Below, in pieces: positions 1-64,000 of a stretch of 64,000 nt of DNA (the stretch's first letter is position 1; each line of letters opens with the position of its first letter). A program made the position numbers and the translations under genes. The notes below the pieces were generated by a model. It made no database searches, was not told the origin of the DNA, and saw only the letters and a program-made list of their open reading frames with translations. The DNA is from Ruegeria aquimaris (GTDB taxonomy: Bacteria; Pseudomonadota; Alphaproteobacteria; Rhodobacterales; Rhodobacteraceae), in the NCBI RefSeq assembly GCF_025751555.1, contig NZ_JAOWLB010000003.1, positions 62,001 through 126,000 of the forward strand, in the 5' to 3' direction.

Positions 1-2
1 GG

Positions 3-518
3 GGCATCGCGCCCTCGATGCTGGACGCGGTGGGGCTGAAATCGCTCTTTGCGCCATGGCTGGGCAAGGAGGAATATGCGCTGACGACGCTGGCGCTGAT
101 CTCGGTCTGGCAGTTCGTGGGTATTCCGATGATGCTGATCTATGCCGCGCTTCTGACCATCCCCGAGGAGATCCTGGAGGCGGGCGAGGTCGACGGCATC
201 ACCGGGATGTCGGCTTTCTGGAAGATCAAGCTGCCGCTGATCCTGCCCTCGATCGGGATCATCTCGATCCTGACATTTGTGGGGAACTTCAACGCGTTCG
301 ACCTGATCTATGCCGCCCAAGGGGCGCTGGCGGGTCCCGATTTCTCGACCGATATCCTCGGCACCTTCATGTATCGCACGTTCTTTGGCTTCCAGCTTCA
401 GCTTGGCGACCCGCATATGGGGTCGGCCATCGCAGGCGCCATGTTCGCGATCATCCTCTTGGGGGTCTGCATCTATCTCTTCGGCATCCAGACGCGGATG
501 CGCCGCTATCAGCTCTGA
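3..518 (+). CDS. sugar ABC transporter permease (5' truncated by window)
   Basis: Inner-membrane permease of a binding-protein-dependent sugar importer (MalF/UgpA class). The reading frame is open to the window edge and only about 171 C-terminal residues are visible; family members have about 290, so the N-terminus lies outside. The EAA loop that docks on the ATPase is clear (EAGEVDGITGMSAFWKIKLP), flanked by hydrophobic segments, with a final transmembrane helix just before the stop. It is followed after 10 bases by the second permease, then a dehydrogenase and the ATPase, so it belongs to one operon. The ATG at base 18 is internal to the frame and is not the true start. Substrate cannot be read from the sequence. 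Confidence 0.9.
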   Translation, partial: GIAPSMLDAVGLKSLFAPWLGKEEYALTTLALISVWQFVGIPMMLIYAALLTIPEEILEAGEVDGITGMSAFWKIKLPLILPSIGIISILTFVGNFNAFDLIYAAQGALAGPDFSTDILGTFMYRTFFGFQLQLGDPHMGSAIAGAMFAIILLGVCIYLFGIQTRMRRYQL

Positions 519-528
519 GGGCCCGGAC

Positions 529-1368
529 ATGAACAAGGCACGCTCAAATCCGCTCAATTCGGTGATGATGCACGGGGCGCTCATCCTCTACACGCTGATC
601 GCGCTGTTCCCGGTTTTCGTGATCCTGATCAACAGCTTCAAGACCCGCAAGGCGATCTTTCGCGAGCCGCTGGCCCTGCCGGATGCGGACAGTTTTTCGA
701 CGATCGGCTACGAGACGGTGATGAAGCAGGGGGATTTCCTGCTCTACTTCCAGAACTCGATGATCGTCACGGTGGCCTCGATCTTCTTCGTGCTGCTGTT
801 CGGCGCGATGGCGGCCTATGCGCTCAGCGAATACCGCTTTCGCGGCAACATGCTGATGGGGCTTTACCTGGCGCTTGGCATCATGATCCCGATCCGGATC
901 GGGACGGTTGCGATCCTGGAAATGATGGTGGCGACCGGCCTGGTGAATACGCTCTGGGCCCTTATCCTGGTCTATACGGCGCAGGGCCTGCCGCTGGCGG
1001 TCTTTATCCTGAGCGAGTTCATGCGGCAGGTCTCGGATGATCTGAAGAACGCGGGCCGGATCGACGGGTTGAGCGAATACACGATTTTCTTCCGGCTCGT
1101 GCTGCCACTGGTGCGCCCGGCGATGGCGACGGTCGCTGTCTTCAACATGATCCCGATCTGGAACGACCTGTGGTTCCCGCTGATCCTGGCCCCGGCTGAG
1201 GAGACCAAGACGCTGACGCTGGGCAGCCAGGTATTCATCGGCCAGTTCGTGACCGATTGGAACGCGGTGCTGTCGGCGCTGTCGATGGCGATCCTGCCGG
1301 TGCTGATCCTCTATGTGATCTTCTCGCGCCAACTGATCCGGGGCATCACATCGGGGGCCGTGAAATGA
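529..1368 (+). CDS. sugar ABC transporter permease, MalG class
   Basis: Second membrane subunit (279 residues) of the carbohydrate importer. About six transmembrane helices are visible, beginning with the hydrophobic stretch after MNKARSNPLNS. The EAA loop is present (KNAGRIDGLSEYTIFFRLVLP), as is the usual late NDLWFPLIL motif. The start is the ATG 10 bases after the previous stop; the frame extends further upstream but that part overlaps the first permease. Its stop overlaps the next start as ATGA, so translation is probably coupled. With the upstream permease and the ATPase at 2396 it forms the channel; the periplasmic binding protein must lie before the window. Confidence 0.93.
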   Translation: MNKARSNPLNSVMMHGALILYTLIALFPVFVILINSFKTRKAIFREPLALPDADSFSTIGYETVMKQGDFLLYFQNSMIVTVASIFFVLLFGAMAAYALSEYRFRGNMLMGLYLALGIMIPIRIGTVAILEMMVATGLVNTLWALILVYTAQGLPLAVFILSEFMRQVSDDLKNAGRIDGLSEYTIFFRLVLPLVRPAMATVAVFNMIPIWNDLWFPLILAPAEETKTLTLGSQVFIGQFVTDWNAVLSALSMAILPVLILYVIFSRQLIRGITSGAVK

Positions 1369-2399
1369 CGCGTGTGCTGATTGCAGGTCTGGGCAACATG
1401 GGGCTAAGCCATGCGCTGGCGCACCATGCCCATCCGGATGCCGAGATCGTGGCGCTGGTCAATCGCAGCGGGCGGGTGGACCATCCCGAGCTGGGTTCCT
1501 ATCCGGTCTATGATGACTTCGCGACGGCGCTGGCCGAAACCGCGCCCGATCTGGCGGTGATCGCCACCTATACCGACACCCACGCCGATTACGCCATTGC
1601 CGCCATGGAGGCGGGGTGTCATGTGTTCGTGGAAAAACCGCTGGCCATGACCGTGGCCGAGGCGCGGCGCGTGGTCGATACCGCAGAGCGGACCGGTCGC
1701 AAGCTGGTCGTGGGATATATCCTGCGGCATCACCCCTCCTGGGTGCGCCTGATCGAAGAGGCGCGCGGTCTTGGCGGGCCTTATGTGTTCCGCCTGAACC
1801 TGAACCAGCAATCGACCGGCCCCGAATGGGAGACCCACAAGGCGCTGATGCAAACCACCTCGCCCATCGTCGATTGCGGCGTGCACTATGTCGATGTCAT
1901 GTGTCAGATCACCGATGCGGCGCCGGTGCGGGTGCATGGCATCGGCCTGCGCCTGTCCGACGAGATTGCCCCGGACATGTACAACTACGGCCAGTTCCAG
2001 GTGACATTCGCCGATGGCTCTGTCGGCTGGTACGAAGCCGGTTGGGGCCCGATGATGTCGGAAACCGCGTTTTTCGTGAAGGATATCGTCAGCCCGCGCG
2101 GCGCGGTCTCGATCACCGATGGCAACAAGGGCGCATCCGCCGATATTGATGGCCACACCAAGGTCGGCGGCATCCTTGTCCATACGCTGACGGGCGACCG
2201 CACCATCGAGATGCCCGACGAGCCGGGTCATCAGCAGCTGTGCGATGCCGAACAGGCCTTCATGCTGCGCGCCATTGCCGAGGACATCGACCTGACCCGC
2301 CACATGAGCGACGCGGTGAACTCGCTCGGCATTTGTCTGGCCGCCGATGAAAGCATCCGCAGCGGCCAGACCATTTCGCTTGAGGAGATCCTGAAATGA
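1365..2399 (+). CDS. Gfo/Idh/MocA family NAD(P)-dependent dehydrogenase
   Basis: A 344-residue cytoplasmic oxidoreductase of the glucose-fructose oxidoreductase/inositol dehydrogenase family. The N-terminal Rossmann fold starts at once with VLIAGLGNMG, and the family EKP motif is present (VFVEKPLAM, about residue 90). The second half is the alpha/beta substrate domain. The start ATG overlaps the permease stop (ATGA) and its own stop overlaps the ATPase start in the same way. Being embedded between importer subunits suggests that it oxidises or epimerises the imported sugar or polyol. The exact substrate is unknown. Confidence 0.9.
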   Translation: MTRVLIAGLGNMGLSHALAHHAHPDAEIVALVNRSGRVDHPELGSYPVYDDFATALAETAPDLAVIATYTDTHADYAIAAMEAGCHVFVEKPLAMTVAEARRVVDTAERTGRKLVVGYILRHHPSWVRLIEEARGLGGPYVFRLNLNQQSTGPEWETHKALMQTTSPIVDCGVHYVDVMCQITDAAPVRVHGIGLRLSDEIAPDMYNYGQFQVTFADGSVGWYEAGWGPMMSETAFFVKDIVSPRGAVSITDGNKGASADIDGHTKVGGILVHTLTGDRTIEMPDEPGHQQLCDAEQAFMLRAIAEDIDLTRHMSDAVNSLGICLAADESIRSGQTISLEEILK

Positions 2400-3391
2400 C
2401 CGCCTTGTCGCTGAAGAACGTGAACAAGTCCTTTGGGGATATCCATGTCCTGAAGGATATCAACATAGAGGTGGAGGAAGGCGAGTTCGTCGTCTTTGTC
2501 GGGCCATCGGGCTGCGGCAAGTCCACGCTGTTGCGGGTGATCGCGGGGCTGGAGGATGCGACCTCGGGCGAGATTCACATCGCGGGCAATCAGGTCAACC
2601 TGACGCCGCCGTCCAAGCGCGGCATCGCGATGGTGTTCCAGAGCTATGCGCTCTATCCCCACCTCAACGTGCGGGGCAACATGACACTGGCGCTGAAACA
2701 GGAAGGCCAGCCGAAAGCGGTTATCGCAGAGCGGGTGCAGAAAGCCGCGAACATGCTGGATCTGGGTCCCTACCTCGACCGCTATCCGTCCGAACTGAGC
2801 GGTGGCCAGCGTCAGCGGGTGGCCATCGGCCGGGCCATCGTGCGCGAACCCAAGCTGTTTCTGTTCGACGAACCGCTGTCGAACCTCGATGCGGCACTGC
2901 GCATGAACACGCGGATCGAGATCGCGAACCTGCACAGCCAGCTGGGCGCCTCGATGATCTATGTCACCCATGACCAGACCGAGGCGATGACGCTGGCCGA
3001 CAAGATCGTCGTTCTGCGCGATGGCCGGGTCGAGCAGATCGGCAGCCCGATGGAGCTCTACAACAACCCCGCCAATCAGTTTGTTGCGGGGTTCCTCGGC
3101 GCGCCGTCGATGAATTTCTTTCCTGCCGAACTGTTGGGCGCGGGCGGTGAGCGCACAATGGGTATCCGGCCCGAGGATCTGTTCATCGCCGAGGATGGCC
3201 CGCTTTCGGTACAGGTTCGCCATGTCGAGCATCTGGGCGGCGATACGAATGTCATCGCCCGTCTCGACGGCCATCAGATCACCGCACGGCTCTTTGGCCA
3301 GCATCAGGTGGCCGAGGGCGAAAACCTGCGGCTGGGGTTCAAGCCGGAAAGCACCTATGCGTTCGACCGCGAAGGCCAGCGTTTGCGTTAG
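2396..3391 (+). CDS. sugar ABC transporter ATPase, MalK/UgpC class
   Basis: A 331-residue cytoplasmic ATPase that energises the importer. All nucleotide-binding motifs are intact: Walker A GPSGCGKST (about residues 38-46), signature LSGGQRQR, Walker B LFLFDEP, D-loop SNLD and the H-loop histidine in YVTHDQTEA. A short TOBE/OB regulatory tail follows (MGIRPEDLF onward); the protein is somewhat shorter than the usual 350-370. It is the last gene of the operon. Its TAG stop overlaps by four bases the stop of the oppositely transcribed membrane protein, so the two transcription units collide tail to tail. Confidence 0.95.
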   Translation: MTALSLKNVNKSFGDIHVLKDINIEVEEGEFVVFVGPSGCGKSTLLRVIAGLEDATSGEIHIAGNQVNLTPPSKRGIAMVFQSYALYPHLNVRGNMTLALKQEGQPKAVIAERVQKAANMLDLGPYLDRYPSELSGGQRQRVAIGRAIVREPKLFLFDEPLSNLDAALRMNTRIEIANLHSQLGASMIYVTHDQTEAMTLADKIVVLRDGRVEQIGSPMELYNNPANQFVAGFLGAPSMNFFPAELLGAGGERTMGIRPEDLFIAEDGPLSVQVRHVEHLGGDTNVIARLDGHQITARLFGQHQVAEGENLRLGFKPESTYAFDREGQRLR

Positions 3392-4779
3392 AGAACAAAA
3401 CCGTAGACCAGGACCCAGACCGTCAGCAGGCAGGCCGTGACCAGGAAGTAGCCGCCGTTCCATTTCAGCCCGACATGCAGCGCGCTGACGTTTGCAAAGG
3501 CCCCGATCAGCAGGGTTGTCGCCGTAAAGGGCGAGGTTGCCCCGCTGAGCGCCCAGCCAGAGGCGATGGCAATCACCAATGCGGAGGGTGCCACGCCGAG
3601 GGTCTCGGGCGCCGGGATGAGCGGCGCGATCAGCGTCACCGCGAGGATGGGGTTCATGCCGATCTGCCCGAGAAGCGGTATCATCCACACCAGCATCGCC
3701 AGCACGAGCCACGGCGGCAACACCCCCATGTCGAAACCCGCGGCTCTTACCATCGGTTGCAGCAGGGGCGCCCCGACCGTCCCGATGTAGCCCGCCATCA
3801 TCAGCAGAACGATCTCTCCGCGATAGGCTGGCAGTTCCTTGCCAAGAAAGCGACGCGCGCGCAGGCGTAGTGAGGTCTCGGGACCCGCGCTGCGGTGCTG
3901 AAGCCCCGCCCAGGCGATGGCAATCGTGGGAACAGCGAGCATCACCACGCCGACCACGCGGACATCCAGCCAGGCATGAAACCCCAGTACCGTCACCGCC
4001 AGCAACGCCAGCAGCACGAAGAGCGGCGCAAGCAGCGCCCAGGACCCTTCGACGGGCGCACGTTTGGGCGGGTTCGCCAGTCTCGGTTTGAAGATGATGT
4101 CCATCGCCCACCCGGTCAGCAGGATGATCGCCGCCGATCCCAACCCGGGCACGACCGACGTGGCCCAAGAGGCGCCGGGGACAACCGCCGTGGTGATCGC
4201 CATCGCAAAGGCCAGAGGCGACCAGGGCAGCGACGAGATGAACCCGCGCTGGATCGCAAGCAGCATCCGGCGGGTCCGTAGCGACCGGATCAGCGGGTCG
4301 GCCTCGGACCGCGCCGATTGCGCCGCGAGACCGCCCAGAAGGGAGATGGAGCCGTAGTTGATCAGCAAGGCAAAGAGGTGACCGCCCACTGTCAGCGCGG
4401 CGTATCTGCGCCCCGGTGGCTGACTGGCAAGAAATCGGCCCGTGCGTTGCAACGCGGGGGAGGTCTCGGCCACATTTCGCAAGGTCGACAGCGCCGTAAA
4501 GAACGCCGCGATAAAGGCTGCCTTATCCAGACCGTCGAGCGACAGGCGCAGCCAATCCTGACCCGCCGCGGCAAGCCAGACCGACAGCGCGATCCCGGTG
4601 ACAATGAACGCCTTGCGCGTGGCACGCACACGTGACCCAAGCAGAAGCAGGATGGCAAGCGCAACGCCCTGGATCAGCAGGGGCGGCACATCCACCCCCC
4701 ATTCCCGGAAGCCAAAACCAAGGGTGAGCAAAACCAGCAAAACAGCGGCCGCGCTGTCGAGTATTCGTGAAATCATCAT
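3388..4779 (-). CDS. polytopic inner-membrane protein, possible ion-transporter-superfamily permease
   Basis: A roughly 463-residue very hydrophobic protein with about ten to twelve predicted membrane spans. I do not recognise a named family with certainty. The late segment GQIGMNPILAVTLIAPLIP and the SGATSPFTATT re-entrant-like stretch resemble the repeated hairpins of DctM/CitT/ArsB-type secondary carriers, which is the basis for the tentative call. I chose the ATG at 4779 (MMISRILD) because the upstream extension of the frame is not hydrophobic and looks non-coding; the codon at 4776 is equally possible and neither has a strong ribosome site. It is divergent from the radical SAM gene, so the two may share control. 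Confidence 0.55.
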   Translation of the reverse strand: MMISRILDSAAAVLLVLLTLGFGFREWGVDVPPLLIQGVALAILLLLGSRVRATRKAFIVTGIALSVWLAAAGQDWLRLSLDGLDKAAFIAAFFTALSTLRNVAETSPALQRTGRFLASQPPGRRYAALTVGGHLFALLINYGSISLLGGLAAQSARSEADPLIRSLRTRRMLLAIQRGFISSLPWSPLAFAMAITTAVVPGASWATSVVPGLGSAAIILLTGWAMDIIFKPRLANPPKRAPVEGSWALLAPLFVLLALLAVTVLGFHAWLDVRVVGVVMLAVPTIAIAWAGLQHRSAGPETSLRLRARRFLGKELPAYRGEIVLLMMAGYIGTVGAPLLQPMVRAAGFDMGVLPPWLVLAMLVWMIPLLGQIGMNPILAVTLIAPLIPAPETLGVAPSALVIAIASGWALSGATSPFTATTLLIGAFANVSALHVGLKWNGGYFLVTACLLTVWVLVYGFVL

Positions 4780-5050
4780 GGGCAATCCAGCCGGGCGGGG
4801 TGCAGGCGTGCGTTCACCCAGCTTACCGGCTTCTTCCACCGCGCCAAGGTGGAAAAGACCGGCTCGTTCGAACCCTGGCCAAAGGCGTGATCCTGTGCGG
4901 GTGCTGTCCGGGGCCGAAGTATCCCAAGCCTGCGGCCAAAAGCGCCTCGAACCCGGCCATGCCTCGATCATGGAATGGAACACCAGACAAGGTTTGACTT
5001 GCAAATGCAGCATGGGTCAACCTGCAACCGGGTTAACAAGGGGTCGCTGC

Positions 5051-6505
5051 ATGGATTGCCATTCGAACCACAGCGTCTTTCTGCGTTCGGACGGGTCTCT
5101 GGCCTGCTGGGACGATGCGGGCAGCAGGTTGACGCTCAGCGCGTTCGATCCTGACAAGGACTATTCCAGGGACGTTGTTTTTGGCCCCGTTTTCAAGGAA
5201 ATTCGGAGCAAGCTCGCCCGCGAGGAGATGCCCTTTCCAGACTATTGCGGCGATTGCCTGATCCTGGCCAGCGGCGCCTGTTTCAACCCCGAATGGCAAA
5301 GGCGCAAGGAACTCCTGATCTTTCAGGTGGAACCCTCCATCGCCTGTACGCTCGAATGTCCGGGCTGCATGACCTTTGCCGAGAGACGATTACGCCACGG
5401 GCGCGCCGGGCATCTCGATATCGCGATATTCGAAAAATACCTGGCCGATTTCAAGGCGGACGGGGTTTCGATCCGGACCATCGACTTTCAAGGCCATGGG
5501 GAACCCCTGCTGAACCGCAATGTTTGGAAGATGGCGGGCCTGGCGAAATCCTACTTCCCGGACGCCAATATCTCGATGTGCACGAATGCGCACGGCACCT
5601 ATGACCCCGCTCAGGTGCATTCTGGCATAGACGAGGTGATGTTCGCCATCGACGGCGTTGACCAAGAGAGTTTCGAAACCTACCGGGTCCGGGGGAGTTT
5701 CGACCGGGCCTATGGGTTCATGAAATCCTTCTGCCAGGGCGCCATCGCCGAGGGACGACCGATCGGAACCATCTGGAAGTACATCCTGTTCGACTGCAAC
5801 AACAGCCCCGCGCAATTGATCCGCGCGCAAGAACTAGCCGCAGAGGCAGGGGTTCAGGAACTCTTGTTCATCAACACCCAGCTTGGCCTGAAATCCTCGA
5901 GAATCCTGTCTCTGGAAGATATTCCCAGGGTCGACACCGGCGTGAAGCTGCGGATATCGGACTATCTGTCGAACTTCCACGATACCTTGCACAGCATCGA
6001 CAGGGCCCGCGCCGCCTTGATGCGGGGGAACACTGAGAAGGCGGCGGCGCAACTCTTGTTCGCCACGAACATGATCCGCCGTCGATTCGAATGTATCGAA
6101 ACGGGCGACCGGGTGCCCGCTGAGTATCAGGCCCTTGTCTATGAAATCCTCGATCTGGCGAAACACGAAGTGATCGACGCTGGAACGCGGCAGACGATCC
6201 GGGGCGCATTGCATGCCGTCCATGACAAGCTTGACCTTGGCCTTCCGGGTGCCAAGGACCTGTTGATCGCCTGGAAGACGGACGAGATCGCGCGTCTTGC
6301 GGACCGGATGGGTCGGCGCCCCAGGCGCGGCCCCGTCTCGCTGGCCAGATCGCTGGTGGAAAGCGGGCTTCGCCTGTATGAGCGCAAGACCGACCAACGC
6401 CTGATGGAGGCGCGGAACCTGATTATCTGGTGGAAGTCGAAAGAGGTGATCCGGCTGGCGGCACGGCTGGATCGGACACCCCAGCCAGACGTTTCGGTCA
6501 TGTGA
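5051..6505 (+). CDS. radical SAM protein with N-terminal SPASM-like cysteines
   Basis: A 484-residue radical S-adenosylmethionine enzyme. The 4Fe-4S/SAM motif is CTLECPGC (Cys99, Cys103, Cys106), followed by the SAM-binding GHGEPLL (about residues 148-154). Before the core sit Cys3, Cys19, Cys66, Cys69 and Cys77 in an arrangement (RSDGSLAC, then CGDC..GAC) that resembles the auxiliary-cluster SPASM domain normally found after the core. The last 170 residues are helical and charged. The start was chosen at 5051 because AAGGGG lies seven bases upstream; an in-frame ATG at 5012 would add two coding cysteines in RCMDC. No peptide precursor is evident nearby. Substrate unknown. Confidence 0.75.
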   Translation: MDCHSNHSVFLRSDGSLACWDDAGSRLTLSAFDPDKDYSRDVVFGPVFKEIRSKLAREEMPFPDYCGDCLILASGACFNPEWQRRKELLIFQVEPSIACTLECPGCMTFAERRLRHGRAGHLDIAIFEKYLADFKADGVSIRTIDFQGHGEPLLNRNVWKMAGLAKSYFPDANISMCTNAHGTYDPAQVHSGIDEVMFAIDGVDQESFETYRVRGSFDRAYGFMKSFCQGAIAEGRPIGTIWKYILFDCNNSPAQLIRAQELAAEAGVQELLFINTQLGLKSSRILSLEDIPRVDTGVKLRISDYLSNFHDTLHSIDRARAALMRGNTEKAAAQLLFATNMIRRRFECIETGDRVPAEYQALVYEILDLAKHEVIDAGTRQTIRGALHAVHDKLDLGLPGAKDLLIAWKTDEIARLADRMGRRPRRGPVSLARSLVESGLRLYERKTDQRLMEARNLIIWWKSKEVIRLAARLDRTPQPDVSVM

Positions 6506-6547
6506 ACGTCTGTTTGCGCGAAACCCGCCTGACGTTGCGGCGGCGAT

Positions 6548-6564
6548 ATGCAACCATTTTGCAT
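6548..6564. promoter_or_regulatory. inverted repeat at the LysR start (candidate autoregulatory site)
   Basis: ATGCAA-CCATT-TTGCAT is a perfect 17-base interrupted palindrome that overlaps the start codon of the LysR gene at 6563. LysR regulators commonly bind such T-N11-A inverted repeats at their own promoter. The site favours the start at 6563 over the in-frame ATG at 6548. Functional role is inferred. Confidence 0.4.
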
Positions 6565-7453
6565 GAGCAGAATCAGCCTCGAACAAATCCGTGCCTTCCT
6601 TCAGGTCGTGCGATTGGGTGGCGTCGGCAAGGCGGCCGAGGGTATGCACCTGACGCAACCGGCCGTGACGGCGCGGATCCGCAACCTTGAACAGACGGTG
6701 GGAGCCGAATTGTTCGACCGGACCGGCGGCGGCATGCGACTGACCAAGCGCGGCGAGATGCTGGTCAGCCATGCCGAGCGGTTCGAGCATCTCTATGGCC
6801 TGCTGGAGCGCGACGTCATCGCACCCGAGAGCATCGAGGGGCGGCTGCGGCTGGGGGTCTCGGAAACGGTTGCCCAATGCTGGCTGGCCGAACTGGTCGC
6901 CCGGCTGCACGCGGTCTATCCCCGGCTGGAAATCGAGTTCAACGTCGATGTCTCCATCAATCTGCGCAATGCGCTTCTGAACCGTTCAGTCGATCTCGCG
7001 ATCCTGCTGGGGCCGGTTTCCGAGTATTCGGTCGAGAATGTCGAGTTGCCCGGGTTCGATCTGGCCTGGTACGTGTCCTGCCGGGCGGAGCGGTGCGACG
7101 ATCCTTCGCTGTACCTGCATCGCCCGATCCTGGCCTATGCTCGCAACACCCGCCCGTTCCGCGAGTTGCGCGAGATGCTGTTCGAACGGATAGGTCCGGA
7201 CGTCTCGATGTTTCCCTCGTCGTCACTCTCTACCTGTTTCCGACTGGTCGAGGACAATCTGGGCGTCGCCGCCCTGCCCCAGGCGCTGGGGCGGGAGTAT
7301 GTCGAAACGGGCCGCATTCGCGAATTCGATCCCGGCTGGATACCACCGCCCTTGCGGTTTACCGCCTCTTACCTGGCGGAGCCGAAAAGCAAGATGGTCG
7401 AGACCGCCGCCGGACTGGCACAAGAGGTCGCCGAGCGGTTCGCTCTGTCATAA
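6563..7453 (+). CDS. LysR family transcriptional regulator
   Basis: A 296-residue LysR-type DNA-binding regulator. The N-terminal winged helix-turn-helix is classic: SLEQIRAFLQVVRLGGVGKAAE, then LTQPAVTARIRNLE and GAELFDRTGGG. The remainder is the periplasmic-binding-protein-like effector domain. The start at 6563 (MSRISLEQ) aligns with the family. It reads toward the DUF1445/TRAP operon, separated from it by an AT-rich gap of 84 bases, so it probably controls that operon in response to its substrate. The 57-base gap after the radical SAM gene makes a separate promoter likely. Confidence 0.93.
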   Translation: MSRISLEQIRAFLQVVRLGGVGKAAEGMHLTQPAVTARIRNLEQTVGAELFDRTGGGMRLTKRGEMLVSHAERFEHLYGLLERDVIAPESIEGRLRLGVSETVAQCWLAELVARLHAVYPRLEIEFNVDVSINLRNALLNRSVDLAILLGPVSEYSVENVELPGFDLAWYVSCRAERCDDPSLYLHRPILAYARNTRPFRELREMLFERIGPDVSMFPSSSLSTCFRLVEDNLGVAALPQALGREYVETGRIREFDPGWIPPPLRFTASYLAEPKSKMVETAAGLAQEVAERFALS

Positions 7454-7465
7454 AATTTGTTTATC

Positions 7466-7481
7466 AATTTTTGCCAAAATT
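7466..7481. promoter_or_regulatory. AT-rich inverted repeat upstream of the DUF1445/TRAP operon
   Basis: AATTTT-TGCC-AAAATT is a perfect 16-base interrupted palindrome in the AT-rich gap between the LysR gene and the DUF1445 gene. It could be the operator for the adjacent LysR regulator or part of a weak terminator for it. The local base composition differs sharply from the surrounding GC-rich coding DNA, as expected for a promoter region. Confidence 0.4.
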
Positions 7482-7537
7482 ATGAATTTGCCGCTATGGG
7501 ATAGTTTTGCCACCCTTTGACAAAGGGAGGCGACAAG

Positions 7538-8356
7538 GTGACCACAGACCACGAAAGACTGCGGCGCGCGGAAACAGCCGAGGTGCGGAGCGAGATACGG
7601 GCAGGCCGATATCGCGCCCATACGGCCGGGCTGGGGCTGGGGTTTCTGCAAACCAACCTCGCCATTCTGCCCGCGGCGTTTGCGCTTGATTTCATGCGAT
7701 ATTGCCAGCGCAATCCCAAGCCCTGCCCGCTAGTCGGTGTCTCGGACACCGGCAACCCGATGATGTTCACGCTGGGGCGCGATATCGACATCCGCACCGA
7801 CGTGCCTGCCTATAACATCTACCGCGAGGGTCGTCTGGATCACAGCACCCCGAGCATCGAAGACACCTGGCGCGCGGATATGGTGGCCTTTGCGCTCGGC
7901 TGTTCCTTTACCTTTGAACGGGCGCTGATCGAGGCGGGCATCCCGGTCTGGCATATCGACAATGACAGGACCGTGCCGATGTTCCGCTCGAACATCGACA
8001 CGGTTCCCGCCGGTCCGTTCAGCGGCAAGATGGTGGTCAGCATGCGCGGCATAGCCGCCGACCGGGTCGCCGACGCCATCGAAATCTCGCGCCGCTATCC
8101 GCTGGCGCATGGCGCGCCGGTGCATGCCGGAGATCCGGACGCGATCGGCATATCGGATATCGCGCGGCCGGACTGGGGCGATCCGGCCCCGATCGGCGAA
8201 GGACTGGTGCCCGTGTTCTGGGCCTGCGGCGTGACCCCGCAGGTCGCGATCGAAACGGCGGCGATCCCGCTTTGCATCACCCACAAGCCGGGTCACATGC
8301 TGATCACCGACATTCCCGAGGACGCCGAGGTTCCGGTACTTCGTCCAACCTCTTGA
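7538..8356 (+). CDS. DUF1445 family protein (D-glutamate cyclase-like, putative hydro-lyase)
   Basis: A 272-residue soluble protein of the DUF1445/YcsI family. The one characterised member type is D-glutamate cyclase, which turns D-glutamate into 5-oxo-D-proline; other members are annotated only as putative hydro-lyases. Recognisable stretches are ILPAAFALDFMRYCQRNPKP, the DTGNP segment, FALGCSFTFE and the C-terminal CITHKPGHMLITD. The GTG at 7538 is chosen because GGGAGG sits seven bases upstream; a TTG at 7517 is also in frame. It heads an operon with the three TRAP subunits, which suggests it acts on the imported organic or amino acid. Confidence 0.82.
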   Translation: MTTDHERLRRAETAEVRSEIRAGRYRAHTAGLGLGFLQTNLAILPAAFALDFMRYCQRNPKPCPLVGVSDTGNPMMFTLGRDIDIRTDVPAYNIYREGRLDHSTPSIEDTWRADMVAFALGCSFTFERALIEAGIPVWHIDNDRTVPMFRSNIDTVPAGPFSGKMVVSMRGIAADRVADAIEISRRYPLAHGAPVHAGDPDAIGISDIARPDWGDPAPIGEGLVPVFWACGVTPQVAIETAAIPLCITHKPGHMLITDIPEDAEVPVLRPTS

Positions 8357-8396
8357 CCACAAACCAATGATAACCAAGAACAACATGGAGACACTC

Positions 8397-9431
8397 ATGA
8401 AAAAGACACTCACATTCCTGGCCGCAACCACCATGCTGGCGGCCCCTGCCCTGGCCGAGGATCTTTCGGTTGTCGGCAGCTGGTCCGGACTGCCTCTTCA
8501 TAAGCAGTTCGAAGCCCCGTTCTGGAACGAGACGCTGCCCGCGGCGTCGGGCGGACAGATCAACGTGGCGCTCACCACTCATAACCAGATGAACCTGGGC
8601 GTCGGCGACGTGTTCCGTCTGCTGGGCGATGGTGTCTATGACGTGGCGATGACGGTGGCCGATTACGCCGTTGCGGACGCGCCGGAACTGGAAGGGCTGG
8701 ATGTGCCGCTGCTGGCGCTGACGGCGGACGAGGCGCGCGCCATGGTCGATGCCGCGCGCCCGATGGTCGAGGACATCTATAACGCCCGCTTCAACAGCCA
8801 TGTCCTGGCCATCGCGCCCTATCCGCCGCAGGTTGTGTTCTGCAACGCCGAGATCAACGGTCTGGACGATCTCAAGGGCAAGAAGGTGCGCGGGTCGGGC
8901 CGGATGACGACCCTGTTCCTCGAAGCGCTTGGCGCCGAAGGGGTGAATGTCAGCTTCTCCGAAGTGCCGGGCGCCTTGCAAAAAGGCGTCGTCGACTGCG
9001 CCATCACCGGCGCCGGGTCAGGCTACTCCGCCGGATGGTGGGAGGTCTCGACCCATCTGCTGCCGATCCCGCTGGGCGGCTGGGACAGTGTCGTGACCGC
9101 GATCAACCTCGACAAGTGGAACAGCCTGGGCGCCGATACGCAGGAACTGATCGCGGCACAGGTTGCCAGCGAATTCGAGGCGCCGGCCTGGGCCGATGCG
9201 CAGGGCGCGCTGGAAAACGACATCGCCTGCCTGACCGGCAATGGCGACTGCGCCTCGGGCGACAAACGCGGCATGACTCTGGTAGAGGTATCGGATGCCG
9301 ATTTCGCCAAGGCGCGCGAGGTGCTGGTCTCCAAGGTCCTGCCCGACTGGGCCGAACGCGCGGGCGGCGACTGGGCCGAACGCTGGAACGCATCGGTCGG
9401 TGAGACCGTCGGCGTGAAGATCGGCGGCTGA
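8397..9431 (+). CDS. dctP: TRAP transporter periplasmic solute-binding protein (DctP family)
   Basis: A 344-residue periplasmic binding protein that captures a carboxylate-bearing substrate for a TRAP importer. The Sec signal peptide is clear (MKKTLTFLAATTMLAAPALA, cleavage before ED). The DctP-type ligand region GKKVRGSGRM carries the arginine that normally pairs with the substrate carboxylate, and the segment AITGAGSGYSAGWWE lines the cleft. The start at 8397 is set by GGAG six bases upstream; the earlier in-frame ATG at 8367 would spoil the signal peptide. It lies 40 bases after DUF1445 and 24 before the small permease, in one operon. Confidence 0.92.
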   Translation: MKKTLTFLAATTMLAAPALAEDLSVVGSWSGLPLHKQFEAPFWNETLPAASGGQINVALTTHNQMNLGVGDVFRLLGDGVYDVAMTVADYAVADAPELEGLDVPLLALTADEARAMVDAARPMVEDIYNARFNSHVLAIAPYPPQVVFCNAEINGLDDLKGKKVRGSGRMTTLFLEALGAEGVNVSFSEVPGALQKGVVDCAITGAGSGYSAGWWEVSTHLLPIPLGGWDSVVTAINLDKWNSLGADTQELIAAQVASEFEAPAWADAQGALENDIACLTGNGDCASGDKRGMTLVEVSDADFAKAREVLVSKVLPDWAERAGGDWAERWNASVGETVGVKIGG

Positions 9432-9455
9432 GCCTAACCCACAGGAGGACCCCTC

Positions 9456-10004
9456 ATGGCGCAGATCCTGCTTTCGGGCCTGAGACGTATGAACCGCGCA
9501 ATCGCGATCCTGGTCGGCGTTCTGCTCTTGGCCTGCGTGGTCTTTGTGCTGGCAGATATCGTGCTGCGGCAAATGGGGTCCTCGCTGGGGGGGACGGATG
9601 AAATCAGCGGCTATGTGATGGCCATCGCCACCTCCTGGGGCATGGCCTTTACCCTGATCGAACTGGGCCATGTCCGCATCGACATCCTGCGCGGGCGCGC
9701 CACCGGGGGCGCCCGCGCCCTGTTCGACCTGACGGCGATGCTGGCGCTTGCCGTCACCGTGACGCTGATCGCGGTGCGCGGCTGGCCGGTGCTGTCGCGG
9801 TCGCTTGCCAATTCCTCGCGCGCGAACACACCGCTGGAAACACCGCTGGCGCTGGTTCAGGCGCCATGGCTGGCAGGCTGGATCTGGTTTGCGCTGGTGT
9901 CCTGGCTGACCTTCGTTGCCGCGCTCATGCTGATCGCCCGCCGCGATTTCTCGGCGTCCGAGGCGGCGATCGGTACCTTTGGCGAATTGGATGCGCTGAA
10001 ATGA
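9456..10004 (+). CDS. dctQ: TRAP transporter small permease subunit (DctQ family)
   Basis: A 182-residue inner-membrane protein with four predicted spans, the standard size and topology of the small TRAP subunit that partners the large permease. It is preceded by a good AGGAGG ribosome site, and its TGA stop overlaps the start of the large subunit as ATGA. Family identity rests on size, topology, the GTDEISGYVMAIATSWG stretch and position between the binding protein and DctM. Confidence 0.9.
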   Translation: MAQILLSGLRRMNRAIAILVGVLLLACVVFVLADIVLRQMGSSLGGTDEISGYVMAIATSWGMAFTLIELGHVRIDILRGRATGGARALFDLTAMLALAVTVTLIAVRGWPVLSRSLANSSRANTPLETPLALVQAPWLAGWIWFALVSWLTFVAALMLIARRDFSASEAAIGTFGELDALK

Positions 10005-11284
10005 TCGGATATCTGACACTGGGCCTTCTGGGTCTTCTGAGCCTCTCGATCCCGGTTGGTATCGTCCTGTTCCTGCTTGGCTTCGGGATCGACGCTTTCT
10101 TCAGCCCGTTTCCCCTGACCAGGGGCTTGGGCAATCTGGTCTGGTCGACCTCGAACAACGCGACCCTGATCGCCATTCCGTTCTTTGTGCTGCTGGGCGA
10201 AATCCTTGTCCGCTCCGGGCTGGCCACCCGAACCTATGCCGCGCTGGATCGCTGGGTCAGCTGGCTGCCCGGCGGCCTTGTGCATGCCAATATCGCCACC
10301 GCGACCATGTTCTCGGCCACTTCCGGTTCGTCGGTCGCGACCGCCGCCACCGTGGCCACGGTGGCGATGCCACAGGCCGAGAAGCTGGGATACGACCCCA
10401 AGCTGTTCTCGGGCGCGATTGCCGCGGGCGGCACCCTGGGCATCATGATCCCGCCCTCGATCAACCTGATCGTCTACGGGTTCCTGACACAGACCTCGAT
10501 CCCGCGCCTGTTCCTGGCGGGCCTGCTGCCCGGTATCGCTCTGGCGCTGGGCTTTGTTCTGGTCACGGCGCTGATTTGCGCGATCCGCCCCAGCCTGGGC
10601 GGCCAGCGCCGGGTGTTTCCCCTGTCCGAGATGATCCGCGCGCTGGCCGAGCTGATCCCGATCATCCTGCTCTTCACGATGATCATCGGCACCATCTACA
10701 AGGGTTGGGCCACCCCGACCGAAGCCGCCGCCGTGGGCGTTGCCGGCGCTCTGGTGATTGCGGCCATCTTTGGCGGTGTCAGCATCGCCATGCTGGGCGA
10801 GGCAATCCTGGGCACGGTCAAGATCACCTCGATGATCATGCTGGTGGTGATCGGTGCCTCGTTTTTGAACTTCACCCTCGCCTCGGCCGGGATCGGGCGC
10901 GAGCTGCAATCCTTCCTGGGCGGGCTGGGCCTGTCGCCGCTGGCCTTCATGATGGTGATCGTGGTGATCTATATCGTGCTTGGGTTCTTCATCGAGACCC
11001 TGTCGCTGATGGTGGTGACCATCCCGATCATCGTGCCGCTGGTGGTCGAACAGGGCTATGACCCGATCTGGTTCGGCATCCTGATGATCGTGCTGATCGA
11101 GATGGCGCTGATCACGCCGCCTGTGGGGCTGAACCTCTATGTGGTGCAGGGCGCGCGCAAATCCGGCACGATGAGTGAGGTGATGCTGGGCACCCTGCCC
11201 TATATCGCGGCGATGCTGGCGATGGTGGTGGCCCTGATCGCCTTTCCGCAGATCGCGCTTTACCTGCCCGACGCGCTGCAATGA
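10001..11284 (+). CDS. dctM: TRAP transporter large permease subunit (DctM family)
   Basis: A 427-residue polytopic sodium-coupled permease that carries the substrate across the inner membrane. Family hallmarks include the early NATLIAIPFFVLLGEIL, the TMFSATSGSSVATAATVATVA re-entrant segment, GTLGIMIPPSI and the near-C-terminal ALITPPVGLNLYVVQG. The start overlaps the DctQ stop. It is the last gene of the operon; only six bases separate its stop from that of the convergent M20 peptidase gene. Confidence 0.95.
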   Translation: MIGYLTLGLLGLLSLSIPVGIVLFLLGFGIDAFFSPFPLTRGLGNLVWSTSNNATLIAIPFFVLLGEILVRSGLATRTYAALDRWVSWLPGGLVHANIATATMFSATSGSSVATAATVATVAMPQAEKLGYDPKLFSGAIAAGGTLGIMIPPSINLIVYGFLTQTSIPRLFLAGLLPGIALALGFVLVTALICAIRPSLGGQRRVFPLSEMIRALAELIPIILLFTMIIGTIYKGWATPTEAAAVGVAGALVIAAIFGGVSIAMLGEAILGTVKITSMIMLVVIGASFLNFTLASAGIGRELQSFLGGLGLSPLAFMMVIVVIYIVLGFFIETLSLMVVTIPIIVPLVVEQGYDPIWFGILMIVLIEMALITPPVGLNLYVVQGARKSGTMSEVMLGTLPYIAAMLAMVVALIAFPQIALYLPDALQ

Positions 11285-11290
11285 CCGGGA

Positions 11291-12430
11291 TCAGGCCCTG
11301 AGATCGTCAAGCAGCCGGTCCATCATCGCGTCACAGGTGGCCAGTTGCTCCAGTGTGACATATTCGTCGGGCTTGTGGCCCTGCCCCTCCATCGAGCCGG
11401 GGCCGCAGACAACGGTCGGGATGCCCAGGCCGCGAAAGAACCCCGCCTCGGTGCCGAAGGCGACCTTGGTTGTGTGTGACTGCCCGGAGAGCTTGCGCGC
11501 ATAGGCCACGACCGGTTCGGCCGGATCGACATCGAGACCGGGATAGGCGTTGATCTGCTCGACCATAATTTCGCCCGCGTCGTCATAGGCTCCGCCGATC
11601 CGGTCCGCCTCTGTCTGGATGCGCGCCATCAGGTCGGCGGCCCGGTCGGCGGCAAGATGCCGGAACTCCAGCATCATCTCCGCCCGGTCCGGCACGATGT
11701 TGAGCGCTCGTCCCCCGTGCAGCGTGCCCACATGTACCGTTGAACAGGGCACGTCATAGGCCGGATCCTGTGCCCCGGCGGTTGCAAGTTCGTCCTGTAC
11801 CCCGCGAAGGGCGGTCACGAAATCAGCCGCCAGATGCAGCGCGTTGACAAACCGCGGGGCCAGCGCGGAATGACCGGCCTGTCCCGCACAGACCGCCCGC
11901 AGCGCCACCTTGCCCTTGTGGCCGGTGGCCACCTGCATCTGCGTCGGTTCGCCCACGATGCAGGCACGTGGCAAGCCAAGCATCGGCGCCAGACGGTCCA
12001 GCATGCGGGCGATGCCAACACACCCAACCTCTTCGTCATAAGACAGAACGATCTTCAAAGGCTCTGCCAGTTCGATGGCAGCGGCCCGCTGCGCCAGTGC
12101 CAACGCGGAGGCGACAAAGCCCTTCATGTCGGTGGTGCCGCGCCCATAGGCGCGGTCTCCCTCGACGGTCAGCCGAAAGGGATCGCGGCTCCAGAGCTGA
12201 CCTTCGACGGGTACCACGTCGGTATGGCCGGACAGCAGCACACCCGCACCCGACGGCCCGATTTCGGCATAAAGCCCCGCCTTGTCCCCATCCGGGTCGG
12301 GCAGTCGCTGCACCCGGAAGCCGCAGGCGCTCAGATGCGCCTCGGCAAAGGCGATCAGGTCGAGGTTCGACCGGGAACTGACAGTGTCGAACCCAATGAG
12401 CCGGTCGAGGATGTCCAGCGTCGCGTTCAT
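11291..12430 (-). CDS. M20 family metallo-amidohydrolase, acetylornithine deacetylase-like
   Basis: A 379-residue zinc-dependent amidohydrolase of the ArgE/DapE family, which removes acyl groups from N-acylated amino acids. Metal and catalytic residues are visible: His69 and Asp71 in LSGHTDVV, Asp101 in RGTTDMKGF, and Glu133/Glu134 in SYDEEVG. A dimerisation lid domain lies in the middle (GHKGKVALRAVCAGQAGHSA). The start overlaps the upstream flavoenzyme stop (ATGA), so the pair is co-translated. In this context it is more likely to process a catabolic intermediate than to make arginine, but that is inference; a role in N-acetylornithine hydrolysis cannot be excluded. Confidence 0.88.
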   Translation of the reverse strand: MNATLDILDRLIGFDTVSSRSNLDLIAFAEAHLSACGFRVQRLPDPDGDKAGLYAEIGPSGAGVLLSGHTDVVPVEGQLWSRDPFRLTVEGDRAYGRGTTDMKGFVASALALAQRAAAIELAEPLKIVLSYDEEVGCVGIARMLDRLAPMLGLPRACIVGEPTQMQVATGHKGKVALRAVCAGQAGHSALAPRFVNALHLAADFVTALRGVQDELATAGAQDPAYDVPCSTVHVGTLHGGRALNIVPDRAEMMLEFRHLAADRAADLMARIQTEADRIGGAYDDAGEIMVEQINAYPGLDVDPAEPVVAYARKLSGQSHTTKVAFGTEAGFFRGLGIPTVVCGPGSMEGQGHKPDEYVTLEQLATCDAMMDRLLDDLRA

Positions 12431-14505
12431 CCCGGCCAATCCGATGCGAGTTCGGTGATTTCCCGGCGGAAGGGTGGCGCGTCACCTGTGTCTGGCGCGT
12501 CCAGTTCGCGGGCATAGCGATGCCCGGCATAGGTGGCCCAGGCAATCGGCCCCGGCGCGTTGGCATCGCCGATCAGCCGGACCGAGCGGATGCCCGCATC
12601 GGCCCAATCCGCCGCCCGCGCCATCAGGTCTTGATAGAGCCGATCATTGCCAAGCCGCGCAGCGACAACAACCACCGCGTCCATCTCCATCTGCTGTGTA
12701 CGGCCAGAATAGACGCAATTTGTGACCACATGATCGGTGCAGATCTCGGTCACGCCCCGGTTCAGCACGATCTCGACCCCGGCCTCAACCAGCCGGGCAT
12801 GAATGGCCCCCTGCTCCAGCGTGTTGCGGGTCCAGTCGCTGACAAAGGGCGCGGGGGTAATCAGCGTCACCTGTGCGCCGCTTTTGGCCAGCAACTCGGC
12901 CAGAACCCCACCCATATAGTAATGATCATCGTCAAAGATCACCACGCGCCCCTTGGGCAACCTTCCTTCCATCAGATCGTCGGGCGTGAACACCTGCGCG
13001 CCCGGCGCGATCGGCATCGGCACCACATGCTGGCGAGCGACCCCGTCGCGCCGCCAGGTGGAGCCGGTGGCGATGCAGATGTTCTGGAACCCGAAGTCCA
13101 GGATCGCCGCGGCATCCAGTTCGCTCTGCCGATAGATCTCGACATTGGCGCGCTGACCCAACTGGTATTCGCGATAGTCCACCACGCGGCCCCAGGCGGA
13201 AAGCCCCGGCAAGGCGCGTTCCCGCGTCACCCGGCCACCGATCACCTCGCGCGCCTCGGCAATCGCCACGTCATAACCGCGCCGGCAGAGCGCCCAGGCG
13301 GCCTCCAGCCCAGCAGGACCGGACCCGACAACCAGCACGTTGGAACTGTCGCCCTTGGGATTCATCCGCTCTGGGTGCCAGCCCTTGCGCCATTCCTCCA
13401 TAAACGTCGGGTTCTGGGTACAACGGCTGATCGACATGGTCATGTCACCGGTGATGCAGATGTTGCAGCCGATGCATTCGCGGATATCCTCGATCCTTCC
13501 CTCTTCGACCTTCTTCGGCAAGAACGGATCGGCAATCGACGACCGCGCACAGCCGATGAAATCGAGCGTCCCCGACTTCACCATCCGCACCATCACATCC
13601 GGCGAAGTGAAGCGGCCCACGCCCACCACCGGCCTGTCGGTCAGGTCGCGGATACCACGCACCAGCTGTTCCTGCGCCGCCTCCTCCTTGAACCGCGAGG
13701 GGCCGGAGCAATCCTCCCACGTGCCCTGCGCAAGATCCCAAAGATCGGGCAGGTTGCGGTTCATCTCGATATAGTCGCGCAGTTCGGCATTGGAAAAGCC
13801 AAGCGCGCCTATGCTTTCATCCAGGCTGACCCGCAGGGTGATTGCCATCGTGTCGCCCACTGCCTCGCGGATATCGGCAATGACCTCCTGGCTGAACCGC
13901 GCGCGGTTCTCCAGCGAACCGCCATATTCGTCTGATCGCTGGTTCGTGGCCCGGCTCAGGAAATGCTGGAATATCCCGAACCCGTGCGCGCCATAAAGAC
14001 AGATCAGGTCAAACCCCGCCGCGCTCGACCGTTTGGCGGCGGTCACGAACCAGCGCCTGAGGTCGCGAATATCGGATTTCGACAGCGCCCGCGCCTGCAC
14101 CGGATCGTTGGTAAAGGTGCGGATCGGCAACGCCGTGGGGGCCAGTGGCACTTCCTTGGTATAAAGGTTCGGCCCGTTGATCCCGGAATAGGCCAGTTGG
14201 ATGCCCGCCAGCGCGCCGTGTTCCTTCATCCGCTCCGACATCCGGCGCAGTTGCGGGATGTCCTTGTCCTCCCACAGGCGCAATTCGATGAAAGGGGTGA
14301 TCTCGCTCGTGTGATGCATCTCGCACTGTTCGGTAAAGATCACACCCCATCCGCCCTCGGCCTTGATCCCTCGCATCGCGGCAGCAGCTGAGGGGTCGCG
14401 ATACCCGCCGCCATTGCAATGCGGTACCTGATAGAACCGGTTCTTGGCGGTCAGGGGGCCGATCTGCACCGGCTCGAACAGGATGTCATAGCGTGGGTCG
14501 CGCAA
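12427..14505 (-). CDS. trimethylamine/dimethylamine dehydrogenase-like FMN/4Fe-4S oxidoreductase
   Basis: A 692-residue member of the TMADH/old-yellow-enzyme fusion family: a TIM barrel with FMN, a 4Fe-4S cluster and a C-terminal ADP/FAD-like domain. It aligns without gaps to remembered TMADH over the N-terminus, including Cys30 (FYQVPHC), which in TMADH forms the 6-S-cysteinyl FMN bond. The catalytic YGAH (Tyr171, His174) is kept. Cluster cysteines are 344, 347, 350 and 362 (CIGCNIC..CTQN). The start is TTG with GGGAG upstream. It probably oxidatively N-demethylates a secondary or tertiary amine and passes electrons to ETF. The substrate pocket differs from TMADH, so the substrate is probably not trimethylamine. 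Confidence 0.85.
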   Translation of the reverse strand: MRDPRYDILFEPVQIGPLTAKNRFYQVPHCNGGGYRDPSAAAAMRGIKAEGGWGVIFTEQCEMHHTSEITPFIELRLWEDKDIPQLRRMSERMKEHGALAGIQLAYSGINGPNLYTKEVPLAPTALPIRTFTNDPVQARALSKSDIRDLRRWFVTAAKRSSAAGFDLICLYGAHGFGIFQHFLSRATNQRSDEYGGSLENRARFSQEVIADIREAVGDTMAITLRVSLDESIGALGFSNAELRDYIEMNRNLPDLWDLAQGTWEDCSGPSRFKEEAAQEQLVRGIRDLTDRPVVGVGRFTSPDVMVRMVKSGTLDFIGCARSSIADPFLPKKVEEGRIEDIRECIGCNICITGDMTMSISRCTQNPTFMEEWRKGWHPERMNPKGDSSNVLVVGSGPAGLEAAWALCRRGYDVAIAEAREVIGGRVTRERALPGLSAWGRVVDYREYQLGQRANVEIYRQSELDAAAILDFGFQNICIATGSTWRRDGVARQHVVPMPIAPGAQVFTPDDLMEGRLPKGRVVIFDDDHYYMGGVLAELLAKSGAQVTLITPAPFVSDWTRNTLEQGAIHARLVEAGVEIVLNRGVTEICTDHVVTNCVYSGRTQQMEMDAVVVVAARLGNDRLYQDLMARAADWADAGIRSVRLIGDANAPGPIAWATYAGHRYARELDAPDTGDAPPFRREITELASDWPG

Positions 14506-14582
14506 GGCCGTCTCCCTCGGTCAAATCTGCACCGACGATACAGGATTTCGCCGGGCAGAAAAGTTGACCAAGCTTAACCACC

Positions 14583-14601
14583 GCTTAGCCTGCCGCTAAG
14601 C
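14583..14601. promoter_or_regulatory. inverted repeat between LysR and the TMADH-like gene
   Basis: GCTTAGC-CTGCC-GCTAAGC is a perfect 7-base-arm inverted repeat just after the LysR stop and about 80 bases upstream of the TMADH-like start. It fits a LysR-type binding site for the TMADH-like/M20 pair or, as RNA, a short terminator hairpin for LysR; there is no T-run. Confidence 0.4.
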
Positions 14602-14609
14602 CGCCGCGT

Positions 14610-15536
14610 TCAGCGCCCGATCCCGGGCAGCGCCTGTGTCCGGACCAGCGTGGCACAATGGTCGACAAAGGCGCGGACAGTGCTGGCGCCTTCGCCGTCC
14701 TGCGCCATGAGCAGACCCAGGCGCATCGGCCGTACCTCACCCCTGAGCGGCACGATGATCAACGGCTTGCCATCCGGGGCCCGGTCATGCTGCGGCCGGA
14801 TATTGGCAATCGCGTAACCATAGCCGTTTGCCACTAGGCTGCGCATCACCGCCATGTCGCGAGTCCGCTCGGCGATGAGCGGTTTGGTCCCCTGGCGCAG
14901 GAAGAAGGACAGGAAGTAATCCGAACTGAACGGCAGGTCGAGCAGCACCATGGGCAGACCGGTCAGGTCTTCGACACTGACGCCGTCGCGGCCTGCCAGC
15001 GGATGCCCCTCGCCCAGCATCACATAGGGTGGCAGTTCCGCCAGCGTGACGAACCGCAGATCGGTGGGAATATCCAGATCATAGGTCAGCGCGATGTCGA
15101 TATCGGCGCGCCGCAAGCCGCTATAGATCTCGGCTTGGTTCATCTCGACCTGCCGGATCTGCACCTCGGGATAGGCTATCTCGAAACTGCGCCGCACCGT
15201 CGGCAGCACGATCTGCGCAAAGGTCAGGAGGCACCCGATGGAAAGCGGCCCGCGCACCTGCCCGGTGATGTCACCCGCCAGATCGGTCAGGCGATCAGCC
15301 TCGCGCAGGACCACCCGCGCCTGTTCCAGCATCACGCGCCCCGCCTGCGTCAAGGACAGGCCCTGCGCGTGCTGACGCACAAACAGCGGCACGCCAAACT
15401 CCCGCTCCAGCTGCGAGATCGACGCCGAAATCGAGGGAGAGGAGACATTCACGCGCGCCGAAGCCAGCGCGATGGATCCCGCCTCGCCCACGGCGACGAA
15501 GTATTCCAGCTGGCGCAGCGTGTATCGGATCGGCAC
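14610..15536 (-). CDS. LysR family transcriptional regulator
   Basis: A 308-residue LysR-type regulator. The helix-turn-helix reads YTLRQLEYFVAVGEAGSIALAS with SSPSISASISQLE as recognition segment. The effector domain follows. The GTG start is supported by GGAGG six bases upstream. It lies on the same strand between DUF1028 and the TMADH-like flavoenzyme, so it is probably the local regulator of the amine/betaine island. The inverted repeat at 14583-14601 is a candidate target. Confidence 0.93.
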   Translation of the reverse strand: MPIRYTLRQLEYFVAVGEAGSIALASARVNVSSPSISASISQLEREFGVPLFVRQHAQGLSLTQAGRVMLEQARVVLREADRLTDLAGDITGQVRGPLSIGCLLTFAQIVLPTVRRSFEIAYPEVQIRQVEMNQAEIYSGLRRADIDIALTYDLDIPTDLRFVTLAELPPYVMLGEGHPLAGRDGVSVEDLTGLPMVLLDLPFSSDYFLSFFLRQGTKPLIAERTRDMAVMRSLVANGYGYAIANIRPQHDRAPDGKPLIIVPLRGEVRPMRLGLLMAQDGEGASTVRAFVDHCATLVRTQALPGIGR

Positions 15537-15607
15537 GGCGGTCCTCCGGCAAGGGCGGCAGTCAGAACGAAACAGAATGCCGCACCCGAGGCAAGATCAA
15601 CCCCGGC

Positions 15608-16282
15608 CTATTCATCGCCCGGCACGCCATAAGATGGCGCCGCCTGCGGGTCGAGCGCCCGCTGGACATAGGCCTCGAGCTGCGGCTTGTAGACCTCCCA
15701 GGTGGTGGCCACCGCCTCGATGGGGCAGTCTTCGGTCCAGTCACAGCGCAGATCGGCCACCGGCCAGCTGACCCGGTCCACCAGCATCATGCCCGCCGAA
15801 TGCACCGGCCCCGCCTCACCGCCCGCCGCAAGCCCGGCACGCAACGCCGCGATAAGCCGGTCGCCCAGATGCCCAGTGCTTGCCAGAAAGGCATCGACCA
15901 TCGCCTGCGGCACCCCGTCATTGGCCAGCAGGTTGCCGCCTGCGGCCACGTCCTGCGCCTGGGCCTGGGTCCAGATGCCCAGCGCATTGGCGCCGGAATG
16001 GATCGCCGCTCGCCCCTGTCCGTCGACAACCAGCACCTGCCGGTAGTCGATGAAGCGTCCCTGCCGCTGCACCTCGGCGATTGCTTCGACAGCCGTCAAA
16101 CCGCCTGCCATCAGGTCGAGCGCCAGCGGCCCCAGCGCCGGATCGGTGACATTCTGGGTGGCGACAGCCCCCACGCCCGCCCGAGCATGGCTGCAACGCG
16201 CCGCCACTGCAGGGGAAGAGGATGAAATCGCTACCCCGAACATGCCCGTCTGTGCGCAGCGCGCCACCAGCGAAAAGGTCAT
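15608..16282 (-). CDS. DUF1028 family protein (Ntn-hydrolase-like)
   Basis: A 224-residue protein of the DUF1028 family, whose fold is thought to be related to N-terminal nucleophile hydrolases but which has no established reaction. It begins MTFSLVARC and contains the typical ISSSSPAVAARCSHARAGVGAVATQ and GNLL stretches. The start at 16282 is fixed by AGGAGG. Family members often sit beside RidA and amidohydrolases in amino-acid or hydantoin-like degradation clusters, which matches the RidA gene just upstream. I would not assign a substrate. Confidence 0.85.
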   Translation of the reverse strand: MTFSLVARCAQTGMFGVAISSSSPAVAARCSHARAGVGAVATQNVTDPALGPLALDLMAGGLTAVEAIAEVQRQGRFIDYRQVLVVDGQGRAAIHSGANALGIWTQAQAQDVAAGGNLLANDGVPQAMVDAFLASTGHLGDRLIAALRAGLAAGGEAGPVHSAGMMLVDRVSWPVADLRCDWTEDCPIEAVATTWEVYKPQLEAYVQRALDPQAAPSYGVPGDE

Positions 16283-16294
16283 GACAGCCTCCTG

Positions 16295-16358
16295 TTTCTT
16301 TCTGGTCGAAAATACTCTCGGGGGAGCGCGAGGGGGCAGACAGCCCCCTCGCTCCCGC
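16295..16358 (+). repeat. intergenic repeat copy A with strong hairpin
   Basis: Begins TTTCTTTCTGGTC, then AAATACTC, then a strong stem (GGGAGC..GAGGGGG paired with CCCCCTC/GCTCCC, 16322-16356). The same organisation recurs twice at 54343-54474. It fills the gap between RidA and DUF1028 and could terminate or attenuate transcription there. Confidence 0.6.
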
Positions 16359-16362
16359 ACTC

Positions 16363-16779
16363 TCAATCGGGGATGACAGCGGTAGCGTCGATCTCCACCA
16401 GCCACTCGGGCCGCGCCAGCGCCGACACTACTAGCCCGGTCGAGACCGGGTGCACGCCCCGGATATACTCGCCCATGGTGCGATAGACCGCCTCGCGGTG
16501 GCGCACGTCGGTGATATAGACCACGACCTTGACCAGATGTTCCATCTGGCCGCCGCATTCCTCGATCAGTTGGCGGATGTTCTGCATCACCTTGTGGGTC
16601 TGCTCCACCGGATCATGGCTGTCGATGTTCCTGGCATCGTCCAGGTTCTGCGGGCACTGGCCGCGCATCCAGACGGTGCGCCCGCCGCGTGTCACGACGG
16701 CCTGCGCCAGGTCGTTGTCCAGCTTCTGCTCGGGATAGGTGTCCTTGGTGTTGAACGGGCGGTGGCGGTAATGCGCCAT
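16363..16779 (-). CDS. RidA family enamine/imine deaminase-like protein
   Basis: A 138-residue RidA/YjgF/UK114 family protein. Canonical members hydrolyse reactive enamines and imines released by PLP or flavin enzymes, protecting the cell. The C-terminal signature ARPEWLVEIDATAVIP carries the arginine that holds the substrate carboxylate, and the GQCPQN and IRQLIEECGG stretches fit. A good AAGGAG precedes the start. Located just after two oxygenase genes and in an operon with a flavin amine dehydrogenase, it plausibly cleans up imine intermediates of N-demethylation (inference). Confidence 0.92.
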   Translation of the reverse strand: MAHYRHRPFNTKDTYPEQKLDNDLAQAVVTRGGRTVWMRGQCPQNLDDARNIDSHDPVEQTHKVMQNIRQLIEECGGQMEHLVKVVVYITDVRHREAVYRTMGEYIRGVHPVSTGLVVSALARPEWLVEIDATAVIPD

Positions 16780-16812
16780 GGAAGACTCCTTGTCAGGTCG
16801 GATGGGTCGCGG

Positions 16813-17964
16813 TCAGACCGCCGCAACCGGGGCCAGCGCCCCGGCAAGATAAAGGTGAAAGTCGCGGATCGTCCCTTCGAAATTCTCCGCCGCCAGCGGC
16901 CCCGCATCGGCGCGGGATGAGCCCAGCGCCAGTTGCAGCTTCTCCAGCTTCTCCCGATCCTCGCGATTGACCTCGGTCCAGAGCGCGATGCGCTGCGCAA
17001 TGGTCTCGTCGTCCAGATCGTCGCCATAGACCGACAGCGTCCAGCGGACGTGAACGCACCCCACACTGACCGGTTGCAGGCTGAGCGAGGCCAAAAGGCT
17101 CGCGGCCTGACTGGCGACCTGGGTTGGAAAGACGTTGAACAGGAACGAGCGTTGCCGCTGCCCCGCATCCAGGCCCGGTGCGCCTTTGCCCCGGCTGGGG
17201 ATGCCATCTGGGTAATTGGCGTTGTAGCTGGTAAAGGCGGCAGACGACGGCCCCTTGGTGCACAGCTCGGTCGGGGTATAGCCCCGCAGGGTCTTGGGGT
17301 GCACGACCGACAGGTGATAGCCTTCCATGAAATTCTCGACGAGGCATTTCCAGTTGCACTGCCAGTCTTCCTCGGCCGAATGCACGATGCGGAAACTGAC
17401 GGTGTCATAGGGCGCCAGCACCTCGGCCAGCGGTGCCAGCGCCGCGGCAAGTGGTTCGGGATTTTCAGAAAGGCTGACATAGATGAAGCCCTGCCAGAGC
17501 TCGCAGGCGAACCCGGCCAGTCGGCAATTGGTCCGGTCAAAGCCGGCATTCTCCATATGCGCCGCCCGCAACAGGGCGCCGTCACGGCCATAGCTCCAGG
17601 CATGATAGGAACAGACCAGCCGCTTGACGTTGCCGCGCCCCTCGGCCAGCAGCATGCCCCGGTGGCGGCAGACATTGGCGAACACCCGGATCACCGCGTC
17701 ATCGCCCCGGATCACGATCAGCGGCTCATCCAGAAGCCGGGCCGCGAAATAGTCGCCCGCCTGAGGGATCTCATCCGCCCGGCCAAGGCAATGCCAGCCC
17801 GCGCGCAGAACCGTTGCCTTTTCCAGTTCGAACAGATCGGGCGAGGTGTAATAGGCCCCATGTAGCCCCATGGGCCGGTCGGCGGGCAAGGATGCGGTCT
17901 GTTGCAAACCGTCGAGAAGGCCCTGAATCCGCTCCGCCCCGACGGGCAAGGCTCGCCCACTCAC
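16813..17964 (-). CDS. Rieske non-heme iron oxygenase, quaternary-ammonium type (second of tandem pair)
   Basis: A 383-residue aromatic-ring-hydroxylating-type oxygenase alpha subunit. The Rieske 2Fe-2S ligands are Cys99-X-His101 and Cys118-X2-His121. The mononuclear iron motif is NFMEGYHLSVVH (His217, His222), with Glu214 at the place of the usual bridging aspartate, as in carnitine oxygenase CntA. The start is GTG at 17964, overlapping the first oxygenase stop as GTGA; it gives an N-terminus colinear with its neighbour. Close in design to the upstream paralogue but clearly diverged. Likely hydroxylates an N-methyl or adjacent carbon of a betaine-like substrate. No reductase gene is adjacent. 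Confidence 0.88.
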   Translation of the reverse strand: MSGRALPVGAERIQGLLDGLQQTASLPADRPMGLHGAYYTSPDLFELEKATVLRAGWHCLGRADEIPQAGDYFAARLLDEPLIVIRGDDAVIRVFANVCRHRGMLLAEGRGNVKRLVCSYHAWSYGRDGALLRAAHMENAGFDRTNCRLAGFACELWQGFIYVSLSENPEPLAAALAPLAEVLAPYDTVSFRIVHSAEEDWQCNWKCLVENFMEGYHLSVVHPKTLRGYTPTELCTKGPSSAAFTSYNANYPDGIPSRGKGAPGLDAGQRQRSFLFNVFPTQVASQAASLLASLSLQPVSVGCVHVRWTLSVYGDDLDDETIAQRIALWTEVNREDREKLEKLQLALGSSRADAGPLAAENFEGTIRDFHLYLAGALAPVAAV

Positions 17965-19091
17965 CGCGAAACCCGCGAGGCGAGGTAGGTTGCGAAATCG
18001 TAATTGGGCCGCTCCAGATGTGACAGATGTCCGGGCCGGGCCAGACCCGAGGACAGCCCGCGAAACACCTTTTCGGTGCAACCGCGATCCTCGATATTCA
18101 CCCGGTCGAGCAGTTCCTTTAAATCGGCAAAGTTCTGCTGCGCATCGGCATCGTCCTTGTAGTCGTCCGACATGCCGCCGCCAAAGCGGATATGCACCTG
18201 CCCTGGCCCCTTGGGGTGCAGCGACAGGTACCAGAAGTAGCCCGGCGTCAAGGTGATCAGCAGGCTGGGATAGAGGGCCAGCAGGAAGGTCGTGCGTCGC
18301 TCGACCCCATGCAGCCGGTCGTTCGACGGATGCGCCATGGCGATACGCAGCGAGTCGTCCTTGAGGATGGTATGATAGTTGAACGTCGGCAGGCCCGGCG
18401 GACAGACCATCTCTTCCAGCTTGGAAAGGCCGCCGATGGTACCCGCATGGCAGACCGGCAGGTGATAGCTCTCCATGAAGTTCTCGGCCAGCACCTTCCA
18501 GTTGGTGTCCCAGACATGCTCTTCGTAAAAGGCCTCGGTATAGTTGGTCATGTCATAGCCCGCGACCATAGCCGCCACCTCGTGCAGGGTCTCGGCGACG
18601 GGGACCGCGTCGGGGTTCAGGGTGACAAAGACCCAACCCAGCCATTCCTCGCAGCGGATGGCGGGCAGCGTGTAATCCTCCTTGCAGAACCCCTGGTTCA
18701 GGGTCATCGCCGGGGCGCCGCGCAGTGAACCGTCCAGGTTATAGGTCCAGGCGTGATAGGGGCAGACAATGGCGCGGGTATTGCCGCGCCCGTGCAGCAG
18801 GGTCGACATCCGGTGCAGGCAGACGTTGCTGACTGCGCGCAGCGCGCCGTCCTTGTCGCGCAAGACAGCGATCGGCTGGCCCGCCAAGTCACATGTGGCA
18901 TAGTCGCCCGGCTTCGCCAATGCATCGGCGCGGCCGATGCAATACCAATCCTTGCGGAAGATATGCTCAAGCTCCTCGTTCAGGAACGCCTGCGAGGTGT
19001 AGACCTCGGGCGGCATCGCGCGAGCACTCTCAAAGGGCTGTGCCACGTTCTCGCTCAGCGCCCTTACCGGGTCGATCTGGTCTTTTGCCAT
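17961..19091 (-). CDS. Rieske non-heme iron oxygenase, quaternary-ammonium type (first of tandem pair)
   Basis: A 376-residue oxygenase alpha subunit related to GbcA (glycine betaine), Stc2 (stachydrine) and CntA (carnitine). Rieske ligands are Cys91-X-His93 and Cys110-X2-His113; the catalytic iron site is NFMESYHLPVCH (His210, His215) with Glu207 as the bridging acid, a feature remembered for CntA. It is preceded by GGAAAGAG, lies 32 bases after the flavin monooxygenase and overlaps the next oxygenase by four bases. Electrons would have to come from a ferredoxin reductase encoded elsewhere. Exact substrate unknown. Confidence 0.9.
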   Translation of the reverse strand: MAKDQIDPVRALSENVAQPFESARAMPPEVYTSQAFLNEELEHIFRKDWYCIGRADALAKPGDYATCDLAGQPIAVLRDKDGALRAVSNVCLHRMSTLLHGRGNTRAIVCPYHAWTYNLDGSLRGAPAMTLNQGFCKEDYTLPAIRCEEWLGWVFVTLNPDAVPVAETLHEVAAMVAGYDMTNYTEAFYEEHVWDTNWKVLAENFMESYHLPVCHAGTIGGLSKLEEMVCPPGLPTFNYHTILKDDSLRIAMAHPSNDRLHGVERRTTFLLALYPSLLITLTPGYFWYLSLHPKGPGQVHIRFGGGMSDDYKDDADAQQNFADLKELLDRVNIEDRGCTEKVFRGLSSGLARPGHLSHLERPNYDFATYLASRVSR

Positions 19092-19123
19092 GATGCGTCT
19101 CTTTCCTTGCAGTCGTCAGATGG

Positions 19124-20383
19124 TCAGGCTTGTGCCCCGGCGGGGCGGTAGGCTTCGTAGTTGCGCTGAATCGCGATCTGGTCGGCCACGTGCCTGGCAT
19201 CGTGCCAGACCCCCCAGATGAATGTCGAGCCGCGCCGTGACTGCCACGGCAGTCCCAGGAAATAGACCCCCGGCTCTTGCGAAACGCCGCGCTGGTGAAC
19301 GGGTCTGCCTGCCGCGTCAAAGGCATCCACCTCCAGCCAGCCGAAATCCTGCCGGAACCCGGTGGCCCAGATGATGGTGGAAATTCCTTCCTGTGCCAGA
19401 TCAAGCTCCAGGATCGGATGGGTCAGACATTCCGGGTCCGGCCAGACGGCACGCGCCTCGGGCTCTTGGGGCAGGTCGAGCCCCATGCGTTCGGCATAGG
19501 CGTCTGCGGCATCCAGAACCGACAGGTAATTGGCGTCACCATCGGCGATGTTGGCGGCAAGATCATCGGCGAAATGCAGGGCTCCGCTGGCGTAGGATTT
19601 CGTCACCCCCACCAGAGTGACGCCCTCACTCGCCAGACGGCGGAAATCCATCGTGGCCCCGCCATAGGCGCCGCTGACCGCGATGGCCACATGTTCGCGT
19701 CCAGGTTCCAGCGCCGCCTGATCCCAAAGGCCCAGAACCCCCAGCCACCAGCAATAATCGCGCCCGCGATAGGCGCGCGGCGGCCGGTCATGCGCGCCGA
19801 TGGACAGATACACCTGCCGCCCGGAGCGGTTCAACTCGTCGGCAATCTGTGCACCCGATGAACCGCCGCCGACAACCAGCACCGCGCCCTCGGGCAACTG
19901 ACCGGGGTTGCGGTAGTCAAAGGAATGCATTTGCGTCACGCCGCTGTCCTCGGGCACCAGCCTTGGCACCACAGGGTGCTGAAAGGCGCCGGTTGCGGCA
20001 ACGATCCGCTGCGCCTCGATCACGCCATTCGAGGTTTCCACCCGAAAACCGGGCCGACCAGGCAACCGGCTGGCGCGGCGAACCTCGACACCAGTGCGGA
20101 TCGGGGCATTCACCATCTCGGCATATGCACAGAGGTAGTCGGCCACCTTTTCCTTGGTCGGAAAGGCATCCGGCCCGCAGCTCTCATGTTCAAGGTTCGG
20201 GAACCGGTCGTGCCAGGCCGGACCATTGGCCACCAGCGCATCCCAGCGGCCCGAACGCCAGGCTTCGGCCACCCGGTTTTTCTCCAGCACCAGATGCGGC
20301 ACGCCTTGCTTGCCCAGATGTTCGCTCATCGCGATGCCTGCCTGACCCGCGCCGACCACCAGCGTATCTATGCGTTCGACCAT
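19124..20383 (-). CDS. flavin-containing monooxygenase, CzcO/FMO family
   Basis: A 419-residue FAD- and NADPH-dependent monooxygenase. The FAD-binding GAGQAGIAMSEHL (about residues 12-24) and the NADPH-binding GGGSSGAQIADEL (about 173-185) are intact; the ATG motif near the C-terminus reads IIWATGFRQDF. Such enzymes insert oxygen at nitrogen, sulfur or carbonyl carbons. It is the first gene of the minus-strand run that continues with the two Rieske oxygenases. It might N-oxidise an amine or carry out a Baeyer-Villiger step; the sequence alone does not decide. Confidence 0.88.
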   Translation of the reverse strand: MVERIDTLVVGAGQAGIAMSEHLGKQGVPHLVLEKNRVAEAWRSGRWDALVANGPAWHDRFPNLEHESCGPDAFPTKEKVADYLCAYAEMVNAPIRTGVEVRRASRLPGRPGFRVETSNGVIEAQRIVAATGAFQHPVVPRLVPEDSGVTQMHSFDYRNPGQLPEGAVLVVGGGSSGAQIADELNRSGRQVYLSIGAHDRPPRAYRGRDYCWWLGVLGLWDQAALEPGREHVAIAVSGAYGGATMDFRRLASEGVTLVGVTKSYASGALHFADDLAANIADGDANYLSVLDAADAYAERMGLDLPQEPEARAVWPDPECLTHPILELDLAQEGISTIIWATGFRQDFGWLEVDAFDAAGRPVHQRGVSQEPGVYFLGLPWQSRRGSTFIWGVWHDARHVADQIAIQRNYEAYRPAGAQA

Positions 20384-20422
20384 CGTCCCCTACCCCTTCG
20401 GCTGCGCTGGCCACGGTTGAAC

Positions 20423-20434
20423 CAAACGCGTTTG
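20423..20434. promoter_or_regulatory. 12-bp palindrome upstream of the FMO/Rieske operon
   Basis: CAAACGCGTTTG is a perfect palindrome about 40 bases upstream of the monooxygenase start, in the presumed promoter region. It resembles a LacI- or TetR-type half-site pair. The regulator is unknown; the only nearby dedicated regulator is the LysR at 14610. Confidence 0.35.
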
Positions 20435-20488
20435 CGTTGGACCGACAGTAATGACGCATCCGAAATGCTGGAAATACGATTTGATTAC

Positions 20489-20506
20489 GCATTGCTTCGG
20501 CAATGC
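20489..20506 (-). terminator. hairpin after the M56 gene
   Basis: GCATTGC-TTCG-GCAATGC forms a perfect 7-base stem with a tetraloop, 24 bases beyond the stop of the M56 peptidase gene on the minus strand. No T-run follows, so it may be a factor-assisted terminator or a 3' end stabiliser. Confidence 0.45.
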
Positions 20507-20529
20507 CTAAGCCGCAGGTGCCCGGGCGA

Positions 20530-21663
20530 TCAGCGGGAGGCGCTGACGAAACCGCCCTGGAACGGGCTGGTCACCGTTGCGTTGCGCTCTGCCATCCGTT
20601 CGAGATTGACAATGGTCGACAGCATGATGCGGTCATGGCTCCAATCCCCCGACCGCTGCATGATCAGCATCGTCGCCAGCACGGCCGCCACCAGCAGGCC
20701 CGAGATCATCATCCAGGCCGCCACACCGGCCTGCGCCTCGCCACTGGCGGTCACCGCGACAATCCGGTTCCTCAGGCTCGACGGACGGCGCGTTTCGCGC
20801 CGGTCGACCAGCGCCACGGTCGGCGTCGTACGGGCAAAGAACGTCCGGTTCTGGGCTGCGGCGGCACAGGCGCGGATCAGGCATTCGCAATAAGCGCGGA
20901 CGTCGAAATGCGGCCGCCCGATCAAGGCCTGATCACAGGCATACTCCCGCAGCATCCGGACCTGGCGGCGCCACAGGAAGAAGGCCGGATTCCAGAACAC
21001 CAGCGGGCGCAGCAGCTCCAGCAGGAATTCACATTCGATATCGGCCTGGCGGAAATGTTGCACCTCGTGCGCGACGGTCATCTTCAGGTCCTGCGGATGA
21101 TCCAGCAGCGCCAGCGGCAGCACCACGTAGCGGTTGCGCAATCCTCGGGTCGAATAGGCGACACGCGCCGTGTCGCTGAGCAGAATGTGAACCCGGCCAA
21201 TGCGCTTCCAGGCAAAGGCATTTGACAGGCTGCGTTTCAACCGCAGCACCGACAACAGCACGTGGAGAACACAGAACAGGAAGCCCGCGACAAAGGTCGC
21301 GGCGACGACCCGCGCCCAAACCTCGCGCTGGGCCATCAGGTCGCGCACCAGATCCTCGCGCAGGCCCAACAGGGCCTCGAACTGGGTCGCGGACAACCCG
21401 ACGTTGCCATGCAGGTACTGACGCACCAGCATGTCCGGAATATTGGGCGGTTGCGCGACGACCCAGGTGGTCAGCCCCAGCGCCAGCAGGGGCGAGGTGA
21501 CCAGCAGAACCGTCAGACCGTTCAAGAGCCGCAATTGCGGGCGATAGGCGCGGCCCAACCGTCCGTGTGCCAAACCCCATCGCAGCAGGGACCAGATCGC
21601 GACCCCGGCCACAAACAGAAGGTTCAGATCGAGATAGGCATTCAGAAGCGCTTCACCGTCCAT
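20530..21663 (-). CDS. M56 family membrane metallopeptidase, BlaR1/MecR1-like without sensor domain
   Basis: A 377-residue membrane protease of the BlaR1/MecR1 type, which on signal cleaves or inactivates its partner BlaI repressor. The zinc motif is HEVQH (His199, Glu200, His203) with a likely third ligand in EYACD (Glu240). Several membrane helices lie before it and one after (about residues 295-320). The large penicillin-binding sensor domain of BlaR1 is absent, so the signal is not a beta-lactam bound in the usual way. The start at 21663 follows GGGAG and overlaps the blaI-like gene by 11 bases. Confidence 0.88.
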   Translation of the reverse strand: MDGEALLNAYLDLNLLFVAGVAIWSLLRWGLAHGRLGRAYRPQLRLLNGLTVLLVTSPLLALGLTTWVVAQPPNIPDMLVRQYLHGNVGLSATQFEALLGLREDLVRDLMAQREVWARVVAATFVAGFLFCVLHVLLSVLRLKRSLSNAFAWKRIGRVHILLSDTARVAYSTRGLRNRYVVLPLALLDHPQDLKMTVAHEVQHFRQADIECEFLLELLRPLVFWNPAFFLWRRQVRMLREYACDQALIGRPHFDVRAYCECLIRACAAAAQNRTFFARTTPTVALVDRRETRRPSSLRNRIVAVTASGEAQAGVAAWMMISGLLVAAVLATMLIMQRSGDWSHDRIMLSTIVNLERMAERNATVTSPFQGGFVSASR

Positions 21664-22048
21664 TGTCTCCCAACCTTTCATTCAGCAAGGCCCGCATGCT
21701 TTCGAGCATGTCGTCCGTCACCTCTTCGTCGTCCACCAGGCGGGCAACCAGAGCCGCCGGTGCGCCATCGAAAAGTTTGCTCGAAAGGTCCTTGAGTGTT
21801 GTTCGTTGGTACTCTTCCTTGGGAACGGCGGGGCGGTAGACCAGCGAGCGGTCGTGTCGCTCGGAGGCCAGAAAACCCTTTTGCTCCATGATCTTCAGCA
21901 CGGTCGCAACCGAGGTATAGGCGCGGGTCTGTGCCTTGTTCAGCTCGGCCAGGATGTCACGCACGGTGCCGCCGCCGATGTCCCAGACCACGGTCATGAA
22001 TTCCAGTTCGACCTCGGTCAGCAGGGAACGTTCCTGTTTACGCGCCAT
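21653..22048 (-). CDS. BlaI/MecI/CopY family transcriptional repressor
   Basis: A roughly 131-residue winged-helix repressor: LLTEVELEFMTVVWDIGGGTVRDIL, then AYTSVATVLKIMEQKGFL as recognition helix and a C-terminal dimer/cleavage region. It is cotranscribed with the M56 protease that would relieve repression. The start is uncertain; in-frame ATGs exist at 22048, 22069 and 22087 and none has a good ribosome site. I chose 22048 because the alignment of family members begins near MARKQERS and because a TTGCAA/TAGCAT promoter-like pair on this strand ends near 22087. No beta-lactamase or other obvious target is adjacent. Confidence 0.88.
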   Translation of the reverse strand: MARKQERSLLTEVELEFMTVVWDIGGGTVRDILAELNKAQTRAYTSVATVLKIMEQKGFLASERHDRSLVYRPAVPKEEYQRTTLKDLSSKLFDGAPAALVARLVDDEEVTDDMLESMRALLNERLGDNGR

Positions 22049-22134
22049 CGGGTGGGTTGTCCGCTTCATCCTTGAATTCCGATCCATGCTAGGGGCAGAG
22101 GGAGCAGTTGCAAACTACTTTTTTAAGAGTCCTG

Positions 22135-22413
22135 TCACACCTTCCAGAAGCAGAACACGCCCCAGCAGATCGACAATGCCAGCGGCCCCCAGAGTGGCAG
22201 ACCGAACAGCCCCAGCCAGGCCAGGAAGATGTAAGAGGTCCCCAAGAGACTGATGAACAGACGGTCGCCCCGGGTCGTGGTCAACCCCAGCACGCCCTTG
22301 CGCATCGCGCCGCCCGGGTACCGGATTTCCAGCATCACCAGCACCCCGATGGCACTGAAGATACCGATGAACAACAGGGCTGTGGGCCAGGTCCAGGCCA
22401 TCCATGAAAACAT
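22135..22413 (-). CDS. glpU: small membrane protein of glycerol ABC transporter (DUF2160, GlpU-like)
   Basis: A 92-residue protein with three hydrophobic helices and a basic loop (RYPGGAMRKGVLGLTTTRGDR). This matches DUF2160 proteins encoded with the glycerol ABC importer of rhizobia and roseobacters, where the gene is called glpU. Its exact role in the complex is unclear. The ATG shares one base with the glpQ stop (TGATG); a GTG just before is also possible. It is the last gene of the operon. Confidence 0.8.
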   Translation of the reverse strand: MFSWMAWTWPTALLFIGIFSAIGVLVMLEIRYPGGAMRKGVLGLTTTRGDRLFISLLGTSYIFLAWLGLFGLPLWGPLALSICWGVFCFWKV

Positions 22414-23210
22414 CACACCCTCCCCATCGCAAAACCCTTGGCGATGTAGTTGCGGACGAACCAGATCACGATCGCGCCCGGAATGATCGTCAATGTCCCC
22501 GCCGCCGCCAACAGGCCCAGCTCATACCCCGCGCTGGAGGCGGTCTTGGTCATGGTGGCAGCGATGGGTTTGGCGTCGACCGCTGTCAGCGTCTTGGCCA
22601 GCAGCATCTCGACCCAGGAGAACATGAAGCAGAAGAAGGCCGCCACCCCGACGCCCGCCTTGATCGAGGGGACAAAGATGGTGGCAAAGAAGCGGGGAAA
22701 GGAATAGCCGTCGACAAAGGCGGTCTCGTCCAGCTCCTTCGGGATTCCGCGCATGAAACCTTCGAGGATCCAGACCGCTAGCGGGATGTTGAACAGGCAA
22801 TGCGCCAGCGCCACCGCCAGATGGGTGTCAAACAGGCCCACAGCCGAATAGAGCTGGAAGAAGGGCAGCGCGAACACCGCCGCAGGGGCCATCCGGTTGG
22901 TCAACAGCCAGAAGAACAGCTGTTTGTCGCCCAGGAACCGATACCGGCTGAACGCATAGGCCGCCGGCAGCGACACCGCGACCGAAATCACCGTGTTCAT
23001 CGTCACATAGAGGATCGAGTTGATGTATCCCCAATACCAGGTCGGATCGGTGAAGATGGTCTGGTAATTCTCCAGCGTAAAGGTCTGCGGGAACAGCGAG
23101 AATCCCGCCAGGATCTCGTTCGTCGTCTTGAAGCTCATCGCCACCAGCCAATAGATCGGCAGCATCAGGAACAGGATGTAGACGATGGGGACGATGGTTC
23201 TTTTCTGCAT
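22413..23210 (-). CDS. glpQ: glycerol ABC transporter permease (GlpQ-like)
   Basis: A 265-residue MalG-class permease. The EAA loop is visible as PKELDETAFVDGYSFPRFFATIFVPS. The start at 23210 (MQKRTIVPI) lies 11 bases after the glpP stop; upstream in-frame sequence overlaps glpP and is not used. It would pair with GlpP to form the channel. Assignment to glycerol rests on the whole six-gene set (one binding protein, two ATPases, two permeases, DUF2160) rather than on this sequence alone. Confidence 0.85.
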   Translation of the reverse strand: MQKRTIVPIVYILFLMLPIYWLVAMSFKTTNEILAGFSLFPQTFTLENYQTIFTDPTWYWGYINSILYVTMNTVISVAVSLPAAYAFSRYRFLGDKQLFFWLLTNRMAPAAVFALPFFQLYSAVGLFDTHLAVALAHCLFNIPLAVWILEGFMRGIPKELDETAFVDGYSFPRFFATIFVPSIKAGVGVAAFFCFMFSWVEMLLAKTLTAVDAKPIAATMTKTASSAGYELGLLAAAGTLTIIPGAIVIWFVRNYIAKGFAMGRV

Positions 23211-23221
23211 GTCAGCCGTCC

Positions 23222-24085
23222 TCAGTTCAGGTCGTCCTTGGTCATCAGCGTGTAGAACAGCCAGCTGACCAGCAGGGTGATTGCGAAATAGATCAGGCTC
23301 ATCGCGGCGGCGGGACCCAGGTCGAACTGCCCCAGCGCGATCTTGACCAGGTCGATGGACAGAAGCGTGGTCGAATTGCCGGGACCACCCCCTGTCATAA
23401 CAAAGGGTTCGGTATAGATGTTGAAGCTGTCCATGAACCGCAGCAGGATGGCGATGGTCAGCACCGTCTTCATCTTGGGCAGCTGGATGAAACGGAACAC
23501 CGCCCAATTCGACGCGCCGTCGATCTTGGCCGCCTGATAATAGGCGTCGGGGATCGAGACAAGACCCGCGTAACTCAGCAGCACCACCAGCGAGGTCCAG
23601 TGCCAGACATCCATGGTGACGATAGTGATCCAGGCCGCCAACGGATCCTGTGTCATGTCATAGTCTATGCCCATGACATGGTTCAGGAAATAGCCCAGCA
23701 GGCCGATATCGGGCAGCGTGAAAATGTTCCACATCGCCCCCACCACGTTCCACGGGATCAGCATCGGCAGGGCCATCAGCACCAGGCACACCGGCACCCA
23801 GATCCCCTTGCGCGGCATCGACAGCGCAATCGCGATGCCAAGGGGCACTTCGATGACCAATATCAGGAAAGTGAACAGGAACTGGCGACCGAGGGCGGCA
23901 TGGAACCGGTCTGACCTCAGGATTTGTTCAAACCAGTCGAGCCCCTGCCAGAAGAAAACGTTATCGCCAAAGGTCTCCTGCACCGAATAGTTGACCACCG
24001 TCATCATCGGGATCAGCGCGTTGAAGGCCACCAGCAGCAAAACCGGAAGGACAAAGAACCAGGCCTTTTGGTTTTCGGTCTTCAT
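23222..24085 (-). CDS. glpP: glycerol ABC transporter permease (GlpP-like)
   Basis: A 287-residue MalF-class permease with six membrane spans. The EAA loop is PDAYYQAAKIDGASNWAVFR, followed by the MTGGGPGNSTTLLSI loop typical of this class. The start overlaps the upstream ATPase stop as ATGA. It is the fourth gene of the operon. As with GlpQ, the substrate call depends on the operon composition. Confidence 0.87.
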   Translation of the reverse strand: MKTENQKAWFFVLPVLLLVAFNALIPMMTVVNYSVQETFGDNVFFWQGLDWFEQILRSDRFHAALGRQFLFTFLILVIEVPLGIAIALSMPRKGIWVPVCLVLMALPMLIPWNVVGAMWNIFTLPDIGLLGYFLNHVMGIDYDMTQDPLAAWITIVTMDVWHWTSLVVLLSYAGLVSIPDAYYQAAKIDGASNWAVFRFIQLPKMKTVLTIAILLRFMDSFNIYTEPFVMTGGGPGNSTTLLSIDLVKIALGQFDLGPAAAMSLIYFAITLLVSWLFYTLMTKDDLN

Positions 24086-25167
24086 GTCGCGCTCTCCCCT
24101 GCGGTGCTGGCGATCCAGCCATCGGCATAGAGCCGGGTCTGATCCCGCCGGAAGTCGAGAAACACCATAGCACCCCGGTTCGGGCCGGGTCCGTTGACAA
24201 TGGCGTTGACGCGGCTGCCTGCGACCTCGCATTCAACCACTGTATGGCGCCCCACATCCGAGACCTTGGTGACGGTAGCGGGCAGGCCGGACTGGCCCAG
24301 CGAGACAAACTCGGGGCGGATGCCGATCTCGGTCCGGGTGCCGGCAACCGCGGTGATCGGCCCTTCGAGCGGGATCGCCTGACCGGCGAAATGCGCCACC
24401 CCGTCCGACACTTCGGCGGGCAGGATGTTCATGCCGGGCGAGCCGATGAAATGACCCACAAACGTATGCGCGGGCCGATCGAACAGCTCGACCGGAGTGC
24501 CGATCTGCACCACTTCGCCCTCTTGCATCACCACCACCTGATCGGCGAAGGTCAGCGCCTCGGTCTGGTCATGGGTGACATAGATCATGGTGGCGCGCAC
24601 CCGCTGGTGCAGTTCCTTGAGCTTGGAGCGCAGTTTCCACTTCAGATGCGGGTCGATCACGGTCAGCGGTTCGTCGAACATCACCACATTGACGTCCTGG
24701 CGCACCAGCCCGCGCCCCATCGAGATCTTCTGCTTGTTGTCCGGGCTCAGATGCGCGGCCTTGCGGTCGAGCAGGTCGGACAGTTCCAGCATCTCGGCAA
24801 TCGCGGTGACCCGCTCGCGCACCGTGGCCTCATCCCGGCCCCGGTTGCGCAGGGGAAAGGCCAGGTTGTCGTAGACGGTCATCGTGTCGTAGATCACCGG
24901 AAACTGGAACACCTGCGCGATATTGCGCTTGTCGGGGGGCAGTTCGGTCACGTCCTGCCCGTCGAACAGGATCCGCCCCTCGGACGGGACCAGCAGGCCC
25001 GAGATGATGTTCAGCAGCGTGGACTTGCCACAACCCGAGGGGCCAAGCAGCGCATAGGCGCCGCCATCGGTCCAGTCGAGGTCGATCTCCTTCAACGCGT
25101 AATCGTCGGCCGATTTCGGGTTCGGATAATAGCTGTGCCGCAGCTTGGAGAGGGTAATTTTCGCCAT
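24082..25167 (-). CDS. glpT: glycerol ABC transporter ATPase (GlpT-like), canonical
   Basis: A 361-residue ATPase. Walker A is GPSGCGKST, Walker B VVMFDEP, and the H-loop histidine is intact (YVTHDQTEALTFAD). The signature region is divergent: LSPDNKQKISMGRG replaces LSGGQ. C-terminal TOBE segments are present. The start at 25167 (MAKITLSK) is seven bases after the glpS stop. Together with GlpS it should form an asymmetric heterodimer in which each partner lacks a different conserved element. This is ATPase GlpT, not the GlpT antiporter of enterobacteria. Confidence 0.88.
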   Translation of the reverse strand: MAKITLSKLRHSYYPNPKSADDYALKEIDLDWTDGGAYALLGPSGCGKSTLLNIISGLLVPSEGRILFDGQDVTELPPDKRNIAQVFQFPVIYDTMTVYDNLAFPLRNRGRDEATVRERVTAIAEMLELSDLLDRKAAHLSPDNKQKISMGRGLVRQDVNVVMFDEPLTVIDPHLKWKLRSKLKELHQRVRATMIYVTHDQTEALTFADQVVVMQEGEVVQIGTPVELFDRPAHTFVGHFIGSPGMNILPAEVSDGVAHFAGQAIPLEGPITAVAGTRTEIGIRPEFVSLGQSGLPATVTKVSDVGRHTVVECEVAGSRVNAIVNGPGPNRGAMVFLDFRRDQTRLYADGWIASTAGESAT

Positions 25168-25174
25168 CTGCGCC

Positions 25175-26239
25175 TCACGCCACGCGGGAGCCATCGGGCG
25201 CGAACACATAGGCCGCCGACGGATCCATATGGAAATCATGCATTTCGCCCACCCGGTACGGATGCACACCCGGTGCCAGCGACACCCAGCTGCCGCTGCC
25301 CATGTCGAAATGTGCCGAGCTTTCCGAGCCGGACAGTTCAGTCACTTGTACGCGGCCCGACAGGGTGACGGTGGCCTCGGGCGAGGCGACCGGCGACACG
25401 TGATGGGGCCGGATCGCAATCATGTATGGCCCGTCCGCCAGACCAGCGGCAGCGCCAGCCAGCGTCCAGGTGACATCGGTACCCATGCGGGCGGTATCGC
25501 CCTGCTTGACGATCTCGGCCGTGTTGATCGGCGGGTCCGAAAACACCCGTGCCGCCAGTACATTGGCCGGATCGCGATAGATCTCGGCGGTGCGGCCGAA
25601 CTGGGTCACCCGACCGTCCTCCATCAGCGCGGTATGTCCGCCCAACAAGAGCGCCTCTTCGGGTTCCGATGTGGCATAGACCACCACCGCGCCCCGGCCC
25701 GCGAAAAGCTCAGGCAGCTGGTCGCGCAACTCCTCGCGCAGTTTATAGTCGAGATTGGCCAGCGGCTCGTCCAGGAACACCGCGCGGCTTTCCTTGGCAA
25801 TGGCGCGGGCCAGCGCGGTGCGCTGCTGCTGGCCGCCCGACAGCTCGTGCGGGCGCCGGTGCAGCATCGGGCGCAGCTTCAGGATATCGGCCGCATGTTC
25901 GACCCGGCCTTGAATTTCGGATTTCGGCAGGCCCGCCACCTTGAGCGGCGAGGCGATGTTGTCGAAGACCGTCATATGCGGATAATTGATGAAAAACTGG
26001 TGCACCAGGCTGATATTGCGTTTCTGGGTGCTCTGCCCGGTCACGTCCTGACCGTCCATCAGGATCTGACCGCTGGCCACCGGATCAAGCCCGGCCATCA
26101 TCTTGATCAGCGAGGTCTTGCCCGCGCCGGTGGCGCCGAGCAGGACATTGAAGTGACCCGTCTCAAGGACCAGCGAGGTCTCCTTGATATGCAGGTCGGC
26201 GCCGACGCGCTTGGTTACGTTTCTGAGTTCGAGTGCCAT
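25175..26239 (-). CDS. glpS: glycerol ABC transporter ATPase (GlpS-like), H-loop degenerate
   Basis: A 354-residue ATPase. Walker A is GATGAGKT (Lys41), the Q-loop is VHQFF, the signature LSGGQQQR (133-140) is perfect, and Walker B is AVFLDEP with catalytic Glu158. The H-loop reads YATSEPEEA, so Ser191 stands where the gamma-phosphate-sensing histidine should be. A TOBE region closes the protein. It follows the binding-protein gene after 113 bases that contain two strong hairpins. Confidence 0.88.
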   Translation of the reverse strand: MALELRNVTKRVGADLHIKETSLVLETGHFNVLLGATGAGKTSLIKMMAGLDPVASGQILMDGQDVTGQSTQKRNISLVHQFFINYPHMTVFDNIASPLKVAGLPKSEIQGRVEHAADILKLRPMLHRRPHELSGGQQQRTALARAIAKESRAVFLDEPLANLDYKLREELRDQLPELFAGRGAVVVYATSEPEEALLLGGHTALMEDGRVTQFGRTAEIYRDPANVLAARVFSDPPINTAEIVKQGDTARMGTDVTWTLAGAAAGLADGPYMIAIRPHHVSPVASPEATVTLSGRVQVTELSGSESSAHFDMGSGSWVSLAPGVHPYRVGEMHDFHMDPSAAYVFAPDGSRVA

Positions 26240-26278
26240 CGTCCCAAAGCTTTCGGCCGGTTCTTTTGGTCAGTGAGG

Positions 26279-26340
26279 CCCCGGAGACCGGAAGGTTCCC
26301 CGGGGCTGAGGGTGGGCGGGCCACTCACGACCCCGCCCAT
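26279..26340 (-). promoter_or_regulatory. double hairpin between glpV and glpS
   Basis: Two stem-loops in tandem: GCCCCGG/CCGGGGC (26279-26307) and TGGGCGGG/CCCGCCCA (26314-26340). They lie directly after the binding-protein stop. In binding-protein ABC operons such structures commonly protect the 5' message and thin out downstream expression, giving excess binding protein. Confidence 0.55.
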
Positions 26341-26352
26341 CAGGAAGCCGGA

Positions 26353-28086
26353 TCAGTTCTTGGCCCAGCGCGCGACCAGCTCGTCATAGTTGACGGTCTC
26401 GCCCTGCGGCTTTTCGTTGTCCAGCTTGGGCTTGGCGCCGCCATTGGCGAACCACCATTCCGCGTCCTTCTCTTCGTTCAGGCGCGGGCCGCAGCCGCCA
26501 TAGACATTCGCCGCCTCGTCCGCTGCCTGCATCCGGGCCATCACGGTGTCCATTTCGAACGCCAGACGGTCCATCGCCTCTTGCGGGGTAAAGGCACCCG
26601 AGTTCACGTCGCCGATCTGCTGCCACCAGATCTGGGCCAGCTTGGGATAATCCGGGACGTTGATGCCGGTGGGCGACCAGCGCACCCGGTCAGGCGAGCG
26701 GTAGAATTCCACCAGGCCACCCAGTTTCGGCGCGCGTTCCGAGAAGCTCTCGTGATTGACCGAGCTGTCGCGGATGAAGGTCAGGCCAACATGGCTTTTC
26801 TTCACGTCGACGGTCTTGGAGACGACGAACTGGGCATAGAGCCAGGCCGCCTGTGCACGATCCAGCGGGGTGGAGTTGAGGATGGTCCACGACCCCACGT
26901 CCTGATAGCCGACCTTCTGACCGTCTTCCCAATAGGGACCATGCGGGCTGGGCGCCATCCGCCACAGCGGGTTGCCGTCGCCGTCAACGGTGTTGTTGCC
27001 TTCGGACTGCGGCTTGACCATGTCGGCGGTAAAGGCGGTGTACCAGAAGATCTGCTGCGCCACGTTACCCTGGGCCAGCGCCGGCAGCGACTGGTAGAAG
27101 TCATAGGACGCCGCACCCGGAGGCGCGTATTTGCGCAGCCATTCGTCCCATTTGCGGATCGCATAAACCGCCGCCGGGCCGTTTGCCGCGCCACCGCGGG
27201 TCACGCTGGCGCCCGCCGGGTTGCAAGACCCCGCTTCCATGCGGATGCCCCATTCGTCGATCGGCACGCCGTTGGGTTCGCCCTTGGATCCGGCACCGGC
27301 CATCGACAGCCAGGCATCGGTCATCCGCCAGCCAAGGTCGGGCGCGCGCTTGCCGTAATCCATGTGGCCATAGATCGCGGTGCCGTCGATTTCCTTGACG
27401 TCTTCGCTGAAGAACTCGGCGATATCCTCGTAGGCCGACCAGTTGACCGGCACGCCCAGCTCATAGCCGTATTTGGCCTTGAACGCCGCCTTCAGATCCT
27501 CGCGGTCGAACCAGTCCTTGCGGAACCAGTAGAGGTTGGCGAACTGCTGGTCGGGCAGCTGGTACAGGTCACCATCGGGACCGGTGGTAAACTGCGTACC
27601 CATGAAATCGGCCAGGTCGAGACCGGGGTTGGTCACGTCCTTGAAATCGCCTGCCATCATGTCGGTCAGGTTATAGGCCAGTTGCAGGCGCGAATGGGTG
27701 CCGATCAGGTCGGAATCGTTGACATAGGCGTCATACAGGTTCCGCTTGGTCTGCATCTGGGTCTGCACGGCCTGAACGACCTCGCCCTCGCCCAGGATCT
27801 GGTGGTTCACCTTGATGCCGGTGATTTCCTCGAAGGCCTTGGTCAGCACTTCGGATTCGTAGCTGTGCGTGGGAATGCCCTCGGACAGCACGTTGATCTC
27901 CATCCCCTTGTAGGGTTCGGCCGCCTTGATGAACCATTGCATCTCGGCCATCTGCTCGTCCTTGGACAGGACCGAGGGCTGGAATTCTTCGTCAATCCAT
28001 TTCTTGGCAGCGGCCTCGTCGGCATAGGCTGCCTGTCCCGCGACCACGGCGCAAACCGCGGCTGCGGACAAAAGATACCTGCGCAT
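26353..28086 (-). CDS. glpV: glycerol ABC transporter periplasmic binding protein (GlpV-like)
   Basis: A 577-residue periplasmic binding protein, unusually large for the class but the normal size for GlpV of rhizobia and roseobacters. The Sec signal is MRRYLLSAAAVCAVVAGQAAYA. The mature N-terminus (DEAAAKKWIDEEFQPSVLS) and the segment LYQLPDQQFANLYWFRKDWF are typical. GGGAGG five bases upstream sets the start at 28086; the frame is open further 5' without ribosome signals. It is the first gene of the operon. No glycerol-3-phosphate dehydrogenase (glpD), kinase or GlpR is found in the window. Confidence 0.85.
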   Translation of the reverse strand: MRRYLLSAAAVCAVVAGQAAYADEAAAKKWIDEEFQPSVLSKDEQMAEMQWFIKAAEPYKGMEINVLSEGIPTHSYESEVLTKAFEEITGIKVNHQILGEGEVVQAVQTQMQTKRNLYDAYVNDSDLIGTHSRLQLAYNLTDMMAGDFKDVTNPGLDLADFMGTQFTTGPDGDLYQLPDQQFANLYWFRKDWFDREDLKAAFKAKYGYELGVPVNWSAYEDIAEFFSEDVKEIDGTAIYGHMDYGKRAPDLGWRMTDAWLSMAGAGSKGEPNGVPIDEWGIRMEAGSCNPAGASVTRGGAANGPAAVYAIRKWDEWLRKYAPPGAASYDFYQSLPALAQGNVAQQIFWYTAFTADMVKPQSEGNNTVDGDGNPLWRMAPSPHGPYWEDGQKVGYQDVGSWTILNSTPLDRAQAAWLYAQFVVSKTVDVKKSHVGLTFIRDSSVNHESFSERAPKLGGLVEFYRSPDRVRWSPTGINVPDYPKLAQIWWQQIGDVNSGAFTPQEAMDRLAFEMDTVMARMQAADEAANVYGGCGPRLNEEKDAEWWFANGGAKPKLDNEKPQGETVNYDELVARWAKN

Positions 28087-28167
28087 CTTTTCCTCCCTGA
28101 TGTCTGCAATGCCAGAAATGCTCTGCGGCACCTGACTGTCATTTAGCTTTCACATGGGCGCGCATTT

Positions 28168-28187
28168 TGTCAAACTAAATTTTTAGT
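28168..28187 (-). promoter_or_regulatory. candidate glp operon promoter and operator
   Basis: On the minus strand a consensus -35 TTGACA (28173-28168) directly follows the inverted repeat ACTAAA-AA-TTTAGT (28187-28174). A -10 near 28150-28144 is weak (AAAGCT/AAGCTA), suggesting activation or sigma-factor bias. The region also holds TTTCGTTT-like runs near 28220-28235 that recall DeoR/GlpR half-sites. Confidence 0.4.
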
Positions 28188-28243
28188 ATCTTTCTTTCCA
28201 TTGATTTTGCACGAAATTTTTCAAATCAAAACGAAAATCATGA

Positions 28244-29269
28244 TCACACGCCCCACGTATCCCGCAAGCGGTACCCTTCGGGCCAGGGGTCGCTAGGGTC
28301 CAGCAGGTGCTGGTGAATCCCGGTGATCCAGCCCCGGCCCGAAATCTCGGGAAGGATCGCTGGGCAGCCACCCACGGTGGCCAACCCGGCAATGCGGCCT
28401 GTGAACTCGGACCCGATGATCGAGGTCGCGATAAAGCGCTCCCCTTCCGCCATCTCGCCCCGCGCATGCAGGATCGCCATCCGCGCCGACACGGCGGTGC
28501 CGGTGGGCGAACGGTCGATCTTGCCGGGCTGGATCGCCACGGCAGAGGCGGCGCGCAAGACCCCGTCCCGCCGTTCGATCTCACCTGCAAACAGGCAAAA
28601 GGAGATATGCCGCCACTCCGGGTTCTCCGGGTGGTGAAAGCCCAGCTGCGCATTGGCCGCATTGGTGATGGCAATGCCCATCTCGGCCAGGTCGCGCGCC
28701 CGGTCTCGGGCGATTTGCACGCCTACATCCTCGGGCCGCACCACCACGAAACTGTCACCGCCAAAGGCCGTGTCCACCGTCACCCGACCCACGCCCGGCA
28801 CATCCAGCGCAACATCGAGTTGCGCCGCAAAGGAGGGCAGGTTGCGCACGAATATGCGCTCGGCCTTGCCGTTTCGGCATTCGGCCCGCACATGCACAAG
28901 CCCGCCCGGCGCTTCGAGCACCAGTTCGGTCACCGGCTCGACCATTTCCACCAGCCCGCCGTCGAGCAGCACGGTCGCCACGCAGATCGAATTCGACCCC
29001 GACATCGGCGGCGTGTCCTCGGGCTCCATGATGATGAATGCCGCATCGGCGCGCGGGTCCTTGGGCGGCACCAGCAGGTTGACATGCCGGAACACGCCGC
29101 CGCGCGGCTCGTTCAGCATGAAGTTCCTGAGCCGCCCGTCGCGCGCGATCCAGTTGCGCTGCTCCCACAGGGTCTCGCCCGGCGGCGGCGCGACACCGCC
29201 GACGATGACATCGCCCACCTCGCCCTCGGCATGGGCAGAAATCAAATGGATGGTCTTGCTGCTGCGCAT
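28244..29269 (-). CDS. proline racemase family protein with Ser/Thr active site (hydroxyproline dehydratase-like)
   Basis: A 341-residue member of the proline racemase superfamily. The two catalytic cysteines of racemases are replaced: the first site reads PPMSGSNS (Ser90 instead of Cys in MCGHG) and the second DRSPTGTAV (Thr256 instead of Cys in SPCGTG). A Thr at the second site is the known mark of trans-3-hydroxy-L-proline dehydratases, but these usually keep Cys at the first. A dehydratase acting on 3-hydroxyproline is therefore the best guess. The start is the ATG at 29269. It is the last gene of the hydroxyproline operon, 14 bases after AcnX. Confidence 0.8.
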
Positions 29270-29283
29270 TATGCCCCGTCCTG

Positions 29284-30957
29284 TCAGTTGATCCAGCCGG
29301 GACGCCCCGGCGCATGCCCGGTCAGCGCCGCCTCGGCGCAGTGCGCAAGGCTGCCGAACCGCATGGCGCGGCCCGACAGGCCCGGCCCGTAGTGGGCGTA
29401 TTTGCCCGAATTGGTCATGATGGTGCGGGTGGCGGACGGCAGTACCGGCTCGGTCACCGAACACCAGCAGAGGTCCGGGATCACTTGCACACCCGAGGTG
29501 TGCAGGCGCGCCAGTACCCCGTCGCCTGCCAACTTGTCACGCTCGCCGCGGCCGATCGTGACAATGGCGGCGGTCCCTTCGGCGATCCGGCGCCCGTCCA
29601 GCAGATCCGCCAGAATCCTGCATTCATTGGCCGAGGCATGGGGGCTGCCGACGGCGACCAGTTCCACCCGCTCGGGCCCGGGGTTGAACTGCGCCCAGGC
29701 GCGGGCGAAGTCGCCCGGTTCGATTGCCATACGCGCCGCACCTTCGGTCAGGGCGCCATCAGCCTCGGGCGTCACCCCCGCCACATGCAGCATCGCCGCC
29801 GCCGAAGTGGTGCCAAATGCAGCGCAAAGCGCCTTGAGGTCATCCCCGGACGGCGCGCTGTCCTCCAGCCCGGTCAGGAGAGGGATACGATCGGGCGCCA
29901 GCCGCCCGGCCAGATAGCCCAGCAAGGGCCAGAACGCATCGTCTGCGCCTTCCGGCCGATCCACCCGGATTTCCACCTGCGCCTTGCGGTTGGTGTCCAG
30001 GTAGACCCCCGCCAGCGGCGCGCGTCCGGTCAGCGCCATGCACAGGTCGAGGTAATCGGGATGTTTGACGCTGCGCGCGGCCAGCACGCTGTTGGCGTAG
30101 ACAACCGCGTTCGACTCGGCCCAGGCGATGGCCTCGCCCGCCTGTGGTATATCCTCCAGCAGATAGGGCGCGCAGGTGAAACTGGGTCGCGCGCCCATCC
30201 GCAGATAGGCATCGGCCAGCCGGCTGGCCGGCCCGCCGAACGCGGGCGGCACGCCCTGCGCCCGCCAGTTTACATGATCGACCGAAATCGCGTTCATCGT
30301 GGTGGGAATACGGACCCGCCCGCCCATCGCGGCCATATCCTCGGCAAAGCGCAGATTGGCCTCGCTGTGATAAATGCAGCCGTCGATATGGGCGCGGCTG
30401 ACATCGGTCAACCGCTCGGCCCCCTGCGCCGCCGCCATGGCGCAGATGATCCGCATCGCCAGCCGCACCGGTGGAGCGGCCGCCTCGGAGAGCATGGCAC
30501 GGTCCGCAGCACTCAGGTCCAGAGCCGCGCCCGAGAGCGGTTCCAGCTTGAGCGACAGCGCCCCTGCCGTCAGGCGCTCGGGCGTCACTTTGGCCGAGGG
30601 CTCCCTCGCAAGCGCATCATATTCCACCGCTGACAGGCGCAGCACCGCGACCGGACGGTCATACATCCAGGCCGCGACCAGTGCGCCAAGGGTCAAGATA
30701 TCCTCACCCTCGCGGAACACCAGCGCCGCCGGGGCGTGGCCATTCAGCGCCAGCGCCAGCAGCACGCCACTGCCCGAGCAGGAGCCCCGGCTGGTCGGCA
30801 TCATCACCACAGCCCCGGCCAGTGCCGCACCGTGCTGCGGGTGATGCGCGTCGATCACCCGGCCCGTCTCGGGATCGACCCCGCCCCAGAAACTCAACCC
30901 CTCGTCACAGAGCAGAACCGGCCCCGACGCCTCGGCCGCCACGATGCAGTGTGCCAT
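29284..30957 (-). CDS. aconitase X (AcnX), cis-3-hydroxy-L-proline dehydratase-like, single-chain
   Basis: A 557-residue protein that joins the DUF126 swivelling domain (N-terminal about 130 residues, [13 protein letters not shown]) and the DUF521 catalytic domain in one chain. AcnX proteins of this fused type have been shown to dehydrate cis-3-hydroxy-L-proline to pyrroline-2-carboxylate. Probable cluster or metal cysteines include Cys in [16 protein letters not shown] and [11 protein letters not shown]. The start at 30957 (MAHCIVAAE) is backed by GGGAGG. It sits between two proline-racemase-family genes, fitting conversion of hydroxyproline isomers. Confidence 0.85.
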
Positions 30958-30970
30958 CCCGCCTCCCTGT

Positions 30971-31972
30971 TCAGGCCACCACGAAACCATGGGCATAGGG
31001 GTCGCGCGCGTCAATGAAGATGGTGTTGAAGCCCGTCACCCGCGCCCAGCCACCAATCGAAGGGATGATACCCGGCCTGCCGCCCACCTCTGCCTCGGCC
31101 TCGACCCGGCCATGAAACAGCGAGCCGATGATGGACTCGTGCACGAAATCGTCGCCAGGACGCAAGGCGCCGCGCGCCGCAAGCTGCGCCATGCGGGCCG
31201 AGGTTCCGGTTCCGCAGGGCGACCGGTCAATCGCCTTGTCGCCATAGAACACCGCGTTGCGCGCATCGGCGCCGGGCTGGGTCGGTTGCCCGGTCCACAG
31301 GATATGCGACAGCCCCCGAATCTCGGGTTTCTCGGGGTGGATGAACTGGTACTTCGCGTTCAGCGCCGCGCGCAGGCGCGGGCTCCAGCCCACCAGATCC
31401 AGTGCCCGGTGATCGGCAATGTCGCGGAACACCTCTTGCGGCTCGACAATGGCGTAGAAATTACCGCCATAGGCCACATCGATGGAGACCTCGCCCAGCC
31501 CCTCGACATGGGCGCTCAGACCCGTGGCATGCAGATAGGCGGGCACATTGGTCAGCCGCACCTCTTCGACAAACCTCCCCTCCTGTCGGTATTCCGCCAC
31601 CACCAACCCGGCGGGCGTATCCAGCCGCAACACGCCCGGCACACGCGGCGTGACCAGCCCGTGTTCGATGGCGGTTGTCACCGTGCCGATGGTACCATGC
31701 CCGCACATCGGCAGGCAGCCGGAGGTCTCGATATAGAGAACCCCCACGTCGCAATCCTCGCGCGTCGGCGGATAGAGGATGCTGCCCGACATCTGGTCAT
31801 GGCCGCGTGGCTCGAACATCAGACCGGTGCGGATCCAGTCGAACTCGGCTTGGAAATGCGCCCGGCGCTCCAGCATGGTGGAGCCGCTCAGACGCGGTGC
31901 GCCACCGGTGACCACGCGCACCGGGTTGCCGCAGGTATGGCCGTCGATACAGGAAAAGGTGAACTGGGTCAT
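30971..31972 (-). CDS. 4-hydroxyproline 2-epimerase (proline racemase family)
   Basis: A 333-residue epimerase with both catalytic cysteines: Cys90 in [10 protein letters not shown] and Cys253 in [13 protein letters not shown]. With this Cys/Cys pair and the neighbouring genes, the likely reaction is trans-4-hydroxy-L-proline to cis-4-hydroxy-D-proline, the first step of bacterial hydroxyproline use. Further family motifs are FEPRGH and the [10 protein letters not shown] segment. It lies six bases after the D-amino-acid dehydrogenase gene. Proline racemase activity is possible but less likely in this setting. Confidence 0.92.
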
Positions 31973-31978
31973 GATGCC

Positions 31979-33223
31979 TCAGAAACGGGTTGCAGCATAG
32001 GGGGAAAGGTCGATCCGGGGCGCGGCCCCGGTGACAAGCGTGGCGACCAGCGCCGCCGTGCCCGCCGATTGGGTCAGGCCCAGATGACCATGCCCGAATG
32101 CATAGGTAACGCGATCCGCGCGCGGGGCCGGGCCGATCACCGGCAGGCTGTCGGGCAGCGAGGGGCGGAACCCCATCCACTGTGTCCCGCCCTCGGCCCG
32201 CAGACCGGGCAGGAAGCCGCGCGCCTTGTCCAGCAGCACCCCGGCCCTCTGCCAATTCGGCGGGCGTTTCAACCCGCCCAGCTCCACCGCGCCGCCGACC
32301 CGCACCCCCTGCCCGATGCGCGAGACGACAAAACCGTGATCGGGAAAGGTCAGATGCGTGCGCAGATCGAAGGCACCCGCCGGCAGGGTGGTGTTATAGC
32401 CGCGCTCGGTTTCCAGCGGGATGTCGTCGCCCAGCGTCCGCGCCAGGTGATGCGACCATGCCCCGGCGCAGATCACCGCCCGGTCTGCCCAGCGGACACC
32501 ATCGGCGCAGTCGAGCACCACCGTCTCGCCCTCTTGCCGCAACGCGCGCACCTCGGCGATCTCGATCCGCCCGCCCCGCGCCCGGAACACTTCCGCCAGA
32601 TGCGCGACCCACAGCGCCGGATCAGTCACATTGCGCCAGCCGGAAGTGAACCCGGCATGGGTGAAGCGCGGCGACAGGCCCGGCTGGATCTCGGCAATCG
32701 CCTCGGGCCGGTCGAGCAGGCGGAAGGCGACGCCATGCGCGGCGCGGGTCTCCCAGCCGGGCAGGCTCGCCTCGTAGGCGCGCTGCCCTTCGTAGAGCTG
32801 CAACTGCCCCTCGTCGCGCACCAGCGCCCGCGCGCCGGTCTCGACAATCAGCGTGTCCAGCGCCTCGGCGCTCAGCCGCATCAGCGCCGTTTGCGCCGCC
32901 AGCGCACTGTCATAGCGGTCGCGCCAACTGGCCCGCCAGAACCGCCGCATCCAGGGGGCAATCTGCGCGGCGTAACCCGGCGGAACCGACAGCGGCCCCA
33001 GCGGATCGAGCAGCCATTTCGGCGCCTTGCGCATGATCCCCGGCGTCGCCAGCGGGATCACATCGGCAAAGGCAAAAGCCCCGGCATTGCCTGCCGACGC
33101 CTCGGCCGCGACCCCTTTGCGGTCCAGCACCGTGACCGCACACCCGGCCCCTTGCAGGGCCAGCGCGCAGGTGATGCCGACCACGCCAGCCCCGATGACA
33201 ATGACTTCGGCACCGCGCGTCAT
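31979..33223 (-). CDS. FAD-dependent D-amino acid dehydrogenase (cis-4-hydroxy-D-proline dehydrogenase-like)
   Basis: A 414-residue DadA-type flavoenzyme. The FAD dinucleotide-binding fold opens with VIVIGAGVVGITCALAL, and the C-terminal flavin-contact region is RPSLPDSLPVIGPAP with GHGHLGLTQS. It should oxidise cis-4-hydroxy-D-proline to pyrroline-4-hydroxy-2-carboxylate, passing electrons to the respiratory chain. The start overlaps the aldehyde dehydrogenase stop (ATGA). General D-amino acid oxidation remains an alternative, but the position between epimerase and deaminase genes is typical. Confidence 0.9.
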   Translation of the reverse strand: MTRGAEVIVIGAGVVGITCALALQGAGCAVTVLDRKGVAAEASAGNAGAFAFADVIPLATPGIMRKAPKWLLDPLGPLSVPPGYAAQIAPWMRRFWRASWRDRYDSALAAQTALMRLSAEALDTLIVETGARALVRDEGQLQLYEGQRAYEASLPGWETRAAHGVAFRLLDRPEAIAEIQPGLSPRFTHAGFTSGWRNVTDPALWVAHLAEVFRARGGRIEIAEVRALRQEGETVVLDCADGVRWADRAVICAGAWSHHLARTLGDDIPLETERGYNTTLPAGAFDLRTHLTFPDHGFVVSRIGQGVRVGGAVELGGLKRPPNWQRAGVLLDKARGFLPGLRAEGGTQWMGFRPSLPDSLPVIGPAPRADRVTYAFGHGHLGLTQSAGTAALVATLVTGAAPRIDLSPYAATRF

Positions 33224-34650
33224 GGCAGCGTATAGGCGGTCTTGACGGTGGTGTAGAACTCGACGGCATAGGTCCCCTGTTCACGCGCCCCGTGGCTCGA
33301 CCCCTTGGTGCCGCCAAAGGGCACGTGGTAATCCACCCCCGCCGTGGGCAGGTTGACCATCACCATGCCCGCGCGCGCATTGGCCTTGAAATGGCTCGCA
33401 TGTTTCAGCGAGGTGGTGCAGATCCCCGCCGACAGGCCGAATTCGGTGGCATTTGCCACCGCCAAAGCCTCGTCATAATCCCGCACGCGGAGAACCGAGG
33501 CGACGGGGCCGAACACCTCTTCGCGATTGATGCGCATGTCGGGTGTGGTCTCGGTTATCAGGGCCGGGGCCATGTAGAACCCGTCCTTGTCCAAAGCCAA
33601 CCGCTCGCCGCCAGTGACAGCGCCACCTTCACTTCGCGCAATCTCCACATAATCCAGGTTCTGCTCCAACTGCCGCGCATCCACCACCGGCCCCATCTGG
33701 GTTGCCGGGTCCAGCGCATCGCCCACCCGAAGATCGCGCATCGCCGCCGTCAGCGCCGCCACGAAACGATCATGCACGCCCTCGGTCACGATCAACCGGG
33801 ACGAGGCGGTGCAGCGCTGGCCGGTGGAAAAGAACGCGCCATTGAGACAGGCCGCCACCGCCAGATCCAGATCGGCATCGTCCAGAACCACCATCGGGTT
33901 CTTGCCGCCCATCTCCAGCTGCACCTTCTTCATCGCCGCGCCGCAGGCCGCCGCGATACCGCGCCCGGTGGGCACCGACCCGGTAAAGGAAATCGCGTCT
34001 ACCCGCGCATCCGATACCAGACGCGGGCCCAACTCGGACCCGCGCCCCATCACCAGGTTCACCACGCCCGCAGGCAGGTCCGCGCGCGACAGAAGCTCGA
34101 CCAGCGCATGCGCGCATCCCGGCACCAGGTCGGCGGGTTTCAGCACCACCGCGTTGCCATGCGCCAGCGCCGGGGCGATTTTCCAGGCCGGGATGGCGAT
34201 GGGAAAGTTCCAGGGGGTGATCAACCCCACCACGCCCATAGGGGCGCGGGTGACTTCGACCTCGACACCGGGCCGGACCGAGGCCAGCCGGTCGCCGGTC
34301 TGGCGCAGCGCCTCACCGGCAAAGAACTTGAAGATCTGCCCGGCGCGCGCCACTTCGCCGATCCCCTCGGCCAGCGTCTTGCCCTCTTCCCGCGACAAGA
34401 GCCGCCCCAACTCCTCCTTGCGGGCCAACAGCTCGGTGCCGGTGAAATCGAGCGCATCAAAGCGCTGTTGCGGGGTCGATGCGGCCCAGAGCGGTGCGGC
34501 CGCATGGGCGGCGGCAATGGCGGCGTCCAACTCCTCCTCTCCGGCCTTCGCCGCGTGACCGATGATATCGGTCACATCCGAGGGGTTCACATTGGCCCGG
34601 CCCGTGCCGCAGGCGACCCAATCGCCGCCGATGAAATTGCGATACTCCAT
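33220..34650 (-). CDS. 2,5-dioxovalerate (ketoglutarate semialdehyde) dehydrogenase
   Basis: A 476-residue NAD(P)-dependent aldehyde dehydrogenase. Visible are the catalytic glutamate in QLEMGGKNP, the FTGSVPTGR cofactor loop and the nucleophile cysteine in FSTGQRCTASS. In hydroxyproline degradation this enzyme oxidises 2-oxoglutarate semialdehyde to 2-oxoglutarate, and the neighbouring HypD-like deaminase supplies that semialdehyde. The start at 34650 (MEYRNFIGG) is chosen by family length. Stop and next start overlap by four bases. Confidence 0.9.
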   Translation of the reverse strand: MEYRNFIGGDWVACGTGRANVNPSDVTDIIGHAAKAGEEELDAAIAAAHAAAPLWAASTPQQRFDALDFTGTELLARKEELGRLLSREEGKTLAEGIGEVARAGQIFKFFAGEALRQTGDRLASVRPGVEVEVTRAPMGVVGLITPWNFPIAIPAWKIAPALAHGNAVVLKPADLVPGCAHALVELLSRADLPAGVVNLVMGRGSELGPRLVSDARVDAISFTGSVPTGRGIAAACGAAMKKVQLEMGGKNPMVVLDDADLDLAVAACLNGAFFSTGQRCTASSRLIVTEGVHDRFVAALTAAMRDLRVGDALDPATQMGPVVDARQLEQNLDYVEIARSEGGAVTGGERLALDKDGFYMAPALITETTPDMRINREEVFGPVASVLRVRDYDEALAVANATEFGLSAGICTTSLKHASHFKANARAGMVMVNLPTAGVDYHVPFGGTKGSSHGAREQGTYAVEFYTTVKTAYTLP

Positions 34651-34660
34651 GCCCGTTGCC

Positions 34661-35611
34661 TCAGGCCGCCAGGTCCATCTGCCGCGACCAGCCGGCATAC
34701 CAGGCGCGGAAAAGGGCGTATTGCCGCTCGACATAGCCGCGCTGGCTGTCGCTCAGTGCATCAGACTCGTTGAAATGCAGGCTGTATTCCGGCTCGCCGT
34801 TCAGCACCATCAGGTGCTTGTAGTAAAGGACCAGGTCCGGCCCCTCGTCAAAGGACGACAATACCCCCAGCGCCTCTTCCAGCTCCTGCGCGCGCTGCCG
34901 CGCCACCGGATCGCCCGCCGCCGCACGGCGGCAGAGCGCCACCAGATGCAGCACCTCGCGCGGCAGCGCGTTGCCGATGCCGGTGATCGCCCCTTCGGCC
35001 CCACAATTGACAAAGCCGTGATAGACGGCGGTATCGACCCCGACCATCAGCGTCACGCCATCGTCCTGCGAGGTGATCGCCTCGGCGGCATAGCGCAAGT
35101 CGGCCTTGCCGCCGAACTCCTTGAACCCGATCAGGTTTGGGTGCGCGCGGCGCAGGTCAAAGAACAGATCGGCGCGGGTGGCGAACCCATAATAGGGGCT
35201 GTTGTAGATCACCGCCGGCAGGTCGGGCGCCGCCGCCAGGATCGCCGCGAAATGGGCGCGCTGCGCCGCCATCGAACTGCCGCGCGACAACACGCGGGGG
35301 ATCACCATCAGACCGCGCGCGCCCACCTCGGCCGCGTGGCGGGCATGGGCAACGGCCGAGGCGGTGTTGACCGCGCCTGTGCCGACGATCACCGGCACCC
35401 CGGCACCGGTCAGGCGCGCCACGCCCTCCATCCGCTCGGCATCGGTCAACAGCGGCCAGTCCCCCATCGAGCCGCAATAGACCACCGCCGACATGCCTGC
35501 GGCGATCATCTCGCGCCCCTTGCGCACAAGCGCATCGAAATCGGGGCGGCGGTCGGGGGTGCAGGGGGTCATCAGCGCCGGCATCGTGCCGGAGAAAACG
35601 GTCTGGGTCAT
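34661..35611 (-). CDS. dihydrodipicolinate-synthase family lyase, pyrroline-4-hydroxy-2-carboxylate deaminase-like
   Basis: A 316-residue class I aldolase-fold protein. The Schiff-base lysine is Lys164 in LIGFKEFGG, and the conserved tyrosine is Tyr136 in VIYNSPYYG. In hydroxyproline clusters this family deaminates pyrroline-4-hydroxy-2-carboxylate to 2-oxoglutarate semialdehyde. It is the first gene of the six-gene operon, with the candidate operator 64-79 bases upstream and a divergent GntR regulator. Function as ordinary DapA is unlikely here because of the operon. Confidence 0.88.
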   Translation of the reverse strand: MTQTVFSGTMPALMTPCTPDRRPDFDALVRKGREMIAAGMSAVVYCGSMGDWPLLTDAERMEGVARLTGAGVPVIVGTGAVNTASAVAHARHAAEVGARGLMVIPRVLSRGSSMAAQRAHFAAILAAAPDLPAVIYNSPYYGFATRADLFFDLRRAHPNLIGFKEFGGKADLRYAAEAITSQDDGVTLMVGVDTAVYHGFVNCGAEGAITGIGNALPREVLHLVALCRRAAAGDPVARQRAQELEEALGVLSSFDEGPDLVLYYKHLMVLNGEPEYSLHFNESDALSDSQRGYVERQYALFRAWYAGWSRQMDLAA

Positions 35612-35674
35612 GGAATGTCCTTTCGTCGCGGATCACCGGACCCGCCCTGAGTCGAGATACTCTCTTGGTATCGG

Positions 35675-35690
35675 ATATTGGATCCAATAT
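35675..35690. promoter_or_regulatory. perfect 16-bp palindrome, candidate GntR operator
   Basis: ATATTGGATCCAATAT is a perfect palindrome in the divergent region between the hydroxyproline operon (start 35611) and the GntR gene (start 35764). FCD-type GntR proteins bind short palindromes of this kind, so it probably serves both promoters. The surrounding AT-rich run (to about 35707) looks like overlapping promoter elements. Confidence 0.65.
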
Positions 35691-35763
35691 TCAATATAAA
35701 ATTTTTACATCCCCGCCGTGTTGCGTTAGCCTGCGGGAAAAGCGGTAGCTGACAGCGTGGAAA

Positions 35764-36432
35764 ATGGCGAAATTTCAAACCGTTGACATCGGACGCTCGG
35801 CCTCGGCGGCCAGTATCATCTTTGCCGCCCTGCGCCGCGCGATTGTCGAGGGCGACCTGGCCGATGGTGAACCGCTACGCCAAGACGAGATCGCCCGCAG
35901 CTTCAACACCAGCCGCATCCCGGTGCGCGAGGCGCTGACCATGCTGGAGCAGCAGGGTCTGGTGAAGACCGAACGCTACAAGGGCGCCGTGGTGGCGGGC
36001 CTGTCGATGGCCGAGGCGACCGAGATCTTCGATTTCCGCGCGCTGGTCGAGGCCGAGGTGATGCGCCGCGCCGTGCCCAAAATGACGGCCGAGGTGCTGG
36101 ACACCGCCCGCGCCTGTCTGGAACGCTTTGCCGCCGCCAGCGACCCGATGCACTATGGCGACCTGAACCGCGAGTTTCACGAAACGCTCTACCGCGCCTC
36201 GGCCCTGCCCTATCACCTGGGGGTCATCGAAAACGCGATGGACCGGATCGACCGCTATCTGCGGGCGCAGCTGGTGCTGAGCGATGGGATGGAGCGCGCC
36301 CGCCGCGAGCATCTGGCCATTCTCGACGCCTGCGCCAAGGGAGAGGCTGAACGCGCCGCCGCCCTGACCGCCGAGCATATTCTAGGCGCGCGGGACTCGC
36401 TGGCCGAGCATATGGGATCAGTCAGCCGGTAA
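35764..36432 (+). CDS. GntR family transcriptional regulator, FCD subfamily
   Basis: A 222-residue regulator: an N-terminal winged helix (ALRRAIVEGDLADGEPLRQDEIARSFNTSRIPVREALTMLE) and a C-terminal all-helical FCD ligand domain. Metal/ligand residues of the FCD type are suggested by DLNREFHETLYRAS and HLAILDACAKGE. It is divergent from the hydroxyproline operon and most likely represses it until a pathway intermediate binds. The start at 35764 gives the usual length. Confidence 0.93.
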   Translation: MAKFQTVDIGRSASAASIIFAALRRAIVEGDLADGEPLRQDEIARSFNTSRIPVREALTMLEQQGLVKTERYKGAVVAGLSMAEATEIFDFRALVEAEVMRRAVPKMTAEVLDTARACLERFAAASDPMHYGDLNREFHETLYRASALPYHLGVIENAMDRIDRYLRAQLVLSDGMERARREHLAILDACAKGEAERAAALTAEHILGARDSLAEHMGSVSR

Positions 36433-36481
36433 ACCCGCAAACCGCAGGCATCCGATTGCCGGAAAATCACCACAAACGGTT

Positions 36482-36510
36482 TCAAGTTGTTGCGATCCTT
36501 GGTTATGCTG
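36482..36510 (+). promoter_or_regulatory. candidate speA promoter
   Basis: TTCAAG and TATGCT are separated by 17 bases, a reasonable sigma-70 type pair upstream of the polyamine operon. It predicts a leader of roughly 150 bases before the TTG start at 36666. No known riboswitch was recognised in that leader. Confidence 0.35.
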
Positions 36511-36665
36511 GCCCGACTACCGACCAAGGCGCCGGGCACAAACGGCCCGAAGTCCATTTCGCGCGCCCGTTGCCGCAACCGCAAGTTTGGCCTTGGACGA
36601 ATCGAACCCCGCCATTAAACGGCGACCCGAAACCGACACCGCATCTGCAGGAAAGGCCGAACCGA

Positions 36666-38555
36666 TTGAAACATCTTCTTGACGCACCGCATTCCATCTA
36701 CGGCGTGGACAAATGGGGCAAGGGCCTGATTGTGGTGACAGAAGATGGTGAAATCGGGCTTCGCAATCCGCTCCGCCCCGAGGCCGCCACCGTCAGTCTT
36801 CCCGACATCCTGCGCGACCTAGACCAACGCGGCATCCGCGCGCCGATGCTGTTGCGGATCAGTTCGTACCTTGAAAACGAGATCGCCCATATCAATGACA
36901 GCTTTGCCGACGCCATCGCCCGCTCGGGCTACAAGGGCACCTATCGCGGTGTGTTCCCGATCAAGGTCAACCAGCAGGCCCAGGTGATCGACCGCATCGT
37001 CGAGTTTGGCCACCGCTACAATTACGGGCTCGAGGCCGGGTCGAAACCCGAACTGGTGATCGCGCTGGCGCACAAGCTGGCGCCCGAGGCGCTGATCGTC
37101 TGCAATGGGGTCAAGGATGCCGAGTTCATCCGGCTGGCCATCCTCAGCCGCAAGCTGGGCTTCAACACCGTTATCGTGCTGGAAAGCCCGAAAGAGGCCG
37201 AGACCGTCATCGAGGTCTACAAAGAACTCGGGATCGAGCCGCTTCTGGGCGTACGGGTGAAACTCACCAACCAGATCAGCGGCAAGTGGGAGGAAAGCTC
37301 GGGCGACCGCTCCTCGTTCGGGATGAACACCGACCAGTTGGTGCGCGTGGTCGACAAGCTTCGCGATGCCGGGCTGATCCATTGCCTGAAACTTCAGCAT
37401 TCCCACCTTGGCAGCCAGGTGCCCGACGTCAACGATGTGCGCCGGGCCGTGGGCGAGGCCTGCCGCTACTTCACCGAACTCAGCGCCGAGGGCGTGCCGC
37501 TCAGCCATCTGGATCTGGGCGGCGGCATGGGCGTCGATTACACCGGTGAAAAACGCGCGACCGAGAACTCGATCAACTACACGGTCGAGGAATATTGCGC
37601 CAATGTGGTGGAAACCGTGGCCTATGCGATGGACGAGGCCGGCATCGGCCACCCCACCATCGTCACCGAAAGCGGCCGCGCGGTGGTGGCAACCTCGTCG
37701 CTGCTGGTGTTCAACGTGCTCGAAAGCACGCTTTACGACGCACCCACCGCGCCCGCCGTCGAACCCGATGACCACCATTTGGTGGCCGACCTTGCGGCGG
37801 TGAACGGCTATCTGACACCCGCGCGCCTGCAAGAATGCTGGAACGACGCCACCTTCTATCGCAACGAATTGCGCGCCCTCTTCCGCCGCGGCTATGTCGA
37901 CCTGCGCCAGATGGCCCGGGCCGAACGCATCTATCTGTCGCTGATGGCGCGGATCAAGACCATGGTGGCCGAGGTCGAGGCCGAAACCGATCTGGACGCT
38001 CAGCTGGAAAAGATCGCCGATATCTATCACTGCAACTTTTCTTTGTTCCAGTCGCTGCCCGATGTCTGGGCCATCGACCAGCTGCACCCGATCGTGCCGC
38101 TCCAGATGCTGAACGAGGAACCCGACCGCCGTGCGGTCCTGTCCGACATCACCTGCGACAGCGACGGCAAGGTGGACCGCTTCATCCTCGCCGATGGCGT
38201 GTCGCCGTCACTGCCGGTGCATTCCCTGCCCGAGGATCAGGATTACTATCTCGGCGTCTTCTTCGTCGGCGCCTATCAAGAGACTTTGGGCGATCTGCAC
38301 AACCTCTTTGGCGACACCAACGTCGTCACCATCGACCTGCGCGCCGATGGCGGGTTCGACCTGCTGCACGAACAGGAGGGCGACACCATTTCCGAAGTAC
38401 TGTCCTATGTCGAATACGACCCGGCCGATTGCGTCGCCGCCTTCCGAAAGCTGGTCGATGGCGCCATATCGAACGGCTGCCTCAAGGCCAGCGAACGCAA
38501 GTTGATCATCGGCGCCTACCGCGACAGCATCAACGGCTATACCTATTACGAATAA
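36666..38555 (+). CDS. speA: biosynthetic arginine decarboxylase
   Basis: A 629-residue PLP enzyme of the alanine-racemase-fold arginine decarboxylase family; it converts arginine to agmatine. The PLP lysine is Lys100 in GVFPIKVNQQ, the glycine-rich phosphate loop is LDLGGGMGVDY, and the catalytic cysteine region is ITCDSDGKVDRF. I placed the start at the TTG at 36666 because AGGAAAGG lies just upstream and the protein then begins MKHLLDAPHSIYGVDKWG like its relatives. The frame stays open to 36456, but that stretch has no family similarity. First gene of the polyamine operon. Confidence 0.93.
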   Translation: MKHLLDAPHSIYGVDKWGKGLIVVTEDGEIGLRNPLRPEAATVSLPDILRDLDQRGIRAPMLLRISSYLENEIAHINDSFADAIARSGYKGTYRGVFPIKVNQQAQVIDRIVEFGHRYNYGLEAGSKPELVIALAHKLAPEALIVCNGVKDAEFIRLAILSRKLGFNTVIVLESPKEAETVIEVYKELGIEPLLGVRVKLTNQISGKWEESSGDRSSFGMNTDQLVRVVDKLRDAGLIHCLKLQHSHLGSQVPDVNDVRRAVGEACRYFTELSAEGVPLSHLDLGGGMGVDYTGEKRATENSINYTVEEYCANVVETVAYAMDEAGIGHPTIVTESGRAVVATSSLLVFNVLESTLYDAPTAPAVEPDDHHLVADLAAVNGYLTPARLQECWNDATFYRNELRALFRRGYVDLRQMARAERIYLSLMARIKTMVAEVEAETDLDAQLEKIADIYHCNFSLFQSLPDVWAIDQLHPIVPLQMLNEEPDRRAVLSDITCDSDGKVDRFILADGVSPSLPVHSLPEDQDYYLGVFFVGAYQETLGDLHNLFGDTNVVTIDLRADGGFDLLHEQEGDTISEVLSYVEYDPADCVAAFRKLVDGAISNGCLKASERKLIIGAYRDSINGYTYYE

Positions 38556-38580
38556 CCCACCAGCCAGAGGAGACTTTCCC

Positions 38581-39792
38581 ATGGGCAAAACACTCGTTGT
38601 CGGCGCAGGTGGCGTCAGCCACGCCGCCGTTCACAAGATGGCCATGAATTCCGACATCTTTACCGAGATCACTCTGGCCAGCCGAACCAAGGCGAAATGC
38701 GACGCCATCGCCGCCTCGGTCAAGGAACGCACCGGCGTGACGATCAAGACCGCCGCGCTCGATGCGATGGACGTGGCCGCCACTGTCGCGTTGATCAAGG
38801 AGACAGGCGCCGAGATCCTCGTGAACCTCGCCCTGCCCTATCAGGACCTCAAGCTGATGGATGCCTGTCTCGAGGCCGGGTGCCACTACCTCGATACCGC
38901 GAACTATGAGCCCGAGGATGTGGCCAAGTTCGAATATCACTGGCAATGGGCCTATCAGGACAAGTTCAAGGCCGCTGGCCTGACCGCCATCCTCGGCTCG
39001 GGCTTCGATCCGGGCGTTACCTCGGTCTTTGCCACCTGGCTCAAGAAGCACAAGCTTGCCACCATCCGCCAGATCGACGTGCTGGATGCCAATGGCGGCT
39101 CGAACGAGCAGGCATTCGCCACCAATTTCAACCCCGAGATCAACCTGCGCGAGGTTCTGGCCGAGGCACGCCACTGGGAAAACGGCGCCTGGCAGGTCAC
39201 GCCGGCGATGACCCACAAGGTCGAATTCGATTTCCCCGGCATCGGGCCCAAGAACATGTACCTGATGTATCACGAGGAACTGGAGAGCCTCTCGACCCAC
39301 TTTCCCGAGATCGAGCGCGCCCGCTTCTGGATGACATTCGGCGATGCCTATATCATGCACGCCAAGGTGCTCGAAAACGTCGGCATGACCCGCATCGACC
39401 CCGTCATGCATGACGGCAAGGAAATCATCCCGATCCAGTTCCTCAAAACCCTGCTGCCCGATCCCGGCACGCTAGCCGAAGAGACCAAGGGCAAGGCCTG
39501 CATCGGCGATATCGCCACGGGTCAGGCCAAGGACGGATCAGGCGAGAAGACCTATTACATCTACAACATCTGCGACCACGAGGAATGCTTCCGCGAAGTG
39601 GGCAGCCAGGCGGTTTCCTACACCACCGGTGTCCCCGCGATGATCGGCGCGGCGCAGGTGCTCAAGGGCAACTGGGTGGAACCGGGCGTGTGGAACATGG
39701 AACAGCTCGACCCCGATGACTTCATGGACATGCTGAACAATCATGGCCTGCCATGGCAGGTCCACGAACTCGACGGTCCGGTCGAGTTCTGA
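38581..39792 (+). CDS. carboxyspermidine/carboxynorspermidine dehydrogenase (saccharopine dehydrogenase family)
   Basis: A 403-residue NADPH-dependent enzyme that condenses aspartate semialdehyde with a diamine (putrescine here) and reduces the imine to carboxyspermidine. The Rossmann motif is VVGAGGVSHAAVHKMA. Typical segments include CHYLDTANYEPED, AILGSGFDPGVTSVFA and the C-terminal GVPAMIGAAQVL. An AGAGGAG precedes the start, 25 bases after speA. With its partner decarboxylase it replaces the SpeD/SpeE route to spermidine. Confidence 0.92.
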   Translation: MGKTLVVGAGGVSHAAVHKMAMNSDIFTEITLASRTKAKCDAIAASVKERTGVTIKTAALDAMDVAATVALIKETGAEILVNLALPYQDLKLMDACLEAGCHYLDTANYEPEDVAKFEYHWQWAYQDKFKAAGLTAILGSGFDPGVTSVFATWLKKHKLATIRQIDVLDANGGSNEQAFATNFNPEINLREVLAEARHWENGAWQVTPAMTHKVEFDFPGIGPKNMYLMYHEELESLSTHFPEIERARFWMTFGDAYIMHAKVLENVGMTRIDPVMHDGKEIIPIQFLKTLLPDPGTLAEETKGKACIGDIATGQAKDGSGEKTYYIYNICDHEECFREVGSQAVSYTTGVPAMIGAAQVLKGNWVEPGVWNMEQLDPDDFMDMLNNHGLPWQVHELDGPVEF

Positions 39793-39817
39793 AACATCGC
39801 CCGGCGGCAACGCGGGC

Positions 39818-39847
39818 AGCGCCCGACCCGCCCCATGGGCGGGCGCT
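39818..39847 (+). promoter_or_regulatory. hairpin between dehydrogenase and decarboxylase genes
   Basis: AGCGCCCG pairs with CGGGCGCT across a GC-rich loop, in the 104-base gap before nspC. No T-run follows. It could stabilise or attenuate the polyamine message between the two genes. Confidence 0.4.
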
Positions 39848-39896
39848 ACGCTTCCGCCCCGGTTCGGGCGCTGCCCTCGTCACTTGGAGCACCCCA

Positions 39897-41066
39897 ATGT
39901 CCGACATGATGCAAACTCAGGCCGGTGATGCCGGCGCCTTTCGCACCTTCGACCTCTCCCGCGTGCCCACGCCCTGTTTCGTGGTCGACGAAGTCGCCAT
40001 CGAGCGGAACCTCAAGATCCTGCGCGACATTTCCGACCGCTCCGGCGCGCATGTGCTGTCGGCGCTCAAGGCGTTTTCCATGTTCGCCCTCGCCCCGCTG
40101 GTCCGCCAATATCTCGGAGGCACCTGCGCTAGCGGCATCTACGAGGCGCGGTTGGGGCGCGAGGAATATGGCGGCGAAGTCGCCACCTTCTGCGCCGGGT
40201 ACAAGGAACAGGATATCGACGAGATCCTGTCGCTCAGCGACCACATCATCTTCAACAGCCCGGCGCAAAAGGACCGCTTCCTGACCCGCGCACAGGCGGC
40301 GGGCGTTCAGGTGGGTCTCAGGATCAACCCCGAACATTCCGAAGGCGAGATCGCCAAATACGACCCCTGCGCGCCCTGTTCGCGGCTCGGCACCCCGGTC
40401 AGCCAGTTGACGCCCGAGGCGCTAACAGGGGTCGACGGGCTGCACATGCACACGCTCTGCGAACAGGGGTTCGAGCCCTTGCAGCGCACCTGGGCGGCAG
40501 TCGAGGCGAAGCTCGCCCCCAATCTGCCCGGCCTCAAATGGCTCAATTTCGGCGGCGGCCATCACATCACCCGCGCCGATTACGACCGCGACGCGCTGGT
40601 GCGCTTCATCCAGGGGATCCGCGAGAAACACGGCCTCGACGTCTACCTCGAACCCGGCGAGGCGGTGGCGCTGGATGCGGGTATCCTCGTGGGTGAAATC
40701 CTTGACCTGCCCTCCAATGGCATGGACCTCGCCATTACCGATATCTCGGCCACCTGCCATATGCCGGACGTGATCGAGGCGCCCTATCGCCCCGCCCTGA
40801 TGGACGAGGCCGAGAGCGGCCATACCTATCGCCTGGGCGGCCCCTCCTGCCTCGCCGGTGACGTGATCGGCGACTACACCTGGGACCAACCGCTGACCAT
40901 CGGCCAGCGCTTTGCCTTTCTCGATCAGGCGCATTATTCGATGGTCAAGACCAACACATTCAACGGCGTGCCCCTGCCCACGATCGCGCTTTGGAACAGC
41001 GACACCGACGCGCTGCGCATCATCCGCCAATTCGACTATTCCGATTTCAAGGACCGCCTCTCATGA
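39897..41066 (+). CDS. nspC: carboxynorspermidine/carboxyspermidine decarboxylase
   Basis: A 389-residue PLP-dependent decarboxylase of the alanine-racemase fold that yields spermidine (or norspermidine). The PLP lysine is in VLSALKAFSM, the glycine loop is LNFGGGHHIT, and EPGEAVALDAGILV and SCLAGDVIGDY are family hallmarks. The start at 39897 is set by GGAG seven bases upstream. Its stop overlaps speB (ATGA). With putrescine made by SpeA and SpeB, the likely product is spermidine. Confidence 0.93.
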   Translation: MSDMMQTQAGDAGAFRTFDLSRVPTPCFVVDEVAIERNLKILRDISDRSGAHVLSALKAFSMFALAPLVRQYLGGTCASGIYEARLGREEYGGEVATFCAGYKEQDIDEILSLSDHIIFNSPAQKDRFLTRAQAAGVQVGLRINPEHSEGEIAKYDPCAPCSRLGTPVSQLTPEALTGVDGLHMHTLCEQGFEPLQRTWAAVEAKLAPNLPGLKWLNFGGGHHITRADYDRDALVRFIQGIREKHGLDVYLEPGEAVALDAGILVGEILDLPSNGMDLAITDISATCHMPDVIEAPYRPALMDEAESGHTYRLGGPSCLAGDVIGDYTWDQPLTIGQRFAFLDQAHYSMVKTNTFNGVPLPTIALWNSDTDALRIIRQFDYSDFKDRLS

Positions 41067-41911
41067 GCATCTTCCTCGACAGCGAACTTTCAGCCGCCGA
41101 ACGGACCGAAGACGCCCGTTTCCGCATCATCCCGGTGCCCCTGGAACGCACCGTCTCATACGGCTCAGGCACCGCCGCCGGTCCGGCGGCGATCCTTGAC
41201 GCGTCAAACGAGCTGGAACGCATCACCAACGGCGCCGAACCCTGCGCGCAGGGCATCTTCACCGAAGCCCCGCTCGATTGCGACGGCCCGCTGCCCGAGG
41301 TGATGGAGCGTCTGGCACAGCGCACCGAGGCCGCCATCCGCGCGGGCCAAGTACCCGTGACGCTGGGAGGTGAACATTCGCTCAGCTTCGGCGCGGTTAT
41401 GGGCGTGGCGCGCGCGCTGGGACAGCCGCTGGGGCTGGTGCAGATCGACGCCCATGCCGACCTGCGCATCGCCTATCAGGGCGAGAAACACAGCCACGCC
41501 TCGGTCATGCACCTGCTCGCCGAGGAGGGCATTCGCCTGGCACAATTCGGCGTCCGTGCCCTCTGCCAGCAGGAAATGGACGAGCGCGCCAGACATGGCG
41601 TGTTCTTCAAGGATGCCGAGGAGCTGGTCACCGGGAGTATCCACGCCGTCGACCTGCCCGGGGATTTCCCCAAGCTGGTCTATGTCAGCTTCGATGTCGA
41701 CGGGCTGGACCCGGCCCAGATGCCCGCAACCGGCACGCCGGTGCCCGGCGGGCTGGGGTACTATCAGGCCCTGCATCTGGTCGAGCACGCGCTCAAGGGC
41801 CGCAAATGTGTCGGGCTCGACGTGGTGGAGCTGGCGCCCGATGGCAATGCCGCATGGGATTTCACCACAGCCCAGATCGTCTATCGGCTGATGGCGGCCT
41901 GCACCGGGTGA
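41063..41911 (+). CDS. speB: agmatinase (ureohydrolase family)
   Basis: A 282-residue manganese enzyme that splits agmatine into putrescine and urea. The dinuclear metal motifs are clear: GGEHS, DAHAD and SFDVDGLDP. It is translationally coupled to nspC and completes an arginine-agmatine-putrescine-spermidine operon. Because of this context agmatinase is preferred to arginase or guanidinobutyrase, though family sequences alone do not fully separate these. Confidence 0.9.
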   Translation: MSIFLDSELSAAERTEDARFRIIPVPLERTVSYGSGTAAGPAAILDASNELERITNGAEPCAQGIFTEAPLDCDGPLPEVMERLAQRTEAAIRAGQVPVTLGGEHSLSFGAVMGVARALGQPLGLVQIDAHADLRIAYQGEKHSHASVMHLLAEEGIRLAQFGVRALCQQEMDERARHGVFFKDAEELVTGSIHAVDLPGDFPKLVYVSFDVDGLDPAQMPATGTPVPGGLGYYQALHLVEHALKGRKCVGLDVVELAPDGNAAWDFTTAQIVYRLMAACTG

Positions 41912-41924
41912 AGGAAAACACCGG

Positions 41925-41959
41925 TCATTCGGGAGATGAATGATTGGCATTCCTTTTTT
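41925..41959 (+). terminator. terminator with overlapping alternative hairpin after speB
   Basis: GAATG-ATTGG-CATTC (41938-41952) followed by CTTTTTT is a short intrinsic terminator. The same GAATGA can instead pair with an upstream TCATTC (41925-41930), which would break the terminator. It stands between speB and the co-directional MmgE/PrpD gene. Confidence 0.6.
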
Positions 41960-42021
41960 CCACGTTCCCCTCAAAAGACAAAGCGCCTAGCCTCGGATCA
42001 TCTCGCTGACCGGGGCTGTTC

Positions 42022-43383
42022 ATGAATGATGCATCATTTCCCGCACTTGCGCGCCTCGGCACATTTGTTGCCGAGGCGGCATTGGCGCTAGACGACAGCG
42101 CACAGGCACAGCTGCGCGCCGCGGTGGCCGACTGCCTCGGCTGCATCCTTGCAGGCGTCCAGATGCCGGTATCCGCCAAGGCCCGCGCCGCGGTTCGCGC
42201 CATGGGCATCGGTGGCGGCGTTGCGGTTCTGGGCACGGGACAGCGCACGGCACCTGCACAAGCAGCCTTCCTGAATGCCACCGCCGGTCACGCGCTCGAC
42301 TTCGACGATTGGGAGGCGCCCGGCAACACCCATCCAACGGTGGTGATGCTGCCCGCGTTGCTGGCCTGCGCGGCACCCGGCATGACAGGCGCCGACCTGA
42401 TCGCGCCCTATCTTGCGGGGTTCGAGGTGATCGCCCGTCTTGGCGAGGCGCTGAACCTGGAACACTACGGCGCGGGCTGGCATGCGACCGCAACGCTGGG
42501 TACCCTTGGGGCGACGGCAGCCGTCGCCCGCCTGATGCGGCTTGACGCCCGGCATAGCGCCCATGCGATGGCGCTGGCGATCAGCCGGGCCGCCGGATAC
42601 ACCTGCCAGTTCGGCAGCAACGCCAAACCGTTGCAGGCCGGTTTTGCAGCGCAAGCCGCCGTGGAATGCGCCTATCTGGCCGCGGCCGGGGCCGAAGGCC
42701 AGTTGCATGCGCTCGACCACCCGCGCGGCTTTGCGGCGCTGACCGGCGGTGCCGACCCCCGGCGCCTGCGCGACGCGCTCGACCGGCTTGGCCAGCCGCT
42801 GGCGCTGAGCGAACATGGGATCGCCCTCAAACCCTGGCCAAATTGCAGCTACACCCACCGCCTGATGACCGCCCTAGTGGGCCTGCGCGACGGTCTGAGG
42901 CCCGAGAGTGTCACGCGCATCGACCTTCACCTGCCCGATGTGCATGCCGCGATCCTCCCGTTCCACCAGCCACGCGACCATGGCGAGGCGCTGTTCAGCC
43001 TGCCCTTCGCCTGCGCCATGGCCCTGGTTCACGGCGACCTGACGCTGGCCGATACCGCGCGCGACGCCTGGACCGATCCTCAAATCGTCACCCTGATCAG
43101 CCGCACCCATGTGCACCCGTTCCGCCCCCGGCGGCCAGAACTCAACTTCGACCCTGAGGAACCCGACCGGGCCGTGGTGACACTGGATGACGGGCAGATC
43201 CTCACCTCGACCTGCACCTATCCGCTTGGCGCACCGCAGAACCCGCTTGCACCCCACCGGATCAGGGCCAAGCTGGCCAGCAATATCGCGCCACGGCCCG
43301 CGGGCCTCGCCGATATGCTGCTGGATTGGCCCGAGGCACCCGACCTCCTCGGCCTCATCGACAAGATCGCGGACCCGGCCTGA
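42022..43383 (+). CDS. MmgE/PrpD family protein
   Basis: A 453-residue protein of the MmgE/PrpD family (2-methylcitrate dehydratase and cis-aconitate decarboxylase relatives). Family stretches are CLGCILAG, GHALDFDDWEAPGNTHP, GWHATATLGTLGATAAVA and KPWPNCSYTHRLMTAL. Many family members are not 2-methylcitrate dehydratases, and no prpB/prpC neighbours are seen, so the substrate is open. It follows speB after a possible attenuator and ends three bases before the convergent dehalogenase stop. Confidence 0.87.
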   Translation: MNDASFPALARLGTFVAEAALALDDSAQAQLRAAVADCLGCILAGVQMPVSAKARAAVRAMGIGGGVAVLGTGQRTAPAQAAFLNATAGHALDFDDWEAPGNTHPTVVMLPALLACAAPGMTGADLIAPYLAGFEVIARLGEALNLEHYGAGWHATATLGTLGATAAVARLMRLDARHSAHAMALAISRAAGYTCQFGSNAKPLQAGFAAQAAVECAYLAAAGAEGQLHALDHPRGFAALTGGADPRRLRDALDRLGQPLALSEHGIALKPWPNCSYTHRLMTALVGLRDGLRPESVTRIDLHLPDVHAAILPFHQPRDHGEALFSLPFACAMALVHGDLTLADTARDAWTDPQIVTLISRTHVHPFRPRRPELNFDPEEPDRAVVTLDDGQILTSTCTYPLGAPQNPLAPHRIRAKLASNIAPRPAGLADMLLDWPEAPDLLGLIDKIADPA

Positions 43384-43386
43384 GCC

Positions 43387-46300
43387 TCAGAGGTCGATTT
43401 CGACCACCCCACCCGGTTCCAGCGCGCGCGACTGGCACAGGATGATCGCACCCTCGCGCTGTTTCTTCGACAGCACGAAATCGCGATGCTCCACCTCACC
43501 CGCGACCAGCCCGCATTTGCAGACGCCACAGATCCCGTCAGAACATTTCACGTCGACATGAAACCCGCTCTCGTTCAGCACCTGCGCCGCATCCTTGTCC
43601 GCAGGCACCTCCAGCACCCGACCGGACTGGGCAAGTTTCAGGGTAAAGGGATGGTTCACATAATCCGGCTGCTCGGGGACCGAGAAATACTCCAGATGCC
43701 GCGCCTCCTCGGGAAAGCCCTGCCGTTCGGCGGCCTTCATCACCCCGTCCATGTAGCGATCCGGCCCGCAGGTATAGACATGCCAGCCGGGCTGATAGCC
43801 CGCCAGTACCGTGTCGAGATCGGCGCGCGTGCCCTCGTCCGAAAGATGCAGATGCACCCGGTCGGCCCAGGGCATGGCGGCGAGGTCCGCCAGATATCCC
43901 GCCCCGCCCCGGGTCGAGGTGGAATAATGCAGCTCGAATTCCGCGCCCAGCGCGTGCAATCGATGGGCAAAGGCAATCATCGGCGTGATACCGATACCGC
44001 CCCCCATTAGGAAGGTGCGCGTCGCGGTTTCATCCAATTCGAAATGGTTGATCGGCTTTGAGATGAATACCTTGCGCCCCTCGGTAAAGATGCGATGCAT
44101 CAGCTTGGACCCGCCGCGCCCCTCATTCTCGCGCAGCACCCCGATCTGATACTTCGTCCGGTCAGCCGGATCGCCCGACATCGAATATTGCCGCAGGAAC
44201 TCGGGCGCGACCAGCACATCCAGATGCGCCCCCGCCGTCCATTCCGGCAAAGGCGCACCGTCGAGCGCCGAGAACTCGTATTTCGTCACGTCGCCGGTCA
44301 TCTTCTCGGCCCGGCTGACCGCCACCCGGATCACCGGCGCGCTGTCGGCATCGGGCACGGTGTAGCGGTGCACCACCGACATATCCCCCGCTGCCATCCG
44401 CGACTTGTATTCGTCTGCCGTCACCATGGCCTCATACGCGGCAATCCCCGCCTCGCGATCCATCGGAAACGGATAGGGCCAGGGATACGGCGCCAGCGGC
44501 GCGGGATAGACGGCCAGCGTCTGATCCTCGTATTTCAGGTCCAGATCCTTTTGCAGGCCGCGCCGGTTCAGCGGATGGGTCGAGGGCCGATAGGCCCCGT
44601 CCGCCTGCAACTCGATATCCCACCACCATTTCTTGACGTCGTTCAGCCCGCCATTACCCACCATGTCGTCCAGACGCGCCAGCGCAGGGGCCGCCGCCGG
44701 AATGGTCATCGCCGCCCAGCGGAACGGGCGTTCGGCAAATATCCCCTCGAGGTTCCAGGGACAGGTCTTCATGCAGCGCCCGCACATCGCGCCGCCTCGG
44801 GTGGTGATGCGGTAGGTGGCGCATTTCTGGCTGTCGGACTTCCAGATCTCGTAGCCGTTGAACATCAGCTTCGGCCCGGCGGTGATCGCCCCCGACGGGC
44901 ATTCGCGGGCGCATTTGTTGCAGCTCTCGCAGAACCTTTGCAGGCCAAAGTCGAGGGGCTTGTCATGGGTGATCGGCATGTCGGTCGTCACCACGCCGGA
45001 TTTCAGGCGCGGGCCAAGGTAGGGGTTCAGGATCACCTCGCCGATACGGCTGACCTCGCCCAGACCAGAAAGCAGCAGCAAGGGCGGCTGCAACACCTCG
45101 CCATCCATCACCGTATGCGCCTTGGCCTTGTAACCAAGGTTGCGGATCTGCTGCGCGATCACGCCGCCCAGCAGCGAGAAGCGCAAGTAAGCGCGCATGG
45201 ATTGTGCCACCGCGATCCAGTCGTCGCCGCTCGACCCCTCCATCGTCTCATAGCCCTGGTCGATGATCATGCTGACCGCTTGATCATGCGGCGGAGTGAT
45301 CGCCTCGCCGGTGGCGTCATGGCTGTACCAGGCCCATTCCGGGCATCGGCTGAGCCCGACCGCATCGACCCCCAGGAAATAGCTCGCCGCTTTCAGGTTG
45401 GCGGCGTTGCGGGCAGCGCTTTCCGGTTTGTACAAAACGGCACTTTCGCCATCCTGAAGCAGTACAAAAGCGCCAAGTGCGCGTCTCTGGGCAAAACTGG
45501 GCGCCGCCTTGCGCACATAATGGCCGCCCTTCGCCCCCTCTTGCAGCGCCTTGCCCATGTCGCCGAACTGCGCCCGCGCAAACATATCCGCGCGCTTTGG
45601 GACACGGGCAACATTGGCCTCGTCGATATAGGTTGTCGGCGTCTCGACCCGCTTCAGTTTTTCGAAAGGATGCGCCCCATCGACATAACGCCGCTTCGCA
45701 TAAACATCTCGGTTCATTGCGTTTTTTGCGAACCCGGTACCCAGCCACCAGGCCGGGCCCTGCGTCCTGAACCAGGGTTGAGCGCGCATCGGGGCCAGGG
45801 CCGCATCGTGGGCGATCTCCATTTCTGTTGTCACCGCCGCCAGACCGAAACGCGTCCCCAGCCAAGGCGCGACCAATTGGCCGCCCTCGACCGTCACCAA
45901 CCCCGCCGCCACCGCCAGCCGACCAAGATCCACATCCGTGGAGGTCATCGAATGCGCCCGCGCATCGAACCCTAGGAGCCTGATATAATTCGCAATTACG
46001 ACCGCATTCTCTGTGGCCAGCAAACAGGCGCGATGATCCTGGGCATCGAGGATCCAGTCGCTGCCCGGTTCTTCTGGCGTCGGGTCACGGTGATGTTCAT
46101 AAAGGAACACGATGGCATGGCGGTGGCTGTCGATACCGGTCGGTTCCACCTCCATGCTCTCCTTCAGGTCCGCCATGATCAGGTCGATACCCGAGGCCAG
46201 CGTCTTGGTCTGGCGCGTCCGCAGCGCCGCCGCCAGCCGGTCGATATCGCCATTGCGTCGGGGCACCGGCAGCAGCGCCTCGGCCGGGAGCGGGCCGCAG

Positions 46301-46605
46301 CCCATCATCGAGGCGTCGTTGAAATACCCAAATGCTTTCAGATGCTTGGATCGCTCTTGCGGATCCGTGGGGATTTCGGCACGGGTCGGGTTCACCAGCC
46401 CGGCGCGGATCGCGTCCAGCATCGCCTGAAACTCGCCCATTGCGTTGACGATGCTCTCGGGCCGTTCGGGTCGGTGAAAGCTGAGCCCCGGCATGTCGGG
46501 AACGCCAGCCAGACCCGCCACGCCTTCGCGCCGGGCCAGCCGCTCCAGCGGGTAGGGTCCCATATGCACCGGACGCTTTTTGTCCGAGAAGAAACGAATA
46601 CCCAT
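43387..46605 (-). CDS. self-sufficient cobalamin-dependent reductive dehalogenase fused to ferredoxin reductase (BhbA/NpRdhA type)
   Basis: A 1072-residue cytoplasmic fusion. Residues about 1-640 are a reductive dehalogenase with two 4Fe-4S motifs: CESCNKCARECP (Cys559, 562, 565, 569) and Cys595-X12-Cys608-X2-Cys611-X3-Cys615. The segment after about 780 is a phthalate-dioxygenase-reductase-like module: flavin site RQYSMSG, nucleotide site GGGIGITPMI and a plant-type 2Fe-2S site (Cys1021, 1026, 1029, 1057). No Tat signal or membrane anchor is present, unlike respiratory enzymes. This layout matches catabolic aerobic dehalogenases from Comamonas (BhbA) and Nitratireductor (NpRdhA), which take electrons from NADPH. 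Tyr427 is a plausible counterpart of the catalytic tyrosine. The start has GGAGG. Halogenated substrate unknown. Confidence 0.88.
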   Translation of the reverse strand: MGIRFFSDKKRPVHMGPYPLERLARREGVAGLAGVPDMPGLSFHRPERPESIVNAMGEFQAMLDAIRAGLVNPTRAEIPTDPQERSKHLKAFGYFNDASMMGCGPLPAEALLPVPRRNGDIDRLAAALRTRQTKTLASGIDLIMADLKESMEVEPTGIDSHRHAIVFLYEHHRDPTPEEPGSDWILDAQDHRACLLATENAVVIANYIRLLGFDARAHSMTSTDVDLGRLAVAAGLVTVEGGQLVAPWLGTRFGLAAVTTEMEIAHDAALAPMRAQPWFRTQGPAWWLGTGFAKNAMNRDVYAKRRYVDGAHPFEKLKRVETPTTYIDEANVARVPKRADMFARAQFGDMGKALQEGAKGGHYVRKAAPSFAQRRALGAFVLLQDGESAVLYKPESAARNAANLKAASYFLGVDAVGLSRCPEWAWYSHDATGEAITPPHDQAVSMIIDQGYETMEGSSGDDWIAVAQSMRAYLRFSLLGGVIAQQIRNLGYKAKAHTVMDGEVLQPPLLLLSGLGEVSRIGEVILNPYLGPRLKSGVVTTDMPITHDKPLDFGLQRFCESCNKCARECPSGAITAGPKLMFNGYEIWKSDSQKCATYRITTRGGAMCGRCMKTCPWNLEGIFAERPFRWAAMTIPAAAPALARLDDMVGNGGLNDVKKWWWDIELQADGAYRPSTHPLNRRGLQKDLDLKYEDQTLAVYPAPLAPYPWPYPFPMDREAGIAAYEAMVTADEYKSRMAAGDMSVVHRYTVPDADSAPVIRVAVSRAEKMTGDVTKYEFSALDGAPLPEWTAGAHLDVLVAPEFLRQYSMSGDPADRTKYQIGVLRENEGRGGSKLMHRIFTEGRKVFISKPINHFELDETATRTFLMGGGIGITPMIAFAHRLHALGAEFELHYSTSTRGGAGYLADLAAMPWADRVHLHLSDEGTRADLDTVLAGYQPGWHVYTCGPDRYMDGVMKAAERQGFPEEARHLEYFSVPEQPDYVNHPFTLKLAQSGRVLEVPADKDAAQVLNESGFHVDVKCSDGICGVCKCGLVAGEVEHRDFVLSKKQREGAIILCQSRALEPGGVVEIDL

Positions 46606-46640
46606 CGCGCGCCTCCAGTCTTTCCTCCGCCCTAGCGTGG

Positions 46641-46659
46641 AATGGACACCAAATCCATT
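46641..46659. promoter_or_regulatory. inverted repeat in dehalogenase/LysR divergent region
   Basis: AATGGA-CACCAAA-TCCATT is a perfect 6-base-arm inverted repeat with T-N11-A geometry, between the dehalogenase start (46605) and LysR start (46680). It is a good LysR-type site. A second repeat TTCATGA/TCATGAA (46658-46684) overlaps the LysR start codon. Confidence 0.5.
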
Positions 46660-46679
46660 CATGACTAATCATAGATATC

Positions 46680-47618
46680 ATGAAGGAATTCGATTTTACC
46701 GATCTGGATGGCAAGGTGCTGCGCGCCTTTCTGACGATACTCGAAGAAAGCTCGGTCTCGCGCGCCGCCGATCGGTTGGGCGTGACGCAATCCGCGGTCA
46801 GCCACACTCTGGCGAAACTGCGCGCGGTGCTGGGCGACCCGCTGTTCGTCCGCTCCGGCCAGGGACTGACCCCGACCGAACGCGCGCTGGCCCTGCGGGA
46901 GCCCGTGCAAACCGTTCTCGACGGCATGCGCGGGCTGACCGATGGACGCCCATTCGACCCGATGTCCGAAGAGATGGAATTTCACATCGCTGTCAATGAC
47001 TTGCAGAGAGAACTGATCTTTCCCCACTTGTTCAGGGCCGCCCGCGCAGAGGGGGTGCAGCTCAGGCTCGGGTTCCTGCCCTCGGGCGTTCCGGGACCCG
47101 ATCTGTTGCGCAGCGACCGCTGCCAACTAATGCTGACCCCCCTGCCGCCGGACGGGCCGGATATCTTTCAGAAGCGGCTGTTATCAAGCCCTCTCATGGT
47201 GTTTCACGACGCTACCCAAGGGCAACCGCCCAAGACTTGGGAAGAGTATTGTGATGCAGAACATGTCGAGGTGCGCTTTCCCGATGGGCGTAACGCCCGC
47301 ACGGTCATGCAAGGCGTGGACCAGAGTCAGATCAGGCCGCCCACGGTCATCCTGCCGCATTTCAACGCCATCCCCGCCTTTGTCAAAGGCAGCACCCTGA
47401 TCTCGACCGACACCGCGCTGATGAAGCGGGGGCCGCTGGCCACGCTCGACTGCGCGCCGTTGCCGTTTCACTGCCCGCCTGTGTCGATCTACATGGTCTG
47501 GCATCAGCGCTCGGCGTCTGACCCGGCACACCGCTGGTTGCGTGCACGGGTGGAGGAGATTGCGGCCAATCTGAGCGATCTAACCGACGAGGCGTTCAGT
47601 ATCCGACACGGGCCTTGA
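46680..47618 (+). CDS. LysR family transcriptional regulator (dehalogenase-linked)
   Basis: A 312-residue LysR regulator with helix-turn-helix VLRAFLTILEESSVSRAADRL and recognition segment VTQSAVSHTLAKLR, close to the NodD/NahR-like branch (FVRSGQGLTPTERAL). It is divergent from the reductive dehalogenase with only 74 bases between, so it is the obvious candidate regulator of that gene. No ribosome site is seen before the ATG, so the message may be nearly leaderless. Its last 23 bases overlap the 3' end of the opposite oxidoreductase gene. Confidence 0.92.
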   Translation: MKEFDFTDLDGKVLRAFLTILEESSVSRAADRLGVTQSAVSHTLAKLRAVLGDPLFVRSGQGLTPTERALALREPVQTVLDGMRGLTDGRPFDPMSEEMEFHIAVNDLQRELIFPHLFRAARAEGVQLRLGFLPSGVPGPDLLRSDRCQLMLTPLPPDGPDIFQKRLLSSPLMVFHDATQGQPPKTWEEYCDAEHVEVRFPDGRNARTVMQGVDQSQIRPPTVILPHFNAIPAFVKGSTLISTDTALMKRGPLATLDCAPLPFHCPPVSIYMVWHQRSASDPAHRWLRARVEEIAANLSDLTDEAFSIRHGP

Positions 47619-48882
47619 TCAGATGCATCAAGGTGGCGCCGGTTTCGAAATAGGCCTGCTGCACGCCGGTCACGCGTTCGACATGATCCACGACGGGGGC
47701 GATGGGCAGCTTGCTTTCATCGCCGCTGAGTAGCGCCTCGGCCATGCCCTTGCCGAACATCGTTCCCGGGCCGATGCCCCGGCCCGAGTAACCGTGCGCG
47801 GCGAGCGCGTTTGGTCCGGGCCGGGTGATCTTGGGGATATGGTCCGAGGTCATGGCGATCCGCCCGTGCCAGCCCAACTGTAACGGCTGATCCGCCAGCA
47901 CCGGGAACAGCTGAGCCAGCTTGCGGCGCACCCAGGCGGTATGAATGCCACTCGCAAAGTGCCCCAGATCGCCCATGGCACCGATGATCATGCGCCCCGC
48001 CGCGTCCATCCGGAACGAAGACATGACCAGAGCAGTATCCCAGCACCCCTCGCCGCCCGGCAGGATGGTTGCCCGCAACCTGTCGGGCAAGGGCGCGGTG
48101 GCGTATTGGAAGTAGTGGACCGGCACATAGGCCGGTACATGGGTGTTCAATCCCTGGTGATAGGCGTTTGTGGCCTGGATCAATGCCCGCGCCCGAACCG
48201 CGCCCCCCGGAGTTCGCGCCGACCACGTACCGTCTTGATGGCTGAGTTCCACAACCGGACTATTGCCGTGGATCTGTGCACCGGCCGCCTGAGCCGCGCG
48301 CGCCAGCCCCCGGACATATCCCAAGGGCTGGATGGTTCCGGCCCTTGGATCGAAAAGCGCCCCATGGAACGCATCCGACCCGGTGCGCTTCGCGGTGTCT
48401 CCCGCCGAAAGCAACGCGACCGGGGCGCCCGTCGCGGCAAGCTGTGCGTGCCGGTTGCGCAAGTCGGCCAGACCGGCAGCGGAATGAGCGCAGTGCAGGG
48501 TACCATTGCGCACCGGTTCACACGCGATGTCATGTCTCGCGATCAGGTCATAGACATAGGCCGGAGCCCCGGCCAGCAAAACGATCAGCCGGTCGCCGGC
48601 CTGCTGCCCCAGATGAGCCCGGATGTCATCCGGCGGCAGCCAAAGGCCGGCATTGGCCAACCCGACATTGCGGCCCGAGCCACCATATCCGATCTCACGT
48701 GCCTCAAGCAGGCAAACGCTGGCCCCGGCTTCTGCCGCATGCAGGGCGGCCGAGAGACCGGTGAACCCACCGCCGACAATGACCAGATCGACGGTTGTGT
48801 CGGTTTTCAGCGGCGGCGCCGAGACACGTTCGGCGCAGGTCTTGTGCCAGAGATTGCTGTCGTTTTCCGAAACCTTCGCCAT
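47596..48882 (-). CDS. FAD-dependent amine/amino acid oxidase (PuuB/OrdL-like DAO family)
   Basis: A 428-residue flavoprotein. The FAD fold is VIVGGGFTGLSAALHAAE, followed by the typical GYGGSGRNVGLANAG. The C-terminal flavin segment is GYSGRGIGPGTMFGKGMAE. Relatives include gamma-glutamylputrescine oxidase and other secondary-amine oxidases. The N-terminal NLWHKTC motif is common in this branch. It follows the FabD-like gene by 47 bases on the same strand, so it may belong to that operon. Substrate unknown; the nearby polyamine genes make an amine attractive but this is inference. Confidence 0.85.
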   Translation of the reverse strand: MAKVSENDSNLWHKTCAERVSAPPLKTDTTVDLVIVGGGFTGLSAALHAAEAGASVCLLEAREIGYGGSGRNVGLANAGLWLPPDDIRAHLGQQAGDRLIVLLAGAPAYVYDLIARHDIACEPVRNGTLHCAHSAAGLADLRNRHAQLAATGAPVALLSAGDTAKRTGSDAFHGALFDPRAGTIQPLGYVRGLARAAQAAGAQIHGNSPVVELSHQDGTWSARTPGGAVRARALIQATNAYHQGLNTHVPAYVPVHYFQYATAPLPDRLRATILPGGEGCWDTALVMSSFRMDAAGRMIIGAMGDLGHFASGIHTAWVRRKLAQLFPVLADQPLQLGWHGRIAMTSDHIPKITRPGPNALAAHGYSGRGIGPGTMFGKGMAEALLSGDESKLPIAPVVDHVERVTGVQQAYFETGATLMHLIKARVGY

Positions 48883-48898
48883 AATTCACCGCGTGTTT

Positions 48899-48912
48899 CC
48901 CGGTTCGCCGGG
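48899..48912 (-). promoter_or_regulatory. short hairpin after the FabD-like gene
   Basis: CCCGG-TTCG-CCGGG forms a compact stem-loop in the gap between the acyltransferase and the flavoprotein oxidase genes. No T-run. It may partly separate expression of the two. Confidence 0.3.
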
Positions 48913-48929
48913 ATGTTGGTCTTGAAATC

Positions 48930-49967
48930 TCAGCCCGCGCAAACCAGCCCGCGCTGATCGTCGCGCCCCATCGCCACCAGCAGGGGCGCCTCGGCCTGCC
49001 GCGCCTGGAACGCCGCCTTGTCGCCCATGCCGCGCCAATTGGCCAGGACCAGCGACTGCGCCACAGCACCGCCCAACGTGGCGCCGGGGCCGGTGACGAT
49101 GAAGAGGTCGGGGGCAAATTCACGCGCGGCGGTCTGCACGGCGCGGGTGAAATCATAGGGCTCGGTCACCTGATGACCCAGCGTATAGTCCCACAACGCC
49201 CCGGTGTCGGTGGCGCCGGGCCACCAGATCTTGCCGCGCCCGTCGATCACCGGGTGGGTGGGTTGAGTGAACAGGTAGGCGCCCAGCCGTTGCCGCCCCT
49301 CGGCGGCAACCGGTGCCTGCAACCTGGTGTGAAAGGCGGCGTGATTGGCCAGCCGCATCGGGAACCGTTCCTGCGCCACCGGCTGCGCGGCCTCGAAGGC
49401 CGACAGCCCTGCCTCGTTTCCGGCCAGCACCAGCATGCCCCCAAGGTCGATGGACAGCGCCAGATCATGCCCCGGCATGGCGTCGATCCGCGCCACATCC
49501 GCCAGCAGCGCCGCCTTGCGCGCGGGATCGTCCGACCAATCCTCGCCGGTGAAGGGATAGACCAGCTGCCCGCCGATCAACCGTTCCTGCATCAGCGTGC
49601 CCATGGTGTTGACCACCCGGAACCCGTTTTCCGGGCTCAGCGCCCCGGCGGCGGCCAGCGCAATATACCAGCCCATCGAATTGCCGGTGACGGCAACCAC
49701 CTCGATATCCTCGGCCAGCGCCTGCGCATCACCCAGCGCGGCGGCATAGATCAGCGGCGAGGCCACATCGCCGCGCGAGTATTTGCCCACCGTATACCGC
49801 TCGGCCCCGTCCAGCGCGGTCACCGCCTCTTGCCCGGCTTCGGCGCGGATGGCGTCAAAGGCGCGGAACATCTGCATCCGGGCGCCGTGGTGGCGGTGCA
49901 GATAACCCAGTTCCGGTTTGTTATAGGTGCCCCGGCCGGGGCAGATCACGACAGCGGTACGGGTCAT
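48930..49967 (-). CDS. FabD-like acyltransferase lacking the malonyl-binding arginine
   Basis: A 345-residue acyltransferase of the malonyl-CoA:ACP transacylase fold. The nucleophile elbow is TGNSMGW (Ser97; GHSxG in most relatives), and the catalytic histidine is His213 in HAAFHTRL. The arginine that binds the malonyl carboxylate, 25 residues after the serine in FabD, is replaced by Met122 (VNTMGTLMQE). This predicts transfer of a monocarboxylic acyl group rather than malonyl. The start overlaps the fused E1 gene (ATGA), so the two proteins are made together and probably act on the same acyl unit. Confidence 0.8.
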   Translation of the reverse strand: MTRTAVVICPGRGTYNKPELGYLHRHHGARMQMFRAFDAIRAEAGQEAVTALDGAERYTVGKYSRGDVASPLIYAAALGDAQALAEDIEVVAVTGNSMGWYIALAAAGALSPENGFRVVNTMGTLMQERLIGGQLVYPFTGEDWSDDPARKAALLADVARIDAMPGHDLALSIDLGGMLVLAGNEAGLSAFEAAQPVAQERFPMRLANHAAFHTRLQAPVAAEGRQRLGAYLFTQPTHPVIDGRGKIWWPGATDTGALWDYTLGHQVTEPYDFTRAVQTAAREFAPDLFIVTGPGATLGGAVAQSLVLANWRGMGDKAAFQARQAEAPLLVAMGRDDQRGLVCAG

Positions 49968-52156
49968 TTTGCAACTCCGGTCAGGGACAGCGCGGCGGCC
50001 ACGATGCCGTCCTTGGACGGCAGCGGGGCAGCATAGGCCGGGCCGGTGGCAATGAAGCAATCCTCGGCCACCACGCGGGCGGTGGCGGGGGCGCGACTTT
50101 CTTCGCAGAAGAAAGTCATCAGCGCCTCGGACTGGCTGCCGGTGCGGCGGCATTCATCAACGATCAGCACGTGTTTGCAGCCTTGCGTGGCCGCGCGCAA
50201 TGCCTCGACGGGCAGCGGCGCCAACCAGCGCAGGTCGATGATCCGCGCCTTGATCCCCGCCGCCTCGATCTCGGGAAGGGCCTGCCGCGACAGGTAATGG
50301 CCGTTGCCATAGGTCACGATGGCGAGATCGGTGCCATCGCCATGTATCCCGACCTTTCCCAAGGCGATGCGCCGGTCTGGCGAGGGATAGGTGGTCATCC
50401 AGCCGCCGTCCTGCGCCCCATGCAGGTCGCGCATCGGGTAAAGCGCGATGGGCTCAAGAAACACGACCACCCGCTGCTCCTCGCGCGCCAGCCGCACACA
50501 TTCGCGCAGCATCTGGGCCGCATCCGCCCCGGTCGAGGGGCAAGCGATGATCACGCCCGGAATGTCACGCAGCACGGCCAGCGAGTTGTCGTTGTGGAAA
50601 TGCCCGCCGAACCCTTTCTGATATCCCAGGCCCGCGATACGCAGCACCATCGGGTTCGAAAACTGTCCGTTCGAAAAGAACGGCAGCGTCGCGGCCTCGC
50701 CCCGGATCTGGTCCTCGGCATTATGCAGATAGGCCAGGAACTGGATCTCGGGGATCGGAACGAAGCCGTTGTGCCCCATGCCGATGGCCAACCCCAGAAT
50801 GGACTGCTCGTCCAGAAGCGTGTCGATCATCCGGTCGGGGCCGAACCGTTGTTGCAGTTTCTGGGTCACGCCATAGACGCCCCCCTTGCGGCCCACATCC
50901 TCGCCCATGCAGACGATCTCGCCATGTTCCAGCATAAGGTCGGTCAGCGCCCAGTTGATCAGTCGAGACATGATCTGCGGCTCTTCCATCGCCTTGAGAT
51001 CACCGCCAAAACACATGGCGCGGGCCTCGGCCCCGGGGCCGTTGGTGGGCTTGCAGCTCCGTTTCGGCGGGATAAGGCTGGCCGCCACCTCGGCGGCACT
51101 GGCCAGATGCGGGCGGGTCGCGGCCTCGGCCGCGATGCGGTCGGTGCGGGCGCAGGTCTGTTCATAGATCGCCAGCGCCTGTTGCGGTGACAGCGCCCCG
51201 GCCTGATCCAGCAGGCGCACGCTGTGCAGCAGCGGATCCATGGCTTCCTCCGCCTCGACCTCGGCCCGCGAAAGATAGGTGGTCGGCACATCCGCCCCCG
51301 CATGGCCATAAAGCCGCACGGTTTTCAGATGCAGGAACGCAGGCTTGCGGCGGGTGCGGACATAGTCGGCCGCCTCCTGCGCCACGGCATAGGTCTCGTA
51401 GATGTCCAGCCCGTTGGCCTGAAAATAGCGGATGCCGGGCCGATGCTGCATCGAGGCCTGGATCCAGCCTCTGGGCGTCTTGGTCGAGATCCCGATCCCG
51501 TTATCCTCGCAGACAAAGAGGAGCGGCAGCGGGATCGACTGCACGCTGGTCCAGCCCGCCGTGTTGATCGCGCCCTGCGCCGTGGAATGGTTGGCCGATG
51601 CATCCCCGAAGGAACACATGGCAATTCCGTCCTCGGGCAGCATGCGGTGTTCCGGCGGATGCCGCCGCGCCGCGCCCAGGCTATAGGCCGCGCCCACCGC
51701 CTTGGGCAGGTGGCTGGCGATGGTCGAGGTCTGCGGCGGGATCATCAGCGCCCTTGATCCCAGCACCTTGTGCCGCCCACCCGAGGTGGGATCTTCCTTC
51801 GAACAGGCAAAGCTGAGCAGCATGTCCCAGGCGATCTGCTGACCCGGCACCTGTTCGGCCCGCGCGATCTGAAACGCCGCGTCGCGGTAATGCAGAAAGG
51901 CGATATCGGTCGGGCGAAGGGCCTGCGCCACCGCCGCCATCCCCTCGTGCCCGGACGAGCCGATGGTATAGAACCCCTGACCCGCCTTCTGCATCGCCCG
52001 GCTGGTCCGGTCGAGCGCACGGCTAAGCACCTGCGAGCGATAAAGCGAGACCGCCTCAGCCTGCGTCAGGCCCGGCCGCGGCGGCGCGCCGGCGGGCAGG
52101 TCGCCCGCAGCCACCCGGCTGAGGAAGTTCTCATGTACGATCTGGGCGCGGTCCAT
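49964..52156 (-). CDS. fused 2-oxoacid dehydrogenase E1 (alpha-beta) component
   Basis: A roughly 730-residue thiamine-diphosphate enzyme that joins E1-alpha (about residues 1-350) and E1-beta (about 385-730) in one chain. The ThDP motif runs from GDASANHS (184 on) to CEDN (Asn219). The beta half shows GEDVGRKGGVYGVT and the YGNGHYLSRQAL C-terminal domain. It would decarboxylate a branched or aryl 2-oxo acid. There is no E2 (lipoyl acyltransferase) or E3 in the window. The start at 52156 follows AGAAGG; an ATG at 52174 is also possible. It lies between an aminotransferase and a FabD-like gene. Confidence 0.88.
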   Translation of the reverse strand: MDRAQIVHENFLSRVAAGDLPAGAPPRPGLTQAEAVSLYRSQVLSRALDRTSRAMQKAGQGFYTIGSSGHEGMAAVAQALRPTDIAFLHYRDAAFQIARAEQVPGQQIAWDMLLSFACSKEDPTSGGRHKVLGSRALMIPPQTSTIASHLPKAVGAAYSLGAARRHPPEHRMLPEDGIAMCSFGDASANHSTAQGAINTAGWTSVQSIPLPLLFVCEDNGIGISTKTPRGWIQASMQHRPGIRYFQANGLDIYETYAVAQEAADYVRTRRKPAFLHLKTVRLYGHAGADVPTTYLSRAEVEAEEAMDPLLHSVRLLDQAGALSPQQALAIYEQTCARTDRIAAEAATRPHLASAAEVAASLIPPKRSCKPTNGPGAEARAMCFGGDLKAMEEPQIMSRLINWALTDLMLEHGEIVCMGEDVGRKGGVYGVTQKLQQRFGPDRMIDTLLDEQSILGLAIGMGHNGFVPIPEIQFLAYLHNAEDQIRGEAATLPFFSNGQFSNPMVLRIAGLGYQKGFGGHFHNDNSLAVLRDIPGVIIACPSTGADAAQMLRECVRLAREEQRVVVFLEPIALYPMRDLHGAQDGGWMTTYPSPDRRIALGKVGIHGDGTDLAIVTYGNGHYLSRQALPEIEAAGIKARIIDLRWLAPLPVEALRAATQGCKHVLIVDECRRTGSQSEALMTFFCEESRAPATARVVAEDCFIATGPAYAAPLPSKDGIVAAALSLTGVAK

Positions 52157-52195
52157 GGCTCGGCCTTCTTTCATGCTTGGGGGCGATCCCCCTTG

Positions 52196-53359
52196 TTACA
52201 ACGCGGCGGTGGTGCGGGCGATACGGGCAATCCCCTCTTCCAGACTCTGCCTCGCATAAGCGAAGGACAGGCGCAAATGCCCCGGCATGCCAAAGGCCCG
52301 CCCCGGCACCAGCGCCACCCCGGCATTGTCCAGCAGATAGCGGCAGAACTCATGATCGACAGACATCTGCGCGGGCGTCTTCGGAAATACATAGAACGCG
52401 CCATCCGGCAGCGCACAATCCAGCCCCGCCGCGTTCAACCCCGCAACCACCAGATCGCGCCGTGCCCGCATCTCGTCCCGCCGCTCGGCCAGCAGGTCCT
52501 GCGGCCCGGTCAGCGCCGCCAGCGCCGCCGCCTGCGCGATGGAACAGGCACCCGAGGTGATCTGCCCCTGTACCGCCACCATAGCCTTGATCAGCGGCGC
52601 CGGGCCGATCCCCCAACCGATCCGCCATCCGGTCATTGAATAGGCCTTGGACACCCCGTTCACGATCAGGGTGCGATTCGCGAGTTCTGGCACCGCCTGC
52701 ACAAAGGGGGTGAAGGGCACATAGGCCAGATGCTGGTAAATCTCGTCCGAGATCACCCAGACATGCGGGTGACGCTCCAGCACCGCTCCCAGCGCCTGCA
52801 ACTCGGCCTGAGAATAGATGGCGCCGGTGGGGTTCGATGGCGTGTTGAGCAACAGCCAGCGGGTGCGAGGGGTGATTGCGACCTCCAGCTGCGCGGGCGT
52901 CAGCTTGAACCCCTGATCGCCGGGACAATCCAGCACCACCGGCACGCCGCCTGCCAGCCGCACCATATCGGCATAGCTGGTCCAGAAGGGCGCGGTCGTG
53001 ATCACCTCGTCGCCCGGGTCGAGCGTGGCCAGAAACGCGCCCGCCAGCACCTGCTTGGCCCCGGTCGAAACGATCACGTTGGCAGGCTCCACCCCCGCGT
53101 CAGAGGCAATCGCCGCGCGCAAGGCGGGCGTACCCGCCGTAGCCGGATAGCGGGTCTGCCCCGCCAGCGCCGCCCTGTGCGCGGCCTCGATCACGTGGTT
53201 CGGTGTCGGGAAATCCGGCTCGCCGGTGCTGAGCGCGACAATATCGGCGCCCCCGGCCCGCAACTGCGCCGCCCGTTCCGAGATCTGAACGATCTCGGAC
53301 AGCTCGATTCCATCAAGCCTGCCCGCTCGCCGAAATCCGGTATCGCTGGATGTATTCAT
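52196..53359 (-). CDS. class I/II aminotransferase (aspartate aminotransferase-like)
   Basis: A 387-residue PLP aminotransferase. The Schiff-base lysine is in VNGVSKAYSMTGWRIGW, the substrate-carboxylate arginine is in HLRLSFAYA, and LNTPSNPTGAIYS and ISDEIYQHL are family markers. Fold type I, AspC/aromatic-type subgroup. It is the first gene of the operon that continues with the fused E1 and the acyltransferase, so it may supply the 2-oxo acid used by E1. Divergent from a LysR gene. Confidence 0.92.
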   Translation of the reverse strand: MNTSSDTGFRRAGRLDGIELSEIVQISERAAQLRAGGADIVALSTGEPDFPTPNHVIEAAHRAALAGQTRYPATAGTPALRAAIASDAGVEPANVIVSTGAKQVLAGAFLATLDPGDEVITTAPFWTSYADMVRLAGGVPVVLDCPGDQGFKLTPAQLEVAITPRTRWLLLNTPSNPTGAIYSQAELQALGAVLERHPHVWVISDEIYQHLAYVPFTPFVQAVPELANRTLIVNGVSKAYSMTGWRIGWGIGPAPLIKAMVAVQGQITSGACSIAQAAALAALTGPQDLLAERRDEMRARRDLVVAGLNAAGLDCALPDGAFYVFPKTPAQMSVDHEFCRYLLDNAGVALVPGRAFGMPGHLRLSFAYARQSLEEGIARIARTTAAL

Positions 53360-53441
53360 GGCCTTGCCCCATCATCAGGAGTTTCCCGCAATAGATCGCG
53401 CTGGATCATGCAAAAAACCAGTGATATTCCGGTCAAAAGCT

Positions 53442-54338
53442 ATGAGGAAAACTCAAGTGATTGCCCCGCGCCGCTTTCTCCCCTCAATCTCGTCGCTTCT
53501 GGCGCTAGAGGCGGTCGACCGGCTGGGCAGCGCCTCGGCCGCCGCCGAGGAACTGGCCCTGACCCAAAGCGCCATCAGCCGGCAGTTGAAGACGATGGAG
53601 GAGCAGCTGGGCGTCGAACTGGTCCAACGCGACCGGGTGCGGCTCCACCTGACGCCAGCGGCGCAGGAGTATGTCCAGACCGCGCGCGCCGCGCTGACCC
53701 AGCTGGCGCAGGCCTCGCTCAAGCTCAAGGCCAACCCGACTGGCGGCACGCTCAGCCTGTCGATCCTGCCTGCCTTTGGCATGCACTGGCTGGCGCCGCG
53801 ATTGCAGGATTTCGCCCGCCGCCACCCGGAAGTGTCGGTCAATCTCAGCACCCGGCTGAAACCCTTCGACTTTGCCAGCGAACCCTTCGATGCCGCCATT
53901 CATTTCGGTCGGCGCGATTGGGCCGGGGTCGACTATCTGAAGATCATGCGCGAGGAAGTGTTGCCGGTCTGCGCGCCCGCCTTACGGCAAGCCACCAACG
54001 ATCCCGGCTGGCTGCTCCGCGCACCGCTTCTGCATCTCGACACTCGCCCGGATGCCTGGGAACGCTGGTTTGCAGCGCACGATCTGGCAGCGCCGGGGCT
54101 GCGCGGCATGCTGTTCGACCAGTTCTCGACCATGATCCCGGCGGTCGCCAACGGGCTGGGCGTTGCGCTCTTGCCCAGCTATCTGGTCGCGGACGACCTG
54201 ACCAAAGGCCGGTTGGTTGTCGCCTGCGATGGTCCCGCCATCAGCCTGGGGAGCTACTATCTGGTCTGGCCGCAGAACCGCGCCACAGCACCACCGCTCG
54301 CTTCGTTCCGAACCTGGCTGCAAGAGGCATTCGCATAG
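53442..54338 (+). CDS. LysR family transcriptional regulator, GcvA-like
   Basis: A 298-residue regulator: SISSLLALEAVDRLGSASAAAEEL with recognition segment LTQSAISRQLKTMEEQ, and a GcvA-type effector domain (PFDFASEPFDAAIHFGRRDW). The start at 53442 (MRKTQVIAPRRFLP) is chosen from family length; the frame is open to 53358 but that would overlap the divergent aminotransferase start. It probably controls the aminotransferase/E1/acyltransferase operon across the 82-base gap. Confidence 0.92.
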   Translation: MRKTQVIAPRRFLPSISSLLALEAVDRLGSASAAAEELALTQSAISRQLKTMEEQLGVELVQRDRVRLHLTPAAQEYVQTARAALTQLAQASLKLKANPTGGTLSLSILPAFGMHWLAPRLQDFARRHPEVSVNLSTRLKPFDFASEPFDAAIHFGRRDWAGVDYLKIMREEVLPVCAPALRQATNDPGWLLRAPLLHLDTRPDAWERWFAAHDLAAPGLRGMLFDQFSTMIPAVANGLGVALLPSYLVADDLTKGRLVVACDGPAISLGSYYLVWPQNRATAPPLASFRTWLQEAFA

Positions 54339-54342
54339 AAGA

Positions 54343-54405
54343 AGGGGCGCTGCCCCTCTTGCCCTGCGGACAATTCACCCCGGAGTATTTCAACCCAGAA
54401 AGAAG
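54343..54405 (-). repeat. intergenic repeat copy B (inverted orientation)
   Basis: On the minus strand it reads GCTTCTTTCTGG, GAAATACTCC, then AGGGGC-AGC-GCCCCT (hairpin 54343-54357). It has the same plan as copies A and C. The hairpin lies four bases past the LysR stop, so it also looks like that gene's terminator. Confidence 0.6.
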
Positions 54406-54421
54406 CACAAATCCAACTCTG

Positions 54422-54474
54422 ACTTCTTTCTGGTCACAAATACTCCAGGGAGTTTGAGGGACAGCGTCCCTCAA
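54422..54474 (+). repeat. intergenic repeat copy C
   Basis: Reads ACTTCTTTCTGGTC, AAATACTCC, then the perfect stem TTGAGGGAC-AGC-GTCCCTCAA (54454-54474). It is arranged head to head with copy B in the gap between two convergent genes and probably acts in transcription termination on both strands. Confidence 0.6.
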
Positions 54475-54520
54475 CAAGCAATCGAGCGCGCCGCAGGCGC
54501 ACGATTTGCTAACGTCCGGA

Positions 54521-55678
54521 TCAGACGTCCATGGAGCGGGCGATCAGTTCTTTCATCACCTCGTTGGTGCCGCCATAGATCATCTGCACCCGCGCATCGG
54601 CATAAAGCCGCGCGATCGGGTATTCCATCATGAACCCGTAGCCACCGAAGAGTTGCAGGCATTCATGCATGATCTCGTTCTGCACCTCGGACCCGTAGTA
54701 TTTCACCATCGAGGCCGTGGTGGCGTCGAGCTGCCCGGCCTCCAGCCGCGCGATGCAGTCGTTGACAAAGCTGCGCAGCACCTCGGCCTTGGTCTTGCAT
54801 TCGGCCAGCTTGAACCGGGTGTTCTGGAAATCCATCACCCGCTGGCCAAAGGCCTTGCGCTCCTGAACATATTTCACCGTCTCGGCGAGGGCAAAGTCGA
54901 TGGCGCCCAGCGCCATGATGCCGATGGTCAGGCGTTCCCAGGGCAGCTGTTTCATCAGCTGGTAGAACCCATGCCCTTCTTCGGGGCCGATCAGGTTGGT
55001 CATCGGCACCTTGACGTCCTCAAAGAACAGCTCGGCGGTGTCGTTGGCCTTCATCCCCAGTTTCTTGAGGTTGCGGCCCCGGCGGAAACCTTCGGCACCC
55101 TCGGTTTCGAGCGCGATCAGCGACACGCCCTTGGACCCCAGCGTCTTGTCGGTCTTGGCCACCACGATGATCAGATCGGCGGTCTGTCCGTTGGTGATGA
55201 ATATCTTGGAGCCGTTGATCCGGTACGAATTGCCGTCCTTCTCGGCGGTGGTGCGCACCGCCTGAAGGTCCGAGCCGGTGCCCGGTTCGGTCATCGCGAT
55301 GGCGCCCACGATATCGCCCGAGGCCAGTCCGGGCAACCATTTGGCCTTTTGCTCCTCGCTGCCATAGGCGGTGATGTAGTGCGTGACGATCGACTGGATG
55401 CCATAGCCCCAGCCCGCATCCCCGCGCGAGGTCTGTTCATAGATGGTGACCGCGTCAAAGCCCATGCCGCCGCCGACGCCGCCGAATTCCTCAGGGATGG
55501 CACCCGCCATCAGCCCGGTCTCGCCTGCCTTGCGCCAGAAGTCACGGTCGACCACGCCATTGTCGACCCAGGTCTCGATATTGGGAACCAGTTCGTCATC
55601 GAGGAACCGGCCCGCCGCTTCGGCGAACATGCGGTGTTCGTCTGTGACCCAGGCCGCCGTGCTGGAAAAAAGGGACAT
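54521..55678 (-). CDS. acyl-CoA dehydrogenase (AtuD-like candidate)
   Basis: A 385-residue FAD-dependent acyl-CoA dehydrogenase. The FAD/substrate segment [15 protein letters not shown], the middle [10 protein letters not shown] strand and the C-terminal [19 protein letters not shown] are standard; the catalytic glutamate is in [10 protein letters not shown]. It introduces a 2,3 double bond in an acyl-CoA. It lies 103 bases after TIGR03084 on the same strand, so it may belong to the Atu-like operon, where AtuD oxidises citronellyl-CoA. Chain specificity cannot be read directly. GGAG precedes the start. Confidence 0.92.
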
Positions 55679-55781
55679 ATCATTCTCCGATCTGAATTTG
55701 CGCTCAGGCTAAGCCCATGCCTGATTCAAGCCAATCGGGGTGACGCGGCGTTCCGGGAATGCAACGCAACGTCCTTTTACG

Positions 55782-56573
55782 TCAGCGCGTCACCTGGTGC
55801 CGCGCGCCCTTGGCAGGGGGCATTTCGGCGCCACCGGCAAAGCATTGCGCAATCGACATCCACTCTACTGCAATGGGTCCTTCGACCAGCAAGGACGTGT
55901 CCGCGATGTTGCGGGTTTGGGCTACGACCTGGGCAAACTCCACGGCGGGGCCGGAAATCCGGTTCTCGCCTGGTTCGCCGAAACTCCACAGCGCGCCGGA
56001 CGGTGCGGTGAGGTCCAGCCGGGGCATGGTTTCCGGCACGGCCCGGCCATGCACCTTGTAGGACCACCCGAACGTGTTGACGCCGAGAACCACGATGTTC
56101 TTGACCCGGTCTGCCTCTTGCCGCCGGGCGCCCAGAATATCAAAGACCTCCTGGCCATGCGCCCAGGTCTCCATCTGCCGCGCGGTGATCGACGAGCGCA
56201 CCGACATCTCGGGGCCTGCCCATTTCACCCGGCGTTTGGGGTCGAGATCCGCCCAGCGGCGTCCCATGTCGGTGTAAAGCGCGCGCCAGGCCGCGCGCAG
56301 GCCCTCGCCGCGCTCTGTGATCATCGCGTTTTCGGTGGCGCGGAAACCGTTCTTGCCAATACCGGCAAAGGTTTCCGCCAATCGGGCCTGGAACGCCGCC
56401 TCATCGGTCAGCGACAGGTCTGCCATCTGGTTCCAGAAATGCAGATGGACCAGCACGTCGTTCAGGGTCCAGCCCTTGAACTGGGTTACCGTCTCCCACT
56501 GCGAGCCGGTGACATCCGCCAGCACCGCATCCAGCGCCTCGCTTTCGGCCAGGAAATCGCCTGCCTGTTCCAT
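55782..56573 (-). CDS. TIGR03084 family metal-binding protein (DinB/MDMPI-like)
   Basis: A 263-residue protein of the TIGR03084 group, a four-helix DinB/maleylpyruvate-isomerase-like fold with a probable metal site (HLHFWNQM near residue 42 and METWAHGQEV near residue 139). Reaction unknown. Proteins of this group are often found with acyl-CoA carboxylases and DUF1446 in terpenoid or branched acid clusters, as here. It sits two bases after the nitronate-monooxygenase-like gene, so they are cotranscribed. Confidence 0.82.
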   Translation of the reverse strand: MEQAGDFLAESEALDAVLADVTGSQWETVTQFKGWTLNDVLVHLHFWNQMADLSLTDEAAFQARLAETFAGIGKNGFRATENAMITERGEGLRAAWRALYTDMGRRWADLDPKRRVKWAGPEMSVRSSITARQMETWAHGQEVFDILGARRQEADRVKNIVVLGVNTFGWSYKVHGRAVPETMPRLDLTAPSGALWSFGEPGENRISGPAVEFAQVVAQTRNIADTSLLVEGPIAVEWMSIAQCFAGGAEMPPAKGARHQVTR

Positions 56574-56575
56574 TC

Positions 56576-57703
56576 CTAATCCTCCAATGTCGCCATCAGC
56601 CTTTCGGCGGCCTCAAGGTAGTCGCGCTTGAACTCCTGCACCACCTCGGCGGTCGAGGTCATCTGGTTCATCAACCCGACCCCCTGCCCGACCCAATAGG
56701 TGGCGAGCTCCGCCGCGCCCTGGTGCCCGCCCTGCGCCAGTTTCTCGATCCGGGCCAGCGCCGGTTCCGAGATCAGCGACTGGAACGGCATCGGCAGCGG
56801 GCTGGGGCCCTGCGCTTCCCAGGCCTCGGTCCAGGCCGATTTCAGCTGGCGCGAGGTCTTGCCGGTACGCGAGCGTGACCGCACCGTGTCGGACGACGTA
56901 GCCGCAAGCATCTTGTCCTTGACCACCTGGCTTGGCTCTCCTTCGGCAGTGGTCAGCCATACCGAGCCGCACCAGGCTCCGGCGGCCCCCATCGCCATGG
57001 CTGCCGCCATCTGCCTCCCCGTCACGATGCCACCCGCCGCCAGCACCGGGGTGCCGCCCGCGACCGAGACGACCTCGGGCACCAGCACCATGGTCGAGAT
57101 TTCGCCGCAATGCCCCCCGGCCTCGCCGCCCGCTGCCACCAGGATATCGACACCGGCGGCCACCTGCCGCTCGGCGTGTTTCTTCGACCCGACAAGGGCC
57201 GCCACCGGTACGCCCGCGATCCGGGCGCGATCCAGCATGATCTGCGGCGGCGTGCCCAGTGCATTGGCGATCAGGCGGATCGGAAAGGAGAACGCCACAT
57301 CCAGCATCTCCTCGGCCCCGCCGCTGTCGAGATTATGGGAGAAATGCAGCATCGCGCGGCGCCGTTCGTCCAGATCGTCGCTGCCAACTCCAGCCTGGGC
57401 CAATGTTGCCTCGACAAAGGCCAGATGTTCATCGGGCAACCCGGCGAGCAGTTGGTCGTCGGACAGGCTGCTGCCCTGCCGCTGGATCGAGGTCGGCACG
57501 ATCAGGTCGACACCATAGGGCTTTCCACCGCAATTGGCGTCAATCCACTCCAGCTCGGTTCTGAGCTGCTCGGGGGTGTACATCACCGCCCCGAACACGC
57601 CCATGCCCCCGGCCCGGCTGACCGCGGCAACCACGTCGCGGCAATGGCTGAAGGCGAAGAGAGGGAATTCGATCCCCAGGTCGCGGCAAAGTGCGGAGTT
57701 CAT
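56576..57703 (-). CDS. nitronate monooxygenase-like FMN enzyme (2-nitropropane dioxygenase family)
   Basis: A 375-residue TIM-barrel flavoenzyme of the NMO/FabK-like family. FMN-phosphate and active-site stretches are visible: AAGGEAGGHCGEI and VLAAGGIVTGRQMAAAMAMGA, plus ALVGSKKHAERQVAAGVD. The start overlaps the carboxylase alpha stop (ATGA), so it is firmly part of the acyl-CoA operon. An anticipated role on a nitro compound is unclear; it may be an enoyl-CoA reductase or a detoxifying enzyme for flavoenzyme by-products. Confidence 0.87.
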   Translation of the reverse strand: MNSALCRDLGIEFPLFAFSHCRDVVAAVSRAGGMGVFGAVMYTPEQLRTELEWIDANCGGKPYGVDLIVPTSIQRQGSSLSDDQLLAGLPDEHLAFVEATLAQAGVGSDDLDERRRAMLHFSHNLDSGGAEEMLDVAFSFPIRLIANALGTPPQIMLDRARIAGVPVAALVGSKKHAERQVAAGVDILVAAGGEAGGHCGEISTMVLVPEVVSVAGGTPVLAAGGIVTGRQMAAAMAMGAAGAWCGSVWLTTAEGEPSQVVKDKMLAATSSDTVRSRSRTGKTSRQLKSAWTEAWEAQGPSPLPMPFQSLISEPALARIEKLAQGGHQGAAELATYWVGQGVGLMNQMTSTAEVVQEFKRDYLEAAERLMATLED

Positions 57704-59682
57704 TCGGCGGTCTCCTCGTCCTCGATCTCGATCATGATGTCACCGGCGGCAAGGCTCTGGCCCGTCTTGACATGCACGGCCCTGATACGGCCCGCGACGG
57801 GGGCGGCGATCTGATGCTGCATTTTCATCGCTTCGAGCACGGCCAGAGTGTCGCCCTTGGCGACCTGGGCGCCTGGTCCGACCGCAACCGACTGTACCAA
57901 CCCAGGCATGGGCGCGGTGACACGCCCGCCGGCCTGCACGGTCTCATCCCGGGCACCGGAGCGCAGGCAGCGCACAGAAAACCGCAGAGCTCCGACCGCG
58001 AGGAACACGGCATCACCCTCGACATGGGCCATCACGTCATGGGTCGCCTCACCAATCCGCGCGCGGAACCCCGCGCCTCTCGCGGTCAGTGAAACGTTGA
58101 ATGTTTCCCCTGCGACGCCGATCCGCCAGCCGTCGACAAAGGCACCAGCAGAGCAAGAGATGACATCGTCTCCAATCGCAAGCATCAGTCCGCGCGGCAA
58201 CACGCGCGCGCTCGACCAACCCAGCTGGTCGGCGGCAACATGGCCTGCCAGGGCGAGGGCGGTATCACGGTCGTGTTGCATCAGAACGGCCACTGCCACC
58301 GCCACCATCGCCGGATCGGGTGCCGCTCCGGGATAGCCCTCCGGCCAGGCACGTGCCAGAAGTCCGGTTGTGGCCATACCCGCTGCAAACTCCGGCAGCG
58401 CAAGGACATCGGCCAGAAAGGCGCTGTTGGTTGCAGTGCCCAGCAAAACGCTCTCTTTCACGGCCCGGATCAGCCGGGTCCGCGCCATCTCGCGCGTGGG
58501 GCCGTGTGCGATGATCTTGGCCAGCATCGGGTCGTAATGGGGCGAGATATCCTGCCCCTCATCGATCCCCGCATCGACCCGAACACCACCCCCTGTCGCC
58601 GGTTGCCAGCGCAGCACCGGGCCTGTCGCGGGCAAGTAGCCGTTAGCCGGATCCTCGGCATAGAGCCGCACTTCGATCGCGTGCCCGTCGAGCCGCACAT
58701 CGTCCTGCGCAAGCGGCAGCGCCTCGCCCTGTGCCACCCGGATTTGCCATTCCACCAGATCAAGACCGGTCACCATCTCGGTGACCGGATGTTCGACCTG
58801 GAGCCGGGTGTTCATCTCGAGGAAATAGAACGCGCCCGAAGCATCGAGCAGGAACTCCACCGTGCCAGCCCCGCGATAGTCGACCGCGCGTGCGGCGGCC
58901 ACGGCCGCCGCTCCCATTTCAGCTCGCAACTCTGACGTCATCACCGGACAAGGCGCCTCTTCGACAACCTTCTGGTGGCGACGCTGGACCGAGCAATCCC
59001 GCTCGCCCAGGTGGATCACGTTGCCATGCGCATCGGCAAAAACCTGAAATTCGACATGGCGCGGCTCGATGATGGCCTTTTCAAGGATCAACTCGTCGGA
59101 CCCAAACGCGCCCAGCGCCTCGGACCGGGCGCGCGCCAGCGCCTGCGCCAGCGCATCGGGGCGTTCGACCAGACGCATGCCACGCCCGCCGCCGCCCGCC
59201 GCCGCCTTGACCATCAGGGGGAAGCCGATCTGTTCGGCCGCGCGGGTCATCGCACCGTCGGACTGCTCCGCCCCCTCATAACCCGGCACGCAGGGCACAC
59301 CGGCGGCGATCATCATCCGCTTGGCCCCGGCCTTGTTGCCCATCGCCGCGATGGCGCGGGCATCGGGTCCGACAAAGACCATCCCGGCCTCGGCCACCGC
59401 CTGCGCAAAATCGGCGTTTTCGGACAGAAAGCCATAACCCGGGTGGATGGCGCCCGCGCCGGAGCCTCGGGCCGCGTCGAGGATGCGCCCTGCATCAAGG
59501 TAGCTCTCTCCGACCGGCCCTTCACCGATCCAGACGCTCTCGTCGGCCAGGTCCACATGCGGGGCGCGGGCGTCAGCACTGGTGTAGACGGCCACCGTGC
59601 GCAGCCCCATTGCGCGCGCGGTACGGATCACCCGCGCCGCGATCTCGCCCCGGTTGGCGACCAGTATCGTGTCGAATGCCAT
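57700..59682 (-). CDS. acyl-CoA carboxylase alpha subunit (biotin carboxylase-BCCP; AtuF/MccA-like)
   Basis: A 660-residue subunit with a biotin carboxylase domain (residues 1 to about 450: ANRGEIAARVIRTARAMG, AAAGGGGRGMR, EMNTRLQVEHPVTE) and a C-terminal biotinyl domain with VLEAMKMQ, whose lysine carries biotin. It carboxylates biotin with ATP and bicarbonate for the partner at 60481. The start at 59682 (MAFDTILVANRGE) is clear. In the Pseudomonas terpene cluster the equivalent is AtuF of geranyl-CoA carboxylase; methylcrotonyl-CoA carboxylase is the alternative. Confidence 0.92.
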   Translation of the reverse strand: MAFDTILVANRGEIAARVIRTARAMGLRTVAVYTSADARAPHVDLADESVWIGEGPVGESYLDAGRILDAARGSGAGAIHPGYGFLSENADFAQAVAEAGMVFVGPDARAIAAMGNKAGAKRMMIAAGVPCVPGYEGAEQSDGAMTRAAEQIGFPLMVKAAAGGGGRGMRLVERPDALAQALARARSEALGAFGSDELILEKAIIEPRHVEFQVFADAHGNVIHLGERDCSVQRRHQKVVEEAPCPVMTSELRAEMGAAAVAAARAVDYRGAGTVEFLLDASGAFYFLEMNTRLQVEHPVTEMVTGLDLVEWQIRVAQGEALPLAQDDVRLDGHAIEVRLYAEDPANGYLPATGPVLRWQPATGGGVRVDAGIDEGQDISPHYDPMLAKIIAHGPTREMARTRLIRAVKESVLLGTATNSAFLADVLALPEFAAGMATTGLLARAWPEGYPGAAPDPAMVAVAVAVLMQHDRDTALALAGHVAADQLGWSSARVLPRGLMLAIGDDVISCSAGAFVDGWRIGVAGETFNVSLTARGAGFRARIGEATHDVMAHVEGDAVFLAVGALRFSVRCLRSGARDETVQAGGRVTAPMPGLVQSVAVGPGAQVAKGDTLAVLEAMKMQHQIAAPVAGRIRAVHVKTGQSLAAGDIMIEIEDEETAE

Positions 59683-59686
59683 GGTC

Positions 59687-60481
59687 TCAGCCCTCCGCCC
59701 AACGGGGTTTGCGTTTTTCGAGGAATGCGGCAATGCCCTCGCGCGCCTCTGCCGAAAGCAGTGCCGAAGCGAACGCCTCGGCCGCCGATTGCCGTTGGTC
59801 ATTGCGTGACTGGTACGACAGCCCCGAGAGCTGCCGCTTGATCATGGCAACGGCTTGAGGTGCGACCGGGGCCATGGCCCGGCGCAGATCATCCAAAGCC
59901 GCGTCCATGCCTCCTGCGGGAACCAGCCGGTCAGCCAGCCCGATACCGCGTGCAGTGTCTCCGCCGACGCTTTCGCCCGACAGCATCAGCCGCCGCGCCG
60001 TCCGCATCCCCAACCTGGCCACCACAAACGGTGCAATCTGCGCCGGTGTCAGGCCCAGCCGCACCTCGGACAGGGCAAAGTGCGCGGTTTCCTCGGCCAG
60101 CACCATGTCGCCGCAACAGGCAAGGCCCAGGCCGCCGGCCATCGCCGCGCCTTCGACCGCCATGACGGTGAACTGCGGCAACCCGGACACGGCGTCGAAC
60201 AGGTTCGCCGCTTGCAGGCTTAGCGCGACCACTTCGGCATGACCGGCCTCGCCCTGCATCACAGCCTGGAACGCCTTCAGGTCGCCCCCCGCGCAAAACA
60301 CACCGCCGCGTCCGCGGAAAACTACGCCGCGCAGGTCGCTGCCCTGCAACGCCGCACACAGGGTCAGCAGGTCACTTACCCGCGCCGCCGTCAGCGGGTT
60401 GCGCGCCTGCGGTTCGTTTAGCCAGACGGTTAGCCAGGATTCCGTCTGCTCCAACTCGTAGTGATTTGACACAGGAAGCAT
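59687..60481 (-). CDS. enoyl-CoA hydratase/isomerase (AtuE-like)
   Basis: A 264-residue crotonase-fold enzyme. The oxyanion-hole segments are CAGGDLKAFQ and EGAAMAGGLGLACCGD; a catalytic glutamate is in FALSEVRLGLTPA. In the Atu pathway this slot is isohexenylglutaconyl-CoA hydratase (AtuE), and in leucine breakdown it would be methylglutaconyl-CoA hydratase. Its start shares one base with the carboxyltransferase stop (TGATG). The position between the two carboxylase subunits is the same as in atu and liu operons. Confidence 0.9.
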   Translation of the reverse strand: MLPVSNHYELEQTESWLTVWLNEPQARNPLTAARVSDLLTLCAALQGSDLRGVVFRGRGGVFCAGGDLKAFQAVMQGEAGHAEVVALSLQAANLFDAVSGLPQFTVMAVEGAAMAGGLGLACCGDMVLAEETAHFALSEVRLGLTPAQIAPFVVARLGMRTARRLMLSGESVGGDTARGIGLADRLVPAGGMDAALDDLRRAMAPVAPQAVAMIKRQLSGLSYQSRNDQRQSAAEAFASALLSAEAREGIAAFLEKRKPRWAEG

Positions 60482-62100
60482 CAGAACCTCGCCACGCCAT
60501 AGCTGCCCGGCTTGACCCGGCGCGCCCGCGCCTCGCGCACTGTTTCAAGGCAAAAGCCGAGCACCCGCCGTGTATCGCGCGGGTCGATCACCCCATGGTC
60601 CAGGCACCGGCCCGAGGTATGGAACGCGCCCGCCTGCCGGTCGAAATGCGCCGCGATAAGCGCCGATTGCTTGGCCAGACGGTCTTCGTCGATCTCCTCG
60701 CCTTTGCGTTTGGCGCCTGCGCGCGCCACCATCGCCATGGTGCCCGCCGCCTGCTCGCCCCCCATGACACCGGTGGTCGCATTGGGCCAGGCGAACAGGA
60801 AATCGGGTTCATAGGCATAACCCGACATCCCATAGTTGCCCGCCCCGAAGCTCGCCCCGATATAGAGCGTGATGCGCGGCACATCGACCGAGGTCACGGC
60901 CTGAATCATCTTGGCCCCGTGCTTGATCATGCCCGCCTGTTCATAGGCTGTTCCCACCATGTAACCGGTGGTGTTGTTGAGAAAGATCAGTGGCGTGTCG
61001 GATTGCCCGCATAACTGGATGAACTGCGCCGCCTTGGTGGCGCCCGCCGGGTCGATTGGCCCGTTATTGCCAATGACCCCCACCGCGATCCCGTTGATCG
61101 CCGCCTGCAAACACACGGTCGAGACACCGTAGCGCGGCTTGAAATCCCGGAACTCGGACCCGTCCACGATCCGCGCCACCACTTCGCGCACGTCATAGGG
61201 CTGACGATAGTCGGTCGGCACCAGCCCCGCGATATCCTCGATATCATAGCGGGGCGCGGCGAATGCGCGTTCGGTGCGTGGCGGCAGCGTCTTGTTCCAG
61301 TCAATCGCGGCAATCACCTCGCGGGCCATCTCGATACCATGCGCGTCATCCTCGGCCAGGTATTCGACGAGGCCGCTCGTCTGCGCATGCATCTCCGAGC
61401 CGCCCAGATCACGGTCGTTTGCCACCTCGCCCGTCGCTGCATGCACCAGGGCGGCACCCGCAAGGGCGGCCATGCCGTTTTTCTTCACACCGACCACATA
61501 ATCGGCCAGCCCCGGCATATAGGCACCGCCCGCCGTTGACGGCCCGTGCAGTACGGCGAGGTTCGGAATACCCGCCGCCGACAACCGGGCCAGATTGCGG
61601 AACAGCTTGCCACCATTGGCCCAGAATTCGACCCGGTACTCCATCAGGTTGGCACCGGCACTCTCGACCAGATGAACAAAGGGCAGTTTCTGTTTCAGAG
61701 CAATCTCCTGCGCGCTCAGGAACGCCGCCCCCGACATTTCAACCATCGCGCCCGCCTTGATACCGCTATCGTCGACCACGATCATGCAGCGCACCCCGGC
61801 AATGAAACCGATGCCGACAATGATCGAGGCGCCAGGCACCGATTTTTCGGGGTTGGAGGTGTCTACCATGTAGCCGGCCAGACTGTGCAGTTGCAAAAAC
61901 GGCAACGCGGGGTCGAGCAGGCGTGCCAGCCGGTCGCGCGGCGTGATCTGGCCGCGCGCCTCCATCCGCTCGCGCCGTTCTTCGGACAGCGCCACGGGGC
62001 GCGCCTCGAGCGCGCGCAACTGGTCGATCAGCGCCAGCATGTCGGCGCGGTTGCGGGCATAGGTTTCGCTTTCTTTCACAACCTGGCTGACAAAGCCCAT
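60481..62100 (-). CDS. acyl-CoA carboxylase beta subunit (carboxyltransferase; AtuC/MccB-like)
   Basis: A 539-residue carboxyltransferase that moves the carboxyl group from biotin to an acyl-CoA. Both crotonase-like halves are visible, with STAGGAYMPGLADY in the first and GASFGAGNYGMSGYAYEPDFLFAWPNA in the second. The stretch KLFRNLARLSAAGIP is closer to the geranyl-CoA type than to the IFYNQARMSALGIP of methylcrotonyl-CoA carboxylase, as I remember them. It is 13 bases after the AtuA-like gene. Confidence 0.9.
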   Translation of the reverse strand: MGFVSQVVKESETYARNRADMLALIDQLRALEARPVALSEERRERMEARGQITPRDRLARLLDPALPFLQLHSLAGYMVDTSNPEKSVPGASIIVGIGFIAGVRCMIVVDDSGIKAGAMVEMSGAAFLSAQEIALKQKLPFVHLVESAGANLMEYRVEFWANGGKLFRNLARLSAAGIPNLAVLHGPSTAGGAYMPGLADYVVGVKKNGMAALAGAALVHAATGEVANDRDLGGSEMHAQTSGLVEYLAEDDAHGIEMAREVIAAIDWNKTLPPRTERAFAAPRYDIEDIAGLVPTDYRQPYDVREVVARIVDGSEFRDFKPRYGVSTVCLQAAINGIAVGVIGNNGPIDPAGATKAAQFIQLCGQSDTPLIFLNNTTGYMVGTAYEQAGMIKHGAKMIQAVTSVDVPRITLYIGASFGAGNYGMSGYAYEPDFLFAWPNATTGVMGGEQAAGTMAMVARAGAKRKGEEIDEDRLAKQSALIAAHFDRQAGAFHTSGRCLDHGVIDPRDTRRVLGFCLETVREARARRVKPGSYGVARF

Positions 62101-62113
62101 AGGTTTCTCCGCT

Positions 62114-63877
62114 TCATGCGTTCGGGATCAACCCGGCCGGGATGGCAACCGGCAGGGACAGGAGTTCCTGGGCAAAGGCCTTGCCCTGCGGGTCGTTGCG
62201 CAGGCTGGCAACGCCACCGCCGCCCAGAACCGCTGTCATCACGATGTTCATCGAATGGGTTCCGGGCAAGTAATACCGGTTGACCTGGGCGGGAGATTTT
62301 TCGGCGAAAAACCTCTGCACCACCCCGGGCGTAAGGGCCGCCCAGATATGGGGCATATACGCCGGGTTGCGGGCGATCACGCCGATATTGGCGCTGTCTC
62401 CCTTGTCGCCGGATCGCGCCCAGGCCAGGTCCTCGAGCGGGCGTGAAACCATCTCCACCCCGTCTTCGGCGGGCTCCGGCTCTTGCAGATCCGCCAGAGC
62501 AACATCCCACAGCGGCAGATCCGGCGCATCATACACCACCTCGGCCCCCTCCAGGGTAATCTTGCAGGTGAGCGCAGCCGCAGGGATCAAGCAGGAGAAC
62601 AGCGCCACCACCGGCGACGGTTTCGGGCGCCCGCCCCCGGTGAAGAAATGCAGACCTGGCGGCGTGGCCAGTGCCGCGCCAACCAGTTCCTTTAGAAACA
62701 GACCCACCGCCCGAGCATCGTCATGCCGGACTGCGGCCTTGAACGCGATTTCTTCGGTACCGGCATCGCCGTGTCTTCCACCAAAAGCTTCGAAACAGAC
62801 CTCGCGATACTCCGGTGCGCCAAGCGCATTCAACCGCGCCCGCGCGCGGTCCAGCCCGGCCTGTGCGAAAGCGCGCGCCTTGTCACGCGCCGCACGCCCG
62901 GTCATCTGGAACACCATGCCGCCGCGATATCCGTCGGCCCAGGTCACCGAGACCTTGAGCCGCCCGGTCGGCGCCTGTCCCCGTGCGCCCGAGACTCTGA
63001 CCCGTTCAGGACCATCCAGCGCGAGCGTCACTCCGGTGAAATCGCAAACCACATCCGGCAGCAGATAAGCGCGCGGATCGCCGATCTCATAGAGCATCTG
63101 CTCCCCCACCGACGCGGGCGAGACGAGGCCGGTGGTCCCCTCGGGCTTGGTCAGGATGAAACCCCCGTCCGCTGAAACCTCGGCGATCGGATAGCCGATC
63201 CGCGCGATATCCCCAGCCGCTTCCCAATCGGTGAAGTTACCGCCGGTGGACTGCGGGCCGCATTCCAGCAGGTGCCCGGCAAGCGATCCCGCCGCCAGCA
63301 GGTCGTGCGCGTGCATGTCCCAATCAAAATGATGGATACAGGCCGCCAGCGTCAGAGCGCTGTCCGCACAACGCCCGGTGATGACGATATCGGCCCCGGC
63401 CCGCAGCGCGGCCACCACCGGGCCCGCGCCGATATAGGCATTCATCGAGGCGATGCGCTCCGCAGGTGGCATCGCCGCACCGGTGAACATCTCGGTGCAA
63501 TTGGAAAACTCGGCCAGGCGCACCATCAGGTCGTCGCCCTCGACCACCGCCACCTTGAGCGACAGCCCAGCCGCAGAGATCTTCTCCCTCAGGGCCGCAG
63601 CACAGGCAGCCGGGTTGACGCCCCCGGCATTCGACAAAACCCGCACGCCTCGTGCGGCGATAGAGTGCAGGTTCCGGCCCATCGCCTCGGTCACGAAATC
63701 ACTAGCGTATCCCTGCGCGGGGTCCTTCAGCCGCGCCCGCGCCATGATCGACATGGTGATCTCGGCCAGGTAGTCGTAAACCAGCACATCGACCCCGGCG
63801 TCGAGAAGTTGCGCCGTGGCATGCGGCGCCTCGCCCCAGAAGCCGCTGGCCCCGCCAATCCTCAGCACAGCTGTCAC
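62114..63877 (-). CDS. AtuA-like protein (DUF1446, acyclic terpene utilisation family)
   Basis: A roughly 587-residue protein of the DUF1446/AtuA family, essential for acyclic terpene use in Pseudomonas but with no proven reaction. It opens VLRIGGASGFWGEAPHATAQLL and has the family segments VLSNAGGVNPAACAAAL, ITGRCADSALTLAACIHHFDW and a separate C-terminal domain (from about residue 485: DLAWARSGDKGDSANIGVIAR). The GTG at 63877 is preferred because AAAGGA lies just upstream; an ATG at 63898 is in frame without a good site. It is the first gene of the cluster. Confidence 0.88.
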   Translation of the reverse strand: MTAVLRIGGASGFWGEAPHATAQLLDAGVDVLVYDYLAEITMSIMARARLKDPAQGYASDFVTEAMGRNLHSIAARGVRVLSNAGGVNPAACAAALREKISAAGLSLKVAVVEGDDLMVRLAEFSNCTEMFTGAAMPPAERIASMNAYIGAGPVVAALRAGADIVITGRCADSALTLAACIHHFDWDMHAHDLLAAGSLAGHLLECGPQSTGGNFTDWEAAGDIARIGYPIAEVSADGGFILTKPEGTTGLVSPASVGEQMLYEIGDPRAYLLPDVVCDFTGVTLALDGPERVRVSGARGQAPTGRLKVSVTWADGYRGGMVFQMTGRAARDKARAFAQAGLDRARARLNALGAPEYREVCFEAFGGRHGDAGTEEIAFKAAVRHDDARAVGLFLKELVGAALATPPGLHFFTGGGRPKPSPVVALFSCLIPAAALTCKITLEGAEVVYDAPDLPLWDVALADLQEPEPAEDGVEMVSRPLEDLAWARSGDKGDSANIGVIARNPAYMPHIWAALTPGVVQRFFAEKSPAQVNRYYLPGTHSMNIVMTAVLGGGGVASLRNDPQGKAFAQELLSLPVAIPAGLIPNA

Positions 63878-63914
63878 GCCACGTCCTTTCCCGGTCATCC
63901 CAATGGACACTTTA

Positions 63915-63930
63915 CAGACCGTTCGTTCTG
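63915..63930. promoter_or_regulatory. TetR-type operator candidate upstream of the Atu-like operon
   Basis: CAGACCGTTCGTTCTG is a 16-base imperfect palindrome (12 of 16 symmetric positions) in the promoter region of the AtuA-like gene. The CCGTTCG-type core is common in TetR-family sites, and the Pseudomonas atu cluster is controlled by the TetR protein AtuR. Confidence 0.4.
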
Positions 63931-63963
63931 TTTTTAAGCTGCCTCCGACCGAAGCCCTGGTCA

Positions 63964-64000
63964 ATGGAAAAACCCGTGACGTGGCGGAACATGAGCGACA
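63964..64000 (+). CDS. possible start of a divergent gene (cut by window end)
   Basis: An open frame begins MEKPVTWRNMSD and runs off the window, divergent from the Atu-like operon. Twelve residues are too few to identify a family and no clear ribosome site precedes it. A regulator or acyl-CoA ligase would fit the context, but this is only a guess. Confidence 0.25.
   Translation, partial: MEKPVTWRNMSD

Follow-up and report, generated by a model that had tools for sequence, protein, structure and literature searches.

The window analysed here, a stretch of 64,000 nucleotides from the Ruegeria aquimaris genome, carries on its minus strand an intact gene for a 1072-residue RdhA–PDOR protein, in which a reductive dehalogenase (RdhA) and a phthalate-dioxygenase-reductase-like module share one chain. 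By analogy with its characterised relatives, this fusion protein is very likely a B12 enzyme that strips bromine or iodine from natural phenols using NAD(P)H. The full reading proposed, with an estimated probability of about 0.88, is that it would function as a cytoplasmic, air-tolerant, NAD(P)H-driven and cobalamin-dependent dehalogenase of ortho-halophenols that feeds aromatic catabolism. Enzymes built in this way are already in the literature, one of them well studied, and PMC10463259 describes the subfamily with its architecture and mechanism; literature searches found no paper on this very protein, from which no novelty is claimed, and the main text of PMC10919026, on macroalgal microbiomes, does not use the term 'reductive dehalogenase'.

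Gene and translational start

43387..46605, minus strand: rdhA–PDOR fusion gene, 1072 codons plus stop (ORF listing, family and homologue matches)
46612..46616, minus strand: GGAGG, ribosome-binding site of the 46605 start (read from the upstream sequence)

The open reading frame is uninterrupted from 46605 to 43387. The ORF listing begins it 19 residues earlier, at 46662, which would give a protein of 1091 residues, but the start at 46605 fits best and is preferred because GGAGG precedes it by 7–11 bases and because the N-terminus of crystallised NpRdhA can be aligned with the protein from its second residue on. GGAGG is absent from the 30 bases preceding 46662.

Domain architecture

45808..46368, minus strand: vestigial second copy of the RdhA core at the N-terminus (additional TIGR02486 match, weak, E 9.1e-6; resembles NpRdhA in sequence and fold)
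44656..45312, minus strand: catalytic cobalamin/4Fe-4S core, residues 432–650 (TIGR02486)
44899..44931, minus strand: first 4Fe-4S motif, CESCNKCAREC (CX2CX2CX3C), residues 559–569
44761..44823, minus strand: second 4Fe-4S motif, CX12CX2CX3C, residues 595–615
43417..44334, minus strand: phthalate-dioxygenase-reductase-like module (flavin, NAD(P)H, 2Fe-2S), residues 758–1063 (2PIA match)
43435..43545, minus strand: plant-type 2Fe-2S ligands C1021, C1026, C1029 and C1057 (alignment; Fer2)

The NCBIfam model TIGR02486 ('reductive dehalogenase') matches residues 432–650 with 189.1 bits (cut-off 160.35, E 1.7e-55), and NpRdhA matches residues 2–105 and 160–737 with an E value of about 1e-150. Further along the chain, residues 758–1063 match phthalate dioxygenase reductase (2PIA, E 7.4e-56). 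Values of this size are not due to chance. Together with the two 4Fe-4S motifs, these matches bear out the claim, made in the initial sequence-only reading, that an RdhA and a C-terminal reductase are combined in one polypeptide. Pfam recognises 4Fe-4S dicluster and Fer2 domains in the protein; its dehalogenase model PF13486 is reported neither for the fusion protein (limit E 0.001) nor for BhbA (limit 1e-4), and this silence on both proteins is therefore taken as a limit of that model. In a multiple alignment of 109 rows (106 fused, including the window protein, two unfused and NpRdhA), the eight 4Fe-4S cysteines are conserved in every row, and the four 2Fe-2S cysteines in all 106 fused rows.

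PMC10463259 reports that catabolic RdhAs have a vestigial duplicate of the cobalamin core, like the one at the N-terminus here. Near positions 118–158, the seven fused rows inspected carry an insert of about 40 residues that neither the two unfused rows nor NpRdhA have; it agrees with the fusion-specific insert that PMC10463259 gives for JtRdhA and may be the same one. The structure predicted by AlphaFold from 26 sequences has a mean pLDDT of 65.2 and a pTM of 0.54, with the N-terminal duplicate and the reductase module mostly well predicted and much of the catalytic core below a pLDDT of 50. A Foldseek search with this model nevertheless has the NpRdhA chains as its best hits (E 3.5e-38, query TM 0.49, target TM 0.72), followed by self-sufficient P450s and 2PIA (E 1.2e-27) for the reductase module. 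The predicted structure contributes little beyond what the sequence match shows.

Catalytic residues and proposed mechanism

45187..45189, minus strand: Tyr473, counterpart of the catalytic Tyr426 of NpRdhA (alignment; 108 of 108 rows)
45001..45003, minus strand: Lys535, counterpart of NpRdhA Lys488 (alignment; 108 of 108 rows)
44809..44811, minus strand: Arg599, counterpart of NpRdhA Arg552 (alignment; 108 of 108 rows)

Pairwise alignment of the fusion protein with NpRdhA gives 43% identity over 569 aligned residues, and places NpRdhA S422, M423, Y426, K488, R552 and F291, whose roles are discussed in PMC7565698 and PMC10463259, at S469, M470, Y473, K535, R599 and F342, all of which are conserved in the 108 rows other than NpRdhA. 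Alignment to NpRdhA and BhbA had been suggested as a check on the sequence-only reading, and it finds the catalytic residues retained, with 51% identity to BhbA along the whole chain. The same alignment corrects the tyrosine assigned to the cobalamin site, Tyr427, which sits in WAWYSHD; the catalytic tyrosine is Tyr473. Other residues lining the pocket are unlike those of NpRdhA, F290 being replaced by M341, A419 by V466 and N452 by V499, and among the 108 rows methionine stands for F290 in 96, valine for A419 in 103 and valine for N452 in 104. Substrates may therefore differ from those of NpRdhA. NpRdhA K307 falls in a gapped stretch where two alignments place it differently, and nothing is drawn from it.

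The cofactors, the reaction and the air tolerance are proposed on the model of JtRdhA (PMC10463259) and NpRdhA (PMC7565698). According to this model, hydride from NAD(P)H would be taken up by the flavin (FMN) of the C-terminal reductase module, and single electrons would then travel by way of the 2Fe-2S cluster and both 4Fe-4S clusters until they reach a base-off cobalamin in the second RdhA core. The cobalt would then contact directly the halogen ortho to the phenolic hydroxyl, with Tyr473 donating a proton with the help of Lys535 and Arg599, and the halide and the dehalogenated phenol would be released. The process would take place in the cytoplasm, tolerate air, and serve aromatic catabolism, not respiration.

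Distribution and descent

A survey of 101 genomes, the window's own and 100 relatives, of which 61 belong to the window's own family, finds some match in 62 and a full-length fused homologue in 25. All 25 fusions fall within that family, where their distribution is patchy (25 of 61), and the non-fusion matches among the matches listed are confined to one of the two parts, reductase or RdhA. The collection of species-level genomes contains 330 stretches that encode some relative; the best 80 of these 330 are full-length or nearly so, share 74–94% identity in the best segment, and come mostly from Ruegeria, Shimia and other Rhodobacterales, with four from Hyphomicrobiales, the nearest named record among them being Ruegeria sp. 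PrR005 (94%). The remark that few such enzymes have been characterised stands, although roseobacters carry the gene quite often. Among plasmids, 1014 records match, and in eight of them, including pBHB with BhbA, the match spans 80% or more of the query; the row of a Yoonia plasmid (L147) was dropped, its match being in two pieces with the full ORF not found. One fused relative with 87% identity (G004) is possibly the RdhA of Ruegeria pomeroyi DSS-3 (AAV93904), a protein named in the legend to the tree of PMC10463259.

The tree comprises 79 rows, was built by a quick method and is rooted by choice on NpRdhA and two unfused relatives, which lie outside the fusions. The window protein falls within a fork of 17 rows, the rest of them of Ruegeria type (SH-aLRT 93), while BhbA and the homologue of Nitratireductor sp. 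OM-1 form a starred separate branch; 21 of the 76 inner branches are starred, and no starred set of at most half the rows contains the window row. Sequence, tree and context together uphold the family, the self-sufficient build and the roseobacter host that had been read from the letters. A recent foreign origin of the window copy is unsupported, given this fork and a G+C content of 63.4% for the gene against 64.3% for the window. The four Hyphomicrobiales rows (L095, L113, L136, L141) stand among Rhodobacterales, which, with the wholesale change of neighbourhood between genera, suggests some transfer or mis-binning.

Neighbourhood and candidate regulation

46680..47618, plus strand: divergent LysR-family gene, possible regulator of the fusion gene (HTH_1, LysR_substrate)
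42022..43383, plus strand: MmgE/PrpD gene, convergent, 3 bp from the fusion gene end
46640..46660, no strand assigned: inverted repeat GAATGGA-N7-TCCATTC, possible LysR site, weak (74-bp intergenic sequence)

The neighbours were compared across 106 distinct loci, 42 with at least 82% identity to the window protein and 64 below. LysR genes of one cluster lie divergent and adjacent in 35 of the 42 close loci and in none of the 64 others, which show 41 upstream and 48 downstream neighbour classes, counts that rest on our own codon-usage heuristic for gene calls and may miss single neighbours. The divergent LysR neighbour is usual in Ruegeria, and elsewhere the surroundings vary. In the window, 74 bp separate this gene from the start side of the fusion gene, and within them lies a 21-bp inverted repeat that is perfect. 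In the upstream regions analysed, those of the 67 loci out of 110 where a pattern located the start (the other 43 being left out), CATGAATGG occurs in 28 of 31 distinct LysR-type regions, and ATGG-N9-CCAT in 16 of these 31 against 1 of 35 others. The repeat is a weak candidate for a LysR site, and its conservation may be due to shared descent alone; control of the fusion gene by the divergent LysR protein is a guess.

Downstream, the next gene on the same strand in 32 of the 42 close loci encodes a xanthine-dehydrogenase-related FAD-binding subunit, followed mostly by a 159-residue ORF and then by a molybdenum-binding subunit; the two subunits of one such locus (L068) gave no match over cut-off when scanned. 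This set is absent from the window, where the MmgE/PrpD gene converges on the fusion gene, and from all 64 loci below 82% identity, and no functional link is built on it. Of six plasmid regions, five have annotated regulators of the MarR or LysR type, three (BhbA, Aminobacter, Yoonia) have parts of TRAP or tripartite-tricarboxylate transporters, and two (BhbA, OM-1) have protocatechuate or 4-hydroxybenzoate genes. On its plasmid, bhbA is clustered with genes for protocatechuate 4,5-dioxygenase, and in OM-1 a few kb separate the homologue from pobA. The incomplete table for the Ruegeria sp. TM1040 region lists no such regulators, transporters or aromatic genes.

Physiological role and alternative functions

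The link to aromatic catabolism draws on the host as well as on these relatives. Taking marker genes only, for B12 synthesis and for breakdown of the expected products, the genome of the window has cobN, bluB, pobA, pcaH and hpaD over the curated family cut-offs, and the host probably supplies its own B12. Within the family, 22 of the 25 fusion carriers and 24 of the 36 non-carriers have a pobA that passes its cut-off (Fisher two-sided p 0.07), only a hint of an association with the fusion. The natural substrate could be, as a guess, a brominated or iodinated compound of marine origin resembling 4-hydroxybenzoate or 4-hydroxyphenylacetate.

The same type of enzyme could instead detoxify bromophenols, or remove those that act as signals, with a product that is not used for growth. 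This is unlikely but carries real weight, as no aromatic-catabolic or transport gene adjoins the fusion gene in the window and the neighbours are so diverse in the loci below 82% identity, whereas the pobA, pcaH and hpaD of the host and the ring-degradation genes around BhbA and the OM-1 homologue favour the catabolic role. Somewhat more doubtful is an extension of the catabolic reading, by which the roseobacter fusions, with M/V/V in place of F290, A419 and N452 in the pocket, would form a branch for a distinct substrate class. In the same cell, such a fusion would combine with the second RDase, and with the LysR protein as sensor, into a two-enzyme system directed at marine bromo- and iodophenols of natural origin, for which BhbA and NpRdhA would not be representative.

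It is very improbable that the fusion protein is an epoxyqueuosine reductase of the QueG type or uses the RdhA scaffold for some other reduction: QueG is a relative of RdhA and its model TIGR00276 gives a weak match, but at 24.1 bits this is far under the cut-off of 200, by which QueG identity is rejected; a separate homologue of QueG size (C22, 331 residues, a candidate by size) exists in the genome, and the dehalogenase catalytic residues are retained in the fusion protein. A respiratory organohalide reductase, for which one could cite the TIGR02486 match, the two 4Fe-4S motifs common to respiratory RdhA and weaker matches to PceA, is less credible still and is contradicted by the architecture, with its own reductase module, a full-length match to BhbA, no match to the twin-arginine pattern [ST]RRx[FLVIMA][LKM] in residues 1–69 of the 1091-residue form (which hold three plain RR pairs), and no anchor gene directly beside it, where gaps of 3 bp downstream and 74 bp upstream to the MmgE/PrpD and LysR genes leave no room for one. 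The absence of a Tat leader and of an anchor protein, as the sequence-only reading had it, is thereby confirmed for these places.

Comparison with known dehalogenases

NpRdhA (Nitratireductor pacificus; PDB 4RAS, 6ZXU, 6ZXX, 6ZY0, 6ZY1) has the RdhA half and the catalytic residues in common with the fusion protein. It had been named as a one-chain fusion, but PMC10463259 describes it as having no reductase domain and as needing partner proteins. BhbA (Comamonas sp. 7D-2 plasmid pBHB, WP_015585978) shares the same architecture end to end, over the full length of the chain; it differs in its separate tree branch with OM-1, in its pocket residues, and in the ring-cleavage and transporter genes near its gene, unlike the window gene.

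Ros_A3X954 of Roseobacter sp. MED193 is a marine roseobacter RDase that debrominates 2,6-dibromophenol and is reported to be oxygen-sensitive (PMC13101508). Its 4Fe-4S motifs are given there at 283–345, against 559–615 in the fusion protein, and it therefore has no N-terminal duplicate of the size found here. The R. aquimaris genome also contains a second RDase-like ORF, with no fused reductase, and it is this ORF, not the fusion protein, that matches the Fe-S motifs of that proven debrominase.

The fusion protein fits the 'self-sufficient catabolic RdhA' subfamily of BhbA and JtRdhA, and the right reference enzyme is JtRdhA (Jhaorihella thermophila, WP_104007082), which the sequence-only reading does not name, rather than the unfused NpRdhA. 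As described in PMC10463259, JtRdhA is marine and without a Tat signal, and has a fused PDOR, a duplicated core and the key residues, as here; its host belongs to the Rhodobacterales, like R. aquimaris, and its identity to NpRdhA is about 39%, compared with the 43% given above. Its measured activity is an NADPH-dependent, oxygen-tolerant removal of bromine and iodine from ortho-halophenols, in which bromo- and iodophenols are taken in air and chloro analogues inhibit (PMC10463259), whereas the fusion protein is known here from its sequence and is likened to JtRdhA by description. If it is active, a common group of aerobic marine bacteria would be able to release bromide and iodide from naturally occurring phenols, drawing on NAD(P)H and on B12 that is probably of their own making, and reductive dehalogenation would therefore not be limited to anoxic sediment. 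This point has largely been made already by JtRdhA and by the putative bhbA homologues reported to be widespread in the Roseobacter clade (PMC13101508); what is added here is a genome with marker genes for B12 and ring degradation, a candidate regulator, and a genus, Ruegeria, that is amenable to genetics.

Neighbourhood and relatives of the fusion gene

Directly 3' of the fusion gene, a co-directional gene for a xanthine-dehydrogenase-type FAD subunit is found in 32 of the 42 distinct close relatives (fusion homologue at 82% identity or more), accompanied in most such loci by two partner ORFs, as in the following example; in the window no such FAD-subunit gene directly follows the fusion gene.

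L068:12324-15936, xanthine-dehydrogenase-type gene set after a fusion homologue

In the tree, the fusion protein of the MAG Nitratireductor sp. HKST-UBA64 (L095), 80% identical, is placed among the Rhodobacterales rows, which suggests either transfer or a mis-binned contig. On the Yoonia sp. SS1-5 plasmid (L147), the fusion homologue match at about 8001-11208 is split in two pieces, and neither a full ORF for it nor an annotated gene was found there; either the copy is disrupted or the sequence contains an error.

The window also carries, at 36456-41911, an ORF run resembling polyamine genes, which we take to be arginine-decarboxylase-like, carboxynorspermidine-dehydrogenase-like, decarboxylase-like and agmatinase-like.

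A second reductive dehalogenase-like ORF in the genome

L061:6627-7901 (reckoned as G000:C18 41626-42900, same genome, outside the window), second RDase-like ORF, 424 aa

This ORF, which lacks the fused reductase, scores 164.1 bits in the profile search with TIGR02486, above the cut-off (160.35 bits), and contains the motifs CDICTKCADACP and CAICMRVCP. PMC13101508 describes Ros_A3X954, of Roseobacter sp. MED193, as a 2,6-dibromophenol debrominase, and the ORF shares with it the same motifs at the same 54-residue spacing as quoted there.
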